This document shows, in pieces, positions 1-64,000 of a stretch of 64,000 nt of DNA; position 1 is the stretch's first letter; every line of letters starts with the position of its first letter. Below the pieces are notes generated by a model. It was given only the letters and a program-made list of their open reading frames with translations, was not told the DNA's origin and made no database searches. The DNA comes from Microbacterium sp. (GTDB lineage: Bacteria; Actinomycetota; Actinomycetes; Actinomycetales; Microbacteriaceae), in the NCBI RefSeq assembly GCF_017305435.1, contig NZ_JAFKIP010000004.1, forward strand, positions 1 to 64,000, given 5' to 3'. Position numbers and translations under genes: made by a program.

Positions 1-101
1 TGAGGGAAACGCCCGGTCACATTCCGAACCCGGAAGCTAAGCCTCACAGCGCCGATGGTACTGCAGGGGGGACCCTGTGGGAGAGTAGGACACCGCCGGA
101 C
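1..101 (+). rRNA. rrf: 5S ribosomal RNA, 3' part
   Basis: The window opens inside a 5S rRNA. The conserved segments CGGAAGCTAAGCC and GGGAGAGTAGGACACCGCCGGAC are present. The 5' end lies outside the window. The 3' end is placed where the terminal stem should finish; the exact base is uncertain by a few nucleotides. It is followed directly by a strong hairpin. Confidence 0.93.
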
Positions 102-110
102 TCCTTTTCA

Positions 111-145
111 CGGAAAGGCCACCCCACACAGGGGTGGCCTTTCCG
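111..145 (+). terminator. rRNA operon terminator hairpin
   Basis: A perfect 15-bp inverted repeat (CGGAAAGGCCACCCC and its complement, 111-125 and 131-145) encloses a 5-base loop ten bases after the 5S gene. The stem is very GC rich and no long T run follows, as is common in actinobacteria. Position and strength fit termination of the rRNA operon. Confidence 0.85.
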
Positions 146-173
146 CGTTACACGCGCATGAAAGGATGCAGCC

Positions 174-1622
174 ATGGCTGACGAACGACGACCGCAGAAC
201 GATGGTGCGCGACGGTCAGCGGGCGGACGTCCTCCAGCCCGTGATGGCGAGCGGAAGCCTTACGTCAAGCGCGATGGCGAACGGAAGCCGTACGAGAAGC
301 GCGATGGTGAACGCAAGCCGTACGAGAAGCGTGACGGCGACCGTAAGCCGTATGAGAAGCGCGATGGTGAACGCAAGCCGTATGAGAAGCGCGATGGTGA
401 ACGCAAGCCGTACGAGAAGCGCGATGGCGAGCGCAAGCCGTATGAGAAGCGTGACGGCGACCGTAAGCCGTATGAGAAGCGTGACGGCGACCGTAAGCCG
501 TATGAGAAGCGCGATGGCGAGCGGAAGCCGTACGAGAAGCGCGACGGCGAGCGGAAGCCCTACGTCAAGCGCGACGGCGAGCGGAAGCCGTACGAGAAGC
601 GCGACGGCGAGCGGAAGCCGTACGAGAAGCGCGATGGCGAGCGGAAGCCGTACGAGAAGCGTGACGGCGAGCGGAAGCCCTACGTCAAGCGCGACGGCGA
701 GCGGAAGCCGTACGAGAAGCGTGACGGCGACCGTCGCGCGTCCCGTCCGCCGCAGGGGTCGGAACGCCGTGTCTCGGCGCCCGCTGGGCCTGCACTGCCC
801 GACGACATCACGCCCCATGACCTCAACGGCGCGGCGCGCAATGAGCTGAAGACCCTCAGCAAGGAGAACGCCGAGCAGGTCGCTCGTCACCTCGCGATGG
901 CTGCGCGGCTGATCGATGTCGATCCCGCACTCGCTCACGAGCACGCGCTCGCGGCATCCCGCAGCGCGGGTCGTATCGCGATCGTTCGCGAGACGGTCGC
1001 GATCACCGCCTATGCGACAGGAGACTTCGCCTTGGCGGTGCGCGAAGTGCGCACGTTCCGCCGCATCTCCGGGCGCGACGACCAGATCGCGCTCCTCGTC
1101 GACAGCGAGCGGGGCCTCGGCCGCCCTGACCGTGCGCTCGAGGCCGGCCGCGCCGTAGACCGTGCGTCGCTTCCTGTCGACGTGCGCGTCGAGCTGGCGA
1201 TCGCCATGTCCGGCGCACGCCTCGATCTCGGAGAGAACGAGCGCGCGCTCCAGGAACTCGACATTCCCGAACTCGACCCCGAGCGCGCGTTCCGTTGGAG
1301 CCCGGGGCTGTTCGCCGCGCGTGCGGCGGTGCTCGAGGAACTCGGACGCGTGGACGAAGCCGCCGAGTGGCAGCACCGCGCGGTCATCGCTGAAGAAGCG
1401 CTGGATGCCGTCGACGCCGACCTCGAGACGCTGGAGATCGACGAGATCGAAGAGCTCGACATCGACCTGGACGATGAGGACGACGACGCGCCTGTGTCCG
1501 ATGCGACGGCGGTCGAGTCGGAGGATTCCGTCACTGCGCCGAGCGTGCAAGACGAGGTCGACGAGATTCTCGCGGATGCGGGTGTCGACGAAACGGACGC
1601 GAAGGCCGGAGCCGAGGACTGA
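174..1622 (+). CDS. TPR-like protein with 16 charged decapeptide repeats
   Basis: 482 residues. Residues about 23-182 are sixteen near-perfect copies of a ten-residue unit (consensus RDGERKPYEK, with E/D and E/V variants), very basic and probably disordered. Residues about 195-420 are helical, with a TPR-like pattern of paired helices (segments such as AAVLEELGRVDEAAEW). The last 60 residues are strongly acidic. The protein carries opposite charge at its two ends, so self-association or RNA contact is imaginable, but no function is known to me. The ATG has an AAGGATG ribosome site. The stop overlaps the HAD gene start (TGATG), so the two are probably coupled. Homologues without the long repeat occupy this position in many actinobacteria. 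The C-terminal half is the conserved part; the repeat number probably varies between strains. Confidence 0.8.
   Translation: MADERRPQNDGARRSAGGRPPARDGERKPYVKRDGERKPYEKRDGERKPYEKRDGDRKPYEKRDGERKPYEKRDGERKPYEKRDGERKPYEKRDGDRKPYEKRDGDRKPYEKRDGERKPYEKRDGERKPYVKRDGERKPYEKRDGERKPYEKRDGERKPYEKRDGERKPYVKRDGERKPYEKRDGDRRASRPPQGSERRVSAPAGPALPDDITPHDLNGAARNELKTLSKENAEQVARHLAMAARLIDVDPALAHEHALAASRSAGRIAIVRETVAITAYATGDFALAVREVRTFRRISGRDDQIALLVDSERGLGRPDRALEAGRAVDRASLPVDVRVELAIAMSGARLDLGENERALQELDIPELDPERAFRWSPGLFAARAAVLEELGRVDEAAEWQHRAVIAEEALDAVDADLETLEIDEIEELDIDLDDEDDDAPVSDATAVESEDSVTAPSVQDEVDEILADAGVDETDAKAGAED
241..720 (+). repeat. 16 tandem 30-bp units inside a coding region
   Basis: Sixteen in-frame 30-bp units run without spacers, with a partial seventeenth after 720. 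Units differ by synonymous changes (CGC/CGT, GGC/GGT, GAG/GAC) and by an occasional GTC for GAG. Two classes alternate in blocks, which suggests expansion by unequal crossing-over or slippage. The array is also open in other frames and on the other strand, which creates long false reading frames. Confidence 0.95.
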
Positions 1623-2662
1623 TGGCTCTGTTCTCGCGACGCCGGGCGGCATCCACGCCGCTCGACGGAGTCGACGCCGTGCTCGCGGATCTCGACGGCG
1701 TCGTGTACGCCGGAGCGGGAGCCCTGCCGTATGCCGTCGCGAGCCTCAACCACGCGGGCGAGACCCGACGGCTCGGCTACATCACCAACAACGCGTCCCG
1801 TCGGGACGAGACCGTCGCCGCGCATCTGAGGGAACTCGGTCTTGCCGCGACACGGGCGGAGGATGTCGTCACCAGCCCGCAGGCCGCCGTGCGACTGTTG
1901 CAGGAGCGGGTGCCGGAGGGCGCGACGGTGCTGGTCGTGGGCGGTGACGGACTCGTCTTCGAGTTGGAGAAGGCGGGCTACACCGTCACTCGCAGCGCCG
2001 ACGATGCCCCCGCGGCCGTCGTGCAGGGCTTCGCGCCGGACGTCGGCTGGAGTCAGCTCGCCGAAGCGGCCTACGCGCTCGCGCTGCCGGAGGACGAGGG
2101 CGGGATCCCGTGGATCGCGACCAACACCGACTGGACCATCCCGCAGGCCCGCGGCATCGCGCCCGGCAACGGCACCCTGGTCTCGGCCGTGCACACGGCC
2201 GTGGGGCGGCTCGCGGTCGTCGCGGGAAAACCGGAACGGCCCATCTTCGACGAAGCCGTGAACCGTTTCGGTGCGCGCCATCCGCTCTTCATCGGTGACC
2301 GGCTCGACACCGACATCGCCGGCGCGCAGGCGGCGGGCATCGACTCCGTGCTGGTCCTGACCGGCGTCGATCGTCCGAAGCACGTCCTCGCCGCTCCGAC
2401 GACGTCGCGGCCGACCTACATCGTCGGCGATCTGCGCGAGCTGCACGAGCCGTACCCGGAGACCCGCGTCGACGGCGACGTGACGACCGTCGGCGATGCG
2501 TCCGTGCGTATCGACGGCCCCGACGTACAGATCGTCAGCACGGGCGATCGTCCCATCGACCTCGTCCGCGCCGGCGCCGCCGCGATCTGGGCGACGGGTC
2601 GTGCGATCTACGGCTTCCGCGTGCCCGAACGCCTCTACGCAGACCCGTTCCACCGGCCCTGA
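1622..2662 (+). CDS. HAD-IIA family hydrolase
   Basis: 346 residues. The HAD nucleophile motif DLDGVVY is at residues 23-29 (Asp23 nucleophile, Asp25 acid/base). Motif II lies in the YITNNASR segment, and the late acidic motif is FIGDRLDTDIAGA near residue 220. The cap sits between them, as in the NagD/PGP (HAD-IIA) group, which dephosphorylates small phosphates in the cytoplasm. About 70 residues follow the HAD core and look like the extension seen in the actinobacterial Rv1692-type proteins. It starts on an ATG overlapping the stop of the upstream gene by one base. In M. tuberculosis the Rv1692 product is reported to act as a glycerol-3-phosphate phosphatase; transfer of that substrate here is inference from synteny. 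Confidence 0.88.
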   Translation: MALFSRRRAASTPLDGVDAVLADLDGVVYAGAGALPYAVASLNHAGETRRLGYITNNASRRDETVAAHLRELGLAATRAEDVVTSPQAAVRLLQERVPEGATVLVVGGDGLVFELEKAGYTVTRSADDAPAAVVQGFAPDVGWSQLAEAAYALALPEDEGGIPWIATNTDWTIPQARGIAPGNGTLVSAVHTAVGRLAVVAGKPERPIFDEAVNRFGARHPLFIGDRLDTDIAGAQAAGIDSVLVLTGVDRPKHVLAAPTTSRPTYIVGDLRELHEPYPETRVDGDVTTVGDASVRIDGPDVQIVSTGDRPIDLVRAGAAAIWATGRAIYGFRVPERLYADPFHRP

Positions 2663-2678
2663 CGCGTATCGTGGACGC

Positions 2679-2852
2679 ATGTCCTTCGATATTGCCGACG
2701 CCGCCGGCGCGGATGCCCGCCGGGAGGATCTCCTCTCCACGCTCGAGGTGATCGAGCAGCAGCCGCTCGCCGAACGCGCCGCCGCATACGCGGCGCTGCA
2801 CGACGAGCTCGCGCGGCGCCTCGAAGCCGGCCCGCGGGACGGATCCGCGTGA
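2679..2852 (+). CDS. small conserved-position protein upstream of tlyA
   Basis: 57 residues, mainly one or two amphipathic helices (AREDLL..EVIEQQPLAERAAAYAALHDEL pattern) with an acidic face; no recognised domain. The ATG is 17 bases after the HAD stop. The stop TGA overlaps the GTG start of tlyA (GTGA), so it sits in the operon and is probably coupled to tlyA translation. A short gene occurs in the same place in other actinobacteria. Function unknown. Confidence 0.7.
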   Translation: MSFDIADAAGADARREDLLSTLEVIEQQPLAERAAAYAALHDELARRLEAGPRDGSA

Positions 2853-3673
2853 CGAAGCGCCTCGATGCCGTCGTCGCCGAACGGGGGCTCGCGCGCTCCC
2901 GCACGCACGCCGCCCAGCTGATCGATGCCGGCCTCGTGTCGGTCGACGGACGCCCCGTGGTCAAAGCGGCCACGCGCATCGGGGACGAGCAGGAGGTCGC
3001 CGTCGCGGCATCCGACCACTACGTCAGCCGTGCGGCGCACAAGCTCATCGCGGCGCTCGATGCCTTCGACGTCCGCGTGGCGGCTCGGCTGTGCCTCGAC
3101 ATGGGCGCCTCCACCGGCGGCTTCACCCAGGTGCTCCTCGAGCGCGGTGCGGCACGGGTGCTGGCCGTCGACGTCGGGCATGGACAGCTCGCACCGGAGC
3201 TCGCCGCCGCGGACGCCGTCTCCGCCGTCGAGGGCTTCAACGTGCGATACATGACGCCCGACTCGCTCGCCGCCGCGGTCGGGGGCGTCGCCGCGCCGCC
3301 GAGCCTCGTCACGGGTGACCTCTCCTTCATCTCCCTGACGCACGTGCTGCCTGCCGTCGCCGCCGTCGCGAGCACGGATGCGGACGTCGTCCTGCTCGTC
3401 AAGCCCCAGTTCGAGGTCGGGCGGTCCGGCGTGCGCGAAGGGCTGGTGACGGATGCCGCAGCACGTGCCGATGCCGTCATGGGCGTGCTGTGGGCGGCGT
3501 GGGATGCCGGGTTCGGCACCCGCGGCGTGATCGCTTCGCCGATCGCGGGAACGCACGGCAACCAAGAATTCCTCGTGCATCTGCGCCCTGCCGCGACCCT
3601 TCCTGCGGCGGGCGTCGACGGAAATCCGACAGAATACCTGGAAGCCGTGAACGAACTGGCGGGAGCGAAATGA
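2849..3673 (+). CDS. tlyA: TlyA family 16S/23S rRNA 2'-O-methyltransferase
   Basis: 274 residues. An S4 RNA-binding domain occupies about residues 1-60 (KRLDAVVAERGLARSRTHAAQLI). A Rossmann FtsJ/RrmJ-like methyltransferase follows, with the SAM motif LDMGASTGGFTQVLL near residue 83. TlyA methylates cytidine 2'-OH groups in 16S and 23S rRNA using SAM, and its activity makes ribosomes sensitive to capreomycin and viomycin. Length and domain order are normal for the family. The GTG start overlaps the preceding stop and the TGA overlaps the next ATG, so the gene is embedded in a coupled operon. Confidence 0.92.
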   Translation: MTKRLDAVVAERGLARSRTHAAQLIDAGLVSVDGRPVVKAATRIGDEQEVAVAASDHYVSRAAHKLIAALDAFDVRVAARLCLDMGASTGGFTQVLLERGAARVLAVDVGHGQLAPELAAADAVSAVEGFNVRYMTPDSLAAAVGGVAAPPSLVTGDLSFISLTHVLPAVAAVASTDADVVLLVKPQFEVGRSGVREGLVTDAAARADAVMGVLWAAWDAGFGTRGVIASPIAGTHGNQEFLVHLRPAATLPAAGVDGNPTEYLEAVNELAGAK

Positions 3674-4644
3674 CCGACGGGAACACCTCCGCAGCAGGGG
3701 CGGAGCGGCGTGAGATCCTCGTCGTGGCGCATGCCCGCCGCGAGGACACCGTCGCTGCCGCTCGCCGAGTGATCTCGGCGGTGACCGCGGCCGGTGCGCA
3801 GCCCGTGCTCCCGGACGGAGACGACGAGTTGCGGACCGCGCTCGGCGACGTCGGCGCGATCGCGACGCTCGGGGTCGACGTGACCGTGGCGGCGATCGAC
3901 CTCGCGATCGTCCTCGGCGGCGACGGCACGATCCTCCGCGCTGCGGAGCTCGTCCGAGAGGGCACGGCTCCGATCCTCGGCATCAACATGGGCCACGTCG
4001 GCTTCCTCGCCGAGATCGAAGCCGACGTCATCGACGAGGCAATGCGACGCGTCATCGCGCGTGAGTACGAAGTCGAGGAGCGCATGACCCTCGCCGTCGA
4101 GGTGATCGACGCCGCCGGTACGACGATCTACGACACCTGGGCGCTCAACGAAGCCACCGTCGAGAAGGCGTCGCGCGAGCGCATGATGGAGGTCGTCATC
4201 GAGATCGACGGCCGGCCGCTGTCCAGCTTCGGGTGCGACGGCGTCGTCATCTCCACACCGACCGGATCGACCGCGTACAACTTCTCCGCCGGCGGGCCCG
4301 TCATCTGGCCCACGGTGGAGGCGATCGCCGTCGTGCCGTTGTCGGCGCACGCCCTCTTCGCCCGCCCGCTCGTCGTGGGCCCCGAGGCCGCGGTCGCGAT
4401 CGAGGTCCTCGCGCGCACCGACGGCATCGGCATCCTCTGGTGCGACGGTCGTCGTTCGCACGACCTGCCGCCGGGTGCGCGCGTCGTCGCGCGCCGCTCC
4501 CCGACGGCCGTGCGGCTCGCGCGCCTGCACCCCGCGCCGTTCACCGATCGGCTGGTGCGCAAGTTCCAGCTCCCGGTCGCCGGCTGGCGCGGCCCCGACA
4601 CGCATCGTCTCGGCGTGCCGCCCGCCGGCGAGGGCACGGCATGA
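3670..4644 (+). CDS. nadK: NAD kinase
   Basis: 324 residues. The diagnostic GGDGT motif is at residues 83-87, followed by the glycine-rich INMGHVGFLAE segment. The NE motif (ALNEATVEK) and the nucleotide-site motif STPTGSTAYNFSAGGP are also present. It phosphorylates NAD to NADP in the cytoplasm, supplying NADPH metabolism. The ATG overlaps the tlyA stop (ATGA) and its own stop overlaps recN. I chose this ATG over in-frame upstream codons because they would overlap tlyA extensively. Confidence 0.95.
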   Translation: MTDGNTSAAGAERREILVVAHARREDTVAAARRVISAVTAAGAQPVLPDGDDELRTALGDVGAIATLGVDVTVAAIDLAIVLGGDGTILRAAELVREGTAPILGINMGHVGFLAEIEADVIDEAMRRVIAREYEVEERMTLAVEVIDAAGTTIYDTWALNEATVEKASRERMMEVVIEIDGRPLSSFGCDGVVISTPTGSTAYNFSAGGPVIWPTVEAIAVVPLSAHALFARPLVVGPEAAVAIEVLARTDGIGILWCDGRRSHDLPPGARVVARRSPTAVRLARLHPAPFTDRLVRKFQLPVAGWRGPDTHRLGVPPAGEGTA

Positions 4645-6344
4645 TCGAGCAGATCACCCTGCGCGATCTCGGCGTCATCGCGCGCGCCACGCTGCCGATG
4701 GGCCCCGGATTCACGGCCATCACCGGCGAGACCGGAGCCGGCAAGACCATGGTCGTCACGGGCCTCGGGCTGCTCATGGGCGCGCGCTCCGACGCGGGCG
4801 CCGTCCGCGCAGGCGCCGACCAGGCCGCCGTCGAGGGCGTGTGGATCGTGCCGGAGACCGGTTCCGTCGCCGAACGCGTCGCGGATGCCGGGGGAGAGGT
4901 CGAGCCGATCGGAGACGGCCGCGCCGAACTGTATCTCGGTCGCACGGTCACGGGCGAGGGTCGCAGCCGCGCGAGTGTCGGCGGACGCGCCGCCCCGGCC
5001 GGTGTGCTCGCGGACCTCGCGGAGCAGCTCGTCGTCGTGCACGGCCAGTCCGATCAGCTGCGGCTGCGTTCGGCCGCCGCGCAGCGCGATGCGATCGACC
5101 GCTTCGGAGGAGACGAGATCGCGTCTCCGCTGGCCGAGTACCGCGCGGCGTACGAGCGGGCCCGGGCGATCGCCGCCGAGCTCGCCGACCTCACCGCGCG
5201 TCGGGAGGAACGGGCCCGCGAAGCGGAACAGCTACGCACCGACCTTGCCGAACTGGAACAGCTGGATCCGCAGCCCGGTGAGGACGCCGACCTCGCAGCC
5301 CGGGCCGAGCGTCTGGCGCACGCGGAGGACCTGCGGGTCGCTGCGACGCAGGCACACGCGGCCCTCTCGAGCGACGACGACGCGCCGGATGTCGTCAGCC
5401 TGCTCGCCGACGCCCGCCGCGCCCTCGAACGTGCCGCGGGCAGTGACGCCGCCCTGCAGGCGCATGCCGCGACGCTCGAGGACCTGGGCTACCGCGCCGC
5501 GGACCTCGCCACCGAACTCAGCGGCTACCTCGCCGACCTCGACGAGTCCGGACCGCACGAGCTCGCCGCCGTCGAGGAGCGCCGCGCGGCGATCGGTGCG
5601 CTCGTGCGTTCCCACGGCACGCTCGACGCAGCCCTCGCCCTGCGTGCGGACGGCGCGCTGCGCCTGGCCGACCTCGACGACGACGGCGACCGCGCTCTGC
5701 GGCTCGACGACGAGAGCGCGCAGGCGCAGGAGCGGCTGGATGCCGCGGCATCCCACCTCACCGATGTGCGCCGTCGAGCCGCCGAGCGCCTCTCGGCGGC
5801 CGTCACGGAAGAGCTGCGCGCGCTCGCCCTGCCGGATGCACGCGTCGTCGTCGCCGTCGAACCCGCCGCGCCGAGTGCCGCCGGCCGGGACGACGTCACG
5901 ATCCTGCTCGCGCCGCACCCCGGCGCGGAGCCGCGGCCCGTCGCCAAGACCGCCTCGGGCGGCGAACTCAGCCGCGTCATGCTCGCGATCGAGGTGGTGA
6001 TCGCCGGGGCCGACGCCGTGCCCACTTTCGTGTTCGACGAGATCGACGCCGGCATCGGCGGTGCGGCGGCCATCGAAGTCGGCCGCCGCCTCGCGGCTCT
6101 CGCACGGACGAGCCAGGTGATCGTGGTCACGCACCTCGCCCAGGTCGCGGCCTTCGCGAACAATCACCTGAGCGTCGTCAAATCGAGCGACGGGTCGGTC
6201 ACGGCATCCAGCGTCCGCGCCCTCGACGGCGAAGAACGCGAGGCGGAGATGGCCAGGCTGCTCTCCGGCCTGCCCGATTCGCCCGCCGCTCTCGAACACG
6301 CTCGTGAGCTCCTGACCCTCGGCCGTTCCAGCCTGATAGGATGA
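4641..6344 (+). CDS. recN: DNA repair protein RecN
   Basis: 567 residues, near the E. coli length. Walker A is GETGAGKT (29-36). A long heptad-rich coiled-coil region (about 140-360) carries many RxxEE repeats. The C-terminal half holds the ABC signature-like TASGGELSRVMLA and Walker B FVFDEIDAGIGG, with a final H-loop VTHLAQVAA. It is an SMC-like ATPase that acts at double-strand breaks with RecA. ATGA overlap with nadK shows it is the next cistron. Confidence 0.95.
   Translation: MIEQITLRDLGVIARATLPMGPGFTAITGETGAGKTMVVTGLGLLMGARSDAGAVRAGADQAAVEGVWIVPETGSVAERVADAGGEVEPIGDGRAELYLGRTVTGEGRSRASVGGRAAPAGVLADLAEQLVVVHGQSDQLRLRSAAAQRDAIDRFGGDEIASPLAEYRAAYERARAIAAELADLTARREERAREAEQLRTDLAELEQLDPQPGEDADLAARAERLAHAEDLRVAATQAHAALSSDDDAPDVVSLLADARRALERAAGSDAALQAHAATLEDLGYRAADLATELSGYLADLDESGPHELAAVEERRAAIGALVRSHGTLDAALALRADGALRLADLDDDGDRALRLDDESAQAQERLDAAASHLTDVRRRAAERLSAAVTEELRALALPDARVVVAVEPAAPSAAGRDDVTILLAPHPGAEPRPVAKTASGGELSRVMLAIEVVIAGADAVPTFVFDEIDAGIGGAAAIEVGRRLAALARTSQVIVVTHLAQVAAFANNHLSVVKSSDGSVTASSVRALDGEEREAEMARLLSGLPDSPAALEHARELLTLGRSSLIG
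6334..6342 (+). promoter_or_regulatory. extended -10 promoter, probably giving a leaderless pyrG mRNA
   Basis: TGATAGGAT is an extended -10 (TGn plus TAGGAT). Transcription would be expected to start about 7-8 bases downstream, at or next to the GTG of pyrG at 6351. No Shine-Dalgarno sequence precedes that GTG. A leaderless start, common in actinobacteria, would explain both facts. The upstream CTGACC (6312-6317) is a weak -35 at 19-base spacing. Confidence 0.4.
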
Positions 6345-8646
<2,302 letters not shown>

Positions 8647-8653
8647 CGACCCG

Positions 8654-9598
8654 GTGGAGCTCGGTCGCGCGGTCGACGTCTACCTCCGGCACATCGCCCT
8701 GGAGCGGGGGCTCTCCGCGCACACCGTCGCCGCCTACCGTCGCGACCTCGCCGGTTACCTGGAGTGGCTCGCTGCGCACGACATCACCGACACGGACGAC
8801 GTGACCGCCGCGCTCGTCACCTCCTTCGCCGCGGAACGCGCGTCCCTGCAACCGCCCCCCGCGGCGACCTCGCTCGCGCGCCTGCAATCGTCGGTGCGGG
8901 GCCTCCACCGCTTCCTCGTGCGCGAGGGCATCACGACGGCCGACCCGAGCGAGCGACTGCGCCCGCCGAAAGCGCCCCAACGACTGCCCAAGGCGCTGTC
9001 GATCGCGCAGATCGAGGCGCTGCTGGATGCCGCGGGCCCGGCGCCCGGGCCCGTGCCGGGCACGACGCCGGTCGCGGGGGAGGAAGCGCTCATCCCGCTC
9101 CGTGATCGCGCCCTGCTGGAGCTGCTCTACGCCACCGGGGCGCGCGTGTCGGAGATCATGCAGCTCGACGTCGACGACCTCGCCCACGGTGACGTGCTGC
9201 GCGTGCGCGGAAAGGGTGCGAAAGAGCGGATCGTTCCCGTCGGCTCCTACGCGCGCGCCGCGGTCGACGCCTACCTCGCCCGCGCCCGTCCGGAGCTCTC
9301 CCGTCGCGGACGCGCGAGCCCTCGCCTCTTCCTCGGCGCCCGCGGTGCGCCGCTGTCCCGGCAGGGCGCGTGGCTCGTCATCCAGGCCGCCGCCGATCGT
9401 GCGGGACTGTACGCCCACGTCTCGCCGCACACGTTCCGCCACTCGTTCGCGACGCACCTCCTCCAGGGCGGCGCCGACGTGCGCGTCGTGCAGGAGCTCC
9501 TCGGGCATGCGTCGGTCGCGACGACGCAGATCTACACGCACGTCACCGCCGACGCCCTGCGTGACGTGTACCTGACGTCGCACCCGCGCGCCCGCTGA
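8654..9598 (+). CDS. xerD: site-specific tyrosine recombinase XerD
   Basis: 314 residues. The N-terminal SAM-like core-binding domain (about 5-90) is followed by the catalytic domain with the full set of active-site residues: Arg164 (TGARVSE), Lys187 (GKGAKER), His259 and Arg262 (HTFRH), His285 (LGHASV) and nucleophile Tyr294 (TQIYTHV). It resolves chromosome dimers at dif. A 25-residue Pro/Gly-rich insert (around residues 127-143) precedes the catalytic Arg. GTG start, eight bases after the NUDIX stop. Chromosomal context separates it from phage or ICE integrases. Confidence 0.93.
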
Positions 9599-9697
9599 CC
9601 GTTCCCCCGTCAGCCGCGAGCGTCGCGTACGCACGCGGCGGGTTTCTCCCGGCGCGTGCGCTGAGGGCAGGCGTGGAGGCGGGGAGAGGATGACCGC

Positions 9698-10351
9698 ATG
9701 AGTGCTGAGCCCGAGCCGGCCCCCGGGGCCGCTCCGAGCGACCCCTCCGCGGAGGTGCGGCTGCACCGTCCGGGGCGGGGGCTCGCTGCCTGGTGGATCG
9801 TGGCGGGCGCCGTCGGCGGCACCGTGGCGTTCCTGCTCTATCTGGAGTACGTCGGGCAGCTCACCGGGTCGACTCCGCTGATCTCATGCAGCATCAGCCC
9901 GATCGTCACGTGCGGACCGAACCTGCTCACGCCGGGTGGGAACCTGTTGGGCTTCAGCAACTCGATCCTCGGCATCATGCTCTTCTTCGGGCCCGTGTAC
10001 GCCGGCGCCGCTGCGCTCGCCGCCCCCGCGGGGCTGCGGACCTGGTTCTGGCGGGTCTACGCCGTCTTCGTCGCCGGTGCCTTCGTGTTCGTGCACGTCC
10101 TCGCCTACCGCAGCGTATTCGAGTACGGCTCGCTGTGCCCGTGGTGCATGGTCGTCTGGCTCGTCACGATCCCGCTCTTCTGGACGGTGGCGGGATGGAC
10201 TCTGCGGGCGGGCGTCTGGGGGGATGCCGACGGCGCCCGGAGGTGGGGTGCGGGCATCCTCTCGTGGCTGCCGCTTCTGGTCGTCCTCGACTATCTGCTG
10301 ATCGGAGTGGCGGCGCAGCTGCGCCTCGACGTCATCGGAAGTCTGTTCTGA
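9698..10351 (+). CDS. vitamin K epoxide reductase (VKOR) family membrane protein
   Basis: 217 residues, about five hydrophobic segments after a 28-residue charged, Pro-rich N-terminus. All four VKOR cysteines are present: the loop pair Cys64/Cys72 and the CPWC active site 147-150 (Cys147, Cys150); the conserved Ser/Asn region FSNSILG lies between. Bacterial VKOR reoxidises a DsbA-like partner at the outer face of the membrane and passes electrons to quinone. A DsbA-like membrane protein lies two genes downstream. ATG preceded by GGGGAGAGG. The 99-bp gap after xerD marks a new transcription unit. Confidence 0.9.
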   Translation: MSAEPEPAPGAAPSDPSAEVRLHRPGRGLAAWWIVAGAVGGTVAFLLYLEYVGQLTGSTPLISCSISPIVTCGPNLLTPGGNLLGFSNSILGIMLFFGPVYAGAAALAAPAGLRTWFWRVYAVFVAGAFVFVHVLAYRSVFEYGSLCPWCMVVWLVTIPLFWTVAGWTLRAGVWGDADGARRWGAGILSWLPLLVVLDYLLIGVAAQLRLDVIGSLF

Positions 10352-10353
10352 CG

Positions 10354-11613
10354 GTGAGCAGACTCTTCGAGGGATGGCGCCGGCGACGGGATCCGGATGC
10401 GGAACACGGCCGCGGGGATGCCACGGAGTCCCGGATGGCCTCGACCGGCCTCCGGGCGGACTTCCCGTACCTCGACGCGGACGAGGTCTATCTCGACGCG
10501 GCGTGCCAGTCGCTGCGTCCGCTGCCGGTGCTGGATGCCATGACGGACTACTACACGACCTTCGGCGCCTGCGGGGAGCGCGGTCGTTATGCGTGGGGCC
10601 GGCGCGTCGACCAGGCGGTCGAGGCGGCCCGGGTATCCACACTCGCCGCGCTCAGGGCGTCGCCGCGCACCCACACGTGTGCCTTCACCCTCAACACCAC
10701 GATGGGCCTGAACCTGCTGCTGCAGCAGCTGCCTCCCGGTCGCTACGCGCGTGTCATCACGACACACCACGAGCACAACTCGGTGTTCCTCTCGACGATG
10801 ACCGCGGCGCGTCGCCTAGGCATCCCGCGCCACGTCGTCGAACGCTCCCTCCACGGCGACGTCGATCTGACCGCTGTCGATCTGACGGACGCTCTCGTCG
10901 TCCTGTCCGCGATGGACAACGTCACCGGCACAGTGACCCGTGATCTCCCCGCGATCGCGGCGGAGGTGCATCGGCGCGGGGGCGCCCTCCTGCTCGACGC
11001 CGCGCAGGCCGCACCGCACGCCTTCGCGAGCCTCCGCGGCCTCGACGCCGACGCGATCTGCTTCTCGGCGCACAAGCTCTACGGGCCGTCCCTCGGCGTC
11101 GTCGTCGCGACCGATGCGCTGCTGCGCAGTCTCGAGCTCACGTTCGTCGGGGGCGGCCAGGTCGACGCCGTCACGACGGACGGCTTCGTGCCCGCAGCCG
11201 CCGTGCACACGCGTCTCGAGCCCGGGCTGCAGGCGTGGGGGGAGATCATCGGGTACGGCGCGGCTCTCGCCTGGTTCCTGCCCCGAAGCGCCGAGATCGA
11301 GCGCCACGAGGACGCGCTCGGCGCGCGTCTGCGGGACGCGCTCGTCGAGATGCCGAACCTGCGCGTGTTCGGGCCCGTCGAGCGATCGGCGACGATCTCC
11401 GTCGTTCCGGAGCGCGTCGACGCGCATCGTCTCGCGGCATTCCTCTCCCAGGCGGGGATCATGGTCCGGAGCGGTCACTTCTGCGCCCACCACTGGCTCG
11501 ACGAGCGCGCGCACCTCCCCACGCTCGTGCGCTTCAGCCTCGGCGCCCACACGACCGAGAGCGACATCGATCACTCGATCGTGGTCATGGACCGCCTGAT
11601 GCGAGGGCTCTGA
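10354..11613 (+). CDS. class V aminotransferase, cysteine desulfurase-like
   Basis: 419 residues from GTG two bases after the VKOR stop; an internal ATG at 10438 would remove a poorly conserved 28-residue lead. It is a fold-type I PLP enzyme: Asp215 and Gln218 (LLDAAQAAPH) contact the ring, Lys241 (CFSAHKLYGP) is the Schiff-base lysine, and Cys377 (RSGHFCAHHW) is at the position of the desulfurase catalytic cysteine. It could mobilise sulfur from cysteine, but it is not beside suf or isc genes. Position between VKOR and a DsbA-like protein makes a thiol or sulfur role in the cell envelope system possible. Substrate unassigned. Confidence 0.8.
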   Translation: MSRLFEGWRRRRDPDAEHGRGDATESRMASTGLRADFPYLDADEVYLDAACQSLRPLPVLDAMTDYYTTFGACGERGRYAWGRRVDQAVEAARVSTLAALRASPRTHTCAFTLNTTMGLNLLLQQLPPGRYARVITTHHEHNSVFLSTMTAARRLGIPRHVVERSLHGDVDLTAVDLTDALVVLSAMDNVTGTVTRDLPAIAAEVHRRGGALLLDAAQAAPHAFASLRGLDADAICFSAHKLYGPSLGVVVATDALLRSLELTFVGGGQVDAVTTDGFVPAAAVHTRLEPGLQAWGEIIGYGAALAWFLPRSAEIERHEDALGARLRDALVEMPNLRVFGPVERSATISVVPERVDAHRLAAFLSQAGIMVRSGHFCAHHWLDERAHLPTLVRFSLGAHTTESDIDHSIVVMDRLMRGL

Positions 11614-11616
11614 CCC

Positions 11617-12696
11617 GTGGTCTGCATCGTCGCGTTCTTCGTCGTCCTCGTCCTCTCCGCCGTCTCGGCGAAGTACCGCAAGCTCCTCGGCAAGGCCTGG
11701 GGCTGCTTCTCCCGCCGCGTGACCTTCCGGGCCTGCGACACCTCGTTCCGCGACGATGTGAAGACCTCGATGCTCGCCCCCCTTGCGATCCGTGCGCCGC
11801 GGCTCGTGAAGCCCGCCTCGATCGCGATCGAGGTGCTGGCGTGGCTCATGGTGCTGTCCCTCGTGGTGAGCCTGTATCTGCTCGGTCGCAGCGGGCTCAA
11901 CCTCTTCGTGTACGGCACCTGCGACAAGCAGGACACGCAGGCCTGCACGCTCGCGGCCCAGGCCTGCTCGATCGGCGGCAGCGAGCCGGGCTTCTGGGAG
12001 TCGGTGGGTCACGGCGACGTGCTCGGCGCGTTCGGTCGTGAGTTCGCCTCGGTCGGGGACACCATCTCCACGATCCCGAGCCGCCTGCGCGAGTGGGATG
12101 CCGCGGAGTTCGCGAGCCCCGACGCGACCTACCTCGGCGGCTACGTCGCGGGTCGGCCGGTCGCACTCGAGGTGCTCGACCCGGGCTGCCGCTTCTGCGC
12201 GGAGCTCTTCCGGAACATGCGGGCCTCCGGCTTCGACGAGACCCACAACGTCACGTACATCGCGTACCCGATCGACGGCGGGTTCGGGCCGAAATTCGCG
12301 AACTCCCCGCTCATCGCTTCGTATCTGACCGCGATCCGGGCCTGGGAGGCCGCGCACGGGACGACGACCGCGGAGACCGGGGACTGGTACATCCTCGAGC
12401 AGCTGTTCACGACCGTCGCCGACGACGGGCGCAGCACGCAGGAGTGGATGAACGCGGCGACGCCCGAGGAGGCGACGGCCCGGTTGCAGGAATGGCTCTC
12501 CGCCGACGGCTACGCCGCGGACGCCGTCGCCCAGATCGCGGTGCTCGCCGCATCACCCGAGACCGCCGCGACGCTCCGGGCCGGACGGACCGTCGTGGAA
12601 GACGACATCCGGACCGTCGCGATCCCGTCCCTCATCGCCGGCGGGCGGCTCCACTCCGGCCTCGTCGACGTGGATGCCCTCCGCGACATGCCCTGA
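11617..12696 (+). CDS. membrane-anchored DsbA-like thiol oxidoreductase
   Basis: 359 residues, GTG start three bases after the previous stop. A hydrophobic segment at 1-17 and a clear TM helix at about 68-90 are followed by an extracytoplasmic region. Three cysteines (102, 110, 117) come before a thioredoxin-like domain beginning near 180 with the CRFC motif (Cys191, Cys194). The late IPSLIAGGRLHSG segment, near residue 335, is like the cis-Pro loop of thioredoxin folds. Probably the oxidant of secreted proteins that VKOR (two genes upstream) recycles. I infer partnership from proximity and motifs. Confidence 0.7.
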   Translation: MVCIVAFFVVLVLSAVSAKYRKLLGKAWGCFSRRVTFRACDTSFRDDVKTSMLAPLAIRAPRLVKPASIAIEVLAWLMVLSLVVSLYLLGRSGLNLFVYGTCDKQDTQACTLAAQACSIGGSEPGFWESVGHGDVLGAFGREFASVGDTISTIPSRLREWDAAEFASPDATYLGGYVAGRPVALEVLDPGCRFCAELFRNMRASGFDETHNVTYIAYPIDGGFGPKFANSPLIASYLTAIRAWEAAHGTTTAETGDWYILEQLFTTVADDGRSTQEWMNAATPEEATARLQEWLSADGYAADAVAQIAVLAASPETAATLRAGRTVVEDDIRTVAIPSLIAGGRLHSGLVDVDALRDMP

Positions 12697-12842
12697 CCCG
12701 ACGATGCGCGGGCGGCCATGGTGCGCGGGCGGACACGGTGCGCCGACGGCATCCGGCGACGCGTGGGCGCCCGACGGCCGCGTCTCACCGTTCCCGAGCG
12801 CGCGCTCGGTAGACTCGGGGGACGCAGTCGGAGAAGGCGGGA
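12697..12842 (+). promoter_or_regulatory. probable promoter region of the parA-der operon
   Basis: 146 bp without a gene. It holds two copies of TGCGCGGGCGG (12704-12714, 12722-12732) and a third degenerate one. A good -10 TAGACT (12810-12815) stands about 28 bases before the GTG of parA, and GGCGGGA just ahead of the start is the ribosome site. No convincing -35 is visible. Confidence 0.4.
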
Positions 12843-13733
12843 GTGTCGGTGACGGAGAAGACGCGGGGGACGAGGAAGGCCTCGGCCGAGGACATCCCCA
12901 TGGGTCCGACGGGGCGCCCGTACCACGGCTTCCCGACCCCGGCGCCCCTCGATGCGCACGGCCCCGCTCGCATCATCTCGCTGTGCAACCAGAAGGGCGG
13001 CGTCGGCAAGACGACGACCACCATCAACCTCGCGGCATCCCTCGCCGAATACGGTCGCCGCGTGCTCGCGGTCGACTTCGACCCGCAGGGTGCGCTGTCG
13101 GCGGGCCTCGGCATCGCGACGCACGACGTCCCGACGATCTACGACCTGCTGCTGGACACGAAGCGCGACCCGCACGAGGCGATCGTGCACACCTCGACGC
13201 CGGGGCTCGACATCATCCCGGCGAACATCGACCTCTCCGCCGCCGAAGTGCACCTCGTGAACGAGGTCGCCCGAGAGACGATCCTCTCCCGCGTGCTGCG
13301 GAAGGTCGCCGGCGAATACGACGTCGTGCTCGTGGACTGTCAGCCCTCGCTCGGCCTCCTCACGGTGAATGCACTCACCGCGAGCCACGGCGTGCTGATC
13401 CCGCTCGAGTGCGAGTTCTTCGCGCTGCGGGGCGTCGCCCTGCTGATCGAGACGATCGACAAGGTGCGCGACCGTCTCAACCCCGCGATCGAGCTCGACG
13501 GAGTGCTCGCGACGATGTACGACCCGCGCACGCTGCACTCGCGCGAAGTGCTCGAGCGCGTCGTCGAAGCGTTCGGTGACGACGTGCTGGAGACCGTCAT
13601 CGGGCGGACCGTGAAGTTCCCGGATGCCTCGGTGTCGGGCGTGCCGATCACCCAGTTCGCCCCCGAGCACGCGGCGGCCCAGGCCTACCTGCGCCTCGCG
13701 CGGGAGCTGGTCGCCCGTGGCGCCGTCGCCTGA
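12843..13733 (+). CDS. parA: ParA family ATPase
   Basis: 296 residues, GTG start with GGCGGGA upstream. A 40-residue basic/Pro-rich lead precedes the deviant Walker A KGGVGKTT (51-58). Walker A' DFDPQGALSAGLG and Walker B VLVDCQPSLG are intact. It belongs to the ParA group that precedes scpA and scpB in actinobacteria (Rv1708 type), distinct from the origin-proximal parAB pair; no parB or parS is nearby here. Probably helps position chromosome or condensin complexes. Its last 17 bases overlap scpA. Confidence 0.9.
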   Translation: MSVTEKTRGTRKASAEDIPMGPTGRPYHGFPTPAPLDAHGPARIISLCNQKGGVGKTTTTINLAASLAEYGRRVLAVDFDPQGALSAGLGIATHDVPTIYDLLLDTKRDPHEAIVHTSTPGLDIIPANIDLSAAEVHLVNEVARETILSRVLRKVAGEYDVVLVDCQPSLGLLTVNALTASHGVLIPLECEFFALRGVALLIETIDKVRDRLNPAIELDGVLATMYDPRTLHSREVLERVVEAFGDDVLETVIGRTVKFPDASVSGVPITQFAPEHAAAQAYLRLARELVARGAVA

Positions 13734-14523
13734 CGAGGCTTCCGCGGGGTTCCGCGTCTCGCTGTCCGGCTTCGACGGGCCGTTCGACCTGCTGCTGTCC
13801 CTCCTCGGTGCGCACGAGCTCGACATCACCGAGATCTCACTGTCGAAGGTCACGGACGAGTTCATCTCCTATCTGAAGGGCCTCGACGACGCGGAGGAGT
13901 TGGAGCAGGCATCCGAGTTCCTCGTCGTCGCCGCGACGCTGCTGGACATGAAGGTCGCCGGCCTCCTGCCGCAGGGCGAGCTCGTGGATGCCGAGTCGGT
14001 CGCCCTGCTCGAAGCTCGCGATCTGCTGTTCGCACGTCTGCTGCAGTACCGCGCGTTCAAGGAGGTGTCCGCGTGGTTCGAGCGGTCGCTCCGCCGCGAG
14101 GACCGGCGGCACGTGCGGGCCGTCCGGCTCGACGAGAAGTACCGCCGCGCGGTGCCGGAGCTCGTCTGGACGCTCACGGCCGCCGACTTCGCGGCGCTCG
14201 CGATGCTCGCCTTCGCGCCGAAGGAGATCCCGCACGTCGGGCTCGACCACCTGCACGCGCCGCTCGTGTCGATCCGCGAGCAGGCGGCGATCGTCGTCAC
14301 TCTGCTGCGGGATGCCGGTGTGCTGAGCTTCCGCGAGCTCGTCGCAGGTACGGACCAGCCGGGCGTCGTCGTCGCGCGGTTCCTCGCGGTGCTCGAGCTG
14401 TACCGGCACGCCGCCCTGTCGTTCGAGCAGCTCGAGCCGCTCGGCGAACTGACCCTGCGCTGGACCGCGGAACGCTGGTCCGAAGAGAACCTCGCCACCC
14501 TGGGAGCCGATTATGACCGATGA
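13717..14523 (+). CDS. scpA: segregation and condensation protein A
   Basis: 268 residues. The kleisin N-terminal motif FDGPFDLLLSLLGAHELDI is at residues about 14-32, with EASEFLVVAATLLDMK following. The C-terminal winged-helix region (LRWTAERWSEENLATLGADY) binds the SMC head. ScpA bridges SMC and ScpB in chromosome condensation. The GTG start lies inside the end of parA; starting later would cut into the conserved N-terminus, so this start is preferred. Its own end overlaps scpB by 11 bases. Confidence 0.93.
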   Translation: MAPSPDEASAGFRVSLSGFDGPFDLLLSLLGAHELDITEISLSKVTDEFISYLKGLDDAEELEQASEFLVVAATLLDMKVAGLLPQGELVDAESVALLEARDLLFARLLQYRAFKEVSAWFERSLRREDRRHVRAVRLDEKYRRAVPELVWTLTAADFAALAMLAFAPKEIPHVGLDHLHAPLVSIREQAAIVVTLLRDAGVLSFRELVAGTDQPGVVVARFLAVLELYRHAALSFEQLEPLGELTLRWTAERWSEENLATLGADYDR

Positions 14524-15163
14524 CCTCACCGGCGCCGCTGCGCCGGACGCCCTGGCGGGTGCGGACTCCGCCGAGTCCTTCGACTCGCCCGCCCGCTCGC
14601 AGGAGCCCGCCGACGTCGCCCGCCGACTCGAAGCGATCCTCCTGATCGTCGACGAGCCGCAGAGCCTCGTCGCGCTCGCCGCCGCGGTCGCCGCTCCCGT
14701 GCCGGCCGTCCGTCAGGCGATCGAGGGTCTCGTCGCCGACTACGACGGGGAGGCCGGAGGCCCGCGCCGCGGCTTCGAGCTGCGCGAGGTCGGCGGCGGG
14801 TGGCGGCTGTATGTGCGGGAGGAGCTCGACGACCTCGTCAGCGAGTTCGTCAGCGGTCAGGCGCCGAGCAGGCTCTCGCAGGCGGCGCTGGAGACCCTCG
14901 CCGTCATCGCCTACAAGCAGCCCGTGACCCGCAGCCAGGTCGCGGCGATCCGCGCCGTCAACGTCGACTCGGTCGTGCGCACGCTCGTCGCGCGCGGACT
15001 CATCACCGAGCTCTTCCACGACCCGGAGACGGGCGCCATCAACTACGGGACGACCGACGCCCTGCTCGTGAACCTCGGGATCAACTCCCTCGACGAGCTC
15101 CCGCACATCTCCCCGCTCCTCGACGACGGCGCCGAGGGCTTCGACAGCGAGGTCGTGCGATGA
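14513..15163 (+). CDS. scpB: segregation and condensation protein B
   Basis: 216 residues. Two winged-helix domains follow an acidic 25-residue lead. The family signature LSQAALETLAVIAYKQPVTR occurs near residues 120-140, and VNVDSVVRTLVARGLI follows. ScpB dimers bind ScpA and modulate SMC ATPase. ATG overlaps scpA, and its TGA overlaps the start of rluB. Confidence 0.94.
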   Translation: MTDDLTGAAAPDALAGADSAESFDSPARSQEPADVARRLEAILLIVDEPQSLVALAAAVAAPVPAVRQAIEGLVADYDGEAGGPRRGFELREVGGGWRLYVREELDDLVSEFVSGQAPSRLSQAALETLAVIAYKQPVTRSQVAAIRAVNVDSVVRTLVARGLITELFHDPETGAINYGTTDALLVNLGINSLDELPHISPLLDDGAEGFDSEVVR

Positions 15164-15942
15164 CCGCCGCGGAGGAGGGCGTGCGCCTGCAGAAGGTCCT
15201 CGCGAACGCGGGCGTCGCCTCGCGGCGCGTCTCCGAGCAGTACATCGTCGAAGGCCGCGTGCGCGTCAACGGGCAGGTCGTCACGGAGCTGGGCTCGCGC
15301 ATCGACCCGGCATCCGACCTCGTCGACGTCGACGGGACGGCGATCCAGCTCGATCCGACCAAGCGCTACGTGATGCTGAACAAGCCGACCGGCGTCGTCT
15401 CGTCGATGAAGGACGAGCACGGCCGCCCCGACCTGCGGCGCTTCACGACGGAGTGGGAAGAGCGTCTGTACAACGTGGGACGCCTGGACGCCGAGACGAG
15501 CGGACTGCTCGTCCTGACCAATGACGGCGAGCTCGCGCACGTGCTCGCGCATCCCTCGTTCGGCGTCGCGAAGGTCTACATCGCGAAGGTCGAGGGGCGC
15601 GTCGCCCCGCAGACGATCGCGCGGCTCACGAAGGGCGTCGACCTCGAGGACGGCCCGATCGCCGCCGACAAGGCGCGCCTGCTGGATGCCTCCGCCGGCA
15701 GCTCCCTCGTCGAGCTGACCCTGCACTCCGGCCGCAACCGGATCGTGCGTCGGATGCTGGCCGAGGTCGGCCACCCCGTCACGGAGCTCGTCCGGCGCCA
15801 GTTCGGCCCCCTCCACCTGGGCACCCTCCCAGCGGGGCGGGCGCGGGAGTTGACTACAGTGGAACGCGGCGCGCTGCTCACCGTCGCGCGCCAGGCGGAT
15901 GCTCCCTCGAGCCCCTCCGCCGATGACGAGGCTGACTCCTAG
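15160..15942 (+). CDS. rluB: rRNA pseudouridine synthase RluB/RsuA type
   Basis: 260 residues. An S4 domain (about 8-60, RLQKVLANAGVASRR) precedes the catalytic core with Asp110 in VGRLDAETSGLLVLTND. Downstream motifs KVYIAKVEG and HSGRNRIVRRML are typical. It isomerises a uridine in 23S (RluB) or 16S rRNA; genome order next to scpB favours RluB. ATG overlaps scpB (ATGA). Confidence 0.9.
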   Translation: MTAAEEGVRLQKVLANAGVASRRVSEQYIVEGRVRVNGQVVTELGSRIDPASDLVDVDGTAIQLDPTKRYVMLNKPTGVVSSMKDEHGRPDLRRFTTEWEERLYNVGRLDAETSGLLVLTNDGELAHVLAHPSFGVAKVYIAKVEGRVAPQTIARLTKGVDLEDGPIAADKARLLDASAGSSLVELTLHSGRNRIVRRMLAEVGHPVTELVRRQFGPLHLGTLPAGRARELTTVERGALLTVARQADAPSSPSADDEADS

Positions 15943-15951
15943 GCGGAAACC

Positions 15952-17082
15952 GTGACCGACTCCACCGTCGCTGCGGCGCGTGCACGCGACGTGCGCGCCC
16001 CGCGCACGTCGGGCTGCGTGCGCATCGTCGGCGCAGGTCTCCTCGGTTCGAGCATCGGGCATGCGTTGACGGGGCTCGGCGTCGATGTCGTACTCGCCGA
16101 CGCCTCGCCCGCGCAGCTGCGCCTCGCGATCGACTACGGCGCCGGCCGCGCCGAGGCATCCGGAGACGACCCCGCCCTCATCGTCGTGGCGACGCCGCCC
16201 GATGTCGTCGCCGACGTCATCGAGCGGGAACTGCACGCCTACCCGCGCGCCGTCGTCACCGACGTCGCGAGCGTCAAGCTCGAGCCGCTGCAGCAGCTGC
16301 GCTCGCGCGGCGTCGACCTCACGCACTACATCGGTTCGCACCCGCTGGCCGGTCGGGAACGCGGGGGAGCGATCGCCGCCCGCGCCGACATCTTCGTGGG
16401 CCGCCCGTGGGTCGTCTGCCGCGACGGCGAGACCCCGGCATCCGATCTCGCCCTCGTCGAAGGCCTCGCGCTCGATCTCGGCGCGACCCCGATCGAGATG
16501 ACCCCCGAGGAGCACGACCGGTCGGTCGCGCTCGTCTCGCACGTGCCGCAGCTCGTGGCATCCCTCCTCGCGGGCCGCTTCATCGATGCGCCCGACGATG
16601 CGCTCGGACTCGCCGGCCAGGGCGTGCGCGACACGACCCGCATCGCCGCCTCGGCGCCGGAGCTGTGGGTGCAGATCCTCGGCGCGAACGCGGCGCCCGT
16701 CGTCGACGTGCTCGACGCGCTCGCGCACGATCTCCGCGACGTCGCGGACGCCCTGCGCGCCCCCGAGCGTCCGGGCGCACGCCGCACGGTCGCCGACACG
16801 ATCCGCCGCGGCAACGACGGCGTCGCGCGGCTGCCCGGCAAGCACGGCCAGCGCCGCCGGTTCGAGAGCCTCGTCGTCATGGTCGATGACACTCCGGGTC
16901 AGTTGGGACGTCTGTTCGGCGAGCTCGGTGAGCTCGAGGTGAACGTCGAGGACCTGCGGCTCGAGCATTCGCCCGGCGCGCAGTTCGGGCTGGCGGAGAT
17001 CAGCGTCGTGCCGACCGTGCTGCACCGCGCCGTCCAGGGGCTGGAAGAGCGCGGCTGGAAGATTGCGAGCCTGCCCTCATGA
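15952..17082 (+). CDS. tyrA: prephenate dehydrogenase
   Basis: 376 residues, GTG start nine bases after rluB. The NAD-binding glycine motif [14 protein letters not shown] is at about 25-38; SDVASVK-like [11 protein letters not shown] and [12 protein letters not shown] are family hallmarks, the latter containing the catalytic His region. A C-terminal ACT domain (about 305-376, [19 protein letters not shown]) suggests feedback control by tyrosine. It converts prephenate to 4-hydroxyphenylpyruvate. The stop overlaps cmk by four bases. Confidence 0.92.
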
Positions 17083-17795
17083 GCGATTCTTCGTCCGCGC
17101 CCGTCACGATCGCGATCGACGGACCCGCCGGATCCGGCAAGTCGAGCGTCTCGAGGGAGGCCGCTCGACGACTCGGCTACGGGTATCTCGACACGGGAGC
17201 GGCCTATCGCGCGCTCGCCTGGCACGTGCTCGACCGTGAGAGCGGCGCCGACACGACCGACGAGCAGACGGTGCAGGATGCCGCGGCCGCCTTCCCCTAC
17301 GCCATCTCGCTCGATCCGGACGACTACTGGGTGCGGGTCGGTGATGTCGACGTCACCGCCGCCATCCGCGAACCCCGCGTCTCCGCTGCCGTGAGCGGCG
17401 TCGCGCGCATCCCCGCGGTGCGCGAGAACGTGAACACGCTCTTCCGCGCCCTCGTGCGCGACTCCGGCCGCCCCGGCGTCGTCGTGGAGGGCCGCGACAT
17501 CACAACAGTCGTCGCCCCCGACGCGCCGGTCCGCATCCTCCTCACGGCGTCGCCCGAGGTGCGTGCCGCCCGCCGCAGCGCGGAGCTGAGCGGCGAGGAT
17601 GCCGCCGCCGTCGCGAGCGCACTGCACCGCCGCGACGCGGCCGACAGCAAGGTCGTGGACTTCCTGAGCGCCGCCGACGGCGTGACGGTGGTCGATTCGA
17701 CCGATCTCGATTTCGCACAGACCGTGGCCGCCGTCCTGGACGTCGTCGCCGCGGAGATGAACACGCAGACACAGGAGACGAACGATGGCCGCTGA
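17079..17795 (+). CDS. cmk: cytidylate kinase
   Basis: 238 residues. The P-loop GPAGSGKSS is at 15-23, [10 protein letters not shown] follows, and [16 protein letters not shown](L) is the family core. It phosphorylates CMP and dCMP in the cytoplasm. The tail of about 20 residues ([12 protein letters not shown]) is unconserved and overlaps the der start by 11 bases. Confidence 0.94.
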
Positions 17796-19308
17796 GGACG
17801 AGTACGAGGGCGGTCCCGACCAGCTCGAAGAGAAGATGGCAGAACTCGACGAGGGGCTCGCCGAGCAGCGGGCCGCGACGCTGCGCGACTCGCTCAGCGA
17901 CTACGACCTCGACGAGGACGACACCGAGCTGCTCGCGGGATTCACCGCGGGCGGTGAGATCGTCGAGGCGTTGCCGGCTCTGCCCGTCGTCGCGATCGTC
18001 GGGCGCCCGAACGTCGGCAAGTCGGCGCTCGTCAACCGCATCCTCGGGCGCCGCGAAGCCGTCGTCGAGGACACGCCCGGCGTGACACGCGACCGCGTCA
18101 CCTACAAGGCCGAGTGGATGGACCGCCGCTTCTCCCTCGTCGACACGGGCGGATGGGAGCCCGACGCCCGCGGCATCGATCGCTCGGTCGCCGCCCAGGC
18201 GGAGGTCGCAATCGACCTCTCCGACGTCGTGCTCTTCGTGGTGGATGCCATGGTCGGCGCGACCGCGACGGACGAAGCCGTCGTGCGGCTGCTCCGCAAG
18301 ACCTCGAAGCCCGTCTTCCTCGTCGCGAACAAGATCGACGACGCGCGGCAGGAGCCGGAGGCGGCGGCGCTGTGGAACCTCGGCCTCGGTGAGCCGCACC
18401 CCGTCTCGGCGATCCACGGGCGCGGCGTCGCCGACCTCCTCGACGAGGTCATGAAGGTGCTGCCCGACGTCTCCGCCGTCGCGAAGGCCGAGCTGGGCGG
18501 CCCGCGTCGCGTCGCGATCCTCGGGCGCCCCAACGTCGGCAAGTCGTCGCTGCTCAACAAGGCGGCGGGCGAGGAACGCGTCGTTGTGAACGAGCTCGCC
18601 GGCACGACGCGCGACCCGGTCGACGAGATCGTGGAGCTCGGCGGCAAGCTGTGGCGCTTCGTCGACACCGCTGGCATCCGACGTCGCGTGCACCTGCAGC
18701 AGGGTGCCGACTTCTACGCGTCGCTGCGCACCTCGGCCGCCCTCGAGAAGGCGGAGGTCGCCGTCGTCGTCCTCGACGTGTCGCAGTCGATCAGCGTGCA
18801 GGACCTCAACATCATCGACCTCGTGCTGGAGTCCGGCCGTGCGCTCGTGCTGGCGTTCAACAAGTGGGATCGCCTCAACGACGATGACATGGAGAACGCA
18901 GACCGCCGCCGCTACCTCGAGCGCGAGATCGAGCAGGACCTCGCGCACGTCGCGTGGGCTCCGCGCGTCAACATCTCGGCGCGGACCGGGCGTCATCTCG
19001 ACAAGCTCGTGCCGGCGCTGGAGACCGCGCTCGCCTCGTGGGACCAGCGCATCTCGACGGGCAAGTTCAACGCCTTCCTCACCGAGCTCGTCGCCGAGCA
19101 CCCGCATCCGCTCCGCGGAGGCAAGCAGCCGCGCATCCTGTTCGGCACACAGGCGGCGACGCGCCCGCCGACGTTCGTGCTGTTCACGACCGGGTTCCTC
19201 GACCCGGGCTACCGCCGGTTCATCCAGCGGCGCCTGCGCGAGATCTTCGGCTTCGAGGGCACGCCGATCGTCACGAACATGCGGGTCCGCGAGCGCCGAC
19301 AGCGCTGA
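17785..19308 (+). CDS. der: ribosome-assembly GTPase Der (EngA)
   Basis: 507 residues. Two tandem Era-like GTPase domains each start with GRPNVGKS (73-80 and near 249) and carry DTGGW/DTAGI G3 and NKxD G4 motifs. A KH-like domain (about 430-507) completes it. The N-terminal 65 residues are acidic and absent from E. coli Der; such extensions occur in actinobacteria. It acts in 50S maturation. It is the last gene of the coupled series; the next genes point the other way. Confidence 0.95.
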
Positions 19309-19357
19309 CCGCGGCGTTCGTGGTTTCTCAGCGCGCCGCTCCTCAGCGCACGGCTTC

Positions 19358-20092
19358 TCAGCGCACGGTGAGGCTCGCGAACAGCTCGGTCGGAAGGTCG
19401 TCGAGGGCGAGGGATGCCGCGGCATCCGCCGCGACCCGCGGCAGCGGGCTGCGCGCGCCCGCCCCGCGGAACCGCTGCACGGCCCAGTGGTCGACGCCCG
19501 CGTCGGCGAGGCGGCAGCCGAGCGTGCGCAGGCGCGCGTCGTCGATCGCCGCCGGATGGACGGTGGTGCGCACCTCGACCTCGAGCGGCCGGTCTGTCCC
19601 CGCGCGCAGCTCTCGGTTGCCGAGCACGAGCTGGAGGGAGCGCCACGCGGTGGCGGCGCTGTTCGGCCGGCCGGTCACGAGATCGTAGTCGTCCGGTGCG
19701 GCCTTGATGTCGAGCCCGACCCAGTCGGCCTCCGGCAGCGCCTGCGCCAGGAGGCCCGGGTAGGCGCCCCCTGTGTGCAGTCCCACGCCGAAGCCGAGGC
19801 TCCGGACGGTGCGCATCGCGGGCAGGAGCGCCCGTTGGAGCGTCGGCTCGCCGCCGGAGAACACCACGGCATCCAGGAGCCCCATGCGCTCGCACAGGAG
19901 GTCCAGCACGTCGCTCCAGGAGAACTCGCCCTCTGCGCGCGGGTCGATGAGCGCCGGGTTGTGGCAGTAGAAGCAGTTCCACGGGCATCCCTGCAGGAAG
20001 ATCGTGGCCGCGAGGCGGTCGGGCCAATCGACCGTCGAGAACGCGGTGATCCCGGCGATGTTCAGCTCACAGGCTGCGGCGGCACGGACCAT
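19358..20092 (-). CDS. nrdG: anaerobic ribonucleotide reductase activating enzyme
   Basis: 244 residues from an ATG overlapping the end of nrdD by 31 bases. The radical-SAM cluster motif is CPWNCFYC (Cys36, Cys40, Cys43), with the VFSGGEPTLQ SAM-binding segment. It reductively cleaves SAM to install the glycyl radical on NrdD. It is longer than E. coli NrdG (154 residues) and resembles the longer type common in actinobacteria. The region ACELNIAGITAFSTVDWPDR is the usual beginning, supporting this start. Confidence 0.9.
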   Translation of the reverse strand: MVRAAAACELNIAGITAFSTVDWPDRLAATIFLQGCPWNCFYCHNPALIDPRAEGEFSWSDVLDLLCERMGLLDAVVFSGGEPTLQRALLPAMRTVRSLGFGVGLHTGGAYPGLLAQALPEADWVGLDIKAAPDDYDLVTGRPNSAATAWRSLQLVLGNRELRAGTDRPLEVEVRTTVHPAAIDDARLRTLGCRLADAGVDHWAVQRFRGAGARSPLPRVAADAAASLALDDLPTELFASLTVR

Positions 20093-21900
20093 GGCCCCTC
20101 CTGCGGGGTGAGCGCGGGTGCGACGAAATACGTCCTCTCCGAAGCTTCGCCCTTCTTGCCGATGTTGAACCCGGAGATGGGCCGGAAATACCCCATGACG
20201 CGCGTCCACACCTCGCATTCGGCCCGGCACGTCGGGCACGTCTCGTGGTGGCCGGAGACGTAGCCGTGACGCGGGCAGATCGAGAACGTCGGCGTGATCG
20301 TCAGGTACGGCAGCCGGAAGCGCTCGAGCGAGCGGCGGACGAGGTCCCGGCACGCGCGGGCGGACTCCATCGCCTCGCCGAGGTAGAGGTGGAGGACGGT
20401 TCCGCCGGTGTACTTCTGCTGCAGCGGCTCCTGGAGCGTCATCGCCAGGAACGGGTCGGCGGTGAACCCCACGGGAAGCTGCGACGAGTTCGTGTAGTAG
20501 GGGTTCTCCGCGGTGCCGGCGTGCCGGATGCCGGCGTCGCCGAAGCGGGCGATGTCCTCCTTCGCGAACCGGTAGGTCGTCCCCTCTGCGGGGGTCGCTT
20601 CGAGGTTGTACATGCGGCCCGTCTCCTCCTGGAACCGCGTGATGCGCTCGCGCACGCGATCCAGGAGCCGCAGCGCAGCTGCCGCACCGGTGTCATCGGT
20701 GAGGTCGTGCTCGTCGCGGGTCAGGTTCCGCACGTACTCGTTGACGCCGTTGACGCCGATCGTGGAGAAGTGGTTGTCGAGGGTGCCGAGGTAGCGCTGC
20801 GTGTAGGGGAAGAGCCCGGCATCCAGGTGGTGCGTGATGACGGCGCGTTTGGCCTCGAGGCTGCCCTTCGCGATGTCGAGCAGTTCGTCCAGGCGTGCGA
20901 GCGCGCCCTCCTCATCGCCGGAGTGGAGGAACCCCAGACGCGCGCAGTTGATCGTGACGACGCCGATCGAACCGGTCTGCTCCGCCGAGCCGAACAGGCC
21001 GTTGCCGCGCTTGAGGAGCTCGGTGAGGTCGAGCTGCAGTCGACAGCACATCGAGCGGATCATGCCCGGGTCGAGGTCGGAGTTCACGAAGTTCTGGAAG
21101 TACGGCAGGCCGTATCGCGCGGTCATCGCGAAGAGCGCCTCGACGTTCTCGCCCTCCCAGTCGAAGTCCTTCGTGATGTTGTACGTGGGGATCGGGAAGG
21201 TGAAGGCGCGCCCCTCGGCATCCCCTTCCGTCATCACCTCGATGAACGCGCGGTTGATGAGCCCCATCTCATCGGCGAGGTCGCCGTAGGCGAAGTCCTG
21301 CACCTCACCCGCGATCAGAGGTCGCTGCGCGCGGAGGTCGTCGGGGCAGACCCAGTCGAACGTGAGATTCGTGAACGGGGTCTGCGTGCCCCAGCGACTC
21401 GGCACGTTGAGGTTGAAGACGAACTCCTGCAGCGCCTGCCGGACCTGCGGGTAGCTCAGGGCGTCGCGGCGGACGTACGGGGCGAGGTAGGTGTCGAACG
21501 AGGAGAACGCCTGCGCGCCGGCCCACTCGTTCTGGAGCGTGCCGAGGAAGTTGACGAGCTGACCGAGAGCGCTCGAGAAGTGCCGCGGGGGAGCGCTCGA
21601 CACGCGCCCGGGGACACCGCCCATGCCCTGTTCGAGCACCATCCGCAGCGACCACCCGGCGCAGTACCCGGCGAGGACGTCGAGGTCGTGGATGTGCAGA
21701 TCGCCCTCGCGATGGGCGCGCCCCGCCTCGGCTGAGTAGACCTCGTCGAGCCAGTAGTTCGCGATGAGCTTGCCCGAGGCGTTGAGCACGAGTCCGCCCA
21801 ACGAGTAGCCCTGGTTCGCGTTCGCGTTGACGCGCCAGTCGGCGCGCGCGAGGTACTCGTCGACCGTGTCTTTGACCGAGATCGTGCGGGAGGATGCCAT
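20062..21900 (-). CDS. nrdD: anaerobic ribonucleoside-triphosphate reductase
   Basis: 612 residues. The glycyl-radical core includes the CCRLQLDL and GSIGVVTINCARLGF segments. The C-terminal zinc site is CPRHG..CPTCRAEC. The radical glycine lies in RVMGYFRP. The protein begins directly at VDEYLARADWRVNANANQGYS, so the N-terminal ATP-cone found in E. coli NrdD (712 residues) is absent. It reduces ribonucleoside triphosphates without oxygen. It forms a two-gene operon with nrdG downstream. The ATG has GAAGAAGG eight bases upstream. Confidence 0.94.
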   Translation of the reverse strand: MASSRTISVKDTVDEYLARADWRVNANANQGYSLGGLVLNASGKLIANYWLDEVYSAEAGRAHREGDLHIHDLDVLAGYCAGWSLRMVLEQGMGGVPGRVSSAPPRHFSSALGQLVNFLGTLQNEWAGAQAFSSFDTYLAPYVRRDALSYPQVRQALQEFVFNLNVPSRWGTQTPFTNLTFDWVCPDDLRAQRPLIAGEVQDFAYGDLADEMGLINRAFIEVMTEGDAEGRAFTFPIPTYNITKDFDWEGENVEALFAMTARYGLPYFQNFVNSDLDPGMIRSMCCRLQLDLTELLKRGNGLFGSAEQTGSIGVVTINCARLGFLHSGDEEGALARLDELLDIAKGSLEAKRAVITHHLDAGLFPYTQRYLGTLDNHFSTIGVNGVNEYVRNLTRDEHDLTDDTGAAAALRLLDRVRERITRFQEETGRMYNLEATPAEGTTYRFAKEDIARFGDAGIRHAGTAENPYYTNSSQLPVGFTADPFLAMTLQEPLQQKYTGGTVLHLYLGEAMESARACRDLVRRSLERFRLPYLTITPTFSICPRHGYVSGHHETCPTCRAECEVWTRVMGYFRPISGFNIGKKGEASERTYFVAPALTPQEGPWSVPPQPVS

Positions 21901-21933
21901 GCTGCGACCTTCTTCCGAAAGGGGAGGAGTTGT

Positions 21934-21963
21934 GGTCTGACCACCATATGTTGTGGTCAGACC
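21934..21963 (-). promoter_or_regulatory. operator-like inverted repeat upstream of nrdDG
   Basis: A perfect 11-bp inverted repeat (GGTCTGACCAC and GTGGTCAGACC) with an 8-base spacer lies 34-63 bases upstream of the nrdD start. Its centre, CCACCATATGTTGTGG (21941-21956), agrees at most positions with the NrdR-box pattern known from other bacteria (ACAC..ATAT..GTGT type). I infer control of nrdDG, possibly by NrdR; the gene on the other side (22048) could share it. Confidence 0.55.
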
Positions 21964-22047
21964 TCGCGACGACAGCACATGTGGCGTGTCGTGCGCGAAT
22001 GTGACTTCGCGCGCGCCCCAACGAGCTCCGTGTGACAGGCTGGAGGC

Positions 22048-22944
22048 GTGACGATCGTGCCGCCTGCGCCCGGTGAGCCGCGTCGGCCGGACGGCCCGCG
22101 CGACCCCGGTGATGCCTGGGTCGTCGCCGACGACGGCACCCGGTACTGGGGGCGGTTCGGGGCCGCTGGCCTCCTCGCGTTCGATCCCGACCGCGGCATC
22201 CTGCTGCAGCATCGCGTCTCCTGGAGTCACCACGGGGATACGTGGGCACTCCCCGGAGGCGCACGACACGAGCACGAGTCCGCGTGCGATGCGGCCCTGC
22301 GCGAATCGGCCGAGGAGGCGGGTGTGCCGGCATCCGCCGTGCGCCCGCGCCTGATCAGCGTCCACGACGCCGCCATCTGGACCTATTCGACGCTCGTCGC
22401 CGATGTCATCGCCCCGTTCGAACCCGTCATCAGCGATCCGGAGAGCCGCGAGCTGGCGTGGGTGCCGATCGACGGTGTCGACGCGCACCCGCTGCACCCC
22501 GGCTTCGCCGCCGCGTGGCCGCTCCTGCGGTCGCTGCTGACGGTCCGGCCGGCGATCATCGTGGATGCCGCGAATGTCGTCGGGTCCGTCCCGGACGGCT
22601 GGTGGCGCGATCGCGCCGGGGCGACATCGCGGCTCGTCGAACGCCTCACGCTGCTCGCCATCGACGGCGTGGACGCCGCGCTGCTCGATCTGCCGGGAGA
22701 CGTATGGTTCCCCGAGATCGTCGTGATCGTCGAAGGGCAGGCACGTGACATCGCGGATGCCGTGGAGAGCCCGGTGCGCGTCGTCCGTGCGCGCGGGGCG
22801 GGCGACGACGAGATCGTCGCCGAGGCGCGCGCGCTCCGGGACGCGGGGAGGGCCGTCACGGTCGTGACGAGCGACCGCGAGTTGCGTGTGCGCGTCGAGA
22901 CTCTCGGCGCGAAGGTGCACGGGCCCCGGTGGCTGCCGGCCTGA
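22048..22944 (+). CDS. NUDIX hydrolase fused to a NYN/PIN-like nuclease domain
   Basis: 298 residues, GTG start after TGGAGGC. The N-terminal NUDIX domain (about 20-155) has the box GGARHEHESACDAALRESAEEAGV. The C-terminal part (about 170-298) begins IIVDAANVVGSVPDGWWRDR and ends VTVVTSDRELRVRVETLGAKVHGPRW. That Asp-Asn and TSDRE pattern is typical of NYN/YacP RNases with PIN-like folds. One protein may therefore sanitise a nucleotide and cleave RNA. Fusions of this type are seen in actinobacteria as far as I recall; the function is not established. It is divergent from nrdD. Confidence 0.78.
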   Translation: MTIVPPAPGEPRRPDGPRDPGDAWVVADDGTRYWGRFGAAGLLAFDPDRGILLQHRVSWSHHGDTWALPGGARHEHESACDAALRESAEEAGVPASAVRPRLISVHDAAIWTYSTLVADVIAPFEPVISDPESRELAWVPIDGVDAHPLHPGFAAAWPLLRSLLTVRPAIIVDAANVVGSVPDGWWRDRAGATSRLVERLTLLAIDGVDAALLDLPGDVWFPEIVVIVEGQARDIADAVESPVRVVRARGAGDDEIVAEARALRDAGRAVTVVTSDRELRVRVETLGAKVHGPRWLPA

Positions 22945-22959
22945 ACCGCGCCGCTCGGA

Positions 22960-23328
22960 CTACAGCTCGTCGTCGCGGCCGCGCAGCCGGTCGATCTCGC
23001 GTCGCTCCCGCTTGGTCGGCCGGCCGGCTCCGCGATCGCGCACCGCGAGCTGGGCGACGGGCTCCCGCGGTGGCGTGCGGTCCTCTGCGGCGAGGGCGGC
23101 GAGCGGGGCGCCGACCCGCTTCGCGATCAGCTGCCGAACGACGAGGATGCGGTCGAAGCCGGCGATCCGCACGCGCAGCTCATCGCCGATGCGGAGGGGC
23201 TGCGCGGCCTTCGCCTTCTCGCCGCCCACGCGAACATGCCCCGCGCGGCATGCGGTCGTCGCCGCGGACCGGGTCTTGTAGATGCGCACGGCCCAGAGCC
23301 AGGCATCCACCCGGACCGAGCCGGTCAT
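22960..23328 (-). CDS. S4-domain RNA-binding protein, Hsp15 type
   Basis: 122 residues. The S4 domain begins VRVDAWLWAVRIYKTRSAATTACRAGHVRVGG and is followed by a basic tail with the RPTKRERREIDR motif of the HslR group. E. coli Hsp15 recycles 50S subunits carrying nascent chains. Its ATG overlaps the stop of the YhhN gene, so the two are cotranscribed. Confidence 0.87.
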   Translation of the reverse strand: MTGSVRVDAWLWAVRIYKTRSAATTACRAGHVRVGGEKAKAAQPLRIGDELRVRIAGFDRILVVRQLIAKRVGAPLAALAAEDRTPPREPVAQLAVRDRGAGRPTKRERREIDRLRGRDDEL

Positions 23329-24026
23329 CGCTCTCCTCGTGTCAGCAGCCGAACCGCGCCGAAGACGAGGAGACCCTGTCCGATCGTGTACGTCAGCATG
23401 ACCCACGGGCCTGTGAGCGCGTCGGAGACGCCCGGCAGGAACAGCAGGAGCGCGAGGAGGGTGTCGGAGGCCAGGAAGAACGCACCGCCCGCCGCGGTGA
23501 TGCGGGAGCCGCGGGCGGCGGAGGCCGCCGTGCCACCGAGAACGACGCCGTAGATCGCGACGCCGATCGCGAGCGCGCCGAGGTGCGGCCACAGCAGGGC
23601 GATCATCGTCACCCACCAGGCGACATAGACGAGAGCCCAGCGCGGAAGCGGCCGACGGGCGAGGGCGCGCAGGAACAGAGCGATGTAGGCGAGATGCGCG
23701 AGCCCGAAGCATGCGAGCATCGCGGGCAGCTCGTCGTCGAGGAACGGGAAGAAGATGCCCGCGCCGTCGCCGAGCCACGAGAAGGCGATCGCGAGGAGGA
23801 GCAACGCTCCGACGCGGGAGCGCGCGCGGATGCCGAGCGCGACGAGTGCGGCCAGGGTGAGCGCGGGCATGAGGAGCAGCTTCGTCGGGTACACGAGAGC
23901 GTCGAGCCCGAACACCATGGCTGCGACGTGGACCACCGAGGCGGCGACGTAGAGGCCGAAACCCCACCACCGGGTGTCGTGGGATGTGCGGTCGGCGCTC
24001 GTGGGCGTCGAGGTCGGTGCGGCCAC
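23325..24026 (-). CDS. YhhN family membrane protein, lysoplasmalogenase-like
   Basis: 233 residues. About eight hydrophobic helices follow an 18-residue polar lead. Acidic residues inside helices (FSWLGDGAG, FFLASDTLLAL) match the paired Asp motifs of the YhhN/TMEM86 family, whose animal members hydrolyse lysoplasmalogens. The substrate in a bacterium is unknown. The GTG start has AAGGAG seven bases upstream, which decides it against longer frames. Confidence 0.82.
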   Translation of the reverse strand: MAAPTSTPTSADRTSHDTRWWGFGLYVAASVVHVAAMVFGLDALVYPTKLLLMPALTLAALVALGIRARSRVGALLLLAIAFSWLGDGAGIFFPFLDDELPAMLACFGLAHLAYIALFLRALARRPLPRWALVYVAWWVTMIALLWPHLGALAIGVAIYGVVLGGTAASAARGSRITAAGGAFFLASDTLLALLLFLPGVSDALTGPWVMLTYTIGQGLLVFGAVRLLTRGER

Positions 24027-24083
24027 GGGGCTCCTTCGCGCGAGCGGTCTCGGGTGCGCGCTGCGCACCTCGGACCCATCGTA

Positions 24084-24125
24084 GGCGCGGGGCGCGGGGC
24101 GCGGGGCGCGGGGCGCGGGGCGCGG
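24084..24125 (+). repeat. six perfect tandem GGCGCGG heptamers
   Basis: Six identical 7-bp units (42 bp) occupy the short space between the YhhN gene and the GNAT gene, 14 bases before the GNAT stop. Degenerate copies (AGTGCGAAGCGCGG) continue on the right. This is a slippage-prone simple repeat. Confidence 0.95.
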
Positions 24126-24139
24126 AGTGCGAAGCGCGG

Positions 24140-24718
24140 TCAGCTGATCGCGAGCGCCACGATCGGCCGCGCGGGCTTCGGACGAGCGACCTCGTGGAAG
24201 CCCGCGTCGAAGAAGGTCGACAGTGCGCCGTGGAAGAGTTCGTTCGACGTCGTCTTCTTGACCGCGGCATCCACCGGATACCCCTCGATCACGCGGGCGC
24301 CGTGGCGGTGCGCGTGCTCCACCGCTGCGGCGAGGAGGCGGGCACCGAGGCCGGCGCCGCGGTGCTCTCGCCGCACGACGAAGCACGTCACGGCCCAGAC
24401 CGAGGGGTCGTCGAAGGGTTCGGGGGACTGCTGGAAATCGCGGGTGCGCGCGAGCCGCGGCTGGTCGGGGCGAGGCGACACCTTGACCCAACCCGCTGCG
24501 GCGCCGTCGACGTAGGCGATGAGCGCGGATGCGGGCGTCGCGGTGAGGTCGGCCCGCAACAGCTCGCGCCGCTCGTCGCGGGACGTGGCGTTGAAGTCCT
24601 TGTTCGGCAGCATCCACCACTGGCACCAGCAGGACGCGCCGTCGCCGCCACCGGTGAGCGCGTGTTCGGCGTCGGCGAAGCGGTCGGTGGATGCCACGCG
24701 GATCTCGATCTCGCTCAT
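24140..24718 (-). CDS. GNAT family N-acetyltransferase
   Basis: 192 residues. The acetyl-CoA binding motif A appears as VTCFVVRREHRGAGLGARLLAAAVEHA (R-x-x-G-x-G/A), preceded by the beta strand AAAGWVKVS. The N-terminus has a CWCQWWMLP motif, which in related proteins marks the subgroup described as GNAT acting on small molecules. Substrate unknown. Single-gene unit. Confidence 0.82.
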   Translation of the reverse strand: MSEIEIRVASTDRFADAEHALTGGGDGASCWCQWWMLPNKDFNATSRDERRELLRADLTATPASALIAYVDGAAAGWVKVSPRPDQPRLARTRDFQQSPEPFDDPSVWAVTCFVVRREHRGAGLGARLLAAAVEHAHRHGARVIEGYPVDAAVKKTTSNELFHGALSTFFDAGFHEVARPKPARPIVALAIS

Positions 24719-24795
24719 GCCGACACGCTACGCGCCCGGTCAGACATCGCGCTCGGGTCGGGCGGCCGGGCCGGTGGGCTCTCGGTCCTGCTCGG

Positions 24796-24825
24796 TTCGC
24801 GACGGCCTCGCGGACAGGCTACGAT
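24796..24825 (+). promoter_or_regulatory. probable tRNA-Pro promoter
   Basis: TTCGCG (24796-24801) and TACGAT (24820-24825) at 18-base spacing form the best sigma-70-like promoter before the tRNA. Transcription would begin near 24832, ahead of both the half tRNA and the intact one. Confidence 0.4.
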
Positions 24826-24855
24826 AGGGGAGTTGTCCGCGTGCGGGCGATGGAC

Positions 24856-24897
<42 letters not shown>

Positions 24898-24936
24898 GGT
24901 GAGTTAGAGCGGCGTGACTGCACGAAAACTAAACAA

Positions 24937-25010
<74 letters not shown>

Positions 25011-25014
25011 CAAA

Positions 25015-25048
25015 AAGCCCTGGTGAGAGGCAACTTTCACCAGGGCTT
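25015..25048 (+). terminator. hairpin terminator after tRNA-Pro
   Basis: A 12-bp perfect stem (AAGCCCTGGTGA and its complement) with a 10-base loop starts four bases after the tRNA, preceded by an A run. It could end tRNA transcription or, read the other way, integrase transcripts. It lies at the junction with the element, so it may belong to either side. Confidence 0.75.
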
Positions 25049-25074
25049 CGTCGTATCTGGACGTGGTCACTGCC

Positions 25075-25181
25075 TGGTCCACTCGCCCGATCTGCTCGAT
25101 CCGGTCGCCGCCGAAGTGGACCACTCCCGTTCAGTGTCCTCGCCCGCGAAGTGCACCAGAAGGTGCCCGTCGAGTGGACCA
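25075..25181. promoter_or_regulatory. repeated AGTGGACCA motifs, probable integrase arm sites
   Basis: The 9-mer AGTGGACCA occurs at 25115-25123 and 25173-25181, inverted at 25075-25083, and with one mismatch (AGTGCACCA) at 25150-25158. The first and last copies extend to a 12-bp inverted repeat (CTGGTCCACTCG, 25074-25085, and its complement, 25171-25182). Four copies in about 107 bp between the tRNA and the integrase stop are where arm-type binding sites of a tyrosine integrase would be expected. Confidence 0.6.
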
Positions 25182-25243
25182 GAATCCGCGCAGGACGGTG
25201 CTCCGGCCCCTTCTGGAGGGGTCGGAGCGGGGTTCGGAGGCGG

Positions 25244-26434
25244 TCACAGGCGGGGTCCGTCGCGGCGGGTGGTGTCCCTTCTGGTGGGTGCTGCGGACAG
25301 GAACTGGTTGGCCTGTCGGGCCGCTTCGGCGAGGTGCCGATGGTCGGGGTGCAGATAGCCCTTGGTGGTCTCGATCGACTGGTGTCCGAGAATCTCTTGG
25401 AGCACGTGCAGGGCGATGCCGGCGTCAGCCATCCACGTCGCTCCGGTGTGGCGCAGCCCGTGCCGGGTGAGGTTGCCGAAGCCGAGTTTTGCCACGAGGT
25501 CGTCCCAGTGGGTGGCGTCGCGGACGGTGGCGGTGGTGAGGACGCCACCGCGGGGCCCGCGCAGGAGCGGATCGTCGGGCTCCTTGCCGTCGGTGAGGCG
25601 TTCGAGGATGGGTTCGAGGGCGTCGAGCATTGGGACGGGGCGGTCGCTGCGGCCTTTGGTCTGCTTGACGACGAGGCCACCCTTGCCGGGATAGTGCTGG
25701 CGTCTGATCCACACGATGCGGTTGCCCCAGTCCACGTCCCCGGCCCGTAGCCCTGCGACCTCTGAGCCGCGGGCGGCGAGGAGAGCGGCGAGCATGATGT
25801 GATCGGAATACGACTGGTGCACCTTCCCGCACGCGGTCGCGAGCTTCTGCAACGTGGGAAGGTCTGGGAGGGCGTACTGGCGGAGCGCTCCGGTGGTGTG
25901 GGTGACGTGTTTGCCGAGGTTGCGTCGGGCACGGTGCTTGGCCGGGTTGATCGAGATGATGTCGTCACGGACGGCCTCATCCAGGACCCGGACCAGCGGG
26001 GCGATGGAGTTCTTGATAGTCGAGGCGGAGTGCTCAGCCTCCCAGCCGTCGATGGTGCGGTCGATCATCCCGGCGGTGATCTTCGCGACCCGGATGTGCC
26101 CGAGCGCGGGCAGCACGCGGAGCCGAAGCCCGGTGTCATAGAGCTCAGCCGTGGACGTGGGATCGAGGCCCCGCTGCCACCTGTCACCGATCGACGCTGC
26201 GTAGGCGGCGAGCGTGATGGTGGTGTCGTTGCCGGTCTCGGTCGCGGCACGCATCTGCTCGAAGAACTCCTCGACCTCCTCCGCGGTGCGGACGTGACTG
26301 ACTCGGCCGACGCGCTTCTTGGTCGAGGGGTCGGTCCAGCGCACGCGGGCGCGGAAGCCTTCGGTGCGGCGTTCGACGTCGGTGGTGAGCTTGACGCCGA
26401 CCGGCGGCATGCGACGGTTGCGGGGGTCAGCCAT
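25244..26434 (-). CDS. int: ICE tyrosine integrase
   Basis: 396 residues. The arm-binding AP2-like N-terminus (about 15-60, RTEGFRARVRWTDPSTKKR) precedes the core-binding domain (75-165). The catalytic domain has Arg222 (ARGSEVAG), a likely Lys260 (QTKGRSDR), His325 and Arg328 (RHGLRHTG), His351 (LGHQSIE) and Tyr360 (TKGYLHP). The C-terminus points at the tRNA-Pro 74 bases or more beyond the repeats, the usual layout for tRNA-targeting integrases. The ATG is chosen because upstream codons would overlap the excisionase gene entirely; the two genes overlap by 8 bases. Confidence 0.94.
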   Translation of the reverse strand: MADPRNRRMPPVGVKLTTDVERRTEGFRARVRWTDPSTKKRVGRVSHVRTAEEVEEFFEQMRAATETGNDTTITLAAYAASIGDRWQRGLDPTSTAELYDTGLRLRVLPALGHIRVAKITAGMIDRTIDGWEAEHSASTIKNSIAPLVRVLDEAVRDDIISINPAKHRARRNLGKHVTHTTGALRQYALPDLPTLQKLATACGKVHQSYSDHIMLAALLAARGSEVAGLRAGDVDWGNRIVWIRRQHYPGKGGLVVKQTKGRSDRPVPMLDALEPILERLTDGKEPDDPLLRGPRGGVLTTATVRDATHWDDLVAKLGFGNLTRHGLRHTGATWMADAGIALHVLQEILGHQSIETTKGYLHPDHRHLAEAARQANQFLSAAPTRRDTTRRDGPRL

Positions 26435-26642
26435 GCGCTGTCTCCTGCTCGCGCACCCAGGCGCGCATGGTGACGGGGTTGTAGCGGTAAACGCCACCGA
26501 CCTGCACGAACGGTGGCCCGACCTTCTCGCGCCGCCACCGGGACAGTGTGGCCTGGGAGACGGTCAGGAACTCCGACGCCTCCCTGGGGCACCACAGCGG
26601 CTCGACGGTGCCGATGCCGCGGTCACTGAGTGGGCTCGTCAT
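26427..26642 (-). CDS. xis: helix-turn-helix excisionase-like protein
   Basis: 71 residues. A MerR-like winged HTH of the excisionase type (WCPREASEFLTVSQATLSRWRREK, then GPPFVQVGGVYRYNPVTMRAWV). Such proteins bind attachment-site DNA and direct the integrase towards excision. It sits immediately upstream of int with overlapping ends, and its start overlaps the DUF4913 gene by 20 bases. Confidence 0.87.
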   Translation of the reverse strand: MTSPLSDRGIGTVEPLWCPREASEFLTVSQATLSRWRREKVGPPFVQVGGVYRYNPVTMRAWVREQETAHG

Positions 26643-27261
26643 CGTCGGACACCTCGCCGGTTTCTGGGTCGGCGCCGAGGCTCGCGTAGAAGGCATCCTC
26701 AGCGGCCTGGCGGCGTGCGACATCGGCCTTGACGAACGCTCGGAAGTCCGCCGCCCGGTCGGGGATCACGATGTCCTCGATCGTCTCCGTGGGCGTCTCG
26801 CCGGGCCATGCGGTCTGCCGGGTGGCGCGGTCGCGGTCCAGGCGGGTGCCGCAGGCGGCGACCCAGTCGCGCAGGCGTTGGCGGGCGTCGGCGAAGTCGC
26901 GGTGCCAGCCGTTGGGTGCTGACCCGTTCTCCTCTGGGTCGTAGGCGCACAGCCAGTGCAGGTGCAGGGCGCTGAGCTCCCACACCAGCTCCGGGTGGCG
27001 GTGCCAGAACGGCGGGACCACGGACGCGGGGAGCCCGTAGGTGTGGCGCAACCAGGTCACCCACTTGTCGAGCTCGACCCATTCGCCGGCGGCCTCCTCG
27101 GCGGTGAGGAGGTTCCAGTTGACCGGATGCGGCGGTTCCGCGAGCAGACCAGCGTCCTCCTCCGGCACTTCTGTGTCGTCGGTGTCGTCCAAGGGAGCGG
27201 GCTCTGGCTCGTCCTGCTCGGGGATGTCATCGACCTCGGCCATCATCGTCTCCTCGGTCAC
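26623..27261 (-). CDS. DUF4913 family protein
   Basis: 212 residues. An acidic, disordered first 40 residues precede a compact Trp-rich region (EWVELDKWVTWLRHTYGL, PPFWHRHPELVWELSALHLHWL) characteristic of DUF4913. These proteins are common near SSB and integrase genes in actinobacterial conjugative elements; their biochemical role is unknown. GTG start overlaps the ssb stop (GTGA), so it is coupled. Confidence 0.8.
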   Translation of the reverse strand: MTEETMMAEVDDIPEQDEPEPAPLDDTDDTEVPEEDAGLLAEPPHPVNWNLLTAEEAAGEWVELDKWVTWLRHTYGLPASVVPPFWHRHPELVWELSALHLHWLCAYDPEENGSAPNGWHRDFADARQRLRDWVAACGTRLDRDRATRQTAWPGETPTETIEDIVIPDRAADFRAFVKADVARRQAAEDAFYASLGADPETGEVSDDDEPTQ

Positions 27262-27731
27262 AGCCCGAGCGCCGGTGCGGTCGACGGGGAGGAGCGGCGG
27301 GGCTCCTCGTTGCGCGTGGCCTCCCTGGCTGCGGTGGATGCCGGGGCTTCTCCCTCCGCTACACGAGTGGTGCGCGGGTTGCGGTCGACTTCGTAGCTGG
27401 TGCGGGCGAGGTCGTGGCCGATCTTCTTGGCGACGAACTCCTCTCCCTGCACGGTCTGCCGGTCCCTCTCGTACTCGTACGGGTGCGTGTAACCCTCGGC
27501 GACGAAGCTGTCGCCCTTCGCGAACCGCTCATGCGCCCGCTCAGCGGTCGTCCGATACGCCACGAGGTCGTGAAACGTGGTCTCCAGCTCCGTGAACGAC
27601 CCGTCCGGCTCCCTGCGGTAGTGCTCCTGCCCGACACGGGCATAGAACCTCGCTTCGCCCTTAGCGGTGTGGCTGAGCTGCGGGTCCGAGGCGATGAACC
27701 CTGTGAACGACTCCTGCGTGTGGATCGCCAT
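27258..27731 (-). CDS. ssb: single-stranded DNA-binding protein of the element
   Basis: 157 residues. The OB-fold pattern runs from FTGFIASDPQLSHTAKGEARFYARVGQEHY through FHDLVAYRTTAERAHERFAKGDSFVAEGYTHPYEYERD. The tail is polar and lacks the acidic DDDxPF tip of chromosomal SSBs, as is usual in conjugative elements. It probably coats transferred single strands in recipient or donor. Confidence 0.85.
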   Translation of the reverse strand: MAIHTQESFTGFIASDPQLSHTAKGEARFYARVGQEHYRREPDGSFTELETTFHDLVAYRTTAERAHERFAKGDSFVAEGYTHPYEYERDRQTVQGEEFVAKKIGHDLARTSYEVDRNPRTTRVAEGEAPASTAAREATRNEEPRRSSPSTAPALGL

Positions 27732-27781
27732 GACGACCGTCCCTTCCTGGCATCGGCGGCCCCATGACAGAACCGCTCTTG

Positions 27782-29578
27782 TCAGGCAGGTGCGTCAGGG
27801 CTCCCCAGTGGGCGGCGTTGCAGCAGTTCCTCGATGTCGGTCCGGTCGGCGCGTAGCGTCTTGGCGTCGGGCCGGTCGGTCCATAGGCGCAGTCGCGTGA
27901 CGATGGGCGGTGCGGCGCGCAGTAGGACGAGCGCGGTGCCGAACGGGAGGGTGCGGATGGTGTCGGGCGGCATGATCGGCACGCGGCGGATGGAGCGTTG
28001 CGCGGAGCGGGAGCCGTGGTCGCCGATCGTGGTGGAGTCGGTCACCTCGTCCCGCTCTCCGATGAGCGTGGTCAGGTCGTGCAGGTCCTTCGAGTTCGAC
28101 GCGCCACCGAGAATGATCTTGACGATGGAAGCGTCCCAGATCGCGCCCGCCGCGTTCTCCGACCACTTCTCCCGCGCCTGCGCGAGCGACTGGAGCACCG
28201 GCATGGTGGTGATCCCGGTGCCACCGCCCTCAGCCATGAGCGTCGGCAGGGACGGCAAGGGTGCGAGGTTGCCGACCTCATCGAGCGCCAGCAGCAAGGG
28301 CGGGTCGAGGCGGGCGCCGGAGCTGGTTGCGGCGATGCGGCGGGCGGCTTCCACGAGGTCTTCCACGAACGCCGCCACCAGCGCCGCGCTGTTGTTGGCG
28401 CCGGCGCCGGTGGCGAGCAGGTAGAGGGTGCCTTTGGCGCGGAGGAACGCTTCGGGGTCGAAGTCCTCGCCTTCCCGCGGTGACACGGCGTCGAGCACGC
28501 GCGGGTCTGCGAGGGCGGCGAGGGCGAGGGAGACGCCTTGCCAGATGGAGTCGCGGGTGCGGGGGTCGGAGTCGATCATCGCCTGCAACGACTCCGCCCA
28601 CCCGACCGCGGCTCGTGGGTTCGCGGTGAGGATCGCCACCGCGTCCGCGGCAGCGGATGGGTCGAGGGTCCACCGGAACAGCTCGCCGGGCGGCCGGTGG
28701 TCGAGAGCTGCGGCGTGCAGGAGCGCTTGGAGTGCGGTGCGGGTCTTGCCCTCCCAGAAACCGCCGCCCTCGACACCGCCTGCCGAGAGGCCGGTGCCGG
28801 CGGCGAGCCCGGTGGCGCGGATCATCGCGGTCAGCGGGTCCTCGCACCCGCGGATGGGTGACCATCTGAGCCCGGCGGGGACGCCTTCGGCGAGGTGCTG
28901 GGGGTCGAACACGGCGACAGGGCCGATCTTCTGCCGGGCGCGGAGGGTGGCGGTAAGGTTGTCCGGCCGGGTGCTCGTGGTGACGACCGCGCCAGGGGCG
29001 TCGAGGATCATGTTGATGACGATCCCTGCGCCCTTCCCGGATCGGGGCGGCCCGAGCAGCAGGATCGAGTCTTCGACCGAGGCCCAGACGCCGTGCCCGC
29101 GTGAGACGCCGATGCGGTAGCCGACATCCTCCGGGGTCGGCTTGTCGAGGGACGGGCGCAGGTGTCCGGCCCGGCGCAGCAGCGCGGTCTCGGAGGCAGC
29201 CCGGGCGACCTCGGTTCGGGTGGCGATCCCCGCGATCCGGTACGGGTCGGTCTTGATCTGCCGGCCATGATCGCGCAGCAGCCGCCACCCCCACCAGCCG
29301 AGCGCCCCAGCTGCGAGGATGAGGACAGCGGCGGTGATCCAGTACGCGACGGCGTGCAGCCCTTCTGCGTCGAGCGCGGTTGCCGGGTCTGTGGGGTTCA
29401 GCAGCACCCCCAGGCCCGCTTCGATCCCGCCTGCGGGCTGGGCGGCGCCGGTGATCCACGCGGCGACCGACCCGGCCGCGCGCAGGAGACCGGCCAGGAC
29501 CGCGGCGGCGATGAGGACGCCGATGCCGAGGTTGCTGAGCTCGTCACCGAGTGATCTGGCGGGTGTGGGGGTGCTCAT
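27782..29578 (-). CDS. VirD4/TraG-type coupling protein
   Basis: 598 residues. Two TM segments (about 18-44 and 78-98) anchor a cytoplasmic ATPase with Walker A GPPRSGKG (176-183) and Walker B LLLALDEVGNLAPL near residue 425. Coupling proteins bring the relaxase-DNA complex to the type IV secretion channel. Its start overlaps the stop of the next gene upstream by four bases. Confidence 0.93.
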   Translation of the reverse strand: MSTPTPARSLGDELSNLGIGVLIAAAVLAGLLRAAGSVAAWITGAAQPAGGIEAGLGVLLNPTDPATALDAEGLHAVAYWITAAVLILAAGALGWWGWRLLRDHGRQIKTDPYRIAGIATRTEVARAASETALLRRAGHLRPSLDKPTPEDVGYRIGVSRGHGVWASVEDSILLLGPPRSGKGAGIVINMILDAPGAVVTTSTRPDNLTATLRARQKIGPVAVFDPQHLAEGVPAGLRWSPIRGCEDPLTAMIRATGLAAGTGLSAGGVEGGGFWEGKTRTALQALLHAAALDHRPPGELFRWTLDPSAAADAVAILTANPRAAVGWAESLQAMIDSDPRTRDSIWQGVSLALAALADPRVLDAVSPREGEDFDPEAFLRAKGTLYLLATGAGANNSAALVAAFVEDLVEAARRIAATSSGARLDPPLLLALDEVGNLAPLPSLPTLMAEGGGTGITTMPVLQSLAQAREKWSENAAGAIWDASIVKIILGGASNSKDLHDLTTLIGERDEVTDSTTIGDHGSRSAQRSIRRVPIMPPDTIRTLPFGTALVLLRAAPPIVTRLRLWTDRPDAKTLRADRTDIEELLQRRPLGSPDAPA

Positions 29579-30126
29579 GCGGGGTGTCCGATGGTGAGGG
29601 TTCCCGAGACGCGGCCGAGCAGGACGACCTCGCGGGTCGGGCTCGCCGCGGCTTGCTCGGCAGTGAGGAGGGCACGCATAGTGCCGTCCGGGCCGGCGTC
29701 GCCGTGCGCGATCACGATCGCGATCCCCACGTCCTCGCCGGGCACGAACCCCTCCCCGTGGAGCGTGACGAGCTCCGGCATCACCCGTCGCGACGGTGGC
29801 GGGGCCGGTGCGGGCTCAGGTTGGGGGCGGCGGCGTGTGCTGGGGGTGATGATGTCGGTGAACGTCGTCCCGTTCGCCTCGCGCACCTCGACTCGCAGTG
29901 GCGAACGGTGCTGGGAGGTGAGCTGGTCCAGGATGCGGGCGAAGTCTTCCCTTCGCCACGCCGGGGCGAACGGCTCCGGCTCGTAGGGTGTCCCGTCGAC
30001 GGTGACGGTCATCCGCCCGTCCGGGGCGATGTCCATGACGACGTGCGGGAGCACGACAGGGATGGGTGCGTCTCGGGGTTCGGGTTCGGGTTCGGAGCCG
30101 GTGCGCTTGTAATGCGGGCGGGCCAT
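29575..30126 (-). CDS. conjugation-module protein of unknown function
   Basis: 183 residues, no recognised domain. It begins with a basic, Pro/Glu-rich stretch (MARPHYKRTGSEPEPEP). A compact beta-rich segment follows (VMDIAPDGRMTVTVDGTPYEPEPF, then LDQLTSQHRSPLRVEVREANGTTFTD), and a C-terminal beta-rich region after a Pro linker. The order VirB4-like, this gene, VirD4-like is seen in related elements as far as I recall. It overlaps both neighbours by one to four bases and is certainly part of the operon. Confidence 0.7.
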   Translation of the reverse strand: MARPHYKRTGSEPEPEPRDAPIPVVLPHVVMDIAPDGRMTVTVDGTPYEPEPFAPAWRREDFARILDQLTSQHRSPLRVEVREANGTTFTDIITPSTRRRPQPEPAPAPPPSRRVMPELVTLHGEGFVPGEDVGIAIVIAHGDAGPDGTMRALLTAEQAAASPTREVVLLGRVSGTLTIGHPA

Positions 30127-31673
30127 CAGGATTCCTGCCGATCGTTCACGATTCCCGAAGCGGCGTCGGGATTGCTGAACCCGCGACTTTTTGATGTCAT
30201 GCGGGTGGTGGTGTCGAACGCGGTCAGCTCGGCGGGGTGGAGCTGGTGCTGGACAACGAAGGAGCGGTCCTTGATCCGCCACAACCCTTGCCCGGTGCCC
30301 AGACCCGGGAGGAGCTTCTGTTCGGTGCCGGTGAGGCCGAGGGCTGTGGCGGTGGAGCCGAGCTGGTCGGCTTCCTGCCGGTAGACGATCCGGGTCTCCG
30401 CGTTCGCCAACAGCGACGACGCGAGGGCTCTCATCGCGGAACCCTGGTCGCCGACGTTGTCCAGGTCGGAGAGCTTGTGGAAGATCAGCATGTTCGCGAT
30501 CCCGAAGTGGCGAGCGAGCCTCCATTGGGCATCCATGCGTCGCAGCAGGGCGGGGTATTGCATGAGGCGCCAGGCTTCGTCGTAGATCACCCACCGTTGC
30601 CCGCCGTTCGGGTCCGACAGAGCCGATTCCATCCACGCGGAGGAACAGGTCATCAGCACGGAGATGAGCGTGGAGTTCTCGGCGACGCGAGACAGGTCCA
30701 GCGACACCATCGGCAGGGACGGGTCGAACCTCACCGTTGAGGGACCGTCGAACAGCCCTTGCAAGTCGCCCGCCACCAGCCTCCGCAGGGCGTGGCCGAC
30801 CAGCCGGCCGTCTTCGGCAAGTCGCCGGTCCTCATCATCTGCGGGGTTGGGCGCCAGGATGCGGTCGACGACCATCGGCAGGATCGGCACCTCCGCGCTC
30901 CTCACAGCGTCTTGGAGGGCGAGGTCGATCGCGGTGTGCTCCAACGGCGACAGCACACGATCCAGCACCGTCTCCGCCAGCGCGCCGATGAGGTCGCGGC
31001 GGCGGGAAGCAACTTGCATCGCCCACTCCGCATCCGACACGGCCGAGGGGCGGTGGCCCTCATCGAGCGGATTCAACCGGTTCGACAGCCCGTGGCCGAG
31101 GACGATCGCTTTCCCGCCGACCGCTTCGGCGACGGCGGTGTGCTCGCCCTTGGGATCGCCGGGGACGTAGACGCGCCGGCCGAAAGGGAGCGAGCGGGTG
31201 TAGAGGGACTTCGCCAGGGAGGACTTGCCGGAGCCGACAATCCCGGCGAGGACGACGTTGGGGGCGGTGATGAGGCCTTGCTGGTAGAGCACCCACGGGT
31301 CGTAGACGAACGACCCACCGGAGTAGAGGTCCTGGCCGACGAACACGCCTGCCGAGCCGAGGCCGCCTTCGGCGAGGAATGGATATTGCCCGGCGAGGGT
31401 GGCGGAGGTGTCCTGGTGCTTCGGAAGCCGCAGCCGCCCCGGTGTCCGCAACGCGGCAGGACCGGACTCGCCGGCGGCCGGCAGGTACGTCGTTGCGCGC
31501 TTTTCTGCTTGCTCGGCTTCCCATCTGGCTTTCGCCTCCGCCTTCCGTGTGTCGCGGGCGGTTGTCTCGATCCGGGTGGCGGCCTGCTGGCGAGCTTTGC
31601 GGTTCCGTCGGCGCTCACCTTCCGGGCCGACCAGCACCGCCGTGTGCAGACGGCCCTCATCCTTTTCGGTCAC
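30126..31673 (-). CDS. VirB4-like conjugation ATPase
   Basis: 515 residues from a GTG that overlaps the preceding stop (GTGA); a longer start at 31727 exists but lacks that coupling. A charged coiled N-terminus is followed by Walker A GIVGSGKSS (144-152), the GDPKGEHTAVAEAVGG segment and Walker B RWVIYDEAWRLMQ. A final arginine-rich motif (FHKLSDLDNVGD) is present, as in TraC/VirB4 proteins. It energises the secretion channel. The N-terminal VirB4 domain is short; that part may be provided by the SCO6880-type protein encoded upstream. Confidence 0.9.
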   Translation of the reverse strand: MTEKDEGRLHTAVLVGPEGERRRNRKARQQAATRIETTARDTRKAEAKARWEAEQAEKRATTYLPAAGESGPAALRTPGRLRLPKHQDTSATLAGQYPFLAEGGLGSAGVFVGQDLYSGGSFVYDPWVLYQQGLITAPNVVLAGIVGSGKSSLAKSLYTRSLPFGRRVYVPGDPKGEHTAVAEAVGGKAIVLGHGLSNRLNPLDEGHRPSAVSDAEWAMQVASRRRDLIGALAETVLDRVLSPLEHTAIDLALQDAVRSAEVPILPMVVDRILAPNPADDEDRRLAEDGRLVGHALRRLVAGDLQGLFDGPSTVRFDPSLPMVSLDLSRVAENSTLISVLMTCSSAWMESALSDPNGGQRWVIYDEAWRLMQYPALLRRMDAQWRLARHFGIANMLIFHKLSDLDNVGDQGSAMRALASSLLANAETRIVYRQEADQLGSTATALGLTGTEQKLLPGLGTGQGLWRIKDRSFVVQHQLHPAELTAFDTTTRMTSKSRGFSNPDAASGIVNDRQES

Positions 31674-32836
31674 AGTGCCAACCCCCGCCCGTGCGAGGCG
31701 GATGCGCCCGGCCGGCGGGCGAACCAATCCGTCGCCTTCGCACGTCCCGCCCGCACCGGCGCCCGTTCGACCGTCCGCCGTGCGGGAGCCGGAGTGGGCG
31801 CGGTCGTGTCGCTGTTCAGTAGCGCTGGGTCCGGTACGGCGTCGTGGGTGCGAAGCAGGGAGACGTGGCCGAGGAAGGGACTGTAGGTGAGGGTGTAGAC
31901 GTCCCCGGTCGCGGTGCGGTCGAGGGCGCCGGTCGGGGGCTGGTCGTAGACGTAGCCGTTCTCGAGCGCCGCCTGGGTCGTCTCCTCCCCGAAGTCGTAC
32001 CCGGACAGGTGCTCGATCGCCGCATCAGCGCCGTCGCGGTCGATGATGTCGAGCACCTGATCGGCTTCGTCGCCTTGGAGGAACACGACACTGACCCACC
32101 GCCTGCTCGTCCTCTCCGCGATGTCTGGGTCGTGATCGATCAGCTCGATCAGGGTGTCGGGGTGCTGGCGGGCGGCATCGGCCACCCAATCGGGGAACGC
32201 CCCGTCGTTGTCGGTGTGCTGGCCGGGATTCTCGATCGCGAACTGGCGTGCGTCGCCTGCGGCGGAGAGGAACACCGCGAGCTCGCGCAGCGCTCGCTCC
32301 GGTGAGACGGGGGCGCCCGTGCCGGTGAACAGGTCCCGTCCGTCGACCGACTGCCCGGTGGCCGGGTTCTCGATGTGGTAGGCGTACCGCTGGTGCTCAC
32401 CCAGCGGCACGTCCGGCCACACCGTCAACCTCAGCTCCCCAGCCTGCACCGTGGTGCGCGTCGCGCCTGTCGTGTCGAGGGGTTCGGGGGCGGGGTGCCA
32501 GGCGATTCGCCCGGACTGCGACATCGCCGCATCGACCCGGTCATGGACCGTGTCCAGCAGGGTGCCGGCCTGGTGCAGCTCGTCTGCCGCCGCCAGCGCC
32601 GCCGTCGCCCCGGCGGGCTGGCTGCCCGCGTCGGTGTGCGCGCGGGACCGGGCGTTGATGTGGGCGGCGGCGAGCTGGTCGAGCACCTGCCGCAGCGACC
32701 GCACCCCGGCCAGCAGTTCCCCGAGCACCGGGTAGGTCTCGGCGGGGTTGTCGAAGGTGCGGGTGGCGTGGGCGAGGCCGCGGAGCGCGGCGGATGCCTC
32801 CATCGCGTCCTCCACGGGGTTGTCGAAGGTTGGCAT
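31670..32836 (-). CDS. conjugation-module protein of unknown function
   Basis: 388 residues. The N-terminal 115 residues are helical (ELLAGVRSLRQVLDQLAAAHINARSRAHTDAG). A central region (about 120-210) with LRLTVWPDVPLGEHQRYAYHIENPATG looks beta-rich; a second region (210-320) carries DWVADAARQHPDTLIELIDHD. The C-terminus is basic and Pro-rich. I do not recognise a catalytic motif. Coupled to the VirB4-like gene. Confidence 0.7.
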   Translation of the reverse strand: MPTFDNPVEDAMEASAALRGLAHATRTFDNPAETYPVLGELLAGVRSLRQVLDQLAAAHINARSRAHTDAGSQPAGATAALAAADELHQAGTLLDTVHDRVDAAMSQSGRIAWHPAPEPLDTTGATRTTVQAGELRLTVWPDVPLGEHQRYAYHIENPATGQSVDGRDLFTGTGAPVSPERALRELAVFLSAAGDARQFAIENPGQHTDNDGAFPDWVADAARQHPDTLIELIDHDPDIAERTSRRWVSVVFLQGDEADQVLDIIDRDGADAAIEHLSGYDFGEETTQAALENGYVYDQPPTGALDRTATGDVYTLTYSPFLGHVSLLRTHDAVPDPALLNSDTTAPTPAPARRTVERAPVRAGRAKATDWFARRPGASASHGRGLAL

Positions 32837-32878
32837 GGTCGGGACTCCTCACGAGGGAACGGTTGATGGTGGGATGGG

Positions 32879-34339
32879 TCAGACCGGGCGGCACAGCGGC
32901 AGCGCGGTCGCGGTGAATGCCTGGGCTTGCTGGCCGACGAGGCGGCGGGTCTCGCAGGAGGCTTGGATCGCGGCCTGCTCGACTGCGGCCACCGCGGCGT
33001 CGAGCTCGTCCGCGGTCGGGGCGGAGACGGAGACGAGGCCGGAGACACGGAGGACGCCGTGCCCGGCGGTCAGGTCCGCTTCCTGTTGCAGCACGTCATC
33101 GAGCTCCGCGCTGGAGGCGGCGTCCTCGATTTGCCCGATCTTGCGGCGTTGGGCGGCGTCGGAGATGAGTTCGGTCTTCTTCTTCCGCAGGTCCCTCGCG
33201 GCCTGGTCGGCACGGACCGGCGTGTAGTGCAGCGCGAGGGTGCGGAGGATGCCGTTGGACAGCACGAGCGGAGCAAGGAACCCTGGGTAGACCTGGGAGC
33301 GGGGCCATTCGGTGATCCACAGCACCGCATGGAAGGCGCTGTCGGATCGCAGGCGGTCCCAGGTCTCGGTGACCGCCACTGGACCGGCGGTGGCGAGGTC
33401 GCGGCCGAGGTCGCCGTGGCGTTCCAGGGCGGGGGCTGCGGCGGGGTCGTACGCTCCGCGGAGGATGACGGCGACCTCGCCAGGGGTGAGCCACCCGGTC
33501 GAGGTGAGCTCTGCCGCGCGGAGCGCCGTGCTCAGGGTGGTCATCTCTTGCCGCAGCACTGCCGCAGCGCCGCGTATCCCGCCGCCTGCGGTTCTGATCT
33601 GCCGGGCGCTGTTCTTCATGTCCAGGGCGAGGCTGATTGTGGTCGCGTGGCGTTCCCCGGCGGGGCCGGCGCGGTCGATGAGTTCGGCGTAGGTGGTGGC
33701 GGCCCAGGAGCCGTCGTCGGTGCCGTGGGTGCGCCACCACTCCGCCAGCCCCGTCCCCGAGTCCGGCAGGGTCCGCTCACTGACTTGGATGCGGGCGATC
33801 CGCCCTGACCGGCAGGCGGCGGCGAGCACGCGGCCCCACCCTGCGACGCGGCGTTGCTGCTCGCCGGGGTCCAGGAGCACGAACGCCGGGTGGGAGACGC
33901 CGAGGATGACGGTGAGGGTCTGCCCGTGGGGGTCGTGGATCATCGCCGCCCCCGTCTCTGGGTCTTCCCATTCGCGCAGCGGCGCGGCGTCTCCTGGCAG
34001 GGCGAGGGTGCCGGCCGGGCGCGGGCGGATGACCCGGCGCCGGTAGATGAGCTGGCCCAGACAGGTGCGGGCGGCCCAGCGGGTCAGGATCGGCACCCAC
34101 TCGATCAGCTTCCTGCCCCCTGCCGGGATCACGGCGAGGAGGGCGGCGCCGGCCCAGACCGGGGACGTCCAGGCCAGTCCCATGCCGCCGCTGGTGTAGA
34201 GGGAGGCGACGATGGTGAGGATCGCGATGCCGAGGACGATCAGCTGCGGCAATGACAGGCCGAGCATGATCCCGCGGCGGGTGAGGCGGGAGAACTGCAC
34301 CGCCCCCAGCGGGTACCCGGTGTGCGTGGTGGCGGCCAT
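32879..34339 (-). CDS. SCO6880-type conjugation protein (VirB3/VirB4 N-terminal-like)
   Basis: 486 residues. Two hydrophobic segments close to the N-terminus (about 24-42 and 50-68) resemble PrgI/VirB3. The soluble remainder has the motifs DPHGQTLTVILGVSHPAFVLLDPGEQQRRVAGWG and ALHYTPVRADQAARDLRKKKTE of the actinobacterial SCO6880 family. It probably forms the inner-membrane base of the channel with the VirB4-like ATPase encoded downstream. The ATG is five bases after the preceding stop. Confidence 0.83.
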   Translation of the reverse strand: MAATTHTGYPLGAVQFSRLTRRGIMLGLSLPQLIVLGIAILTIVASLYTSGGMGLAWTSPVWAGAALLAVIPAGGRKLIEWVPILTRWAARTCLGQLIYRRRVIRPRPAGTLALPGDAAPLREWEDPETGAAMIHDPHGQTLTVILGVSHPAFVLLDPGEQQRRVAGWGRVLAAACRSGRIARIQVSERTLPDSGTGLAEWWRTHGTDDGSWAATTYAELIDRAGPAGERHATTISLALDMKNSARQIRTAGGGIRGAAAVLRQEMTTLSTALRAAELTSTGWLTPGEVAVILRGAYDPAAAPALERHGDLGRDLATAGPVAVTETWDRLRSDSAFHAVLWITEWPRSQVYPGFLAPLVLSNGILRTLALHYTPVRADQAARDLRKKKTELISDAAQRRKIGQIEDAASSAELDDVLQQEADLTAGHGVLRVSGLVSVSAPTADELDAAVAAVEQAAIQASCETRRLVGQQAQAFTATALPLCRPV

Positions 34340-34343
34340 TGGC

Positions 34344-35819
34344 TCATTCCTTCCCGGAGGACTTCGAGGACGGAGGCGGCGGCGGGTCGGACTTTCGTGA
34401 CGACCACGGGGACTCCTGCGATGGCGGCGCAGGCGAGGCGGTCGGCGGCGTGGAGGGTACCGGACCTGACGATGGCGGCGGCGTGCCTTGCGCGGGCGGG
34501 ACCGGCGGCGGAGTGCTCTGTTCGGCCGCAGCCCCGGCATGGCTCTCCGCGGCACCGCCGACAGCGGCACCGGCTTTCGGTCCGGCGGTCGCGGCGCCCT
34601 TGACCACTGCACCGCCGACGACCACCGCCGCACCGACAGGCCCCGCGGCCGTACCAGCGCCCGCGCTGGCACCCGCCCCCGCACCGGCTCCGGCTCCGGC
34701 TCCGGCGCCCGCTCCGCCGGATGACGCCGCAGCGCCCCCGGCAGTTCCGGTCGCTCCGGCACCGCCCGATGCCGCCGGGCCACCCGCAGGCGGCGTCGGC
34801 CCACCCCCTCCGCCGCTTCCGCCGCTGGGCTTGCCGCCGGTATCACTGCCGCCGTCGAGGACCTTCTTCGCGCTGTCGCCCTTGGGTGCGGACGGCACCG
34901 GAACCGGGCGGTTCAGTGCGGACTTCGCCTCCTGCTCGCTGGACATCGCGTGGTACATGTCGAAGCCAACGAAGGACAGGAACTTGTAGGTGATGTACGG
35001 GGCGAACGCGGCGATGAACATCAGCACCACCCCGGCGATCGGGTCGCTGATGGAGGCGAGGTCCGCTTCGATGGGGGCGGAGACTTGCCCGATCGCGACG
35101 AGGAAGATGACGACGAGGACGAGCTTGGAGAAGATGAGGGCGATCACGAACGCCGCCCACTTGGCGAACCAGCCCTTGGTGGCATCCCAGGTCGCCCCGG
35201 CCAGGGCGATGGGGCCGAAGACGATCGCGACCAGCAGCAGCGCCTTGCGGATGAGGAGGCTGAACCAGACGATCGCGGCGGCGGAGATGGCGAGGCCGGC
35301 GAGGAAGATGGTCAGGATCGCGCCGACGCCGGGGGCGGCGATGTTGATCCCGGCAAGTCCGGTGGCGAGGAGCCCGATCTGGGTTCCCATTCCTTCCATC
35401 GTGTTGCCGGTGGCCTGCACGATCCCGACCGCGAGCTGGTCGGTGACTTCCAGCAGCAGCGCGGTGAGGGTGATGACGAGGAACGATCCGAGGATGCTCT
35501 TGGCAAGTCCCAGGGCGGCGCGGGACAGGGCGGTGGGGTCGCGGTGGATGAGCCCGGTGATGAGCTGTAGGCAGAAGAACACGAGCATCACGAAGACCGC
35601 GACCCCGAACAGGACGTTGTAGACCCCGATGTACTCCGGAGAAGTGACGTCGACGAGGGTGGTGGTGTCGAACACAGTCCAGACCGCCTCGAACAGCCAG
35701 GCAGCCGCCCCGGCCATCGCCTGGCCGAGCCAGTCGAACGGCGCCGCGATCAACGATGCCGTGCCCTCGCCCACGGCGTCGCAGACGGCGGAGATGACTG
35801 GGACATCGCACACGCTCAC
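34344..35819 (-). CDS. TrbL/VirB6-like polytopic channel protein
   Basis: 491 residues from GTG. About six to eight TM helices occupy residues 20-325, including GLAKSILGSFLVITLTALLLEV and ALLLVAIVFGPIALAGATWDATKGWFAKW, the latter typical of TrbL/VirB6. The cytoplasmic tail (330-491) is low complexity: Gly/Ser, then alternating Gly-Ala, then Pro/Ser. The GTG overlaps the stop of a 14-codon reading frame (GTGA), supporting this start over longer frames. Confidence 0.87.
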   Translation of the reverse strand: MSVCDVPVISAVCDAVGEGTASLIAAPFDWLGQAMAGAAAWLFEAVWTVFDTTTLVDVTSPEYIGVYNVLFGVAVFVMLVFFCLQLITGLIHRDPTALSRAALGLAKSILGSFLVITLTALLLEVTDQLAVGIVQATGNTMEGMGTQIGLLATGLAGINIAAPGVGAILTIFLAGLAISAAAIVWFSLLIRKALLLVAIVFGPIALAGATWDATKGWFAKWAAFVIALIFSKLVLVVIFLVAIGQVSAPIEADLASISDPIAGVVLMFIAAFAPYITYKFLSFVGFDMYHAMSSEQEAKSALNRPVPVPSAPKGDSAKKVLDGGSDTGGKPSGGSGGGGGPTPPAGGPAASGGAGATGTAGGAAASSGGAGAGAGAGAGAGAGASAGAGTAAGPVGAAVVVGGAVVKGAATAGPKAGAAVGGAAESHAGAAAEQSTPPPVPPAQGTPPPSSGPVPSTPPTASPAPPSQESPWSSRKSDPPPPPSSKSSGKE

Positions 35820-35860
35820 CGCACCCACCCCCGCGGGAGGCGCGTTGCTGGGGTGGTCAT
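35816..35860 (-). CDS. 14-codon linking reading frame
   Basis: The peptide MTTPATRLPRGWVR starts on an ATG that overlaps the stop of the DUF6112 gene (TGATG) and ends on a TGA that overlaps the GTG of the VirB6-like gene (GTGA). Both overlaps are exact. It may only be a ribosome-carrying bridge that couples translation of the two membrane proteins, rather than a functional peptide. Confidence 0.4.
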   Translation of the reverse strand: MTTPATRLPRGWVR

Positions 35861-36129
35861 CAGACGGCCTGCCCGACGCCCCAGAAGAAGTTGATGAGCG
35901 TGACCGCGGCACCGCAGATGATCGCCGCACCGCAGGAGACGAGCACGCCGACTTTGCCGCGGCTGGCGAGGTGCGGGTTGGAGGAGTTCGCGCCGAACCC
36001 CCATACGATCGCGCTGATGATGAGGGCGAGGACGGAGAGGATGAGGCCGACGGTCATGACGGCGCCGACGATGATGCGCAGTTGCTCGATGCCGGGAAGG
36101 CCTGAGCTGTTGGGGTCGATGTCGATCAC
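35860..36129 (-). CDS. DUF6112 small membrane protein (first copy)
   Basis: 89 residues. A short polar lead (MIDIDPNSSGLPGIEQLR) precedes two TM helices (about 18-45 and 60-82) separated by SSNPHLASRGKVG. The size and hairpin topology resemble VirB2-type pilins or small channel subunits. A paralogue with the same plan lies at 36863-37129. Upstream of the ATG, CAGGAGCATCCCCG supplies the ribosome site. Confidence 0.8.
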   Translation of the reverse strand: MIDIDPNSSGLPGIEQLRIIVGAVMTVGLILSVLALIISAIVWGFGANSSNPHLASRGKVGVLVSCGAAIICGAAVTLINFFWGVGQAV

Positions 36130-36231
36130 GGGGATGCTCCTGACTGTTCGCGAGACGTGTTCTCGACGGTCAGGTGCACCGCGTCACTCCACGAGGCCGC
36201 TCACGCGGACGGTGCCTCGTATCGTGGAGGG

Positions 36232-36837
36232 GTGTCGGTAAGTGAGGTGAGCGATGCGTACGCGGAGCGTGCGGCTGAGTACATCGACGCCCTGGGGTTC
36301 ATCGAGGCGACGGCCGAGCAGGACCGGACGCTGATCGGCACTTGGGCCGGCGGGGTCGCCGGCCGCATTCTTGATGTCGGCTGCGGGCCGGGACACTGGA
36401 CGGCGTGGCTCCATGCCCAGGGGCACGACGTGGAGGGTGTCGATCCTGTGCCGGTCTTCATCGACCACGCCAGGACCAGCTACCCCGGTGTCCCGTTCCG
36501 TGTCGGATGGGCCGAACATCTCGACGCGGAGGATGCGAGCGTCGGCGGCGTCCTGGCCTGGTACTCGCTCATCCACACCGACCCGGCCCATGTGCCGCTG
36601 GTGCTCGGCGAGTTCGCCCGCGCGCTCACACCGGACGGGTCGCTCGCGCTCGGGTTCTTCGAGGGGTCCGAGGTGGCGCCGTTCGATCACGCGGTGACCA
36701 CCGCGTACTTCTGGCCCACCGATGTACTGGCGCGGCTGGTCGAGGAGGCGGGGTTCACCGTGACCGGTCGGCACACTCGCACGGACCCCAGCGCCCGGCC
36801 TCACGGGGCGATCATCGCCCGCCGGACACGACCCTGA
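36232..36837 (+). CDS. class I SAM-dependent methyltransferase
   Basis: 201 residues, GTG start after GGAGGG. Motif I is ILDVGCGPGHWTAWL (about 45-59), followed by VEGVDPVPVFI and a post-motif pattern LGEFARALTPDGSLALGFFEG of the ubiE/COQ5-like group. Substrate unknown. It is the only plus-strand gene inside the transfer module and separates two DUF6112 paralogues, so it looks like an insertion of cargo. Confidence 0.85.
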   Translation: MSVSEVSDAYAERAAEYIDALGFIEATAEQDRTLIGTWAGGVAGRILDVGCGPGHWTAWLHAQGHDVEGVDPVPVFIDHARTSYPGVPFRVGWAEHLDAEDASVGGVLAWYSLIHTDPAHVPLVLGEFARALTPDGSLALGFFEGSEVAPFDHAVTTAYFWPTDVLARLVEEAGFTVTGRHTRTDPSARPHGAIIARRTRP

Positions 36838-36862
36838 CGCGGACTGACCGCGCTCACTCCGG

Positions 36863-37129
36863 TCAGAGTTGTTCGCCGACGCCGAGGAGGAAGTTCACCC
36901 AGGAGACCCCGGCACCGGCGAGCGCTGCGGCGCCGAGGGCGACGAGCAGGCCGGTGCGGGCTTTGGTCGCGGCCTGGTAGTTGCCGCTGGAGGAGGCGAC
37001 CGCCCACACGATCGCGCAGACGATGAGCATGAGCACGGCGATGATGAGGACGAACATCAGCAGCGCCCCGACGATGGAGCGCAGCTCGGCGGCACCGCCG
37101 ACGCCGCCGAAGTCGGGAAACACGTCCAT
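36863..37129 (-). CDS. DUF6112 small membrane protein (second copy)
   Basis: 88 residues with the same layout as the copy at 35860: acidic start, LRSIVGALLMFVLIIAVLMLIVCAIVWAVAS helix, a charged turn (ATKARTGLLVALGAAALAGAG), second helix and an NFLLGVGEQL end parallel to NFFWGVGQAV. The ATG overlaps the wall-hydrolase stop by one base. Likely VirB2-like or channel subunit; paralogous pairs of this kind may form a heteromer. Confidence 0.8.
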   Translation of the reverse strand: MDVFPDFGGVGGAAELRSIVGALLMFVLIIAVLMLIVCAIVWAVASSSGNYQAATKARTGLLVALGAAALAGAGVSWVNFLLGVGEQL

Positions 37130-38310
37130 CAGGCCCCACTCTCAGCGGTGCAGGTCGCGAGGGTCATGTCCCCGCCGGTGACGCCTTCCGCATTGTGGTC
37201 GGCGAGCCAGGCGGTGCCGTCGACGGCAGGCTGCCCTTGCCCGCCGGGGTGGATTTCCAGGTGCAGATGGGGTCCGGTGGAACGGCCGGACGAACCCACA
37301 TCTCCGATGTGCTGCCCCGCAGTCACGGTCTGCCCTTCGGTGACGTGGATGCCGGTCTCCCACATATGCGCGTAGTACGACGCGACCCGCTCGCCCCGGA
37401 CGGAGTGCTCGATGATGACGAGCCCGCCGAAGCCGCCGCTGGGCCCGGCGTGCACGACCACCCCGTCCGCGATGGCGAGGATCGGGGTACCGTCCGCGGC
37501 GGCAAGATCGGACCCTGCGTGGAACGCGCGTTCCCCGGTGAACGGGTCGGTGCGCCACCCGAAACTGTCGGTGTCCACCCACGTCCCTTCGGGGAGAGGG
37601 AACACGATGCGCGTCGTCTCCGGCACGATCGGCGCCCCGCCGCCTCCTCCGCCCGTGGCGGGCGGGCGGGTCAGGGCGGCGAGGATCGCTTCGGCGACCG
37701 GCTGGTAGTTCTGATACCTGTCCGGGTAGGCGGATACCTCGACGGCCTGGGCGGCTTCGCCGGGGTCCATCTGCTGCCAGCCGGGAATGTCCAGCAGCCC
37801 ACGCGGGGACGGGTGGTTCGGGCCGGTCTCGCCGCCGTAGAACGCACGCGCCTGATAGGTCGAGTCCATGAGCTCGGCGACGGTGCCCCACCCGGCGGCG
37901 GGCCGCATCTGGAACAGGCCCAGGGAGTCGTGATCGGACCCGTTGCCATCGTTCGGGAAGTCGCCGGACTCGGGGTAGGTGCCGGTGTTGGCGAGCATCC
38001 GCAGCGTGGACTCCGTGAGGGCGGCCATGAGCGCGATCACCACTCCGGGACGGCCGACACCGCTGGTCTGCCCGCCGACAATGATGATTGTGGCGGCGTG
38101 GGTGAGCTGGGTACGGCTCAGGGTGACGGTCTGCCCGTTGCGGGTGGTGGCGGTGAGCGATTCCGGGATCGGCCCCACTGCGAGGGAGCCCGGTGCGCAT
38201 GCGGTCATCGCAGGATTGACCACGGCCGCCACCCCCACCAACACGACCGAAGGGGCGAAGAACAGCACGGCGACCGCGAACGCGGCGAGCTTCTTCCACA
38301 CAACAACCAC
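37129..38310 (-). CDS. lytic transglycosylase plus M23 endopeptidase of the transfer system
   Basis: 393 residues, GTG start. A signal-anchor helix (about 5-32) is followed by a lysozyme-like domain with Glu100 in MAALTESTLRMLANTG and SLGLFQMRPAAGWG. The M23/LytM domain has FHAGSDLAA (zinc His and Asp) and TGPHLHLEIHPG (HxH). It opens peptidoglycan so that the type IV channel can pass, the role of VirB1 and of TcpG-type proteins in Gram-positive elements. Secreted or membrane-tethered. Confidence 0.92.
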   Translation of the reverse strand: MVVVWKKLAAFAVAVLFFAPSVVLVGVAAVVNPAMTACAPGSLAVGPIPESLTATTRNGQTVTLSRTQLTHAATIIIVGGQTSGVGRPGVVIALMAALTESTLRMLANTGTYPESGDFPNDGNGSDHDSLGLFQMRPAAGWGTVAELMDSTYQARAFYGGETGPNHPSPRGLLDIPGWQQMDPGEAAQAVEVSAYPDRYQNYQPVAEAILAALTRPPATGGGGGGAPIVPETTRIVFPLPEGTWVDTDSFGWRTDPFTGERAFHAGSDLAAADGTPILAIADGVVVHAGPSGGFGGLVIIEHSVRGERVASYYAHMWETGIHVTEGQTVTAGQHIGDVGSSGRSTGPHLHLEIHPGGQGQPAVDGTAWLADHNAEGVTGGDMTLATCTAESGA

Positions 38311-38316
38311 CTGCTC

Positions 38317-39015
38317 TCAGCGGAGGGGGTTGTCGAGTTGGGACAGCCGCAGCAGCTCACAGGTCGTGCCGGTGACGCCGCGGCCTGTGACTGCCGGGGT
38401 GCAGACGATGAACATCGTGAACGACACCGGCCGGGACGCCTCCACCGGCTTGGTGCCCCAGATGCCGTCCCGGTGCCGGGTGCCCTCGATGGTGTACGCG
38501 AGGGTGCCTGCGGGAATCTGGCCCGGTGCGGCCTGCGCGACCGCGGTCTGCCACGCCTCCGGGATGACCGCGGTATCGATGATGAGCCATTGGCGGGTCT
38601 GGTACTGACGGAGCTGCCCCCACGCCTCCGATGTCGGCAGATACGCCCGCACATCCCCAGCCAGCGCGGCCGCCTCCTCATCTGCGGCGACATCCGCGAG
38701 CATCTGCGCGTAGTCCATCGGGCCGTCACCGGTGGTGGTGTCCCAGGTGAACAGTGCGCTGGCGACCGCACGAGCGAACGCCTCCGGGCCGCCGACCTGC
38801 GGCACCGCCACCGGCCCCTCCCTGGACGGCCCGGCCGGCGGGGCGGTCACGGTGGAGCTCGGTGGGTCGGCGGGAGTGGTGTCGGTGCGGGGTGCGGGGC
38901 CGCGCAGCAGCCCGTAGATGCCGACACCGACCAGCAGGAGCAGCACGAGCCCGCCCGCGATCGTGGCGATCAGCAGACGACGACGGCGGCGATCAGCGCG
39001 GGTGGCGGGGTCCAT
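38317..39015 (-). CDS. membrane-anchored VirB8/TcpC-like protein
   Basis: 232 residues. A basic cytoplasmic stretch (DRRRRR) and one TM helix (about 15-36) precede a Thr/Pro linker and an NTF2-like extracellular domain (about 75-230) containing EAFARAVASALFTWDTTTGDGPMDYAQ and ending LRLSQLDNPLR. That layout fits VirB8/TcpC scaffold proteins of the channel. ATG with GGGAGGA upstream; longer reading upstream is not supported. Confidence 0.7.
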   Translation of the reverse strand: MDPATRADRRRRRLLIATIAGGLVLLLLVGVGIYGLLRGPAPRTDTTPADPPSSTVTAPPAGPSREGPVAVPQVGGPEAFARAVASALFTWDTTTGDGPMDYAQMLADVAADEEAAALAGDVRAYLPTSEAWGQLRQYQTRQWLIIDTAVIPEAWQTAVAQAAPGQIPAGTLAYTIEGTRHRDGIWGTKPVEASRPVSFTMFIVCTPAVTGRGVTGTTCELLRLSQLDNPLR

Positions 39016-39086
39016 GCGGGTCCTCCCAGGAGGCGACAGGTAGGTGGTCGCCTGGAAGGTGCACACACGCCCCCACGAAGCGGTGG

Positions 39087-40175
39087 TTAGGCGATGTGCT
39101 CGCTGCGTTCCTGCGCCCGGCGGGCAGCGCGGGCGGTATCGGCGAACGCGATCGTGCCGGTGACGGTCTGCTCGAACCGGGACCATTGCTCCTCGGTCAA
39201 CGCCGGGCCAACCTCGTCCGGGTCATGGTGCAGCCACCATCCGGCCATGTCGTCCCAGATCGCGACGAACACGGTCAGCGGGAACGGCACCGGCTCACCC
39301 TGGTTCTCGACCGCGGTCAGCGGGCGGCGCGGGGGTTTCCGTCCGGTCTTCTTGGCGGCCTTCACGCGGGCGAGCGCGGCCTGCGCCAACTCCTCCAGCT
39401 CCACCGCCCGCGCCTCACGCTCCGCCGCCCGCACCTGCACGGCCTCGGTGCGTGCCTGCTCGCGTACATCAGCGGGCAGGGTGGGGTCGGCGGCGATCTG
39501 GTCGAGTTCGGCGAGGGTGAGTTCGGCGTTGACGCGCAGGTGGGAGGGGTAGACGCCTCCGCCGGCCTTGATCCGCTCGACCTCCTCCGCCGCGCGAGTG
39601 CGCACGGACTCGGGTTGGGTTCGGTCGGCGGCGAGGTGTTCGAGGCGGCCGATGCGCTCCAATGTGGTGTGGGAGTCGCGGCCGGTGACCATCTGCGCGG
39701 CCTGCACCGCGGCCTCACCGGGGGTGGTGTCCCACGGTGCCGTTAACTTAACGGGACCGTCTTCTCCCGCATCGTCGGCGGCGTGGAACCGGGTGGCCTC
39801 TTGGCGGCGTGCCGCATCTTCGGCGAGCAGGGTCTTGAGTTCACGGTAAAGGGCGGCGGCCTCGAACTGGGTCAGCGGCTTGTGCAGCAGGTTGTCGTCC
39901 TGCTCCGCGAGGAGCTGCCCGAGCCGATCCGAAACACCGCTACGGACCCATACCTTGACGGTCTTCCACCCGAGCAGCTTGATCGCCGCCAGCCGTCTCG
40001 CTCCGCAGATGAGGTTCCCGTCGAGGGTGATCGTGATCGGTTGCAGCAGGCCGTTGCGGCGGATCGACTCGACCATCGGAGCCAGGTCGCCGTAGTCCTG
40101 CCGGTGCCGGCGTCCGACGCTGATGGAGTCCACCGCACGCTCCAGTTCGATGTGCCCATCCTGCGGGGAACTCAC
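39087..40175 (-). CDS. ParB-like nuclease-domain protein
   Basis: 362 residues. A ParB N-terminal domain (about 10-80, RQDYGDLAPMVESIRRNGLLQPITITLDGNLICGARRLAAIKLLGW) has the GARR catalytic/CTP motif. The rest is helical and charged; AAEREARAVELEELAQAALARVKAAKK and KKTGRKPPRRP look DNA-binding. No ParA partner is adjacent. It may act in maintenance of the excised circle or as a regulator, both inferred. GTG start overlaps the preceding stop (GTGA). Confidence 0.83.
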   Translation of the reverse strand: MSSPQDGHIELERAVDSISVGRRHRQDYGDLAPMVESIRRNGLLQPITITLDGNLICGARRLAAIKLLGWKTVKVWVRSGVSDRLGQLLAEQDDNLLHKPLTQFEAAALYRELKTLLAEDAARRQEATRFHAADDAGEDGPVKLTAPWDTTPGEAAVQAAQMVTGRDSHTTLERIGRLEHLAADRTQPESVRTRAAEEVERIKAGGGVYPSHLRVNAELTLAELDQIAADPTLPADVREQARTEAVQVRAAEREARAVELEELAQAALARVKAAKKTGRKPPRRPLTAVENQGEPVPFPLTVFVAIWDDMAGWWLHHDPDEVGPALTEEQWSRFEQTVTGTIAFADTARAARRAQERSEHIA

Positions 40176-41041
40176 GGGCGATCATCCCCGGTATCGGGGG
40201 CGGCAAGGCCCGCGGTGAGCACGAGGTCGTCGTCACGCCACAGCGCCCGCAACGGTTCCCCGATGAGCAGCCGTACGAGCATCCCGCGCCCGGCGTTGGT
40301 GTGTGCGAGGGCGGGGTCGGGGTTGCCGAGCACGACTCGCAGCAGGGTCGTCCAGGAGGTGCCGGGCAGGTCCAGGAGGGCGCGGGCTTGCCGGTCGCGG
40401 CGCAGGACCTCGAATGCCGACGCCCGCGACACGGATTCGGCAAGCCGTCCGGTGATGTACTCGACCGCGGCCCGCGCGGTCTCCGGCGCCCAACCGACGC
40501 GGCTGAGGAACGCGATCGTGTCCTCCACCGCCGAACCCACGTTCATCGTCCGCTCCAGCAGCAAATCCTCGTCCCGGCCGGAGTCGTCGGAATCGTCGTC
40601 CGCGAAGGGGTCGACGTGGAAGGCGGGGTGGTAGTCGGTCAGCGGGTTCTCTCGGTCGCTGAACCGCTCCGCGTCATGGAACACCGAGTACCTTGGCCGG
40701 CGGGCCTGGTGGACGGAGCACAGCAGGCCGTTGCCGCGCTCCTCCCCGATGCAGGTCACCTGCACCGCACGGGTCACCACCGCCCAAGGATCATCCGCCC
40801 GCCGGGTGGCGGCTCCCCGCATCGCCTCGAACGCCGCGCTGGCGGCCTCCCACGGGTCCAGGCCGTGCTTGCGGGCAAGGGCGGCGTACTTGTCGGCGGC
40901 GTGCCGCATCAGCGCGGCAGCCTCCGGGTCGTTCCGCCACGCACCCTTCCCGGCCGCATGGAGCCTGTTGAGGAGGGCGCGCAGCGCCTCCGAGTCCTCG
41001 AACCGATCCCGCTCCTCGGTGCGGGTGCGTGCCTGTGTCAT
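40172..41041 (-). CDS. unrecognised ICE protein upstream of parB-like gene
   Basis: 289 residues; no domain recognised. It is charged and mostly helical. Notable segments are NDPEAAALMRHAADKYAALARKHGLDPWEAASAAFEAMRG in the N-terminal third and DEDLLLERTMNVGSAVEDTIAFLSRVGWAPETARAAVEYITGRLAE in the middle. The AFEVLRRDRQARALLDLPGTSWTTLLRVVLG section is near the C-terminus. The pattern recalls DNA-binding regulatory or primase-associated proteins but I cannot assign it. ATG with GGAGGTG seven bases upstream. Confidence 0.7.
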   Translation of the reverse strand: MTQARTRTEERDRFEDSEALRALLNRLHAAGKGAWRNDPEAAALMRHAADKYAALARKHGLDPWEAASAAFEAMRGAATRRADDPWAVVTRAVQVTCIGEERGNGLLCSVHQARRPRYSVFHDAERFSDRENPLTDYHPAFHVDPFADDDSDDSGRDEDLLLERTMNVGSAVEDTIAFLSRVGWAPETARAAVEYITGRLAESVSRASAFEVLRRDRQARALLDLPGTSWTTLLRVVLGNPDPALAHTNAGRGMLVRLLIGEPLRALWRDDDLVLTAGLAAPDTGDDRP

Positions 41042-41124
41042 TACGGCACCTCCTGAACAGCAGGTGCGCGCGCATCCCCCAGCCGTGGCGCTCGCAGGTG
41101 CAGGAGGGACGCGCATGGACTACG

Positions 41125-41574
41125 TCACCCCAACCCGATCCCGGACCGCGACACCCACGAGTGCCGCTCCCCGCCTCCGCGGCCGAAGGCGGTCACCGGG
41201 GGCAGCTTCCGTGCCCGCTCGCTCACAACCTGCACACCCGCGCGGGCGACTCTGCGGGTGCCGCGGTATGCCTTGCCGGGTGCTCGGCGGGCGCGGCGAG
41301 CGAGCTCGGCTTGGAAGTCGATGCCTTGCCCGGCAACCCTGCCCACCCGCGACGCCAGCAGATCGGACGGACGCACCCACTCCACCCCCGACCGCCGCTT
41401 CCCTGTCTCCGCCGCATCGGACTTCTTCTTCGCCGCCGACGGGTCGCCGTGCCGCGCCAGCTCCGACACCTCCCCGTCCCCGGTACGGCGTGCCTCGTCT
41501 GGCGGCTCGGACTCCTCTCGATGTCGTGCGGGGTGCTCTCCGAGGCGGGCGGTGCGCTGGTCGTGCTCGTTCAT
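41125..41574 (-). CDS. small basic hypothetical protein
   Basis: 149 residues. The first half is polar and charged (EHDQRTARLGEHPARHREESEPP); the middle has KKKSDAAETGKRRSGVEWVRPSDLLASRVGRVAGQGIDFQAELARRAR. Arg/Lys content suggests nucleic-acid binding; no domain recognised. It overlaps the DUF2637 gene by four bases, which is the main support that it is translated. Confidence 0.6.
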   Translation of the reverse strand: MNEHDQRTARLGEHPARHREESEPPDEARRTGDGEVSELARHGDPSAAKKKSDAAETGKRRSGVEWVRPSDLLASRVGRVAGQGIDFQAELARRARRAPGKAYRGTRRVARAGVQVVSERARKLPPVTAFGRGGGERHSWVSRSGIGLG

Positions 41575-42203
41575 GTCGTCTCCTTCGTGTCGGGGACGTT
41601 CAGGGCGGGGCGGGCGAACCAGCGTCCGACCGTGGACGGGTGCACACCGAGATGGCGGGCGATCTGCTTGTTCGACCAGCCCTCCTCCTCCCGCAGCAGC
41701 ACCGCCACCTCACGCCCCACCGGCACGGGCGGCTGAGCAACCGTCGCCGTCTCCTCGCCTGGTTCTCGTGATGCCTCGGGCACGGGTGCGGGTATGGGGT
41801 GCGTGAGGATGACGGTGAGGTGGGTGATCGCCAGCAGCACCAGGGGTGGCACCGCCGCCACCGACGCGGCGAGCACACCCGGCACGTCGGCGTCGGCGGC
41901 GACGACGGCGTGGATCGCGTTCGCGGTCACCGACACCACGGCACCAGCGGCCAGCAGCGCCCACGGGTACCAGGCCGAGCGTTGCCCCGCGAGCGCGACG
42001 ACGGCGACGGTGGCGACGACGATGATGCCGTCCACGATCAGCGGCCACGCCCACGCCTGCCCCGCATCCACCCCCGAGCGGCGGGCAAGATCAGCCAGGG
42101 CGGTGAAGGAGAGCCAGAACGCGCCTGCGGCGATGAACACAGTTCCGGCCACCGCGGTTGCCACCGCGACCCGGCCACCGCGCGTTCTCGTCGCCGGGGT
42201 CAT
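41571..42203 (-). CDS. DUF2637 membrane protein with C-terminal HTH
   Basis: 210 residues. Four TM helices (about 10-125: VAGTVFIAAGAFWLSFTALADLARRSG, WAWPLIVDGIIVVATVAVVAL and two more) form the DUF2637/SpdB-like domain. A cytoplasmic HTH follows (AVLLREEEGWSNKQIARHLGVHPSTVGRWF). DUF2637 proteins are found in actinobacterial plasmids and ICEs; the join of four TM helices to a DNA-binding motif suggests membrane tethering of DNA. ATG overlaps the primase stop (ATGA). Confidence 0.83.
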   Translation of the reverse strand: MTPATRTRGGRVAVATAVAGTVFIAAGAFWLSFTALADLARRSGVDAGQAWAWPLIVDGIIVVATVAVVALAGQRSAWYPWALLAAGAVVSVTANAIHAVVAADADVPGVLAASVAAVPPLVLLAITHLTVILTHPIPAPVPEASREPGEETATVAQPPVPVGREVAVLLREEEGWSNKQIARHLGVHPSTVGRWFARPALNVPDTKETT

Positions 42204-43123
42204 CACAGCCGCTGCCCTCTCGGTGACAAGCCAGTGGTGGGGTGACGGCCAAACCATCTCTCGCCCGAGTCGCCCCGCACCGACGACGGCTCCCGGCGGG
42301 CAGGCTCGGGGCGGACGGTGCGGTACGCGGAGCGGACGGTCGCGGCGATCTCTCGTGGCCCGAAGTCCGACTTCGCCGCCGCCAGTACCGCATCGAGAGC
42401 GTCCGCCATTGGGACGCCGCCCTCGGCGAGACGGCAGGACGCCCAGAACAGTTTGAGGTTGCGGTCGGTGTCCTGCCTGTCCAGCCAGCGCGACAGCCGC
42501 TCGGCATCATCCCGTCCCACCGGCTGCCAGGTTCCGGGGCGAGGGCGAGGCTCGGGGCGGGGGTCGAGGAAGTCCCGCAACCGCCCGGCATCCAGGCTTC
42601 TCGCGGGACCGGTCCCGACCTCCTCCACCCGGTAGAGGGCAGTGGTGCCCTCGATCGTGCGTGCGGAGGGCGGGACGATGATGTAGCCGCCGTCGCCACG
42701 GAAATCGACGCCGGCCCGTCCCGCCTGCCACGACCGCTGCTCGCTCCCCGGCAACGCCGGATAGTAGGCGTGCATCCCGCCCGTGGGCGTGCGCACCAAC
42801 AGCGCCCACCCACTGGTCAGCCCTGCCGCGGTCGCTCGGTCGAAACTGGCCTGACCATCGGCGGGGCCGTGGACATCCACGTCCACCACCACCAGCCCGG
42901 ACGAGGCGCCGGTGGGGACGCCAATGTTCGCCGCCGGCCACCGCCGCCACCACGCTGTCGCCTGGCCGACATCGGTGGTCGCAGCGTGGAAGCCGCGCTC
43001 GATGAGGGGCCGCTTACCGCCCGGCACACACGGGAACACCAGCACCCCCGCGTCCGCGAACCGTGCCGCCGCCACCGGCAATGGCAGCCCGGACACCTGG
43101 GCGAACAGCTCGGACGGGCGCAT
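42203..43123 (-). CDS. bifunctional DNA primase/polymerase
   Basis: 306 residues. The Prim-Pol domain (about 10-200) has AARFADAGVLVFPCVPGGKRPL, the catalytic VVDVDVHGPAD and GGMHAYYP segments and the GVDFRGDGGYIIVPPS motif. A C-terminal helical PriCT-like domain (DRQDTDRNLKLFWASCRLAEG) follows. It may synthesise primers on the transferred strand or during replication of the circular form. No helicase part is attached. Flanked by overlapping genes on both sides. Confidence 0.88.
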   Translation of the reverse strand: MRPSELFAQVSGLPLPVAAARFADAGVLVFPCVPGGKRPLIERGFHAATTDVGQATAWWRRWPAANIGVPTGASSGLVVVDVDVHGPADGQASFDRATAAGLTSGWALLVRTPTGGMHAYYPALPGSEQRSWQAGRAGVDFRGDGGYIIVPPSARTIEGTTALYRVEEVGTGPARSLDAGRLRDFLDPRPEPRPRPGTWQPVGRDDAERLSRWLDRQDTDRNLKLFWASCRLAEGGVPMADALDAVLAAAKSDFGPREIAATVRSAYRTVRPEPARREPSSVRGDSGERWFGRHPTTGLSPRGQRL

Positions 43124-44202
43124 TACAGTCCCCTCACCACGGCGTCCGCTGCACGCGAGCGTGACGGCTCCACGGGCGGTGCGACGCGGGCAGCGTGCGG
43201 GGCGCATTCGGCTCGGGCCGCGTCACGGGTAAGACCCGGCGGGTCGCCGCCGCCGAGCTGCACCGTCGGAAGGGCGTCGAGGATCGCCCGGGCCGTCTTG
43301 CGGACACGCTCGCCGGTGGCCTGCACCACCTCGGCCGGGTCCTTGTCCTTCACTGTGCCTGCCCACCCGGAGACATAGGGGATCGTGTACGCGCTGGTGT
43401 CCATACCGTGCGCGGCGCCGATCATCAACGCCACCGACTCCGCCTCGACCTCACCAATCCCGCGATGCCCCGTCGCATCCGGGTTTTCCGGGCCATGCAG
43501 TTTCACGTGCGTGAGCTCGTGCGCGAGGGTCTTCACCTGCGCGGCCTCGTCCATGTTCGTCCGCACCGCGACCGTCCGGTTCCGATAGTCGGTGAGGCCG
43601 TTCGCGCCGTGGATCATTCCGGCGTGCTCGACCCGCAGCACCGCGAACCCCTCCGCCTCCACCAGCCCCGCAAGCCCCTCCCACAAGCCCTCCGGGGCCC
43701 CGCCCACCAGCAGCGCCGGCGAGGAACGCTCCGGGATCGGGTCACCGGCAGTCTGGGAAACGTCCCACACGTAGGCGGGTTTCGCGCCGACCATCCGGGA
43801 GCGCACCGCCTCACCTGGCTGCGGCTTCTCGAACTTGCCGAGTCTGCGCCACGAGGCGGAGTCCTGCGGGGTCGAGGATGCGAACCGGCCGGTGACTGGG
43901 GCGAAGATCATGTAGCCGGGCTGGCCCTTCTCGACCTGCCTTCCGAGCCCCTGCCATTGCTTGTACCCCGCAACATAGGAGGGCTCCGGGTCGGGCACCC
44001 GGCCTGCCTCGTAGGCAGCGAAGTGCTGGACGGCGATCAGGATGCCGTTTCCGAAACTGCGCGACCGGAACCGGGCGGTGAATTCCAACGCCCGCCTCCA
44101 GTCGTCGCCTATGACGAGCTTTTCGACAGCGCTGACTAGACGCTCGTGAAGCTCGTCGAGCTTCGCATCCCACGCCTCGCGGGCCTCATCTCTCGCCCTC
44201 AT
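43123..44202 (-). CDS. ardC: ArdC-like antirestriction protein
   Basis: 359 residues. The N-terminal ssDNA-binding domain (about 10-130, FRSRSFGNGILIAVQHFAAYEAG, YKQWQGLGRQVEKGQPGYMIFAP) is followed by a zincin-like metallopeptidase with HELTH at 228-232 and a distal EAESVALMIG containing the third ligand. ArdC protects incoming single-stranded DNA from restriction. Its proximity to primase suits early expression after transfer. ATG start at the 5' end of the leftward module. Confidence 0.88.
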   Translation of the reverse strand: MRARDEAREAWDAKLDELHERLVSAVEKLVIGDDWRRALEFTARFRSRSFGNGILIAVQHFAAYEAGRVPDPEPSYVAGYKQWQGLGRQVEKGQPGYMIFAPVTGRFASSTPQDSASWRRLGKFEKPQPGEAVRSRMVGAKPAYVWDVSQTAGDPIPERSSPALLVGGAPEGLWEGLAGLVEAEGFAVLRVEHAGMIHGANGLTDYRNRTVAVRTNMDEAAQVKTLAHELTHVKLHGPENPDATGHRGIGEVEAESVALMIGAAHGMDTSAYTIPYVSGWAGTVKDKDPAEVVQATGERVRKTARAILDALPTVQLGGGDPPGLTRDAARAECAPHAARVAPPVEPSRSRAADAVVRGL

Positions 44203-44561
44203 CGTCGACCTCCTCCCGGCGGGCGCCGCTCCGGCTGGAATGGCGTGTACCTATGAGGTGCGCCGGGAGCGCCAGTGAGACGAGACGGTCAGCGGACAGG
44301 AATGGATCGGTCGGAAGGCCGTCAGGTCATCCGAGGTGTGCCCGACGTGGCCCCTGGCCTACATGACGAGGAGGCACCGTGACGAGATGGAGTGGAATCG
44401 CCAGAGAATCGCCCGGATTCGTGAGCGAATCGTCCGGGTTCCCGGCGGTCGATTCGGGGTGAAAAGCGCATCGTAGTTCACAGGGGGCGGCGGCGGACGC
44501 TGTGCCTCGTGATAGCAAGCACGGAGAGAACGGTCATCCGCCGTGCGAGCATCCTACGGGT
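44203..44561. other. intergenic region upstream of ardC with hairpins
   Basis: 359 bp lie between the ardC start and the AraC-type gene end. Nested inverted repeats around GAATC occur: GAATC-GCCCG-GATTC (44406-44420), GATTCG-TGAG-CGAATC (44416-44431) and the larger CCCGGATTCG (44412-44421) with CGAATCGTCCGGG (44426-44438). This is the likely promoter and operator zone of the leftward transfer operon, or an origin-type element. It also holds a 27-codon plus-strand frame. Confidence 0.6.
44379..44462 (+). CDS. 27-codon open frame with strong Shine-Dalgarno
   Basis: A GTG preceded at seven bases by GAGGAGG opens a 27-codon frame. It encodes a Ser/Gly/Phe-rich peptide in which SPGF and SSGF recur; the repeated bases are also the hairpin arms described for this region. 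It may be a leader peptide, or the ribosome site may be fortuitous. A 63-codon frame on the other strand (44327-44518) covers the same DNA. Confidence 0.35.
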   Translation: MTRWSGIARESPGFVSESSGFPAVDSG

Positions 44562-45473
44562 TTATGTCCGTGCCGACATGTGAGCCATCGAACGGTACTG
44601 CCGCGGAGTCACGCCCACCGAACGCCGGAACTGACGGCCAGCATAATCCGGGTCGGTCCATCCGACCCGCCTCCCGGCTTCTGCGACCGTCAGCTCAGTC
44701 AAGCGGAGGAGGCGTGCGAGTTCTTGGGCGCGGAGCATCGTCAGATAGGCCAAGGGCGACTTCCCGAACGCTTCGACGAACACCCTGCTCAGGTGCGACG
44801 TGGAGAGGTGAACGCATGAGGCGAGTTCGTCGATCGTCCACCGGTGGGCGAGCGACTCGCGCAGCAGCTCCTCCGCCAGTCGGGCTTCGGTGCGCACCGG
44901 AGCGAATGTGCGATGCCTCGGCACGACAGGTCGAGTGGTCGGCCGTTGAGTCGGCGAGGTTCGTGTGTCGGTGACGGCGATGTACGGGCTGATGACGTCG
45001 AAGATCGCGAAGAGGAGCGATTGCATCCGGTAGAAGCGCTCGGGTCGGGGGCCGTCAATGCTCAGTGTCACGAGCTCATCCAGGCGTGGCGCGAAATGTC
45101 CGGCCCATTCTTCGCCGAGTCGAAGCAGCTGTGTTGGCTCGGCGTATCGCGTGCTGGCGAAGTCCTGCGCGGAGAGCCGGTCGGGGAGCATGAAGGCGTA
45201 CTGCCAGAACACCTGGTCGATGAGGAAGTCGCTGTCAAGATAGACCGTCGTCATGGAAGCCCAGCCATCGGGCTCGCACCCGCACAGTGTGTTCGCCGCT
45301 AGCATCGCCACATCGCCCGGCTTGACCGGCCTGGTGCCGAACTCGCTGAACAGGATCGCCGTCCCCGTGCGGATGAAGCACAGCCGGAGGCAGTCGTAAG
45401 CGACCGGCTCAATCGGGTGGTCAACGGGTGTGGTCCGTGCAACGATTGGGGCGAACTGAGGAAGATGTCGCAT
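44562..45473 (-). CDS. AraC family transcriptional regulator
   Basis: 303 residues. An N-terminal cupin-like sensing domain (AraC_binding_2 type, VAYDCLRLCFIRTGTAILFSEFGTRPVKPGDVAML) is followed by a C-terminal double HTH (about 200-295: WTIDELASCVHLSTSHLSRVFVEAFGKSPLAYLTMLRAQELARLL, then VAEAGRRVGWTDPDYAGRQFRRSVGVTPRQYR). It begins the cargo region. Possible targets are the co-oriented genes upstream or the transfer operon; neither is shown. Effector unknown. Confidence 0.88.
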   Translation of the reverse strand: MRHLPQFAPIVARTTPVDHPIEPVAYDCLRLCFIRTGTAILFSEFGTRPVKPGDVAMLAANTLCGCEPDGWASMTTVYLDSDFLIDQVFWQYAFMLPDRLSAQDFASTRYAEPTQLLRLGEEWAGHFAPRLDELVTLSIDGPRPERFYRMQSLLFAIFDVISPYIAVTDTRTSPTQRPTTRPVVPRHRTFAPVRTEARLAEELLRESLAHRWTIDELASCVHLSTSHLSRVFVEAFGKSPLAYLTMLRAQELARLLRLTELTVAEAGRRVGWTDPDYAGRQFRRSVGVTPRQYRSMAHMSART

Positions 45474-45667
45474 GGTGCTCCGGGCCTCGCGCGCTGCTTC
45501 GCCTTCAGGCGGCTGCCAATCCGAGTCGCGGGGACGGCAGATCGTGGCCGCAAGCCGAATCAGATCTAGTCCGTGGAAGCGACATCAGACCGGTTGGTGC
45601 GTGGCGCGGCAAGACAGCGACCCCTGATATCACCTGGTGCAGTTGTTGTTGCCTGTGACAATCGCCT

Positions 45668-45850
45668 CTATTTCCATGCCTGACGGATCGCGTGATCCGC
45701 GGCGATCTGTCGAACGATGCGGTGTTCGGGAACCTCGTAGGCCCTGTCTCGCACATCGCCTCGGGCGACCGCGATAAGCCACAACATGCGTTGAAAGAGA
45801 CCCCCGGCATCAGGTGGATTCTTGGCGTCGGGGGCATGAGGCGTGCTCAC
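45668..45850 (-). CDS. small protein coupled to DUF1905 gene
   Basis: 60 residues. GTG overlaps the stop of the DUF1905 gene (GTGA). The sequence has a hydrophobic helix (GGLFQRMLWLIAVARGDV) followed by RDRAYEVPEHRIVRQIAADHAIRQAWK, which looks like a real fold. No family recognised. 194 bp without a gene separate it from the AraC-type gene. Confidence 0.55.
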   Translation of the reverse strand: MSTPHAPDAKNPPDAGGLFQRMLWLIAVARGDVRDRAYEVPEHRIVRQIAADHAIRQAWK

Positions 45851-46137
45851 GTCGGTCGGCTCTGCAGGCGAACCGTCACAACATCGCCGACGCCTTTGTT
45901 GAGCTGCTTTCGTAGCTTGGCATTGAGGGACAGCATGAGTTCGCCGGTACCTGTGGGCATCAGCCCCGCGTTGAGTAGGGGGATGCCGTCGATTGTGGCG
46001 TCTACGCGGATTGACTTCATGGAGCCGAAGAGTGCGGCCGAGCCTGGAATTTCGACGCAGGTCCAGATTTCTCCCTTGACGTCCACGCCGATGGCTGCGT
46101 CGAAGGTGTGATCGATTTGTGCTGATTCGTTGGGCAT
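45847..46137 (-). CDS. DUF1905 domain protein
   Basis: 96 residues. The DUF1905 beta-rich core is clear: DVKGEIWTCVEIPGSAALFGSMKSIRVDATIDGIPLLNAGLMPTG with the end LSLNAKLRKQLNKGVGDVVTVRL. Such proteins often have a YdeI-like bacteriocin-protection domain attached; here the core stands alone. Ribosome site AGGAGGG. Part of the minus-strand cargo series. Confidence 0.82.
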   Translation of the reverse strand: MPNESAQIDHTFDAAIGVDVKGEIWTCVEIPGSAALFGSMKSIRVDATIDGIPLLNAGLMPTGTGELMLSLNAKLRKQLNKGVGDVVTVRLQSRPT

Positions 46138-46190
46138 ACGTGGCCCTCCTGTCTTTCTCGGGGGATGGGTTACAGCTGCGGGAGCAGCCG

Positions 46191-46556
46191 CTATGAAGTC
46201 GTCGGCTCGACCACCTGGCGTATCTCAACACCGGCCGAATATGGCGCGTTTGTCTCTGGCAGTAGCTCCGCCAGCCGCGTCGCCATATCGAGGTCTTCCG
46301 CTTCAATCACGTAGTAGCCGCCGATGACTTCGTCCACCGCTGCGAAGGGACCTCGTGTGATCTGGGGGCGCTCACTGCCGCGTGATCGAAGGCTCATCGC
46401 CGTATCGGCGGGGGCGAGTTCGTAGCCTGCGAGGATCGCCTTTCCGAGGGTTGCGGCGAATGCCTGATGCCCCGCACTGATCCGCTGTTGCTCCTCGGGA
46501 GCTGTATCGGCCCACGTGTGACGATCCCCGAGGATTAAGAGCATGTACTTGGCCAT
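46191..46556 (-). CDS. YCII (DGPF) domain protein
   Basis: 121 residues. A ferredoxin-like alpha-beta protein starting KYMLLILGD, with ITRGPFAAVDEVIGGYYVIEAEDLDMATRLAELLP. The GPF and GGYYVIE motifs mark the YCII/DGPF group found beside ECF sigma factors in actinobacteria. A sigma factor of that class is encoded 2.4 kb away (48935). Ribosome site GAAAGGAATGG supports the start. Confidence 0.86.
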   Translation of the reverse strand: MAKYMLLILGDRHTWADTAPEEQQRISAGHQAFAATLGKAILAGYELAPADTAMSLRSRGSERPQITRGPFAAVDEVIGGYYVIEAEDLDMATRLAELLPETNAPYSAGVEIRQVVEPTTS

Positions 46557-46656
46557 GAGCCATTCCTTTCGATGTACAGCCGATCGGTTCGGCATGGTTG
46601 GGTTTGATGGCTGGAGACGCCACTGCGTGTCTGGTCGGCGATCACGTCTTGCTGGT

Positions 46657-47016
46657 TCATGCTCCGACGACACCGATCCTGTTGCCATCTGGATCGAGGA
46701 AGGCTCCGATGTGTCCCATCGGGGTCTGAACCGGCCCGAAGAGGCTCGTGCCGCCGAGCGAGCGAGCCTGTTCCAGGGTTGCGGTGACGTCGGCGACCGA
46801 GAAGTAGGTTGTCGCGCCTACATAGGGACTCTCGGAACCTGCCTTCCCCATGCCGCCGATCTGTCGCCCACCGGCGTCCGTGACAAGCGCATACGTGTCG
46901 TCCACTTGCGTGATCTGCCAGTCGAAGAGCGAGCGGTAGAAGCGCTGGGTCCGGTCGGGGTTGGGGGTCGAAACGTCGAACCAAGCTGGCTCGTGGCGGG
47001 TACGGTCGTTGGTCAT
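46657..47016 (-). CDS. VOC family protein (glyoxalase/bleomycin-resistance fold)
   Basis: 119 residues. One VOC module pair: PAWFDVSTPNPDRTQRFYRSLFDWQI and the second half PYVGATTYFSVADVTATLEQARSLGGTSLFGPVQTPMGHIGAFLDPDGNRIGV. Metal ligands may be incomplete (no clear His at the first position). Substrate unknown. Ribosome site CAGGAGGACCC. Downstream of the MFS gene on the same strand. Confidence 0.85.
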   Translation of the reverse strand: MTNDRTRHEPAWFDVSTPNPDRTQRFYRSLFDWQITQVDDTYALVTDAGGRQIGGMGKAGSESPYVGATTYFSVADVTATLEQARSLGGTSLFGPVQTPMGHIGAFLDPDGNRIGVVGA

Positions 47017-47068
47017 GGGTCCTCCTGAACTCCTCGTTGTTGGCCGCTCAAGAGGTAAGACTTGCTGG

Positions 47069-47082
47069 CGATTCCGGAATCG
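47069..47082. promoter_or_regulatory. 14-bp perfect palindrome before VOC gene
   Basis: CGATTCCGGAATCG reads the same on both strands and lies 53 bases upstream of the VOC start. An operator for the VOC-YCII series, or a terminator remnant of the MFS gene, are both possible. The GAATC word recurs in the ardC upstream region. Confidence 0.45.
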
Positions 47083-47227
47083 TCGGCGCTGATGGATCGG
47101 TTTGGTCAGAATCGAGAGGCAGCACGCTGAGCAGGGTCCGTTGTGGCGCGCGGAAGGCGGTGTCGGCGTGATGCGAGTTGACGGTGCTGGCGCGTATGGT
47201 TCGTGGGGCGCTGCGCGATCGGCCTGT

Positions 47228-48781
47228 TTATTTGGCGCGTGCAAGGAACATCCCGAAGAGAGCTGCCGCGAGCGCGACGAGTGCCGCTGCGATACCCGCG
47301 TACACCTGGAGACCCTCCGCGGTCGCGTAATGCACAGCGTCCAAGAGGGCTGCACCACCTGGTCCGAAGGTCTCGGCTGTGCTGATTCCTTGGTGGACTG
47401 TGGACACTGCCGCCTCCTGCGAGGCCTCGGGGATGCTAGGTGGCATCGTGGCGGTGAGGGTGGCGCGGTAGACGACGACGCCGGTGGCGCCTCCGGCTGC
47501 GATGCCGAGGACGGTGCCCAGTTCTCCGCTGACTTGTTGGGCGGCGGCCGCGGAGCCGGTTCTCTCGGCGGGTGCGCTGGAGATGATGAGGTCGCTGATC
47601 AACGCCATGGCTGCGCCGTGGCCGACGCCGATGACAGCGATCGCGGCTGCCAGCAACGGCAGGGGCGTCGCCACATCGGTGAGCGCCGCGAGAAGCACTG
47701 AGCCGGCAGTGGCGATCGTCAGGCCGATGGTGATCACGACAGCCGGGCGGACACGTGTGGCGGCACGTGGGGCGAGCATCGCTCCGGCGACGTTCACGAC
47801 GACGTAGGGCAGGGTCCAGAGCCCTGCGTGCAGGGGCGAGAGTCCCACTACCAGTTGGAGGTACTGGGTGAAGAGGTAGAAAGCGCCGACCACGCCGATG
47901 CCCACGAGTAGCAGCGTCGCCAGCGAGACAGTGATGCGTCTGCTAGTCAGGAGAGCGAGGTCGAACAGTGGATCCTTCAGCCGACGCTGGCGACGTACGA
48001 ACAGGGCCAGGAGCGAGATCCCGGCGGCAATCACGATGAGGTAGGGCCACTGCGCTCCGGTGCCGGTCTCCTGTCCGGCTGCGAGGTCTTGGAGTCCGTA
48101 GACCACAGCGAGTGTGCCGGTCACGGACAGGGCAACGCTGGGCCAATCCAGGTGGGCGGAGTTTCGTTCGGCGCGCTCGGGGATCAGGCGGGGTCCGGCG
48201 AGCAGGAGTAGGACCATCGCGGGAACGTTGATGAGGAAGACCGATCCCCACCAGAAGAACTCCAGCAGCACTCCACCCAGGAGGGGGCCGGTTGCGCCTC
48301 CGATGGAGAAGGCGCTGAACATGATCGCGATAGCCACCCGCCGTTGGGTGTCATCCCGGAACATGATACGCAACAGCGAGAACAGCGAAGGCGTCAAGGT
48401 CGCCCCGGCCACGCCCAGCAAGGCACGAGCTGCGATGAGCATCTCGGCGTTGACGGAGAACGCGGCCACGACGGAAAACGCCGCGAATGTTGCGGCACCG
48501 ATGAACAGCAGGCGCCGCGGTCCGATGCGATCGGCCAAGCGCCCCATCGTGACCAGGAACCCGGCGACGAGGAACCCGTAGACGTGCACGATCCACAGTG
48601 ACTGCGAGGCTGTCGCTTCCAAGTCCTGACTCAGTGTCGGCAGCGCCAGGAACAGCACCGTCAAGTCCGTGGATAGCATCAGCATGGGTAACACCAGCAG
48701 CACCAGACCCGCCCACTGCCGCCCGGTGGCCCGATCGTCGACCTGTCCCTGCGCGCGTTCCGTTCTGCCCTCACCGGCCAT
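47228..48781 (-). CDS. MFS drug exporter, 14-TM DHA2 type
   Basis: 517 residues with 14 predicted helices from about residue 22. Motif A is GRLADRIGPRRLL after helix 2; motif C-like GVAGATLTPSLFSLL and GGATGPLLGGVLLEFFWWGSVFLINVP identify the DHA2 group (QacA, EmrB). The proton-coupled efflux substrate is not predictable. It is divergent from the sigma factor gene across 153 bp. Confidence 0.88.
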   Translation of the reverse strand: MAGEGRTERAQGQVDDRATGRQWAGLVLLVLPMLMLSTDLTVLFLALPTLSQDLEATASQSLWIVHVYGFLVAGFLVTMGRLADRIGPRRLLFIGAATFAAFSVVAAFSVNAEMLIAARALLGVAGATLTPSLFSLLRIMFRDDTQRRVAIAIMFSAFSIGGATGPLLGGVLLEFFWWGSVFLINVPAMVLLLLAGPRLIPERAERNSAHLDWPSVALSVTGTLAVVYGLQDLAAGQETGTGAQWPYLIVIAAGISLLALFVRRQRRLKDPLFDLALLTSRRITVSLATLLLVGIGVVGAFYLFTQYLQLVVGLSPLHAGLWTLPYVVVNVAGAMLAPRAATRVRPAVVITIGLTIATAGSVLLAALTDVATPLPLLAAAIAVIGVGHGAAMALISDLIISSAPAERTGSAAAAQQVSGELGTVLGIAAGGATGVVVYRATLTATMPPSIPEASQEAAVSTVHQGISTAETFGPGGAALLDAVHYATAEGLQVYAGIAAALVALAAALFGMFLARAK

Positions 48782-48934
48782 GGCACACCCTTCGTCCTCG
48801 GATCACCTCGTACACAGACGCACCAGGCGAGTTCGGCCAACACCAAACGGCTCTCGGTTTGCAGCCGCGGTAAGCACCCAGCCAGGGCGACGGTTCAGTG
48901 GATAAGACCTTGAAGCGGTGAGAGAATCGTCGGT

Positions 48935-49969
48935 ATGGTTGCGGTTTTCTCTACGTCGAACGCCGACTTGGGTCTGTCGTCGGATGCCGAGGCAGACCTC
49001 GCGGCGTCGCGCACCGGCGACGAAGCGGCCTTCGCGCGGCTTGCCGCGCCGCTTCGCCGGGAACTGCATGCGCACTGCTACAGGATGCTGGGGTCATTCC
49101 ACGATGCTGAGGACGCTGTCCAAGAGAGCCTGATGCGGGCGTGGAGGGGGCTCGCGCGATTCGAGGGCCGCAGTTCCCTGCGTTCGTGGTTCTACACCGT
49201 CGCGACCCGCGTCTGCCTGGACGCTGTCAACTCCCGCAAGCGGCGGGCGCTGCCGATGGACCTGGGGCCGGCCGCCGATCACACCGTACTCGATTCTGCG
49301 CCCTTGACCGACGTGGACTGGCTGACCCCCTACGCCGACGCACAACCGGAGGATCGGACCGAGCGGAGAGACACGCTGGAACTGGCGTTCGTCGCCGCTC
49401 TCCAGCATCTTCCCGGCAACCAGCGCGCCGCTCTGCTGCTGTTCGACGTGCTCGATTTTTCGGCCGCAGAGATCGCCGAGATCATGGCCACCAGCACGAC
49501 CTCGGTGAACTCGGCCTTGGCCAGGGCGCGCCGTACCATTGCCGCGAGCGCACCGACGCCCGGATCGACGTCGATGACGCACACGGTGGACGATAGCGAG
49601 GCACGCAGCATCGCCGCGCGCTTCGCCACGGCCCTCGAGCAGGGCGACATCGATACGTTCGTTTCGCTGCTTACAGCCGACGTCACGTGGGCGATGCCGC
49701 CGTTGCCACACTGGTACCGAGGCCTCGAAGCGGTCGCAGACTTTGCTCTTCAGGTGCCCATGACGCGCTGCCCGAGTTGGAAGTACCGGGTCATCCAGGC
49801 GAACGGCGCGCCTGCTGTCGCCTTCTACGTCGGCCTCGATACGGGAAGCACCCACGAGGCATGGTCGATCACAGTGCTCGGTCTGCGCGACGATCGTGTC
49901 GCTGCCATCACCTCGTTCCTCGGCGCAGACTGCTTCGACATCTTCCAGCTACCGCTGTCGGTTCAGTAG
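48935..49969 (+). CDS. ECF sigma factor with SnoaL-like C-terminal domain
   Basis: 344 residues. Sigma region 2 (about 30-95, HCYRMLGSFHDAEDAVQESLMRAWRG) and region 4 (about 150-200, LPGNQRAALLLFDVLDFSAAEIAEIMATSTTSVNSALARARR) are present. An NTF2/SnoaL-like domain (about 215-340) follows, as in the SigJ/SigG-like groups that need no classical anti-sigma factor. The nearby YCII and VOC genes, often found with such sigma factors, suggest a regulon. Confidence 0.88.
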   Translation: MVAVFSTSNADLGLSSDAEADLAASRTGDEAAFARLAAPLRRELHAHCYRMLGSFHDAEDAVQESLMRAWRGLARFEGRSSLRSWFYTVATRVCLDAVNSRKRRALPMDLGPAADHTVLDSAPLTDVDWLTPYADAQPEDRTERRDTLELAFVAALQHLPGNQRAALLLFDVLDFSAAEIAEIMATSTTSVNSALARARRTIAASAPTPGSTSMTHTVDDSEARSIAARFATALEQGDIDTFVSLLTADVTWAMPPLPHWYRGLEAVADFALQVPMTRCPSWKYRVIQANGAPAVAFYVGLDTGSTHEAWSITVLGLRDDRVAAITSFLGADCFDIFQLPLSVQ

Positions 49970-49978
49970 GCGGGCTGG

Positions 49979-50719
49979 TCACGGGTCTACTGGGCATCTT
50001 CCGGCAGCGAAGCGGAAGGCATTTCTCAGAACGTAGCCGTCAGCGACGATGAACGGCCGCGCCGCGCGCACGATCGCCGCGTCGCTCCTGGTGCTTCGGG
50101 AGCCAGGCTGACCTGAGAGCACACCCCGGATGAGCGACTCATCGTCTGGAACATGCCAGTCAACCGTGACCACGCCAGCGTCGATGAGCGTAACCCCGGC
50201 ACTGGCGAAGAGCCGCTCCAAGCCTCCTTCGCATCGGTAGTCCTCATCGGTGTCGGCGACCCCTCCGAGGGCTGCTTCCACGACCTCGATGTCGTTATGA
50301 CGTGCTTCGGCCCAGTTCGCGATACCGATCCGCCCGCCGGGACGAACCACGCGCACCGCCTCGTGCAGCCCGCCGACCATATTTCCAGCGAACTGAAGCG
50401 CGTTCACGGCCACCACGACATCGAAAGTCGCGTCAGGCCACGGGAGTAAGCCGAAGCCGCCCTGCCGAACGTCAGCCTCTGGGTTGACGCGCCGAGCGAG
50501 ATCGAGCATCCCCGCAGAGGGGTCCACACCCGCGACCTTCGCCTCGGCGCGGGTGAGCTGCCGCAGGAACGCGCCACTCCCACATCCGATGTCCAGAACA
50601 TGCTCACCAGCGACGAGCGAGACGGCATCGATCAATGCGGTTCCAGGCCGCTCCGTGAGCCTACCCAATGTCACCGCCCAGTCGGACGCCGCTGCGGACC
50701 AGCGTTCAGCACTCGACAT
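49979..50719 (-). CDS. class I SAM-dependent methyltransferase
   Basis: 246 residues from ATG at 50719; an in-frame upstream ATG exists at 50740. Motif I VLDIGCGSGAFLRQL, VAGVDPSAGMLDLA, the motif IV region FDVVVAVNALQFAGN and LHEAVRVVRPGGRIGIANW form a complete UbiE-like methyltransferase. Substrate unknown. Divergent from the ABC exporter across about 150 bp and convergent with the sigma factor. Confidence 0.88.
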   Translation of the reverse strand: MSSAERWSAAASDWAVTLGRLTERPGTALIDAVSLVAGEHVLDIGCGSGAFLRQLTRAEAKVAGVDPSAGMLDLARRVNPEADVRQGGFGLLPWPDATFDVVVAVNALQFAGNMVGGLHEAVRVVRPGGRIGIANWAEARHNDIEVVEAALGGVADTDEDYRCEGGLERLFASAGVTLIDAGVVTVDWHVPDDESLIRGVLSGQPGSRSTRSDAAIVRAARPFIVADGYVLRNAFRFAAGRCPVDP

Positions 50720-50870
50720 GTTCTGCCTTCGAACCCGCAAGCGTCATGAGACCACCAGCGCAGGATCACGCTGCCCCGACAGCGCCGCTCTGGCGAAAAC
50801 GTGATCCATACCGACGATTCTTGCACCGTCTCGAAGTCCTACCTCGTGAACCGATGAGAAGGAGACGTAC

Positions 50871-51833
50871 ATGCCAGAGCTAGCAATCGAGACCACGGGG
50901 TTGGTGAAGTCCTTCGGGAAAACCGTCGCGGTAGACGGCATCGATCTGTCCATCGCACGCGGCGGCGTCCACGCCGTGCTCGGACCCAACGGCGCCGGGA
51001 AGACGACAACAATCCGCATCCTGTCAACGCTCATGCCACCCGATGCCGGATCTGCACGCGTCCTCGGCCGAGACGTCGTCACGGACGCGACCCAGGTGCG
51101 CCGCCGGGTGAGCCTCACCGGCCAATTCGCCTCAGTTGATGAAGACCTGACCGGCAGCGAGAATCTGCGACTGATCGGGCGACTCTTCGGCTACACGGGG
51201 ACACGAGCCAGGCAACGCGCGGCGGAACTGCTGGAGGCATTCAACCTGAGCGACGTTGCCGATCGTCAAGTGAAGAAATACTCCGGCGGCATGCGACGGC
51301 GCCTCGACATCGCGGCATCCATCACAGTCACTCCGGAACTCCTCTTCCTCGATGAGCCGACCACCGGACTCGACCCTCGCAGTCGCGGTGAGGTCTGGGA
51401 CATCGTCCGCGCTATGGTGACCAGCGGAACCACCGTCCTCCTGACGACCCAGTATCTGGAGGAGGCCGATCAACTCGCCGACCGCATCAGCGTCATTGAC
51501 CACGGCAAGGTCGTCGCAGGAGGAACGAGCACCGAGCTCAAGACATCGATCGGTACCGCAACCCTGAACGTCCGCCTCCAGCACCCTGACGACCACACCA
51601 GAGCAACCAACACGCTCAGTCGAGTGCTGACGGCCGACGCGCGCACCGGCGACGACCTCGGGACGGTCACGGCGACGATCGATGATCCCTCCCGCGTCGG
51701 GTACGCGCTGACCGCGCTCCACGAGGCTGGTGTCATGGTTTCTCAGGTCACGCTCGGCCAACCCAGCCTGGACGAGGTATTCCTGGCTATCACCGGTCAC
51801 AAAACCGAAACCGATGCGGAGGTCGCAGCATGA
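50871..51833 (+). CDS. ABC exporter ATP-binding protein, DrrA type
   Basis: 320 residues. Walker A GPNGAGKTTT (about 38-47), Q-loop SLTGQFASVDEDLT, signature YSGGMRRRLD, Walker B LLFLDEPTTGLD, and H-loop TQYLEEADQLADR. The VDEDLTGxENL segment and C-terminal accessory domain are typical of daunorubicin-resistance ATPases. With the next gene it forms a two-component efflux pump. ATG preceded by GAAGGAGACGTAC. Stop overlaps the permease start (ATGA). Confidence 0.92.
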   Translation: MPELAIETTGLVKSFGKTVAVDGIDLSIARGGVHAVLGPNGAGKTTTIRILSTLMPPDAGSARVLGRDVVTDATQVRRRVSLTGQFASVDEDLTGSENLRLIGRLFGYTGTRARQRAAELLEAFNLSDVADRQVKKYSGGMRRRLDIAASITVTPELLFLDEPTTGLDPRSRGEVWDIVRAMVTSGTTVLLTTQYLEEADQLADRISVIDHGKVVAGGTSTELKTSIGTATLNVRLQHPDDHTRATNTLSRVLTADARTGDDLGTVTATIDDPSRVGYALTALHEAGVMVSQVTLGQPSLDEVFLAITGHKTETDAEVAA

Positions 51834-52666
51834 CCGCGTCCACGGCTCCCGCTCCGATCCGCAACAGCGCGATCCAGGAGGCCATCGCCAGCAGTATCCG
51901 GCCGCCGGCCCCAGGACCACTGAGCACATCGCTCACGTTCGGGTGGCGAGCCATGCTGAAGATCAAGCACATCCCGGAACAGCTCCTCGACGTCACCCTG
52001 TTCCCGGTCATGTTCACGCTGCTGTTCACCTTTCTGTTCGGCGGCGCGATAGCCGGAAGCACGACCGACTACGTGCAATTCCTCGTGCCCGGCATGATCG
52101 TGCAATCCGTGCTCCTGATCACGATGTACACGGGCATGACGCTCCGCACCGATGTCGAACGCGGCGTCTTCGACCGTTTCCGGTCGCTCCCTGTCTGGCG
52201 CCCGTCACCCATCGTCGGCATGCTCCTCGGCGACGCCGTTCGCTTCGCTACGGCAGCAACCGCCACCGGACTTCTCGGCCTCGCGCTCGGATGGAGACCG
52301 CAAGGAGGACTTTCAGGGGTCGCACTCGGAGTGCTCCTGCTACTGGTCTTCGCATTCAGCCTCGGGTGGGTCTGGACATTCCTCGGGCTCGTCCTTCGCA
52401 GTTCGAGCGCGGTCATGAGCGCCAGCATGATGGTCATGATGCCGCTCACCTTCGCGAGCAACATCTTCGTTGACCCCGCCACCATGCCGACCTGGCTGCG
52501 CGCCTTCGTGGAACTCAACCCCGTCAGCCAGGTGGTAACGAGCGTCCGGGACCTCGTGAACGGCATCGGCATCGGACCAGAGGTCGGATACAGCCTGACC
52601 TGGGCGGTACTCCTGGTCGCGGCCTTTGGATCGCTCACCATGTGGCGCTACCGGCGCACACGATAG
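51830..52666 (+). CDS. ABC-2 type permease, DrrB type
   Basis: 278 residues. Six TM helices; ABC-2 motifs FLVPGMIVQSVLLI, DVERGVFDRFRSLPVWRPSPIVGMLLGDAVR and LNPVSQVVTSVRDLV near the C-terminus are all in place. Partner of the preceding ATPase. Substrate not predictable. Confidence 0.9.
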   Translation: MTASTAPAPIRNSAIQEAIASSIRPPAPGPLSTSLTFGWRAMLKIKHIPEQLLDVTLFPVMFTLLFTFLFGGAIAGSTTDYVQFLVPGMIVQSVLLITMYTGMTLRTDVERGVFDRFRSLPVWRPSPIVGMLLGDAVRFATAATATGLLGLALGWRPQGGLSGVALGVLLLLVFAFSLGWVWTFLGLVLRSSSAVMSASMMVMMPLTFASNIFVDPATMPTWLRAFVELNPVSQVVTSVRDLVNGIGIGPEVGYSLTWAVLLVAAFGSLTMWRYRRTR

Positions 52667-52689
52667 CGAACCTGAACGAGTGAGCAGCA

Positions 52690-53337
52690 ATGGTTCTGAA
52701 CGAGAGCCAAATCAGCCAGACCTGGGTGTCGGAGAGCGAGGCCCTTGGCCTGGCAATGCTCTGGTTCCTGGAGACGGCCCGTCGCCGAGGTATCGCGGGT
52801 CCTCCGACCCCGATTCTGTTGTCCTACCGACCGGAAACCGCAGCGCGATCCGCGCGTATCCTCGCTGTATTGCGCAGCGCCGGACTCGTCGTGATCCGCG
52901 ACGAACGGTGGCAGCTCTCGCGGCCCGGCGACTGCATCACGGTGGGCGAGGCTCGCCGAGCGACGGGCGAGGGAAAATCTCGCCCCGATCCTCTTCCCTC
53001 TGCCGACATGGCTTCCGTGCACGCACTCCTGGGGGCTGCCGTGGACATGCTGATCGACCGGCTCACGATTGGCGAACTCACCGATCTTGGCGACCCGGCG
53101 GAGACCTCCGCGGGCGGTGAGGTACCGGAGACAACAATCGACCATGTTGCGGATAGAGCGGGCGTCTCCCGGTCCACCGTTTCGCGAGTGCTCTCGGGCT
53201 CATCCAAAGTCGATGCCCGCACTCGCGCAAAAGTCGAGGGCGCGATCGTCTCACTGGGATACCGCCCCAGCGTTCACGCGCGGGAACTTGCTCGAACCGC
53301 CCATCGGCAGGACAGCGCCAGGAGCCCAAGAACATGA
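52690..53337 (+). CDS. regulator with LacI-type HTH at the C-terminus
   Basis: 215 residues. Residues about 148-200 (TTIDHVADRAGVSRSTVSRVLSGSSKVDARTRAKVEGAIVSLGYRPSVHARELA) are a textbook LacI DNA-binding domain. It is normally N-terminal and followed by a sugar-binding domain; here the protein ends 15 residues later. The first 110 residues resemble a winged helix (RSARILAVLRSAGLVVIRDERWQLSRPG), so the protein may have two DNA-binding units and no sugar domain. The stop overlaps the next gene (ATGA). Likely regulates the neighbouring cargo. Confidence 0.8.
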   Translation: MVLNESQISQTWVSESEALGLAMLWFLETARRRGIAGPPTPILLSYRPETAARSARILAVLRSAGLVVIRDERWQLSRPGDCITVGEARRATGEGKSRPDPLPSADMASVHALLGAAVDMLIDRLTIGELTDLGDPAETSAGGEVPETTIDHVADRAGVSRSTVSRVLSGSSKVDARTRAKVEGAIVSLGYRPSVHARELARTAHRQDSARSPRT

Positions 53338-54140
53338 CGACAGACAACCACCCTCGCGTCAGGATCACGGAGGACGAGGACATAGACGCACACCGTCCGC
53401 AGTGGACGATCGCACACCTCTCGGACCTCCACCTCGACGGCTCAGCACGCGCCGAAGAGCGCGCCGAGCAGGTGATACTCCACCTCGAACGGCGGCGAGA
53501 GAGCATCGATCTGATCGTGTTGACGGGAGACATCACGGAGAGCGAAGTCACACTTCCCGAAGGTGTGATCGCGAAAACTGCGGCCCGCCTTGATGCGATC
53601 GCACCGACACTAACCTGCGTAGGCAATAGCGATCGCCCACGATCAGATCCAGGGACTGCTGCCCGACACCGCACATCACGGCGAGTGGGATCGCTCCTCG
53701 CACTCGGGCTGGACTCGACCGTGCCGGGCGAGCTGCACGGCCGGATCGATGCCGACGACATCGCATGGCTGACCGAGCAAGCGGATGCTGCCTCGATCGA
53801 GTCCGTGGTCATCGCCATGCATCATCCCCCCGCTCGGCTGGGTCATCCCATCATCGACCGGTGGCGAGCATTCGGAGCGGTGCAAGCATTCGAGGAGTTC
53901 GTGGCTTCCAGCCGTGTCGTCATCATTCTCGCTGGACACACACATGCTGCAACCTGGACGACCTTCGGCGGGAAGCCTCTGCTCATCGCTCCCGGCGTGC
54001 ACTCGGCCGGACGACATCGCGCTGACCTCACAGCAGGCCTGACCTCGCTCATCGATGAATCTGCTCCGCCCAGCTACCTGTTGCACACACTGCGTGATCG
54101 ATCGTCGGTATCGCAGCACGTGTTCGTCGGTGCGCCGTGA
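53334..54140 (+). CDS. metallophosphoesterase, CpdA/Icc-like, possibly with two frameshifts
   Basis: 268 residues. Dimetal motifs are visible: Asp31 and His33 in HLSDLHLDG, TGDITESE, HHPPA and GHTHAA. The usual GNHD is GNSD. Between GNSD (near 98) and LALGLDSTVPG the reading is short and basic (RPRSDPGTAARHRTSRRVG). The +1 frame over 53,625-53,705 instead reads as a plausible family segment (HDQIQGLLPDTAHHGEWDR). Either natural drift or two compensating indels or errors. It may hydrolyse cyclic nucleotides or phosphodiesters. Confidence 0.8.
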   Translation: MTTDNHPRVRITEDEDIDAHRPQWTIAHLSDLHLDGSARAEERAEQVILHLERRRESIDLIVLTGDITESEVTLPEGVIAKTAARLDAIAPTLTCVGNSDRPRSDPGTAARHRTSRRVGSLLALGLDSTVPGELHGRIDADDIAWLTEQADAASIESVVIAMHHPPARLGHPIIDRWRAFGAVQAFEEFVASSRVVIILAGHTHAATWTTFGGKPLLIAPGVHSAGRHRADLTAGLTSLIDESAPPSYLLHTLRDRSSVSQHVFVGAP

Positions 54141-55327
54141 ACGGCGCAAAGCCCGCCGCGCCAGTCGCCGGCATCCAAGGTCCGGCGGGTCGCGTACCAA
54201 TGCCCGATATAGCGAGGGGTTGGGCGCTTTGCCTGATCAGTATCGCGAACATCATGCTCTACCTGCACGGCCGCGAGTACGGCCTGCGGCAGAGAATCCT
54301 CCCGGACTCCGCCGCCGACCAGTTCGTCACCTTCTTCACCGTCGCGTTGGTCGACGCACGCGTGTACCCACTCTTCGCACTCCTCCTCGGGTACGGAGTC
54401 GCGCGGCAGGTTGCAACGAGAAGCCCCGGTGTTGTGCGGTGGAGAGGCATCGGGCTCATTCTCTTCGGCGCCGTCCACGGCCTGCTGCTCTTTGCCGGCG
54501 ATGTCCTCGCGCTCTACGGCGTACTGACGCTGATCCTCCTGGGCATCCGAAGAGCATCAGACCGCGGCCTCATCGTCGCAGCAGCCCTTCTCATCCTTCC
54601 GACCGCGATGATTCAAGGCCTGGCGCTCGCCGAAGTAGGGCCGACCCTGCAACGCTCGATTCTCTGGTCGATCGGAATCGCTGACCCTTGGGAAGCCCTC
54701 GCGTGGCGTCCCCTGGAGTGGGTGATGGGTTTCGCCGGAATGTCGGGGGTCGTCCCCGCTGCACTTCTCGGACTTTGGGCAGGGCGGCGCAACCTGCTTG
54801 CCGCCCGGGACATCTCCACTCCTCGATGCTGGGTGCTCGGAATCGCAGGTGTCGCAGTCGGATTCGTTGGGGGTACTCCCGCCGCCGCAGTCGCCGCCAA
54901 TCTGGATTCCACAACCACCTGGCCTGGTGGCGTCATCATTTCGGTCATCCACGTGGCGACCGGCATCTTCGCCGGAATCGGATACGCCCTGCTCACCCTC
55001 GCGCTGTGCCGCTCACAACGCTTCATCACTTCCCGAGTTGCGAACGTGCTATCTGCCGTTGGACAGCGGTCGCTCACGTGCTATCTGCTCCAGAGCATCA
55101 TCATGGTTCCGCTTTTTCCAGCCTGGACAATCGCTCTCGGTGCGCAGCTTGACACCGTGAGCGCGTTTTCCGCGGCAATACTGGCCTACGTCATCACTGC
55201 GCTGGTCGCCGTGGTGCTGCAGATGAACGGGAACATCAAGCCGGCTGAGCAACTGTTGAGACACTTCGCCTACCGTGCGCCGACCGCCGGCGAGAAATCC
55301 CGCAAATCGGAGGGCTCACAGACATAG
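54137..55327 (+). CDS. DUF418 membrane protein
   Basis: 396 residues with about ten TM helices. DUF418 features include PDIARGWALCLISIANIMLYLHGREYG at the N-terminus, FTVALVDARVYPLFALLLGYG and the C-terminal AVGQRSLTCYLLQSIIMVPLF. Function unknown; such proteins are often near transporters or regulators. ATG overlaps the metallophosphoesterase stop (GTGA/ATG region). Confidence 0.85.
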   Translation: MNGAKPAAPVAGIQGPAGRVPMPDIARGWALCLISIANIMLYLHGREYGLRQRILPDSAADQFVTFFTVALVDARVYPLFALLLGYGVARQVATRSPGVVRWRGIGLILFGAVHGLLLFAGDVLALYGVLTLILLGIRRASDRGLIVAAALLILPTAMIQGLALAEVGPTLQRSILWSIGIADPWEALAWRPLEWVMGFAGMSGVVPAALLGLWAGRRNLLAARDISTPRCWVLGIAGVAVGFVGGTPAAAVAANLDSTTTWPGGVIISVIHVATGIFAGIGYALLTLALCRSQRFITSRVANVLSAVGQRSLTCYLLQSIIMVPLFPAWTIALGAQLDTVSAFSAAILAYVITALVAVVLQMNGNIKPAEQLLRHFAYRAPTAGEKSRKSEGSQT

Positions 55328-55416
55328 ACCCCGGGAGCTCTCGCCAGAAACAGTCGAACGCCTCGAGGAAGCGACCTACGCGCACATTCCTCGCGGCGGG
55401 ATCATCAGTTCCCACA

Positions 55417-55992
55417 ATGAAGGAGTTGCAGTACATGCCACTGGATCAGTTGATGACGCTGGGTAGCCCGGTGCCTATCGCTCGATGGGGTGAACCGGTG
55501 CTTCATCGCCCCTGCGCTCAGGTCACCGATTTCGGACCCGACCTATGGAATCTGCTCTGCACGATGTTTGCGACGAATACGGCGGCGAGCGGCGCAGGTC
55601 TAGCTGCACCACAGATCGGCGTCGACCTCGCGGTCTTCGTATTCGATTGTGAGGATGCCTTCGGTCGGCGCCGTCAAGGGCTCGTCTGCAACCCCGCGAT
55701 CACGCTTGCGGCAGATCCATTCGAGGAAACCGATCTGGAAGGCTGCCTCTCCTACCCCGGAGCGGCCGTTCCGCTGGCTCGGCCAGACTTTGCCATCTGC
55801 CGAGGTCAGGATCAGTTCGGCGAACCTATCACCGTGGCCGGCACCGGCACGCTGGCCCGATGTCTGCAACACGAGACGGATCATCTTGGAGGTGTCGTCA
55901 TGGCCGATCACCTCACGACCGAACAACAACGCGCACTCCAGCGCGAACACAAACTCAACGCGCCCCGCTACCCGATGAGCTGGCCCGCGTAG
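55417..55992 (+). CDS. def: peptide deformylase
   Basis: 191 residues. Motif 1 GAGLAAPQIG (59-68), motif 2 EGCLSYPG with metal ligand Cys110, and motif 3 QHETDH with His152, Glu153 and His156. It removes N-formyl groups from new proteins. Alternative start ATG at 55435. A chromosomal def must exist elsewhere, so this copy on an ICE is an extra one, possibly giving tolerance to deformylase inhibitors such as actinonin. Its 3' end overlaps the convergent methylase gene by 38 bases. Confidence 0.9.
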   Translation: MKELQYMPLDQLMTLGSPVPIARWGEPVLHRPCAQVTDFGPDLWNLLCTMFATNTAASGAGLAAPQIGVDLAVFVFDCEDAFGRRRQGLVCNPAITLAADPFEETDLEGCLSYPGAAVPLARPDFAICRGQDQFGEPITVAGTGTLARCLQHETDHLGGVVMADHLTTEQQRALQREHKLNAPRYPMSWPA

Positions 55993-57196
55993 GGGGCATC
56001 GGCGTCCGATTACCAGAACCATCGCCGTCGAGCGAGCCATACTGCCGCGCACCTCGGGCCCCATCTACTTTGCGACCCCCGCGCACTTGGCATGTTCCCC
56101 GTAGTGACGCCAACGCGGCGGCGGCATGGAGCGGTAGGACGCCATTGCCTAGAGCGGTGACCTGCTGGTTCGCGGTGAGGCCGTACTCAAGATCAGTGAC
56201 CCAACAAGCAGGTAGCCCCATCAACCACTCCACGAATCTCGGAGACGGCCGCAGCCCGGTCTTGTCGCTCAGAAGCGCCGGGGCTGGTGCCGCTCGGCCA
56301 GTGATGTGCTCCCATTGGGCGATGGCGTCACCATAGCGTCCCCAGCGTTGAAGATGTCCTCGACTAGTGGCCACAGCATCTCTGAACCGTCGTTCCTGCT
56401 CAGCGAGCCATCCGGCCCGTTGAGGGCTAGGTCGATGATCTGGTGCGACAGGGCGATGGTTCCCCGGCGCGCACGCACTTGCTCCAGGGTTTCGCCTCCC
56501 CGAGTCGAGTCGGTCGCCAGCGGCGTCCGGAACAGCCTCTTGTTGTTTGGCGAGGATGAAGATGCGAAACCTGGAGTGAGGAGCGCCGACAAAGGACGCT
56601 GGTAGGCCGATCCATTGCGCGTCATACCGCAGGTCGGCCAGATCGCCGAGCACGGCGCCGGCTGCCCTGAGAGGTCGAGCTGCGGCGTCTCCCAGACCCC
56701 ACGGGTCGAGTTCCACGTTGCGAAGGGTTGCAGCCTCGGCGGTTGCAGGGTCGGGGTTGCGTTGTTCATGGTCGTCTCCTTCTGTCGGTGCGCGGACGGC
56801 CGGGGATGAGAGCAACCCGCGCACGTTCTCGATGACCACGAACCGTGGTTGCAGCGCATCAATCGCGACGGCCATATGGGACCAGAGCCCAGAACGAGTG
56901 CCAGGGGCAAGGCCGGCCCGCTTGCCCACCGTCGACACGTCTTGGCAGGGGAAGCCCCCGCACAGGATGTCGATCGGCGGCGCTTGGCTCCAGTCGATCG
57001 TGGTGATGTCACCCAGGTTGGGAGCGTCGGGCCAGTGGTGGGAGAAGACGCGGGCGACGTGTTCGTTGAGTTCGGAGAACCAGACGGTCTCGGCGTCGAA
57101 GGTGTGCTCGACGGCGAGGTCGAGCCCGCCGTAACCGCTGAACAGAGACCCGGCCCGTAGGCGGTGATCGTTGTTCTCGTCGTTCGATTCGCGCAT
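55955..57196 (-). CDS. DNA (cytosine-5) methyltransferase
   Basis: 413 residues. Motif I AGSLFSGYGGLDLAVE (15-30), motif IV GGFPCQDVSTVGKR with catalytic Cys84, motif VI FVVIENVRG (ENV 123-125), motif VIII region VGAPHSRFRIFILA, and motifs IX-X near the end (LRPSPRFVEWLMGLP, VTALGNGVLPLHAAAAL). The target-recognition region is Pro/Arg-rich. Start ATG with GGCGGAG upstream. Target sequence unknown. A Vsr endonuclease is encoded 6.3 kb away. No matching restriction enzyme is recognisable, so it may be a solitary or antirestriction methylase. Another open frame is embedded in it. Confidence 0.9.
   Translation of the reverse strand: MRESNDENNDHRLRAGSLFSGYGGLDLAVEHTFDAETVWFSELNEHVARVFSHHWPDAPNLGDITTIDWSQAPPIDILCGGFPCQDVSTVGKRAGLAPGTRSGLWSHMAVAIDALQPRFVVIENVRGLLSSPAVRAPTEGDDHEQRNPDPATAEAATLRNVELDPWGLGDAAARPLRAAGAVLGDLADLRYDAQWIGLPASFVGAPHSRFRIFILAKQQEAVPDAAGDRLDSGRRNPGASACAPGNHRPVAPDHRPSPQRAGWLAEQERRFRDAVATSRGHLQRWGRYGDAIAQWEHITGRAAPAPALLSDKTGLRPSPRFVEWLMGLPACWVTDLEYGLTANQQVTALGNGVLPLHAAAALASLRGTCQVRGGRKVDGARGARQYGSLDGDGSGNRTPMPPTRASSSGSGAR
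56269..56769 (-). CDS. 166-codon frame embedded in the cytosine methylase gene
   Basis: Same strand as the methylase, one base out of frame, from ATG 56769 to TGA. AAGGAG stands seven bases before the ATG, a better ribosome site than that of the host gene. The protein is patterned rather than random: TWNSTRGVWETPQLDL, IWPTCGMTRNGSAY, LFRTPLATDSTRGGETLEQVRARRGTIALSHQIIDLALNG. I recall predicted proteins with WPTSGMxRNG and xTPxAxD segments in actinophages and actinobacterial elements, not verified here. No known domain. It may be a true overlapping gene or a persistent shadow. Confidence 0.45.
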   Translation of the reverse strand: MNNATPTLQPPRLQPFATWNSTRGVWETPQLDLSGQPAPCSAIWPTCGMTRNGSAYQRPLSALLTPGFASSSSPNNKRLFRTPLATDSTRGGETLEQVRARRGTIALSHQIIDLALNGPDGSLSRNDGSEMLWPLVEDIFNAGDAMVTPSPNGSTSLAERHQPRRF

Positions 57197-57418
57197 GAGG
57201 ACTCCGCCAGATCGGTGATCCCCGGTCCCGTCTCTGTGACTTCTGACCGGGCTGGTCACCTGCCAGGTGCTCGCACCGCCTCCCGTAGCCGTCCCGAGGC
57301 AACTGAGGCACGGTTTGGAGCCGTCCTCCCGACCGCCCCTCAGAGGCACCACGCGTCTTGCAGGTCGAGGTGGAGCGGGTCGCGAAGGTGGGCGTGTAAA
57401 CGGAGATATGGTGCGGCT

Positions 57419-58267
57419 ATGACGAAGCGGCGACCCGGGCGGCAGCCTCCACCGCCCGAGAACAATGAGTGGCTTAGGCGTCTGGACCGTATCTCGGAAG
57501 CGGTCGATGCCTGGCGCAAGCGTGCAGAGAATCCGATGTCGCCCGAGCCTGGAAGCTCGCTCGCAGCCGACTCAGTCGACGGATTGAGTGTCGAGAACCC
57601 TGTCTGGTACTCGATGTGCATCTCCTCCGAGCACTTGGATTTCGCGATCGATGCCATGCGAGCAACAAGCACGATGTACCCGACGGCCTACATGACCGTT
57701 GCGCGGACCGCGTTCGTCGCGGCGGTGAACGCGGTGTGGGTCCTCGCACCGCCAACGCGGCAAGAACGTCGCGAGCGGGCGCTCAGGCTCCGCGCCGACG
57801 ACCTTCGTGTTCAGGTCACATCCTTCCGCGATATGCAGATCCCGGAAGGCAAACCCGAGGAGGCTCGTACGGGCCTCCTGGAGCAACTGCGCGAGCGGCA
57901 AGCCAGCTTGCAGAGGGTCGCGACTGCGCTCGGCCTGCGAGAGGACGTCACGAAGATTCGGTTCCATCAGACCGGGGCGATCGACTGGGTCGCACAGCAC
58001 ATGCACGGCGTCGATGACGACCTCCTCATCGGTGCGACGCAGGCAATCTGGCGATCAGGCAGTGCGGCTGCCCACGCGCAATATCATTTCGGCGTCATGC
58101 GACTCGACCGAAATCAGGTCATACGCGAGGAGTCGGGCGGTTCGATCGTGCGGCTACGTGGAGACCTCGACAACGATGTCGGCCCTGCTATCGCAGCGGC
58201 GACCATGACCCTGAGCGAAGCATTCCGGCTGTATGACCTCCGGCGCGTAACGCATACCCGTAGCTGA
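57419..58267 (+). CDS. unrecognised helical protein beside the methylase
   Basis: 282 residues, no recognised domain. A polar lead (MTKRRPGRQPPPPENNEW) precedes an all-helical body: SSEHLDFAIDAMRATSTMYPTAYMTVARTAFVAAVNAVWVL and a later IWRSGSAAAHAQYHFGVM segment. The S-G-x-x-x-H-A pattern is reminiscent of DUF5677 or HEPN-like proteins, some of which act in toxin or defence systems; this is a guess. Divergent from the methylase gene over 222 bp. Confidence 0.7.
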   Translation: MTKRRPGRQPPPPENNEWLRRLDRISEAVDAWRKRAENPMSPEPGSSLAADSVDGLSVENPVWYSMCISSEHLDFAIDAMRATSTMYPTAYMTVARTAFVAAVNAVWVLAPPTRQERRERALRLRADDLRVQVTSFRDMQIPEGKPEEARTGLLEQLRERQASLQRVATALGLREDVTKIRFHQTGAIDWVAQHMHGVDDDLLIGATQAIWRSGSAAAHAQYHFGVMRLDRNQVIREESGGSIVRLRGDLDNDVGPAIAAATMTLSEAFRLYDLRRVTHTRS

Positions 58268-58451
58268 GCGGCTCGGCCACCGAAGGCGTGGAGGGTGATC
58301 GTGTTGACCAGCAACTTGGAGCCGGCCGCGGCCGCGGGCGCAATACCTCGCGGATTGCCGCCGCAACTGGAGGCTCATTTGGCGCAACCCTCAGCCTGTG
58401 TCTGCAACCCGAACAGGTCACTGAGGAGCTACGCGAGCAACCACCTCGATG

Positions 58452-59333
58452 TCAACGGGGCCTTCGCAGCCAAGATGGCGCTCGCCGTGCACCGACCGCC
58501 GAAGATCGTATCCCGCGGCTGCGCCTCCCAAGTGCCTCGAAGGAATTGTCGCTGAGCGTGAGCTTCTTCGGAACAACGCCCTTGATTGCTTCGAGCTTGC
58601 TTCCGACGGCCTCGATGTCCTTGCCAATACGCACGAGCGGATCGACAGGCAACTCGATGCGCTTCTCGACATCGAGGTCGAGTACAAACGTTTCGTGGAA
58701 CGGTTCTGGAGATGCCGTTCCGGTGTACTCGGCTTCGACTTCCCAGCGGCGCGGGATTCCCGACGCGTCGTCAAACAACTCAGGCACTTGACCCAGGAAC
58801 CAGATGTATGTGTTGCCCGGATTGAGCGTACGAAAGCTCACGTTGCCGCTGAACGTCTCGTTGACCTCAGCGAAATGTGCGTTCATCATTCCAGGTTTGA
58901 AGAATTTCTCCAGGGAAGTGAACGGCGGGCTCACGCGCAACCGCACCTCGTGGGCCGGACTCACCCCGATGTTTCGTACGGCGATATGAAGCGTGCCCTC
59001 TGCCGGTGCACCGCGGTTCTTTCGAACGAAACGAGTGGGTTCCAGGGCGACCTGGACCCTCGGTCGGACGGCTTCGACGTTGACCTGGCGCGCCAGTTCG
59101 TTCGATGCGATCAGCGCCTTGTTCGACTGATCCACCTGACGAATCTGATACCAAGCGAACCCCAACGCAACCAGAGCTGACGCTCCGAATATGGCAGACC
59201 ATTCTTCGGCGGTCGGCATGTTGGGGAACCGCCACCACGAGCCCCATATCGCGACGCTGACAGAGAACAGCCCGAACGCAACCACTACGACAGCAGCAAC
59301 CGACAAGACAATGCGTGCGGCCGGGTTCTTCAC
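58452..59333 (-). CDS. unrecognised membrane-anchored protein
   Basis: 293 residues. Two TM helices (about 8-32 and 46-62) precede a short linker (QIRQVDQSNKALIASNELARQV) and a beta-rich domain of about 150 residues (RPRVQVALEPTRFVRKNRGAPAEGTLHIAVRNIGVSPAHEVRLRV). The tail is basic. The body is probably cytoplasmic after a TM hairpin. GTG start; GGGGAG abuts the start too closely to be certain. Convergent with the gene at 57419; its 5' end overlaps the possible long start of the relaxase. Confidence 0.65.
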   Translation of the reverse strand: MKNPAARIVLSVAAVVVVAFGLFSVSVAIWGSWWRFPNMPTAEEWSAIFGASALVALGFAWYQIRQVDQSNKALIASNELARQVNVEAVRPRVQVALEPTRFVRKNRGAPAEGTLHIAVRNIGVSPAHEVRLRVSPPFTSLEKFFKPGMMNAHFAEVNETFSGNVSFRTLNPGNTYIWFLGQVPELFDDASGIPRRWEVEAEYTGTASPEPFHETFVLDLDVEKRIELPVDPLVRIGKDIEAVGSKLEAIKGVVPKKLTLSDNSFEALGRRSRGIRSSAVGARRAPSWLRRPR

Positions 59334-59407
59334 CTCCCCAACTTTATCGGCGGCGACCTGCGGCCACTGTGATGCTTACGTCGGTTGTACCGCGAACACC
59401 TACGTGT

Positions 59408-62400
59408 ATGACCGTTTCGATGCGGGTGATGAGCGCTGGCGATGGCTACAAGTACCTGCTCCGCACGGTCGCCGCTGGCGACGGTGACAGGTCACTCTCG
59501 ACCCCGTTGACGAGGTATTACGCCGAGGCGGGCAGCCCGCCGGGTCGCTGGCTCGGCGCGGGGGTCGCAACGCTGGGCGGGGTGATCGTGGAAGGTGATC
59601 GGGTCTCCGAATCCCAGCTCCAGCTTCTTGTGGGGATGGGCCGGCACCCTGTCACCGGCGATCCGCTCGGCCTGGCGTATCCCGCGTACAAGACCGTGGC
59701 GGAGCGCGTCGCGGAGCGCACCGCGGCGCTCGATCCCGGCCTCGGGCCGACCTCGCGTGCCGAGGCGGTCGCGCAGATTGAAGCCGAAGAAGCGGGGCGG
59801 GGGACGAGGCGCGCCGTCGCCGGGTACGACTTCACCTTCTCAATCCCGAAGTCCGCATCAGTGCTGTGGGCAGTCGCGGACGCGGGCACGCAGGCGCTCA
59901 TTGCCGAGGCGCATCATGCGGCGGTTGCGGAGGTGGTTGCGTTCATGGAACGGGAGGTTGCAGCCACCCGCACCGGCGCAACCGCACGCGGTGGAGCCGT
60001 TGCACAGGTAGATGTCCGTGGCCTGGTCGCCACGGCGTTTGACCACTACGACTCCCGGGCTGGAGATCCGCACCTGCACACTCATGTCGTCATCTCGAAC
60101 AAGGTGCAGACCGTCCTGGACGGCAAGTGGCGCTCCCTCGACGGCCGGCCCATGCACGCCGCGACGGTCGCGCTCTCCGAGCTGCACGAGGCCGTGCTCG
60201 CCGACCACCTCACGAGGTCGTTCGGTGTCTCCTGGGAGTCCCGCGAGATGGGCCGGGACCGCAATCCGGCGTGGGCGGTGGCGGCCGTGCCGGAGGAGCT
60301 GGTGGCCGAGTTCTCCTCCCGATCCCGGCACATCGACGCGGAGAAGAACCGGCTCATCGCCGAGTATGTCGACAAGCACGGCCGTCAGCCTTCGACGGCA
60401 ACGATCATCAAGCTCCGCGCCCAAGCCACCCTCACCACCCGCCCAGAGAAGCAGGTTCGGTCGCTGGCTGACCTGACCGCCGAATGGCGGCACCGCGCCG
60501 GCCGCATCCTCGGCATGGACGCGACCTCCTGGACGCGGGACGTGACCGCGAACGACGCACCGCTGCTGCTGCGCGCCGACGACATCCCGCTGGACGTGAT
60601 CGCATCTCTCGGCCAGTCGGTCGTGGAGGTGGTGGGCGAGAAGCGGTCGACCTGGCGACGGTGGAATCTCACCGCCGAGGCGGCTCGGCAGACGATGGGC
60701 TACCGGTTCGCCTCCACCGTGGATCGGGAAGCGGTTGTCGGCCTGGTCGTAGATGCCGCCGAGGCCGCGTCGCTGCGGCTCACGCCGCCGGAGCTCGCGT
60801 CGAGCCCGGTGGCGTTCCGCCGTCCGGATGGCACTTCGGTGTTCCGGCCGAAGCACTCGACGGTGTTCTCATCCGAAGTCCTGCTGGCCGCCGAAGACCG
60901 TCTCCTCGAGCGCGCCCGCATGAGGACCGGCCCGACCGTGCCGCTGGCGACGGTGGAGCGGATCGCCGCCAGATCCGACCGGGACGGGCGAGTGCTCGGC
61001 GACGATCAAGCCGCCGCGCTCGCGTCGGTCGCCGTGTCTGGTCGCGTCGTCGATGTTCTGGTCGGCCCGGCCGGAGCAGGGAAGACCACCGCGATGTCCG
61101 CGTTGCGGCGGGCATGGGAGCACGAGCACGGCCAAGGCTCGGTGCTCGGGCTGGCGCCGTCTGCGGTCGCTGCGCAGGTCCTCGCTGACGACCTGGGGAT
61201 CGCGACGGAGAACACCGCGAAGTGGTGGGAGGTCCATCAACGCACCGGCCAGTCGTTCCGCACGGGTCAGCTCGTGATCGTGGACGAAGCCTCCCTCGCC
61301 GGCACGCTGTCCCTGGACCGGATCACCGCGCTGGCGGCCGAGGCGGGAGCGAAGGTGCTGCTCGTCGGCGACTACGCGCAACTCCAGTCCGTCGACGCCG
61401 GCGGCGCGTTCTCCCTCCTGGCCCACGACCGGGACGATGCGCCCGAGTTGGTCGACATCCACAGGTTCACGAACCCGTGGGAGAAGACCGCATCACTCGG
61501 CCTGCGGTATGGACGCACCGAAGTCCTCGATATCTACCTCGACCACGACCGCATCCAGGGAGGGGAGACCGAGGCGATGATTAACGCCGCGTACGAGGCC
61601 TGGCGTGCCGACCGGCTCGCGGGGAGGGCGAGCGTGCTGGTCAGCGACTCGAACGAATCCGTCCTCGCGCTCAACCAGCGTGCCCGCACCGATCTGATCC
61701 TTCACGGCACGGTGAACGCGCTGCGCGAGGTCGAGTTGCACGACGGCACCCGCGCCGCGGCCGGGGACACGGTGATCACCCGCCGCAACGACCGCCGCCT
61801 ACGTGCCGACCGGTCCTGGGTCCGCAACGGCGACAGATGGACCGTCACCGACATCCGAGACGACGGCTCTGTCACACTCCGCCGCGCCGGGCACAGATGG
61901 GGCGGGTCGGTCGTAATCCCGGCGGACTACGCGGCCGAACACCTCGACCTCGGGTACGCGGTGACCTCCTACCGGGCACAGGGCATCACCGTGGACACCT
62001 CGCACGTCCTTGTCGACCCATCCATGACGCGGGAGAACCTGTACGTCGCGCTCACTCGTGGCCGGGACGCGAACCTCGCCTACGTCGCCATCGACAAGCC
62101 TGACGACTCCCACCAGGGGCCGCACCCCGGCGACAACACTGACGCCACCGCCCGCTCCGTGCTGTTCGGGGTGCTCCAGCACGGCGGCGCCGAGCTCTCC
62201 GCCCACGAGACCATCACCGCCGAGCAGGACGCCTGGGCGAACATCGGCCAACTCGCCGCGGAGTACGAGACAATCGCCGCCGCAGCCCAACGCGACAGAT
62301 GGGCGAACCTCGTTCGCGCATCCGGACTCACCGACGACGACGCGGACGTTGCGATCAGCTCGCCGGCATTCGGCGCATTGGCTGCTGAGCTGCGCCGCGC

Positions 62401-62956
62401 GGAGGCCAACCACCACGACATCGAGACCCTGCTACCGCGACTCGTACGAGTGCGCGGATTCTCGGATGCCGATGACATCGCCGCCGTCCTCCACCATCGC
62501 GTCACTCGCGCCACCGCCCGCCCCGCCGGGTCCGGCCGCGCCCGCAAGATGCCCCGGCTGATTGCCGGTCTCATCCCCGAAGCCACCGGCACCATGAGCG
62601 GCGAGTTCCGGCAGGCGCTCACCGAACGACGCGACCTCATCGAGACCCGCGCCGCCGCCCTCCTCGACACTGCGCTCACCGAACAGCGGGGATGGACGAA
62701 GGCGCTCGGAGCCCCGCCGAAGGACGCCAAGACCGCCGCGACCTGGCGCCGCCTGGCCCGCACGGTCGCCGCGTACCGCGACCGCTACGGCATCGCGGAC
62801 CCGGCGCCACTCGGGGCGCCGGCCGAGAACGATGCACAGAAGATCGAGGCCGCCCGCGCCCGCGCCGCCCTTGATCGGGCACGCGACCTCGTGCGAGGGC
62901 CGGGGGAGGAGCCGCAGCGGCGGCACGGGCGGGAGCCGGTGCGCCGCTCTCTGTGA
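59408..62956 (+). CDS. MobF (TrwC/TraI) relaxase-helicase
   Basis: 1182 residues from ATG 59408 (MTVSMRVMSAGDGYKYL); MSAGDGYKYL at 59429 and a longer frame from 59315 are alternatives. The relaxase domain has Tyr37/Tyr38 (TRYYAE) and the three-His motif HYDSRAGDPHLHTH (His213 to His226). The helicase part has Walker A GPAGAGKTT near residue 555, VIVDEASLAG and LVGDYAQLQSVDAGG. It nicks oriT and unwinds the transferred strand. It is separated by 15 kb from the other transfer genes and reads the other way. No ribosome site is obvious. Confidence 0.92.
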   Translation: MTVSMRVMSAGDGYKYLLRTVAAGDGDRSLSTPLTRYYAEAGSPPGRWLGAGVATLGGVIVEGDRVSESQLQLLVGMGRHPVTGDPLGLAYPAYKTVAERVAERTAALDPGLGPTSRAEAVAQIEAEEAGRGTRRAVAGYDFTFSIPKSASVLWAVADAGTQALIAEAHHAAVAEVVAFMEREVAATRTGATARGGAVAQVDVRGLVATAFDHYDSRAGDPHLHTHVVISNKVQTVLDGKWRSLDGRPMHAATVALSELHEAVLADHLTRSFGVSWESREMGRDRNPAWAVAAVPEELVAEFSSRSRHIDAEKNRLIAEYVDKHGRQPSTATIIKLRAQATLTTRPEKQVRSLADLTAEWRHRAGRILGMDATSWTRDVTANDAPLLLRADDIPLDVIASLGQSVVEVVGEKRSTWRRWNLTAEAARQTMGYRFASTVDREAVVGLVVDAAEAASLRLTPPELASSPVAFRRPDGTSVFRPKHSTVFSSEVLLAAEDRLLERARMRTGPTVPLATVERIAARSDRDGRVLGDDQAAALASVAVSGRVVDVLVGPAGAGKTTAMSALRRAWEHEHGQGSVLGLAPSAVAAQVLADDLGIATENTAKWWEVHQRTGQSFRTGQLVIVDEASLAGTLSLDRITALAAEAGAKVLLVGDYAQLQSVDAGGAFSLLAHDRDDAPELVDIHRFTNPWEKTASLGLRYGRTEVLDIYLDHDRIQGGETEAMINAAYEAWRADRLAGRASVLVSDSNESVLALNQRARTDLILHGTVNALREVELHDGTRAAAGDTVITRRNDRRLRADRSWVRNGDRWTVTDIRDDGSVTLRRAGHRWGGSVVIPADYAAEHLDLGYAVTSYRAQGITVDTSHVLVDPSMTRENLYVALTRGRDANLAYVAIDKPDDSHQGPHPGDNTDATARSVLFGVLQHGGAELSAHETITAEQDAWANIGQLAAEYETIAAAAQRDRWANLVRASGLTDDDADVAISSPAFGALAAELRRAEANHHDIETLLPRLVRVRGFSDADDIAAVLHHRVTRATARPAGSGRARKMPRLIAGLIPEATGTMSGEFRQALTERRDLIETRAAALLDTALTEQRGWTKALGAPPKDAKTAATWRRLARTVAAYRDRYGIADPAPLGAPAENDAQKIEAARARAALDRARDLVRGPGEEPQRRHGREPVRRSL

Positions 62957-63105
62957 ACGAGTGCGCTTCCCGATGTCAGGGCCGAGCCGTACAGTGGATG
63001 ACGAGGCGGCCTCTATATTGGCGCTGTCGCTCCCCGCGACGGTATGACCCCCCGCAGCAGTGGGTGGTCCTTTCAGGTTCTTGTCGTCGAACTCCTGAGA
63101 GGACT
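62957..63105 (+). other. 149-bp gap with possible leader frame
   Basis: Between the relaxase and the next gene lies a 24-codon ATG frame (62976-63047, starting MSGPSRTVDDEAAS and ending ALSLPATV). It has no clear ribosome site. The segment CTATATTGG is the most AT-rich here and might be a -10. I see no terminator. Confidence 0.3.
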
Positions 63106-63462
63106 ATGCACATGTTCCGACTCATCTGGGCGGCCAGCGTACGCACCCACAGCATCCTCAGCTACGCGCCCACCAACCTCCTGCTCGCCGTCACCCGCAC
63201 CCGCCGCGGACTGCGCTGGGGCATCCCAGCGATGCTCCTCGCAATCCCATACCTGCTCGCCGCCCACTGGTGCGTCACGACCATCGAGGCCGGTGGGCCT
63301 GGGTGGCTCAACCTTCTGGTGCTGTTGTGCGGGTGGAACTCGATCAAGCTGATCCTGAACGGACCGATCACCGCGGTCCTGCTCATCCGCACCAAGATCC
63401 GTGAGCGTGCCAGGCTTCGCCGCGCATGCCAGGCTGAACGTGTGACTCGTCTCGCCGCATAG
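63106..63462 (+). CDS. small two-helix membrane protein of the element
   Basis: 118 residues. The ATG follows GAGAGGACT. Two TM segments (about 35-58, GIPAMLLAIPYLLAAHWCVTTI, and 65-90, WLNLLVLLCGWNSIKLILNGPITAVLLI) and basic ends (RTRRGLRWG, RTKIRERARLRR). Related small proteins accompany TrwC relaxases in actinobacterial ICEs as far as I recall. Function unknown. Confidence 0.72.
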   Translation: MHMFRLIWAASVRTHSILSYAPTNLLLAVTRTRRGLRWGIPAMLLAIPYLLAAHWCVTTIEAGGPGWLNLLVLLCGWNSIKLILNGPITAVLLIRTKIRERARLRRACQAERVTRLAA

Positions 63463-63494
63463 AGAGAACAGCAGAACGGACATAACCTTGAGAC

Positions 63495-63917
63495 ATGGGC
63501 GACTCCTGGGCGTCTAGCCTCGCGGCACGCAAGACGATGCTGGGAAACCGCGGTCGCGATACCAAGCCTGAGCTCGCTGTGCGGCATCTTGTGCACGCAC
63601 AAGGGCTGCGTTACCGCGTCAACGCGCGACCAGAGATCGGAATCCGACGGACCGCCGATCTGCTCTTCACTCGTATGCGCGTGGTCGTCTTCATCGACGG
63701 CTGCTTCTGGCACAAGTGTCCGACCCACTTCTCGATGCCAGTCACAAACCAGGAGTTCTGGCGCGAGAAGATCGACGGAAACGAGCAACGAGACAGACAA
63801 ACGACGACCCTGCTGGAGGATCGTGAATGGCTCGTACTGCGTTTTTGGGAGCATGAGGACCCGGTGTCGGTGGCGGATCGTATCGTCAGAGAGATACGAG
63901 ACCGACCCCACCGGTAG
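63495..63917 (+). CDS. vsr: very short patch (Vsr) mismatch endonuclease
   Basis: 140 residues. The Vsr signature RRTADLLFTRMRVVVFIDGCFWHKCPTHF includes Asp54/55-region catalytic acid, His73 and Cys75 of the zinc site, and TKPELAVRHLVHAQGLRYRVN before it. Vsr nicks next to T:G mismatches arising from deaminated 5-methylcytosine. That fits the cytosine methylase encoded on the same element, although 6.3 kb and the relaxase separate them. Confidence 0.9.
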   Translation: MGDSWASSLAARKTMLGNRGRDTKPELAVRHLVHAQGLRYRVNARPEIGIRRTADLLFTRMRVVVFIDGCFWHKCPTHFSMPVTNQEFWREKIDGNEQRDRQTTTLLEDREWLVLRFWEHEDPVSVADRIVREIRDRPHR

Positions 63918-64000
63918 GCCCCAGACTGCCCTCCGCCCAGGCGTGGCTAACCAGTGATCCACCGTGGCGCGGTCAGTCGTGCCTCTGTTCACGCACCGGT
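63918..64000. other. right edge, no gene seen
   Basis: 83 bases after vsr to the end of the window. No attachment-site repeat of the tRNA-Pro 3' end and no reading frame of note is visible, so the element continues further right. Confidence 0.6.

Follow-up and report, generated by a model that had tools for sequence, protein, structure and literature searches.

A nested +1-frame gene within C5-cytosine methylase genes of actinobacterial conjugative elements and phages, and its probable role in a two-chain methyltransferase

In a 64,000-nucleotide stretch of DNA from Microbacterium sp. (hereafter the window), a C5-cytosine methylase gene holds, on the same strand but one base out of frame, a second gene of 166 codons that is conserved and under purifying selection in its own frame. 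We designate the methylase gene and its product as alpha, and the product embedded in the alpha gene as beta. That beta is a real gene under selection appears to us close to certain, and the locus probably encodes a two-chain C5-cytosine methyltransferase, in which the gene of the first chain also holds the coding sequence of the second, which starts from its own internal ribosome site. The features on which the argument relies are as follows.

55955..57196, minus strand: alpha, C5-cytosine methyltransferase, 413 aa from ATG 57196 (PF00145, M.HhaI-like model)
56777..57160, minus strand: N-terminal catalytic part (alpha residues 13-140), which holds GGFPCQDVS and ENVRG and is free of beta overlap
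56776..56781, minus strand: AAGGAG ribosome site of beta, 6-base spacer to ATG 56769, conserved in relatives
56269..56769, minus strand: beta, 166-codon embedded gene, phase +1 relative to alpha, supported by relatives and selection tests
56696..56770, minus strand: alpha residues 143-167, over the beta start region, predicted disordered (pLDDT <50)
56549..56590, minus strand: alpha motif VIII, VGAPHSRFRIFILA, in a stretch where both frames are constrained
56351..56530, minus strand: alpha residues 223-282, changing in the beta codon register (register test)
56111..56347, minus strand: C-terminal domain with motif IX/X equivalents, in the alpha frame here and in the beta frame in split relatives
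59315..62956, plus strand: TrwC-type relaxase gene (PF08751, E 1.8e-91), divergent neighbor in most genome relatives

The methylase assignment of alpha, whose frame stays open upstream of ATG 57196 as far as GTG 57352, relies on matches to PF00145 (E 1.2e-32, 114.1 bits for a cut-off of 22) and TIGR00675 (109.2 bits for a cut-off of 100.65). The motif numbers I to X given to its segments are those that we presume to apply. Across 76 alpha sequences, C84, Q85, E123, N124, and V125 are invariant, and G350, N351, and G352 nearly so. Structure prediction and comparison yield a C5 methylase fold resembling M.HhaI that becomes disordered after motif VIII: residues 231-249 and 251-255 of the model fall below a pLDDT of 50 and are followed by two helices, and 83 residues of M.HhaI are left unaligned, a count that comes without a residue map. 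Beta, for its part, runs from ATG 56769 to the TGA at 56271-56269. A preliminary description of this DNA had singled out this frame, and its ATG, 166 codons, AAGGAG, +1 phase, and named peptides are all present in the sequence, as are the motif VIII and the C-terminal motifs that it saw retained in the alpha frame. The beta frame is also open upstream of ATG 56769, the earliest possible start being GTG 57012, which would give 247 codons; the relatives support ATG 56769 as the probable start over these upstream candidates.

Judged from the window alone, the open overlap is unremarkable: when the codons of alpha were redrawn synonymously, with its protein held constant, residues 146-308 were free of +1 stops in 18.5% of 200 redraws. 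Since openness by chance is thus possible in the window, the case for beta was built on its relatives.

Beta is conserved and under purifying selection in its own frame

A tblastn search with beta returned matches in 197 of 50,697 phage records and in 5 of 72,556 plasmid records, the best of them on a Microbacterium plasmid (76.5% identity over 98% of beta). On this plasmid, beta is annotated as a hypothetical protein and the alpha region carries no gene, in a gene table that omits pseudogenes; the reading of alpha is interrupted near its start. The earlier suspicion that automatic annotation hides the pair holds for most of the annotation. To avoid a bias toward beta, relatives were also collected by alignment to alpha only, and the best 80 of 308 genome relatives and the best 80 of at least 524 viral relatives were retained. 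With beta as the query, tblastn matched all 80 genome loci and 60 of the 80 viral loci, always at phase +1; for phage Tweety, whose best match lies in a second methylase gene, the match inside the pair was used instead. (This second methylase gene of Tweety lies upstream, with its own beta-like match at 658-891.) A beta profile, built from 51 genome and 28 viral loci and run against the alpha strand's open stretches of 40 codons or more, then placed its best match at the same +1 phase in all 160 alpha-found loci, 81 of which were outside the profile, some as near copies of its members, and likewise in nine other loci examined. The 20 viral loci devoid of a tblastn match are the most independent part of this test. 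At a wider scale, the PHROG family matched by beta (phrog_1008, see below) was detected in five genomes of a 149-genome sample of the phylum, and in none of 14 control genomes.

Stops in homologs had been named as a check on the reading of this frame, and most beta frames are indeed open, five of the 80 genome loci having an early stop (L025, L049, L050, L056, and L069). The alpha frame itself stops shortly past the start of its match in 4 of 80 (L019, L022, L036, and L073). As a side observation, L019, L022, L036, and L002, which come from different hosts, have near-alike beta start regions, an alpha interrupted early, and a beta open for 155 codons.

The start signals of beta are preserved as well. 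When the start was projected from tblastn alone, the exact codon was ATG in 68 of 80 genome loci and GTG in one, and the remaining 11 had a start a few codons away or another triplet at the projected codon. AAGGAG occurred at -18 to -4 of the projected start in 61 of 80 genome loci, versus 40 of 75,352 other 15-base windows of alpha. Within the 69 genome loci where the chosen and projected starts coincide (57 distinct sequences), the AAGGAG bases are conserved at 0.93-1.00 and the ATG at 0.98-1.00, the spacer at 0.53-0.89, and the bases from -24 to -13 at 0.39-0.89 with one at 0.98. A start choice that favors ribosome sites finds AAGGAG at a spacing of 5 to 9 in 63 of 80 genome loci, with ATG in 78 and GTG in 2 and at least 130 residues in 75. 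The start and AAGGAG, whose persistence in homologs the preliminary description had proposed to examine, are therefore both retained in most genome relatives.

In many phages, the start of beta directly adjoins motif VI of alpha, and rare AGA/AGG codons in this motif write the ribosome site of beta. Where the start adjoins the motif, AGA or AGG encodes its arginine in 25 of 40 distinct loci, versus 33 of 276 other upstream arginines of the same genes (p 1.6e-11, a value inflated, like the other motif VI p-value, by the relatedness of the loci); where the start lies further on, the count is 0 of 67. The serine codon lying over the GTG start is AGT in 23 of 23 AGA/AGG loci that have a serine (17 of 281 for other serines), and in loci with a CGN arginine the motif VI asparagine is commoner as AAT, which writes ATG (table 21, 4, 4, 11; p 5e-4). 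A third class of starts, placed upstream of motif VI by the beta match, is found in 17 distinct viral loci (L113, L128, L131, and others), and 18 of 169 loci were left unmatched for the motif VI pattern. Overall, the start signals of beta are maintained partly by the codon choice of alpha.

Substitution patterns were compared in a genome set of 81 sequences (the 80 loci and the window), 71 of which had a stop-free alpha of at least 340 codons and 58 of these remained below 97% nucleotide identity. At fourfold sites with the same amino acid, third-base identity is 0.557 upstream of the overlap, 0.734 within it, and 0.357 downstream: the silent sites of alpha are constrained within the overlap, and the lowered synonymous variation that had been put forward as a check is what is found. 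Over alpha residues 226-308, amino-acid identity is 0.522 in the alpha frame versus 0.643 in the beta frame; upstream of the overlap, it is 0.805 versus 0.564. In steps of 12 codons, the third position of alpha is the most variable in 16 of 16 steps lying wholly outside the overlap, and the first position of alpha, which is the third of beta, takes over as the most variable in step 161-172 and in each of the five steps covering 223-282. Alpha residues 223-282 thus evolve in the codon register of beta. In residues 173-222, which hold motif VIII, the third position is again the most variable, with its variation lowered in several steps relative to most of the upstream part.

Stop counts are cleaner in the viral set than in the genome set. 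In the genome set, the overlap holds 21 +1 stops versus 83.2 in shuffles, several of the 21 being the ends of shorter beta frames, and over the 80 genome loci it holds 14 +1 stops versus 61.4 expected and 116 +2 stops versus 155.7. This depletion weighs little, because the N-terminus of alpha, which is not overlapped, is likewise depleted in 78 genome loci (+1 stops, 44 versus 99.4; +2 stops, 42 versus 95.5). In the viral set, 47 of 80 loci could be tested, and the overlap holds 6 +1 stops versus 50.9 expected, with +2 stops at 105 versus 105.8; the N-terminal control, over 62 viral loci, is as expected for both phases (+1, 176 versus 167.4; +2, 133 versus 144.1). Among the 20 viral loci without a tblastn match, the 8 that could be tested hold no +1 stop versus 8.6 expected. 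The loci being related by descent, p-values from such tests overstate the count of independent events. Taken together, this comparative evidence bears out the overlapping gene pair, with both frames preserved, that the preliminary description had proposed.

On this basis, the idea that beta is a chance open frame in a GC-rich gene, held open by the codon usage of alpha, seems to us very improbable, even if the openness of nearly a fifth of the synonymous redraws in the window and the shortage of shifted stops in the alpha N-terminus of the genome set speak in its favor. Against it stand the register flip, the fourfold constraint, the conserved start signals, the motif VI codons, and the clean viral stop test with its +2 and N-terminal controls. 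We reject it on these comparative grounds, the window alone being unable to exclude it.

Domain layouts and the role of the beta product

The window has its motif IX/X domain in the alpha frame and hence off the nested small chain. In the phages Jamun and Jinkies and in an Embleya plasmid, by contrast, alpha stops after motif VIII and the C-terminal domain prolongs the beta frame. Of the 167 loci that could be classified, 26 have this split layout, with the motif IX/X domain in the beta frame rather than in that of alpha. Sorted by profile, the 160 loci of the search comprise 136 embedded and 22 split layouts, one locus lacking the C-terminal domain, and one with this domain separate, and the nine other loci comprise five embedded and four split. 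On a quick tree of 144 alpha N-terminal domains (118 embedded and 26 split, after exclusion of rows whose N-domain match was short), layout changes at least 15 times, nine of these changes being forced by starred branches. Compared with near-identical embedded copies, two genome loci differ by a single one-base gap that shifts the C-terminal domain into the beta frame, a gap for which sequencing error is not excluded as the cause.

These layouts bear on what beta may do. The beta of the window matches no Pfam or NCBIfam family, but phrog_1008, a family labeled DNA methyltransferase, is matched by 80 of 80 aligned beta sequences. The window's beta covers profile positions 61-149 (E 8.2e-10) and the C-terminus of its alpha positions 220-318, so that one PHROG family is spread across two frames. 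Other searches were less telling. Among the 80 beta sequences, the single Pfam match, ABATE, is weak and confined to one member (E 0.0073), and PHROGs assigned a second family to one member; both were disregarded. No PADLOC model matches beta, and a search against solved structures by sequence gave no match at E 1. The structure model of beta is weak (mean pLDDT 64.7, pTM 0.31), so that the structure search against solved structures, which gave no match (best E 2.6), is uninformative.

We consider it likely that beta is a subunit of the methylase. The division of the enzyme between two chains is observed in the split loci, and we infer it for the embedded layout of the window: the two layouts share one list of parts and differ only in which chain owns the C-terminal domain, hence the simplest reading is that of one enzyme. 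Alpha would contribute AdoMet binding, catalysis, and the C-terminal motifs; beta would dock at the position of the target recognition domain and supply or complete sequence recognition; and methylation would need both chains. The partial disorder of the modeled alpha after motif VIII suggests that beta may supply target recognition, a proposition for which we see even chances. The motif IX/X half may move between frames by small length changes, and since the assembled complex would have the same parts, the enzyme would remain unbroken. Enzymes divided between motif VIII and the recognition domain, whether by nature or by design, reportedly reassemble with good efficiency (PMC5944983).

The main competing explanation is that beta is a translated protein of another kind, such as a regulator, an inhibitor, a DNA mimic, or a counter-defense factor. 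The absence of any recognized catalytic motif in beta, the lack of Pfam and NCBIfam matches noted above, and the report that a gene housed inside a methylase gene need have no relation to that enzyme (PMC11855218) are in keeping with it. We nonetheless hold it to be rather unlikely, because the split relatives put the methylase's own motif IX/X domain in the beta frame, which ties beta to the enzyme, and because beta is present in every one of the 160 loci of the alpha family. The regulator and DNA mimic roles first suggested for beta thus find no support, and the suggestion that it protects the element may hold indirectly, through methylation. Ribosomal frameshifting, which would fuse the N-terminal part of alpha to beta and make beta mainly as a fused chain, is improbable in our view. 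The two frames overlap across motif VIII, a geometry that permits a shift, and the split relatives would then yield one long chain, but the embedded layout would require two shifts to reach the C-terminal domain, and the conserved AAGGAG and ATG, together with the motif VI codons that write the start, indicate independent initiation.

Overlapping frames within actinophage methylase genes have also been described for the ShiLan element (PMC11855218), a hidden HNH endonuclease gene lying in the second frame of an actinophage methylase gene (PMC11855218; PMC9957025). The second-frame position is the likeness; by description, the ShiLan type is a mobile insertion of patchy occurrence, encodes an HNH nuclease, and sits in methylases other than alpha. 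An origin of beta as a homing-endonuclease insertion of this type deserves almost no credence and is rejected: beta overlaps the motif VIII of alpha itself rather than forming an inserted block, its distribution over the alpha family is complete and not patchy, and no HNH family is among the Pfam matches of the 80 beta sequences at E 0.01.

Genomic neighborhood and relation to known split methylases

From the perspective of mobile elements, the company kept by the pair differs between genomes and phages. A TrwC relaxase match lies beside it, within a flank of up to 2.5 kb, in 69 of 80 genome loci and in none of the 80 viral loci, and among the matches listed the relaxase is on the opposite strand in all 60 rows. 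The pair and the divergent TrwC relaxase form a conserved module of actinobacterial conjugative elements. A relaxase adjoining the pair suits an orphan methylase that would shield the conjugative element, or in other loci the phage, against host restriction.

Other neighbors of the pair are less constant. Between the pair and the relaxase, the window has two unnamed genes, at 57164-58267 (plus strand) and 58452-59333 (minus strand), which match no Pfam or PADLOC model. Both have relatives of about 80% identity beside alpha in L056 and L068 only, and the first also has short partial matches in three other loci. A peptide deformylase gene at 55417-55992 (plus strand) is convergent with alpha and overlaps its end, and gave no tblastn match in the fetched loci of other genomes. 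The window's own genome also holds a second alpha/beta copy, about 74% identical in its alpha part and interrupted at two contig ends, its halves being L012 (at the end of contig C4) and L013 (at the start of contig C2); these ends have a short direct repeat in common, and the DNA beyond them resembles the ends of an insertion sequence.

Split C5 methylases are already known. M.AquI (CYCGRG) is a two-polypeptide enzyme whose large chain carries motifs I-VIII and whose small chain carries motifs IX-X together with the remainder of the variable region (PMC3404938). This division of motifs is that of the split relatives found here; compared by description, the window and most of its relatives differ in having motifs IX and X on alpha and beta wholly inside the alpha gene. 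M.EcoHK31I (YGGCCR) likewise requires two chains (PMC3404938; PMC3439449), a large one with motifs I-VIII, X, and the predicted recognition domain, and a small one with motif IX (PMC3404938). The alpha of the window, again likened by description, carries both IX and X and is modeled as partly disordered between motif VIII and the C-terminal domain. The small chain of M.EcoHK31I is reportedly read from an alternative frame within the gene of its large chain. As for phrog_1008, it describes beta and the C-terminal domain as one protein, as in the split phages, when they are in two frames in the window, and its label makes no mention of an overlap. To our knowledge, long same-strand overlaps in bacteria with both proteins under selection are rarely documented, and few are tied to a mechanism. 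Among the matches listed in the open-licence literature, judged by titles and the starts of abstracts, the alpha/beta pair is described nowhere. It is the embedded, frame-switching family that is new.

The pair turns up repeatedly in conjugative elements across many actinobacteria, as well as in many phages, and it explains adjoining annotations of "DNA methyltransferase" and "hypothetical protein." The chances seem to us balanced that this C5 methylase family of mobile elements and phages is an obligate two-chain enzyme, with a new recognition subunit in the +1 frame and a C-terminal half carried in either frame. Work on alpha alone may then miss half of the enzyme, and the switching of the C-terminal domain between frames offers a natural experiment on the origin of split enzymes and of overlapping genes.
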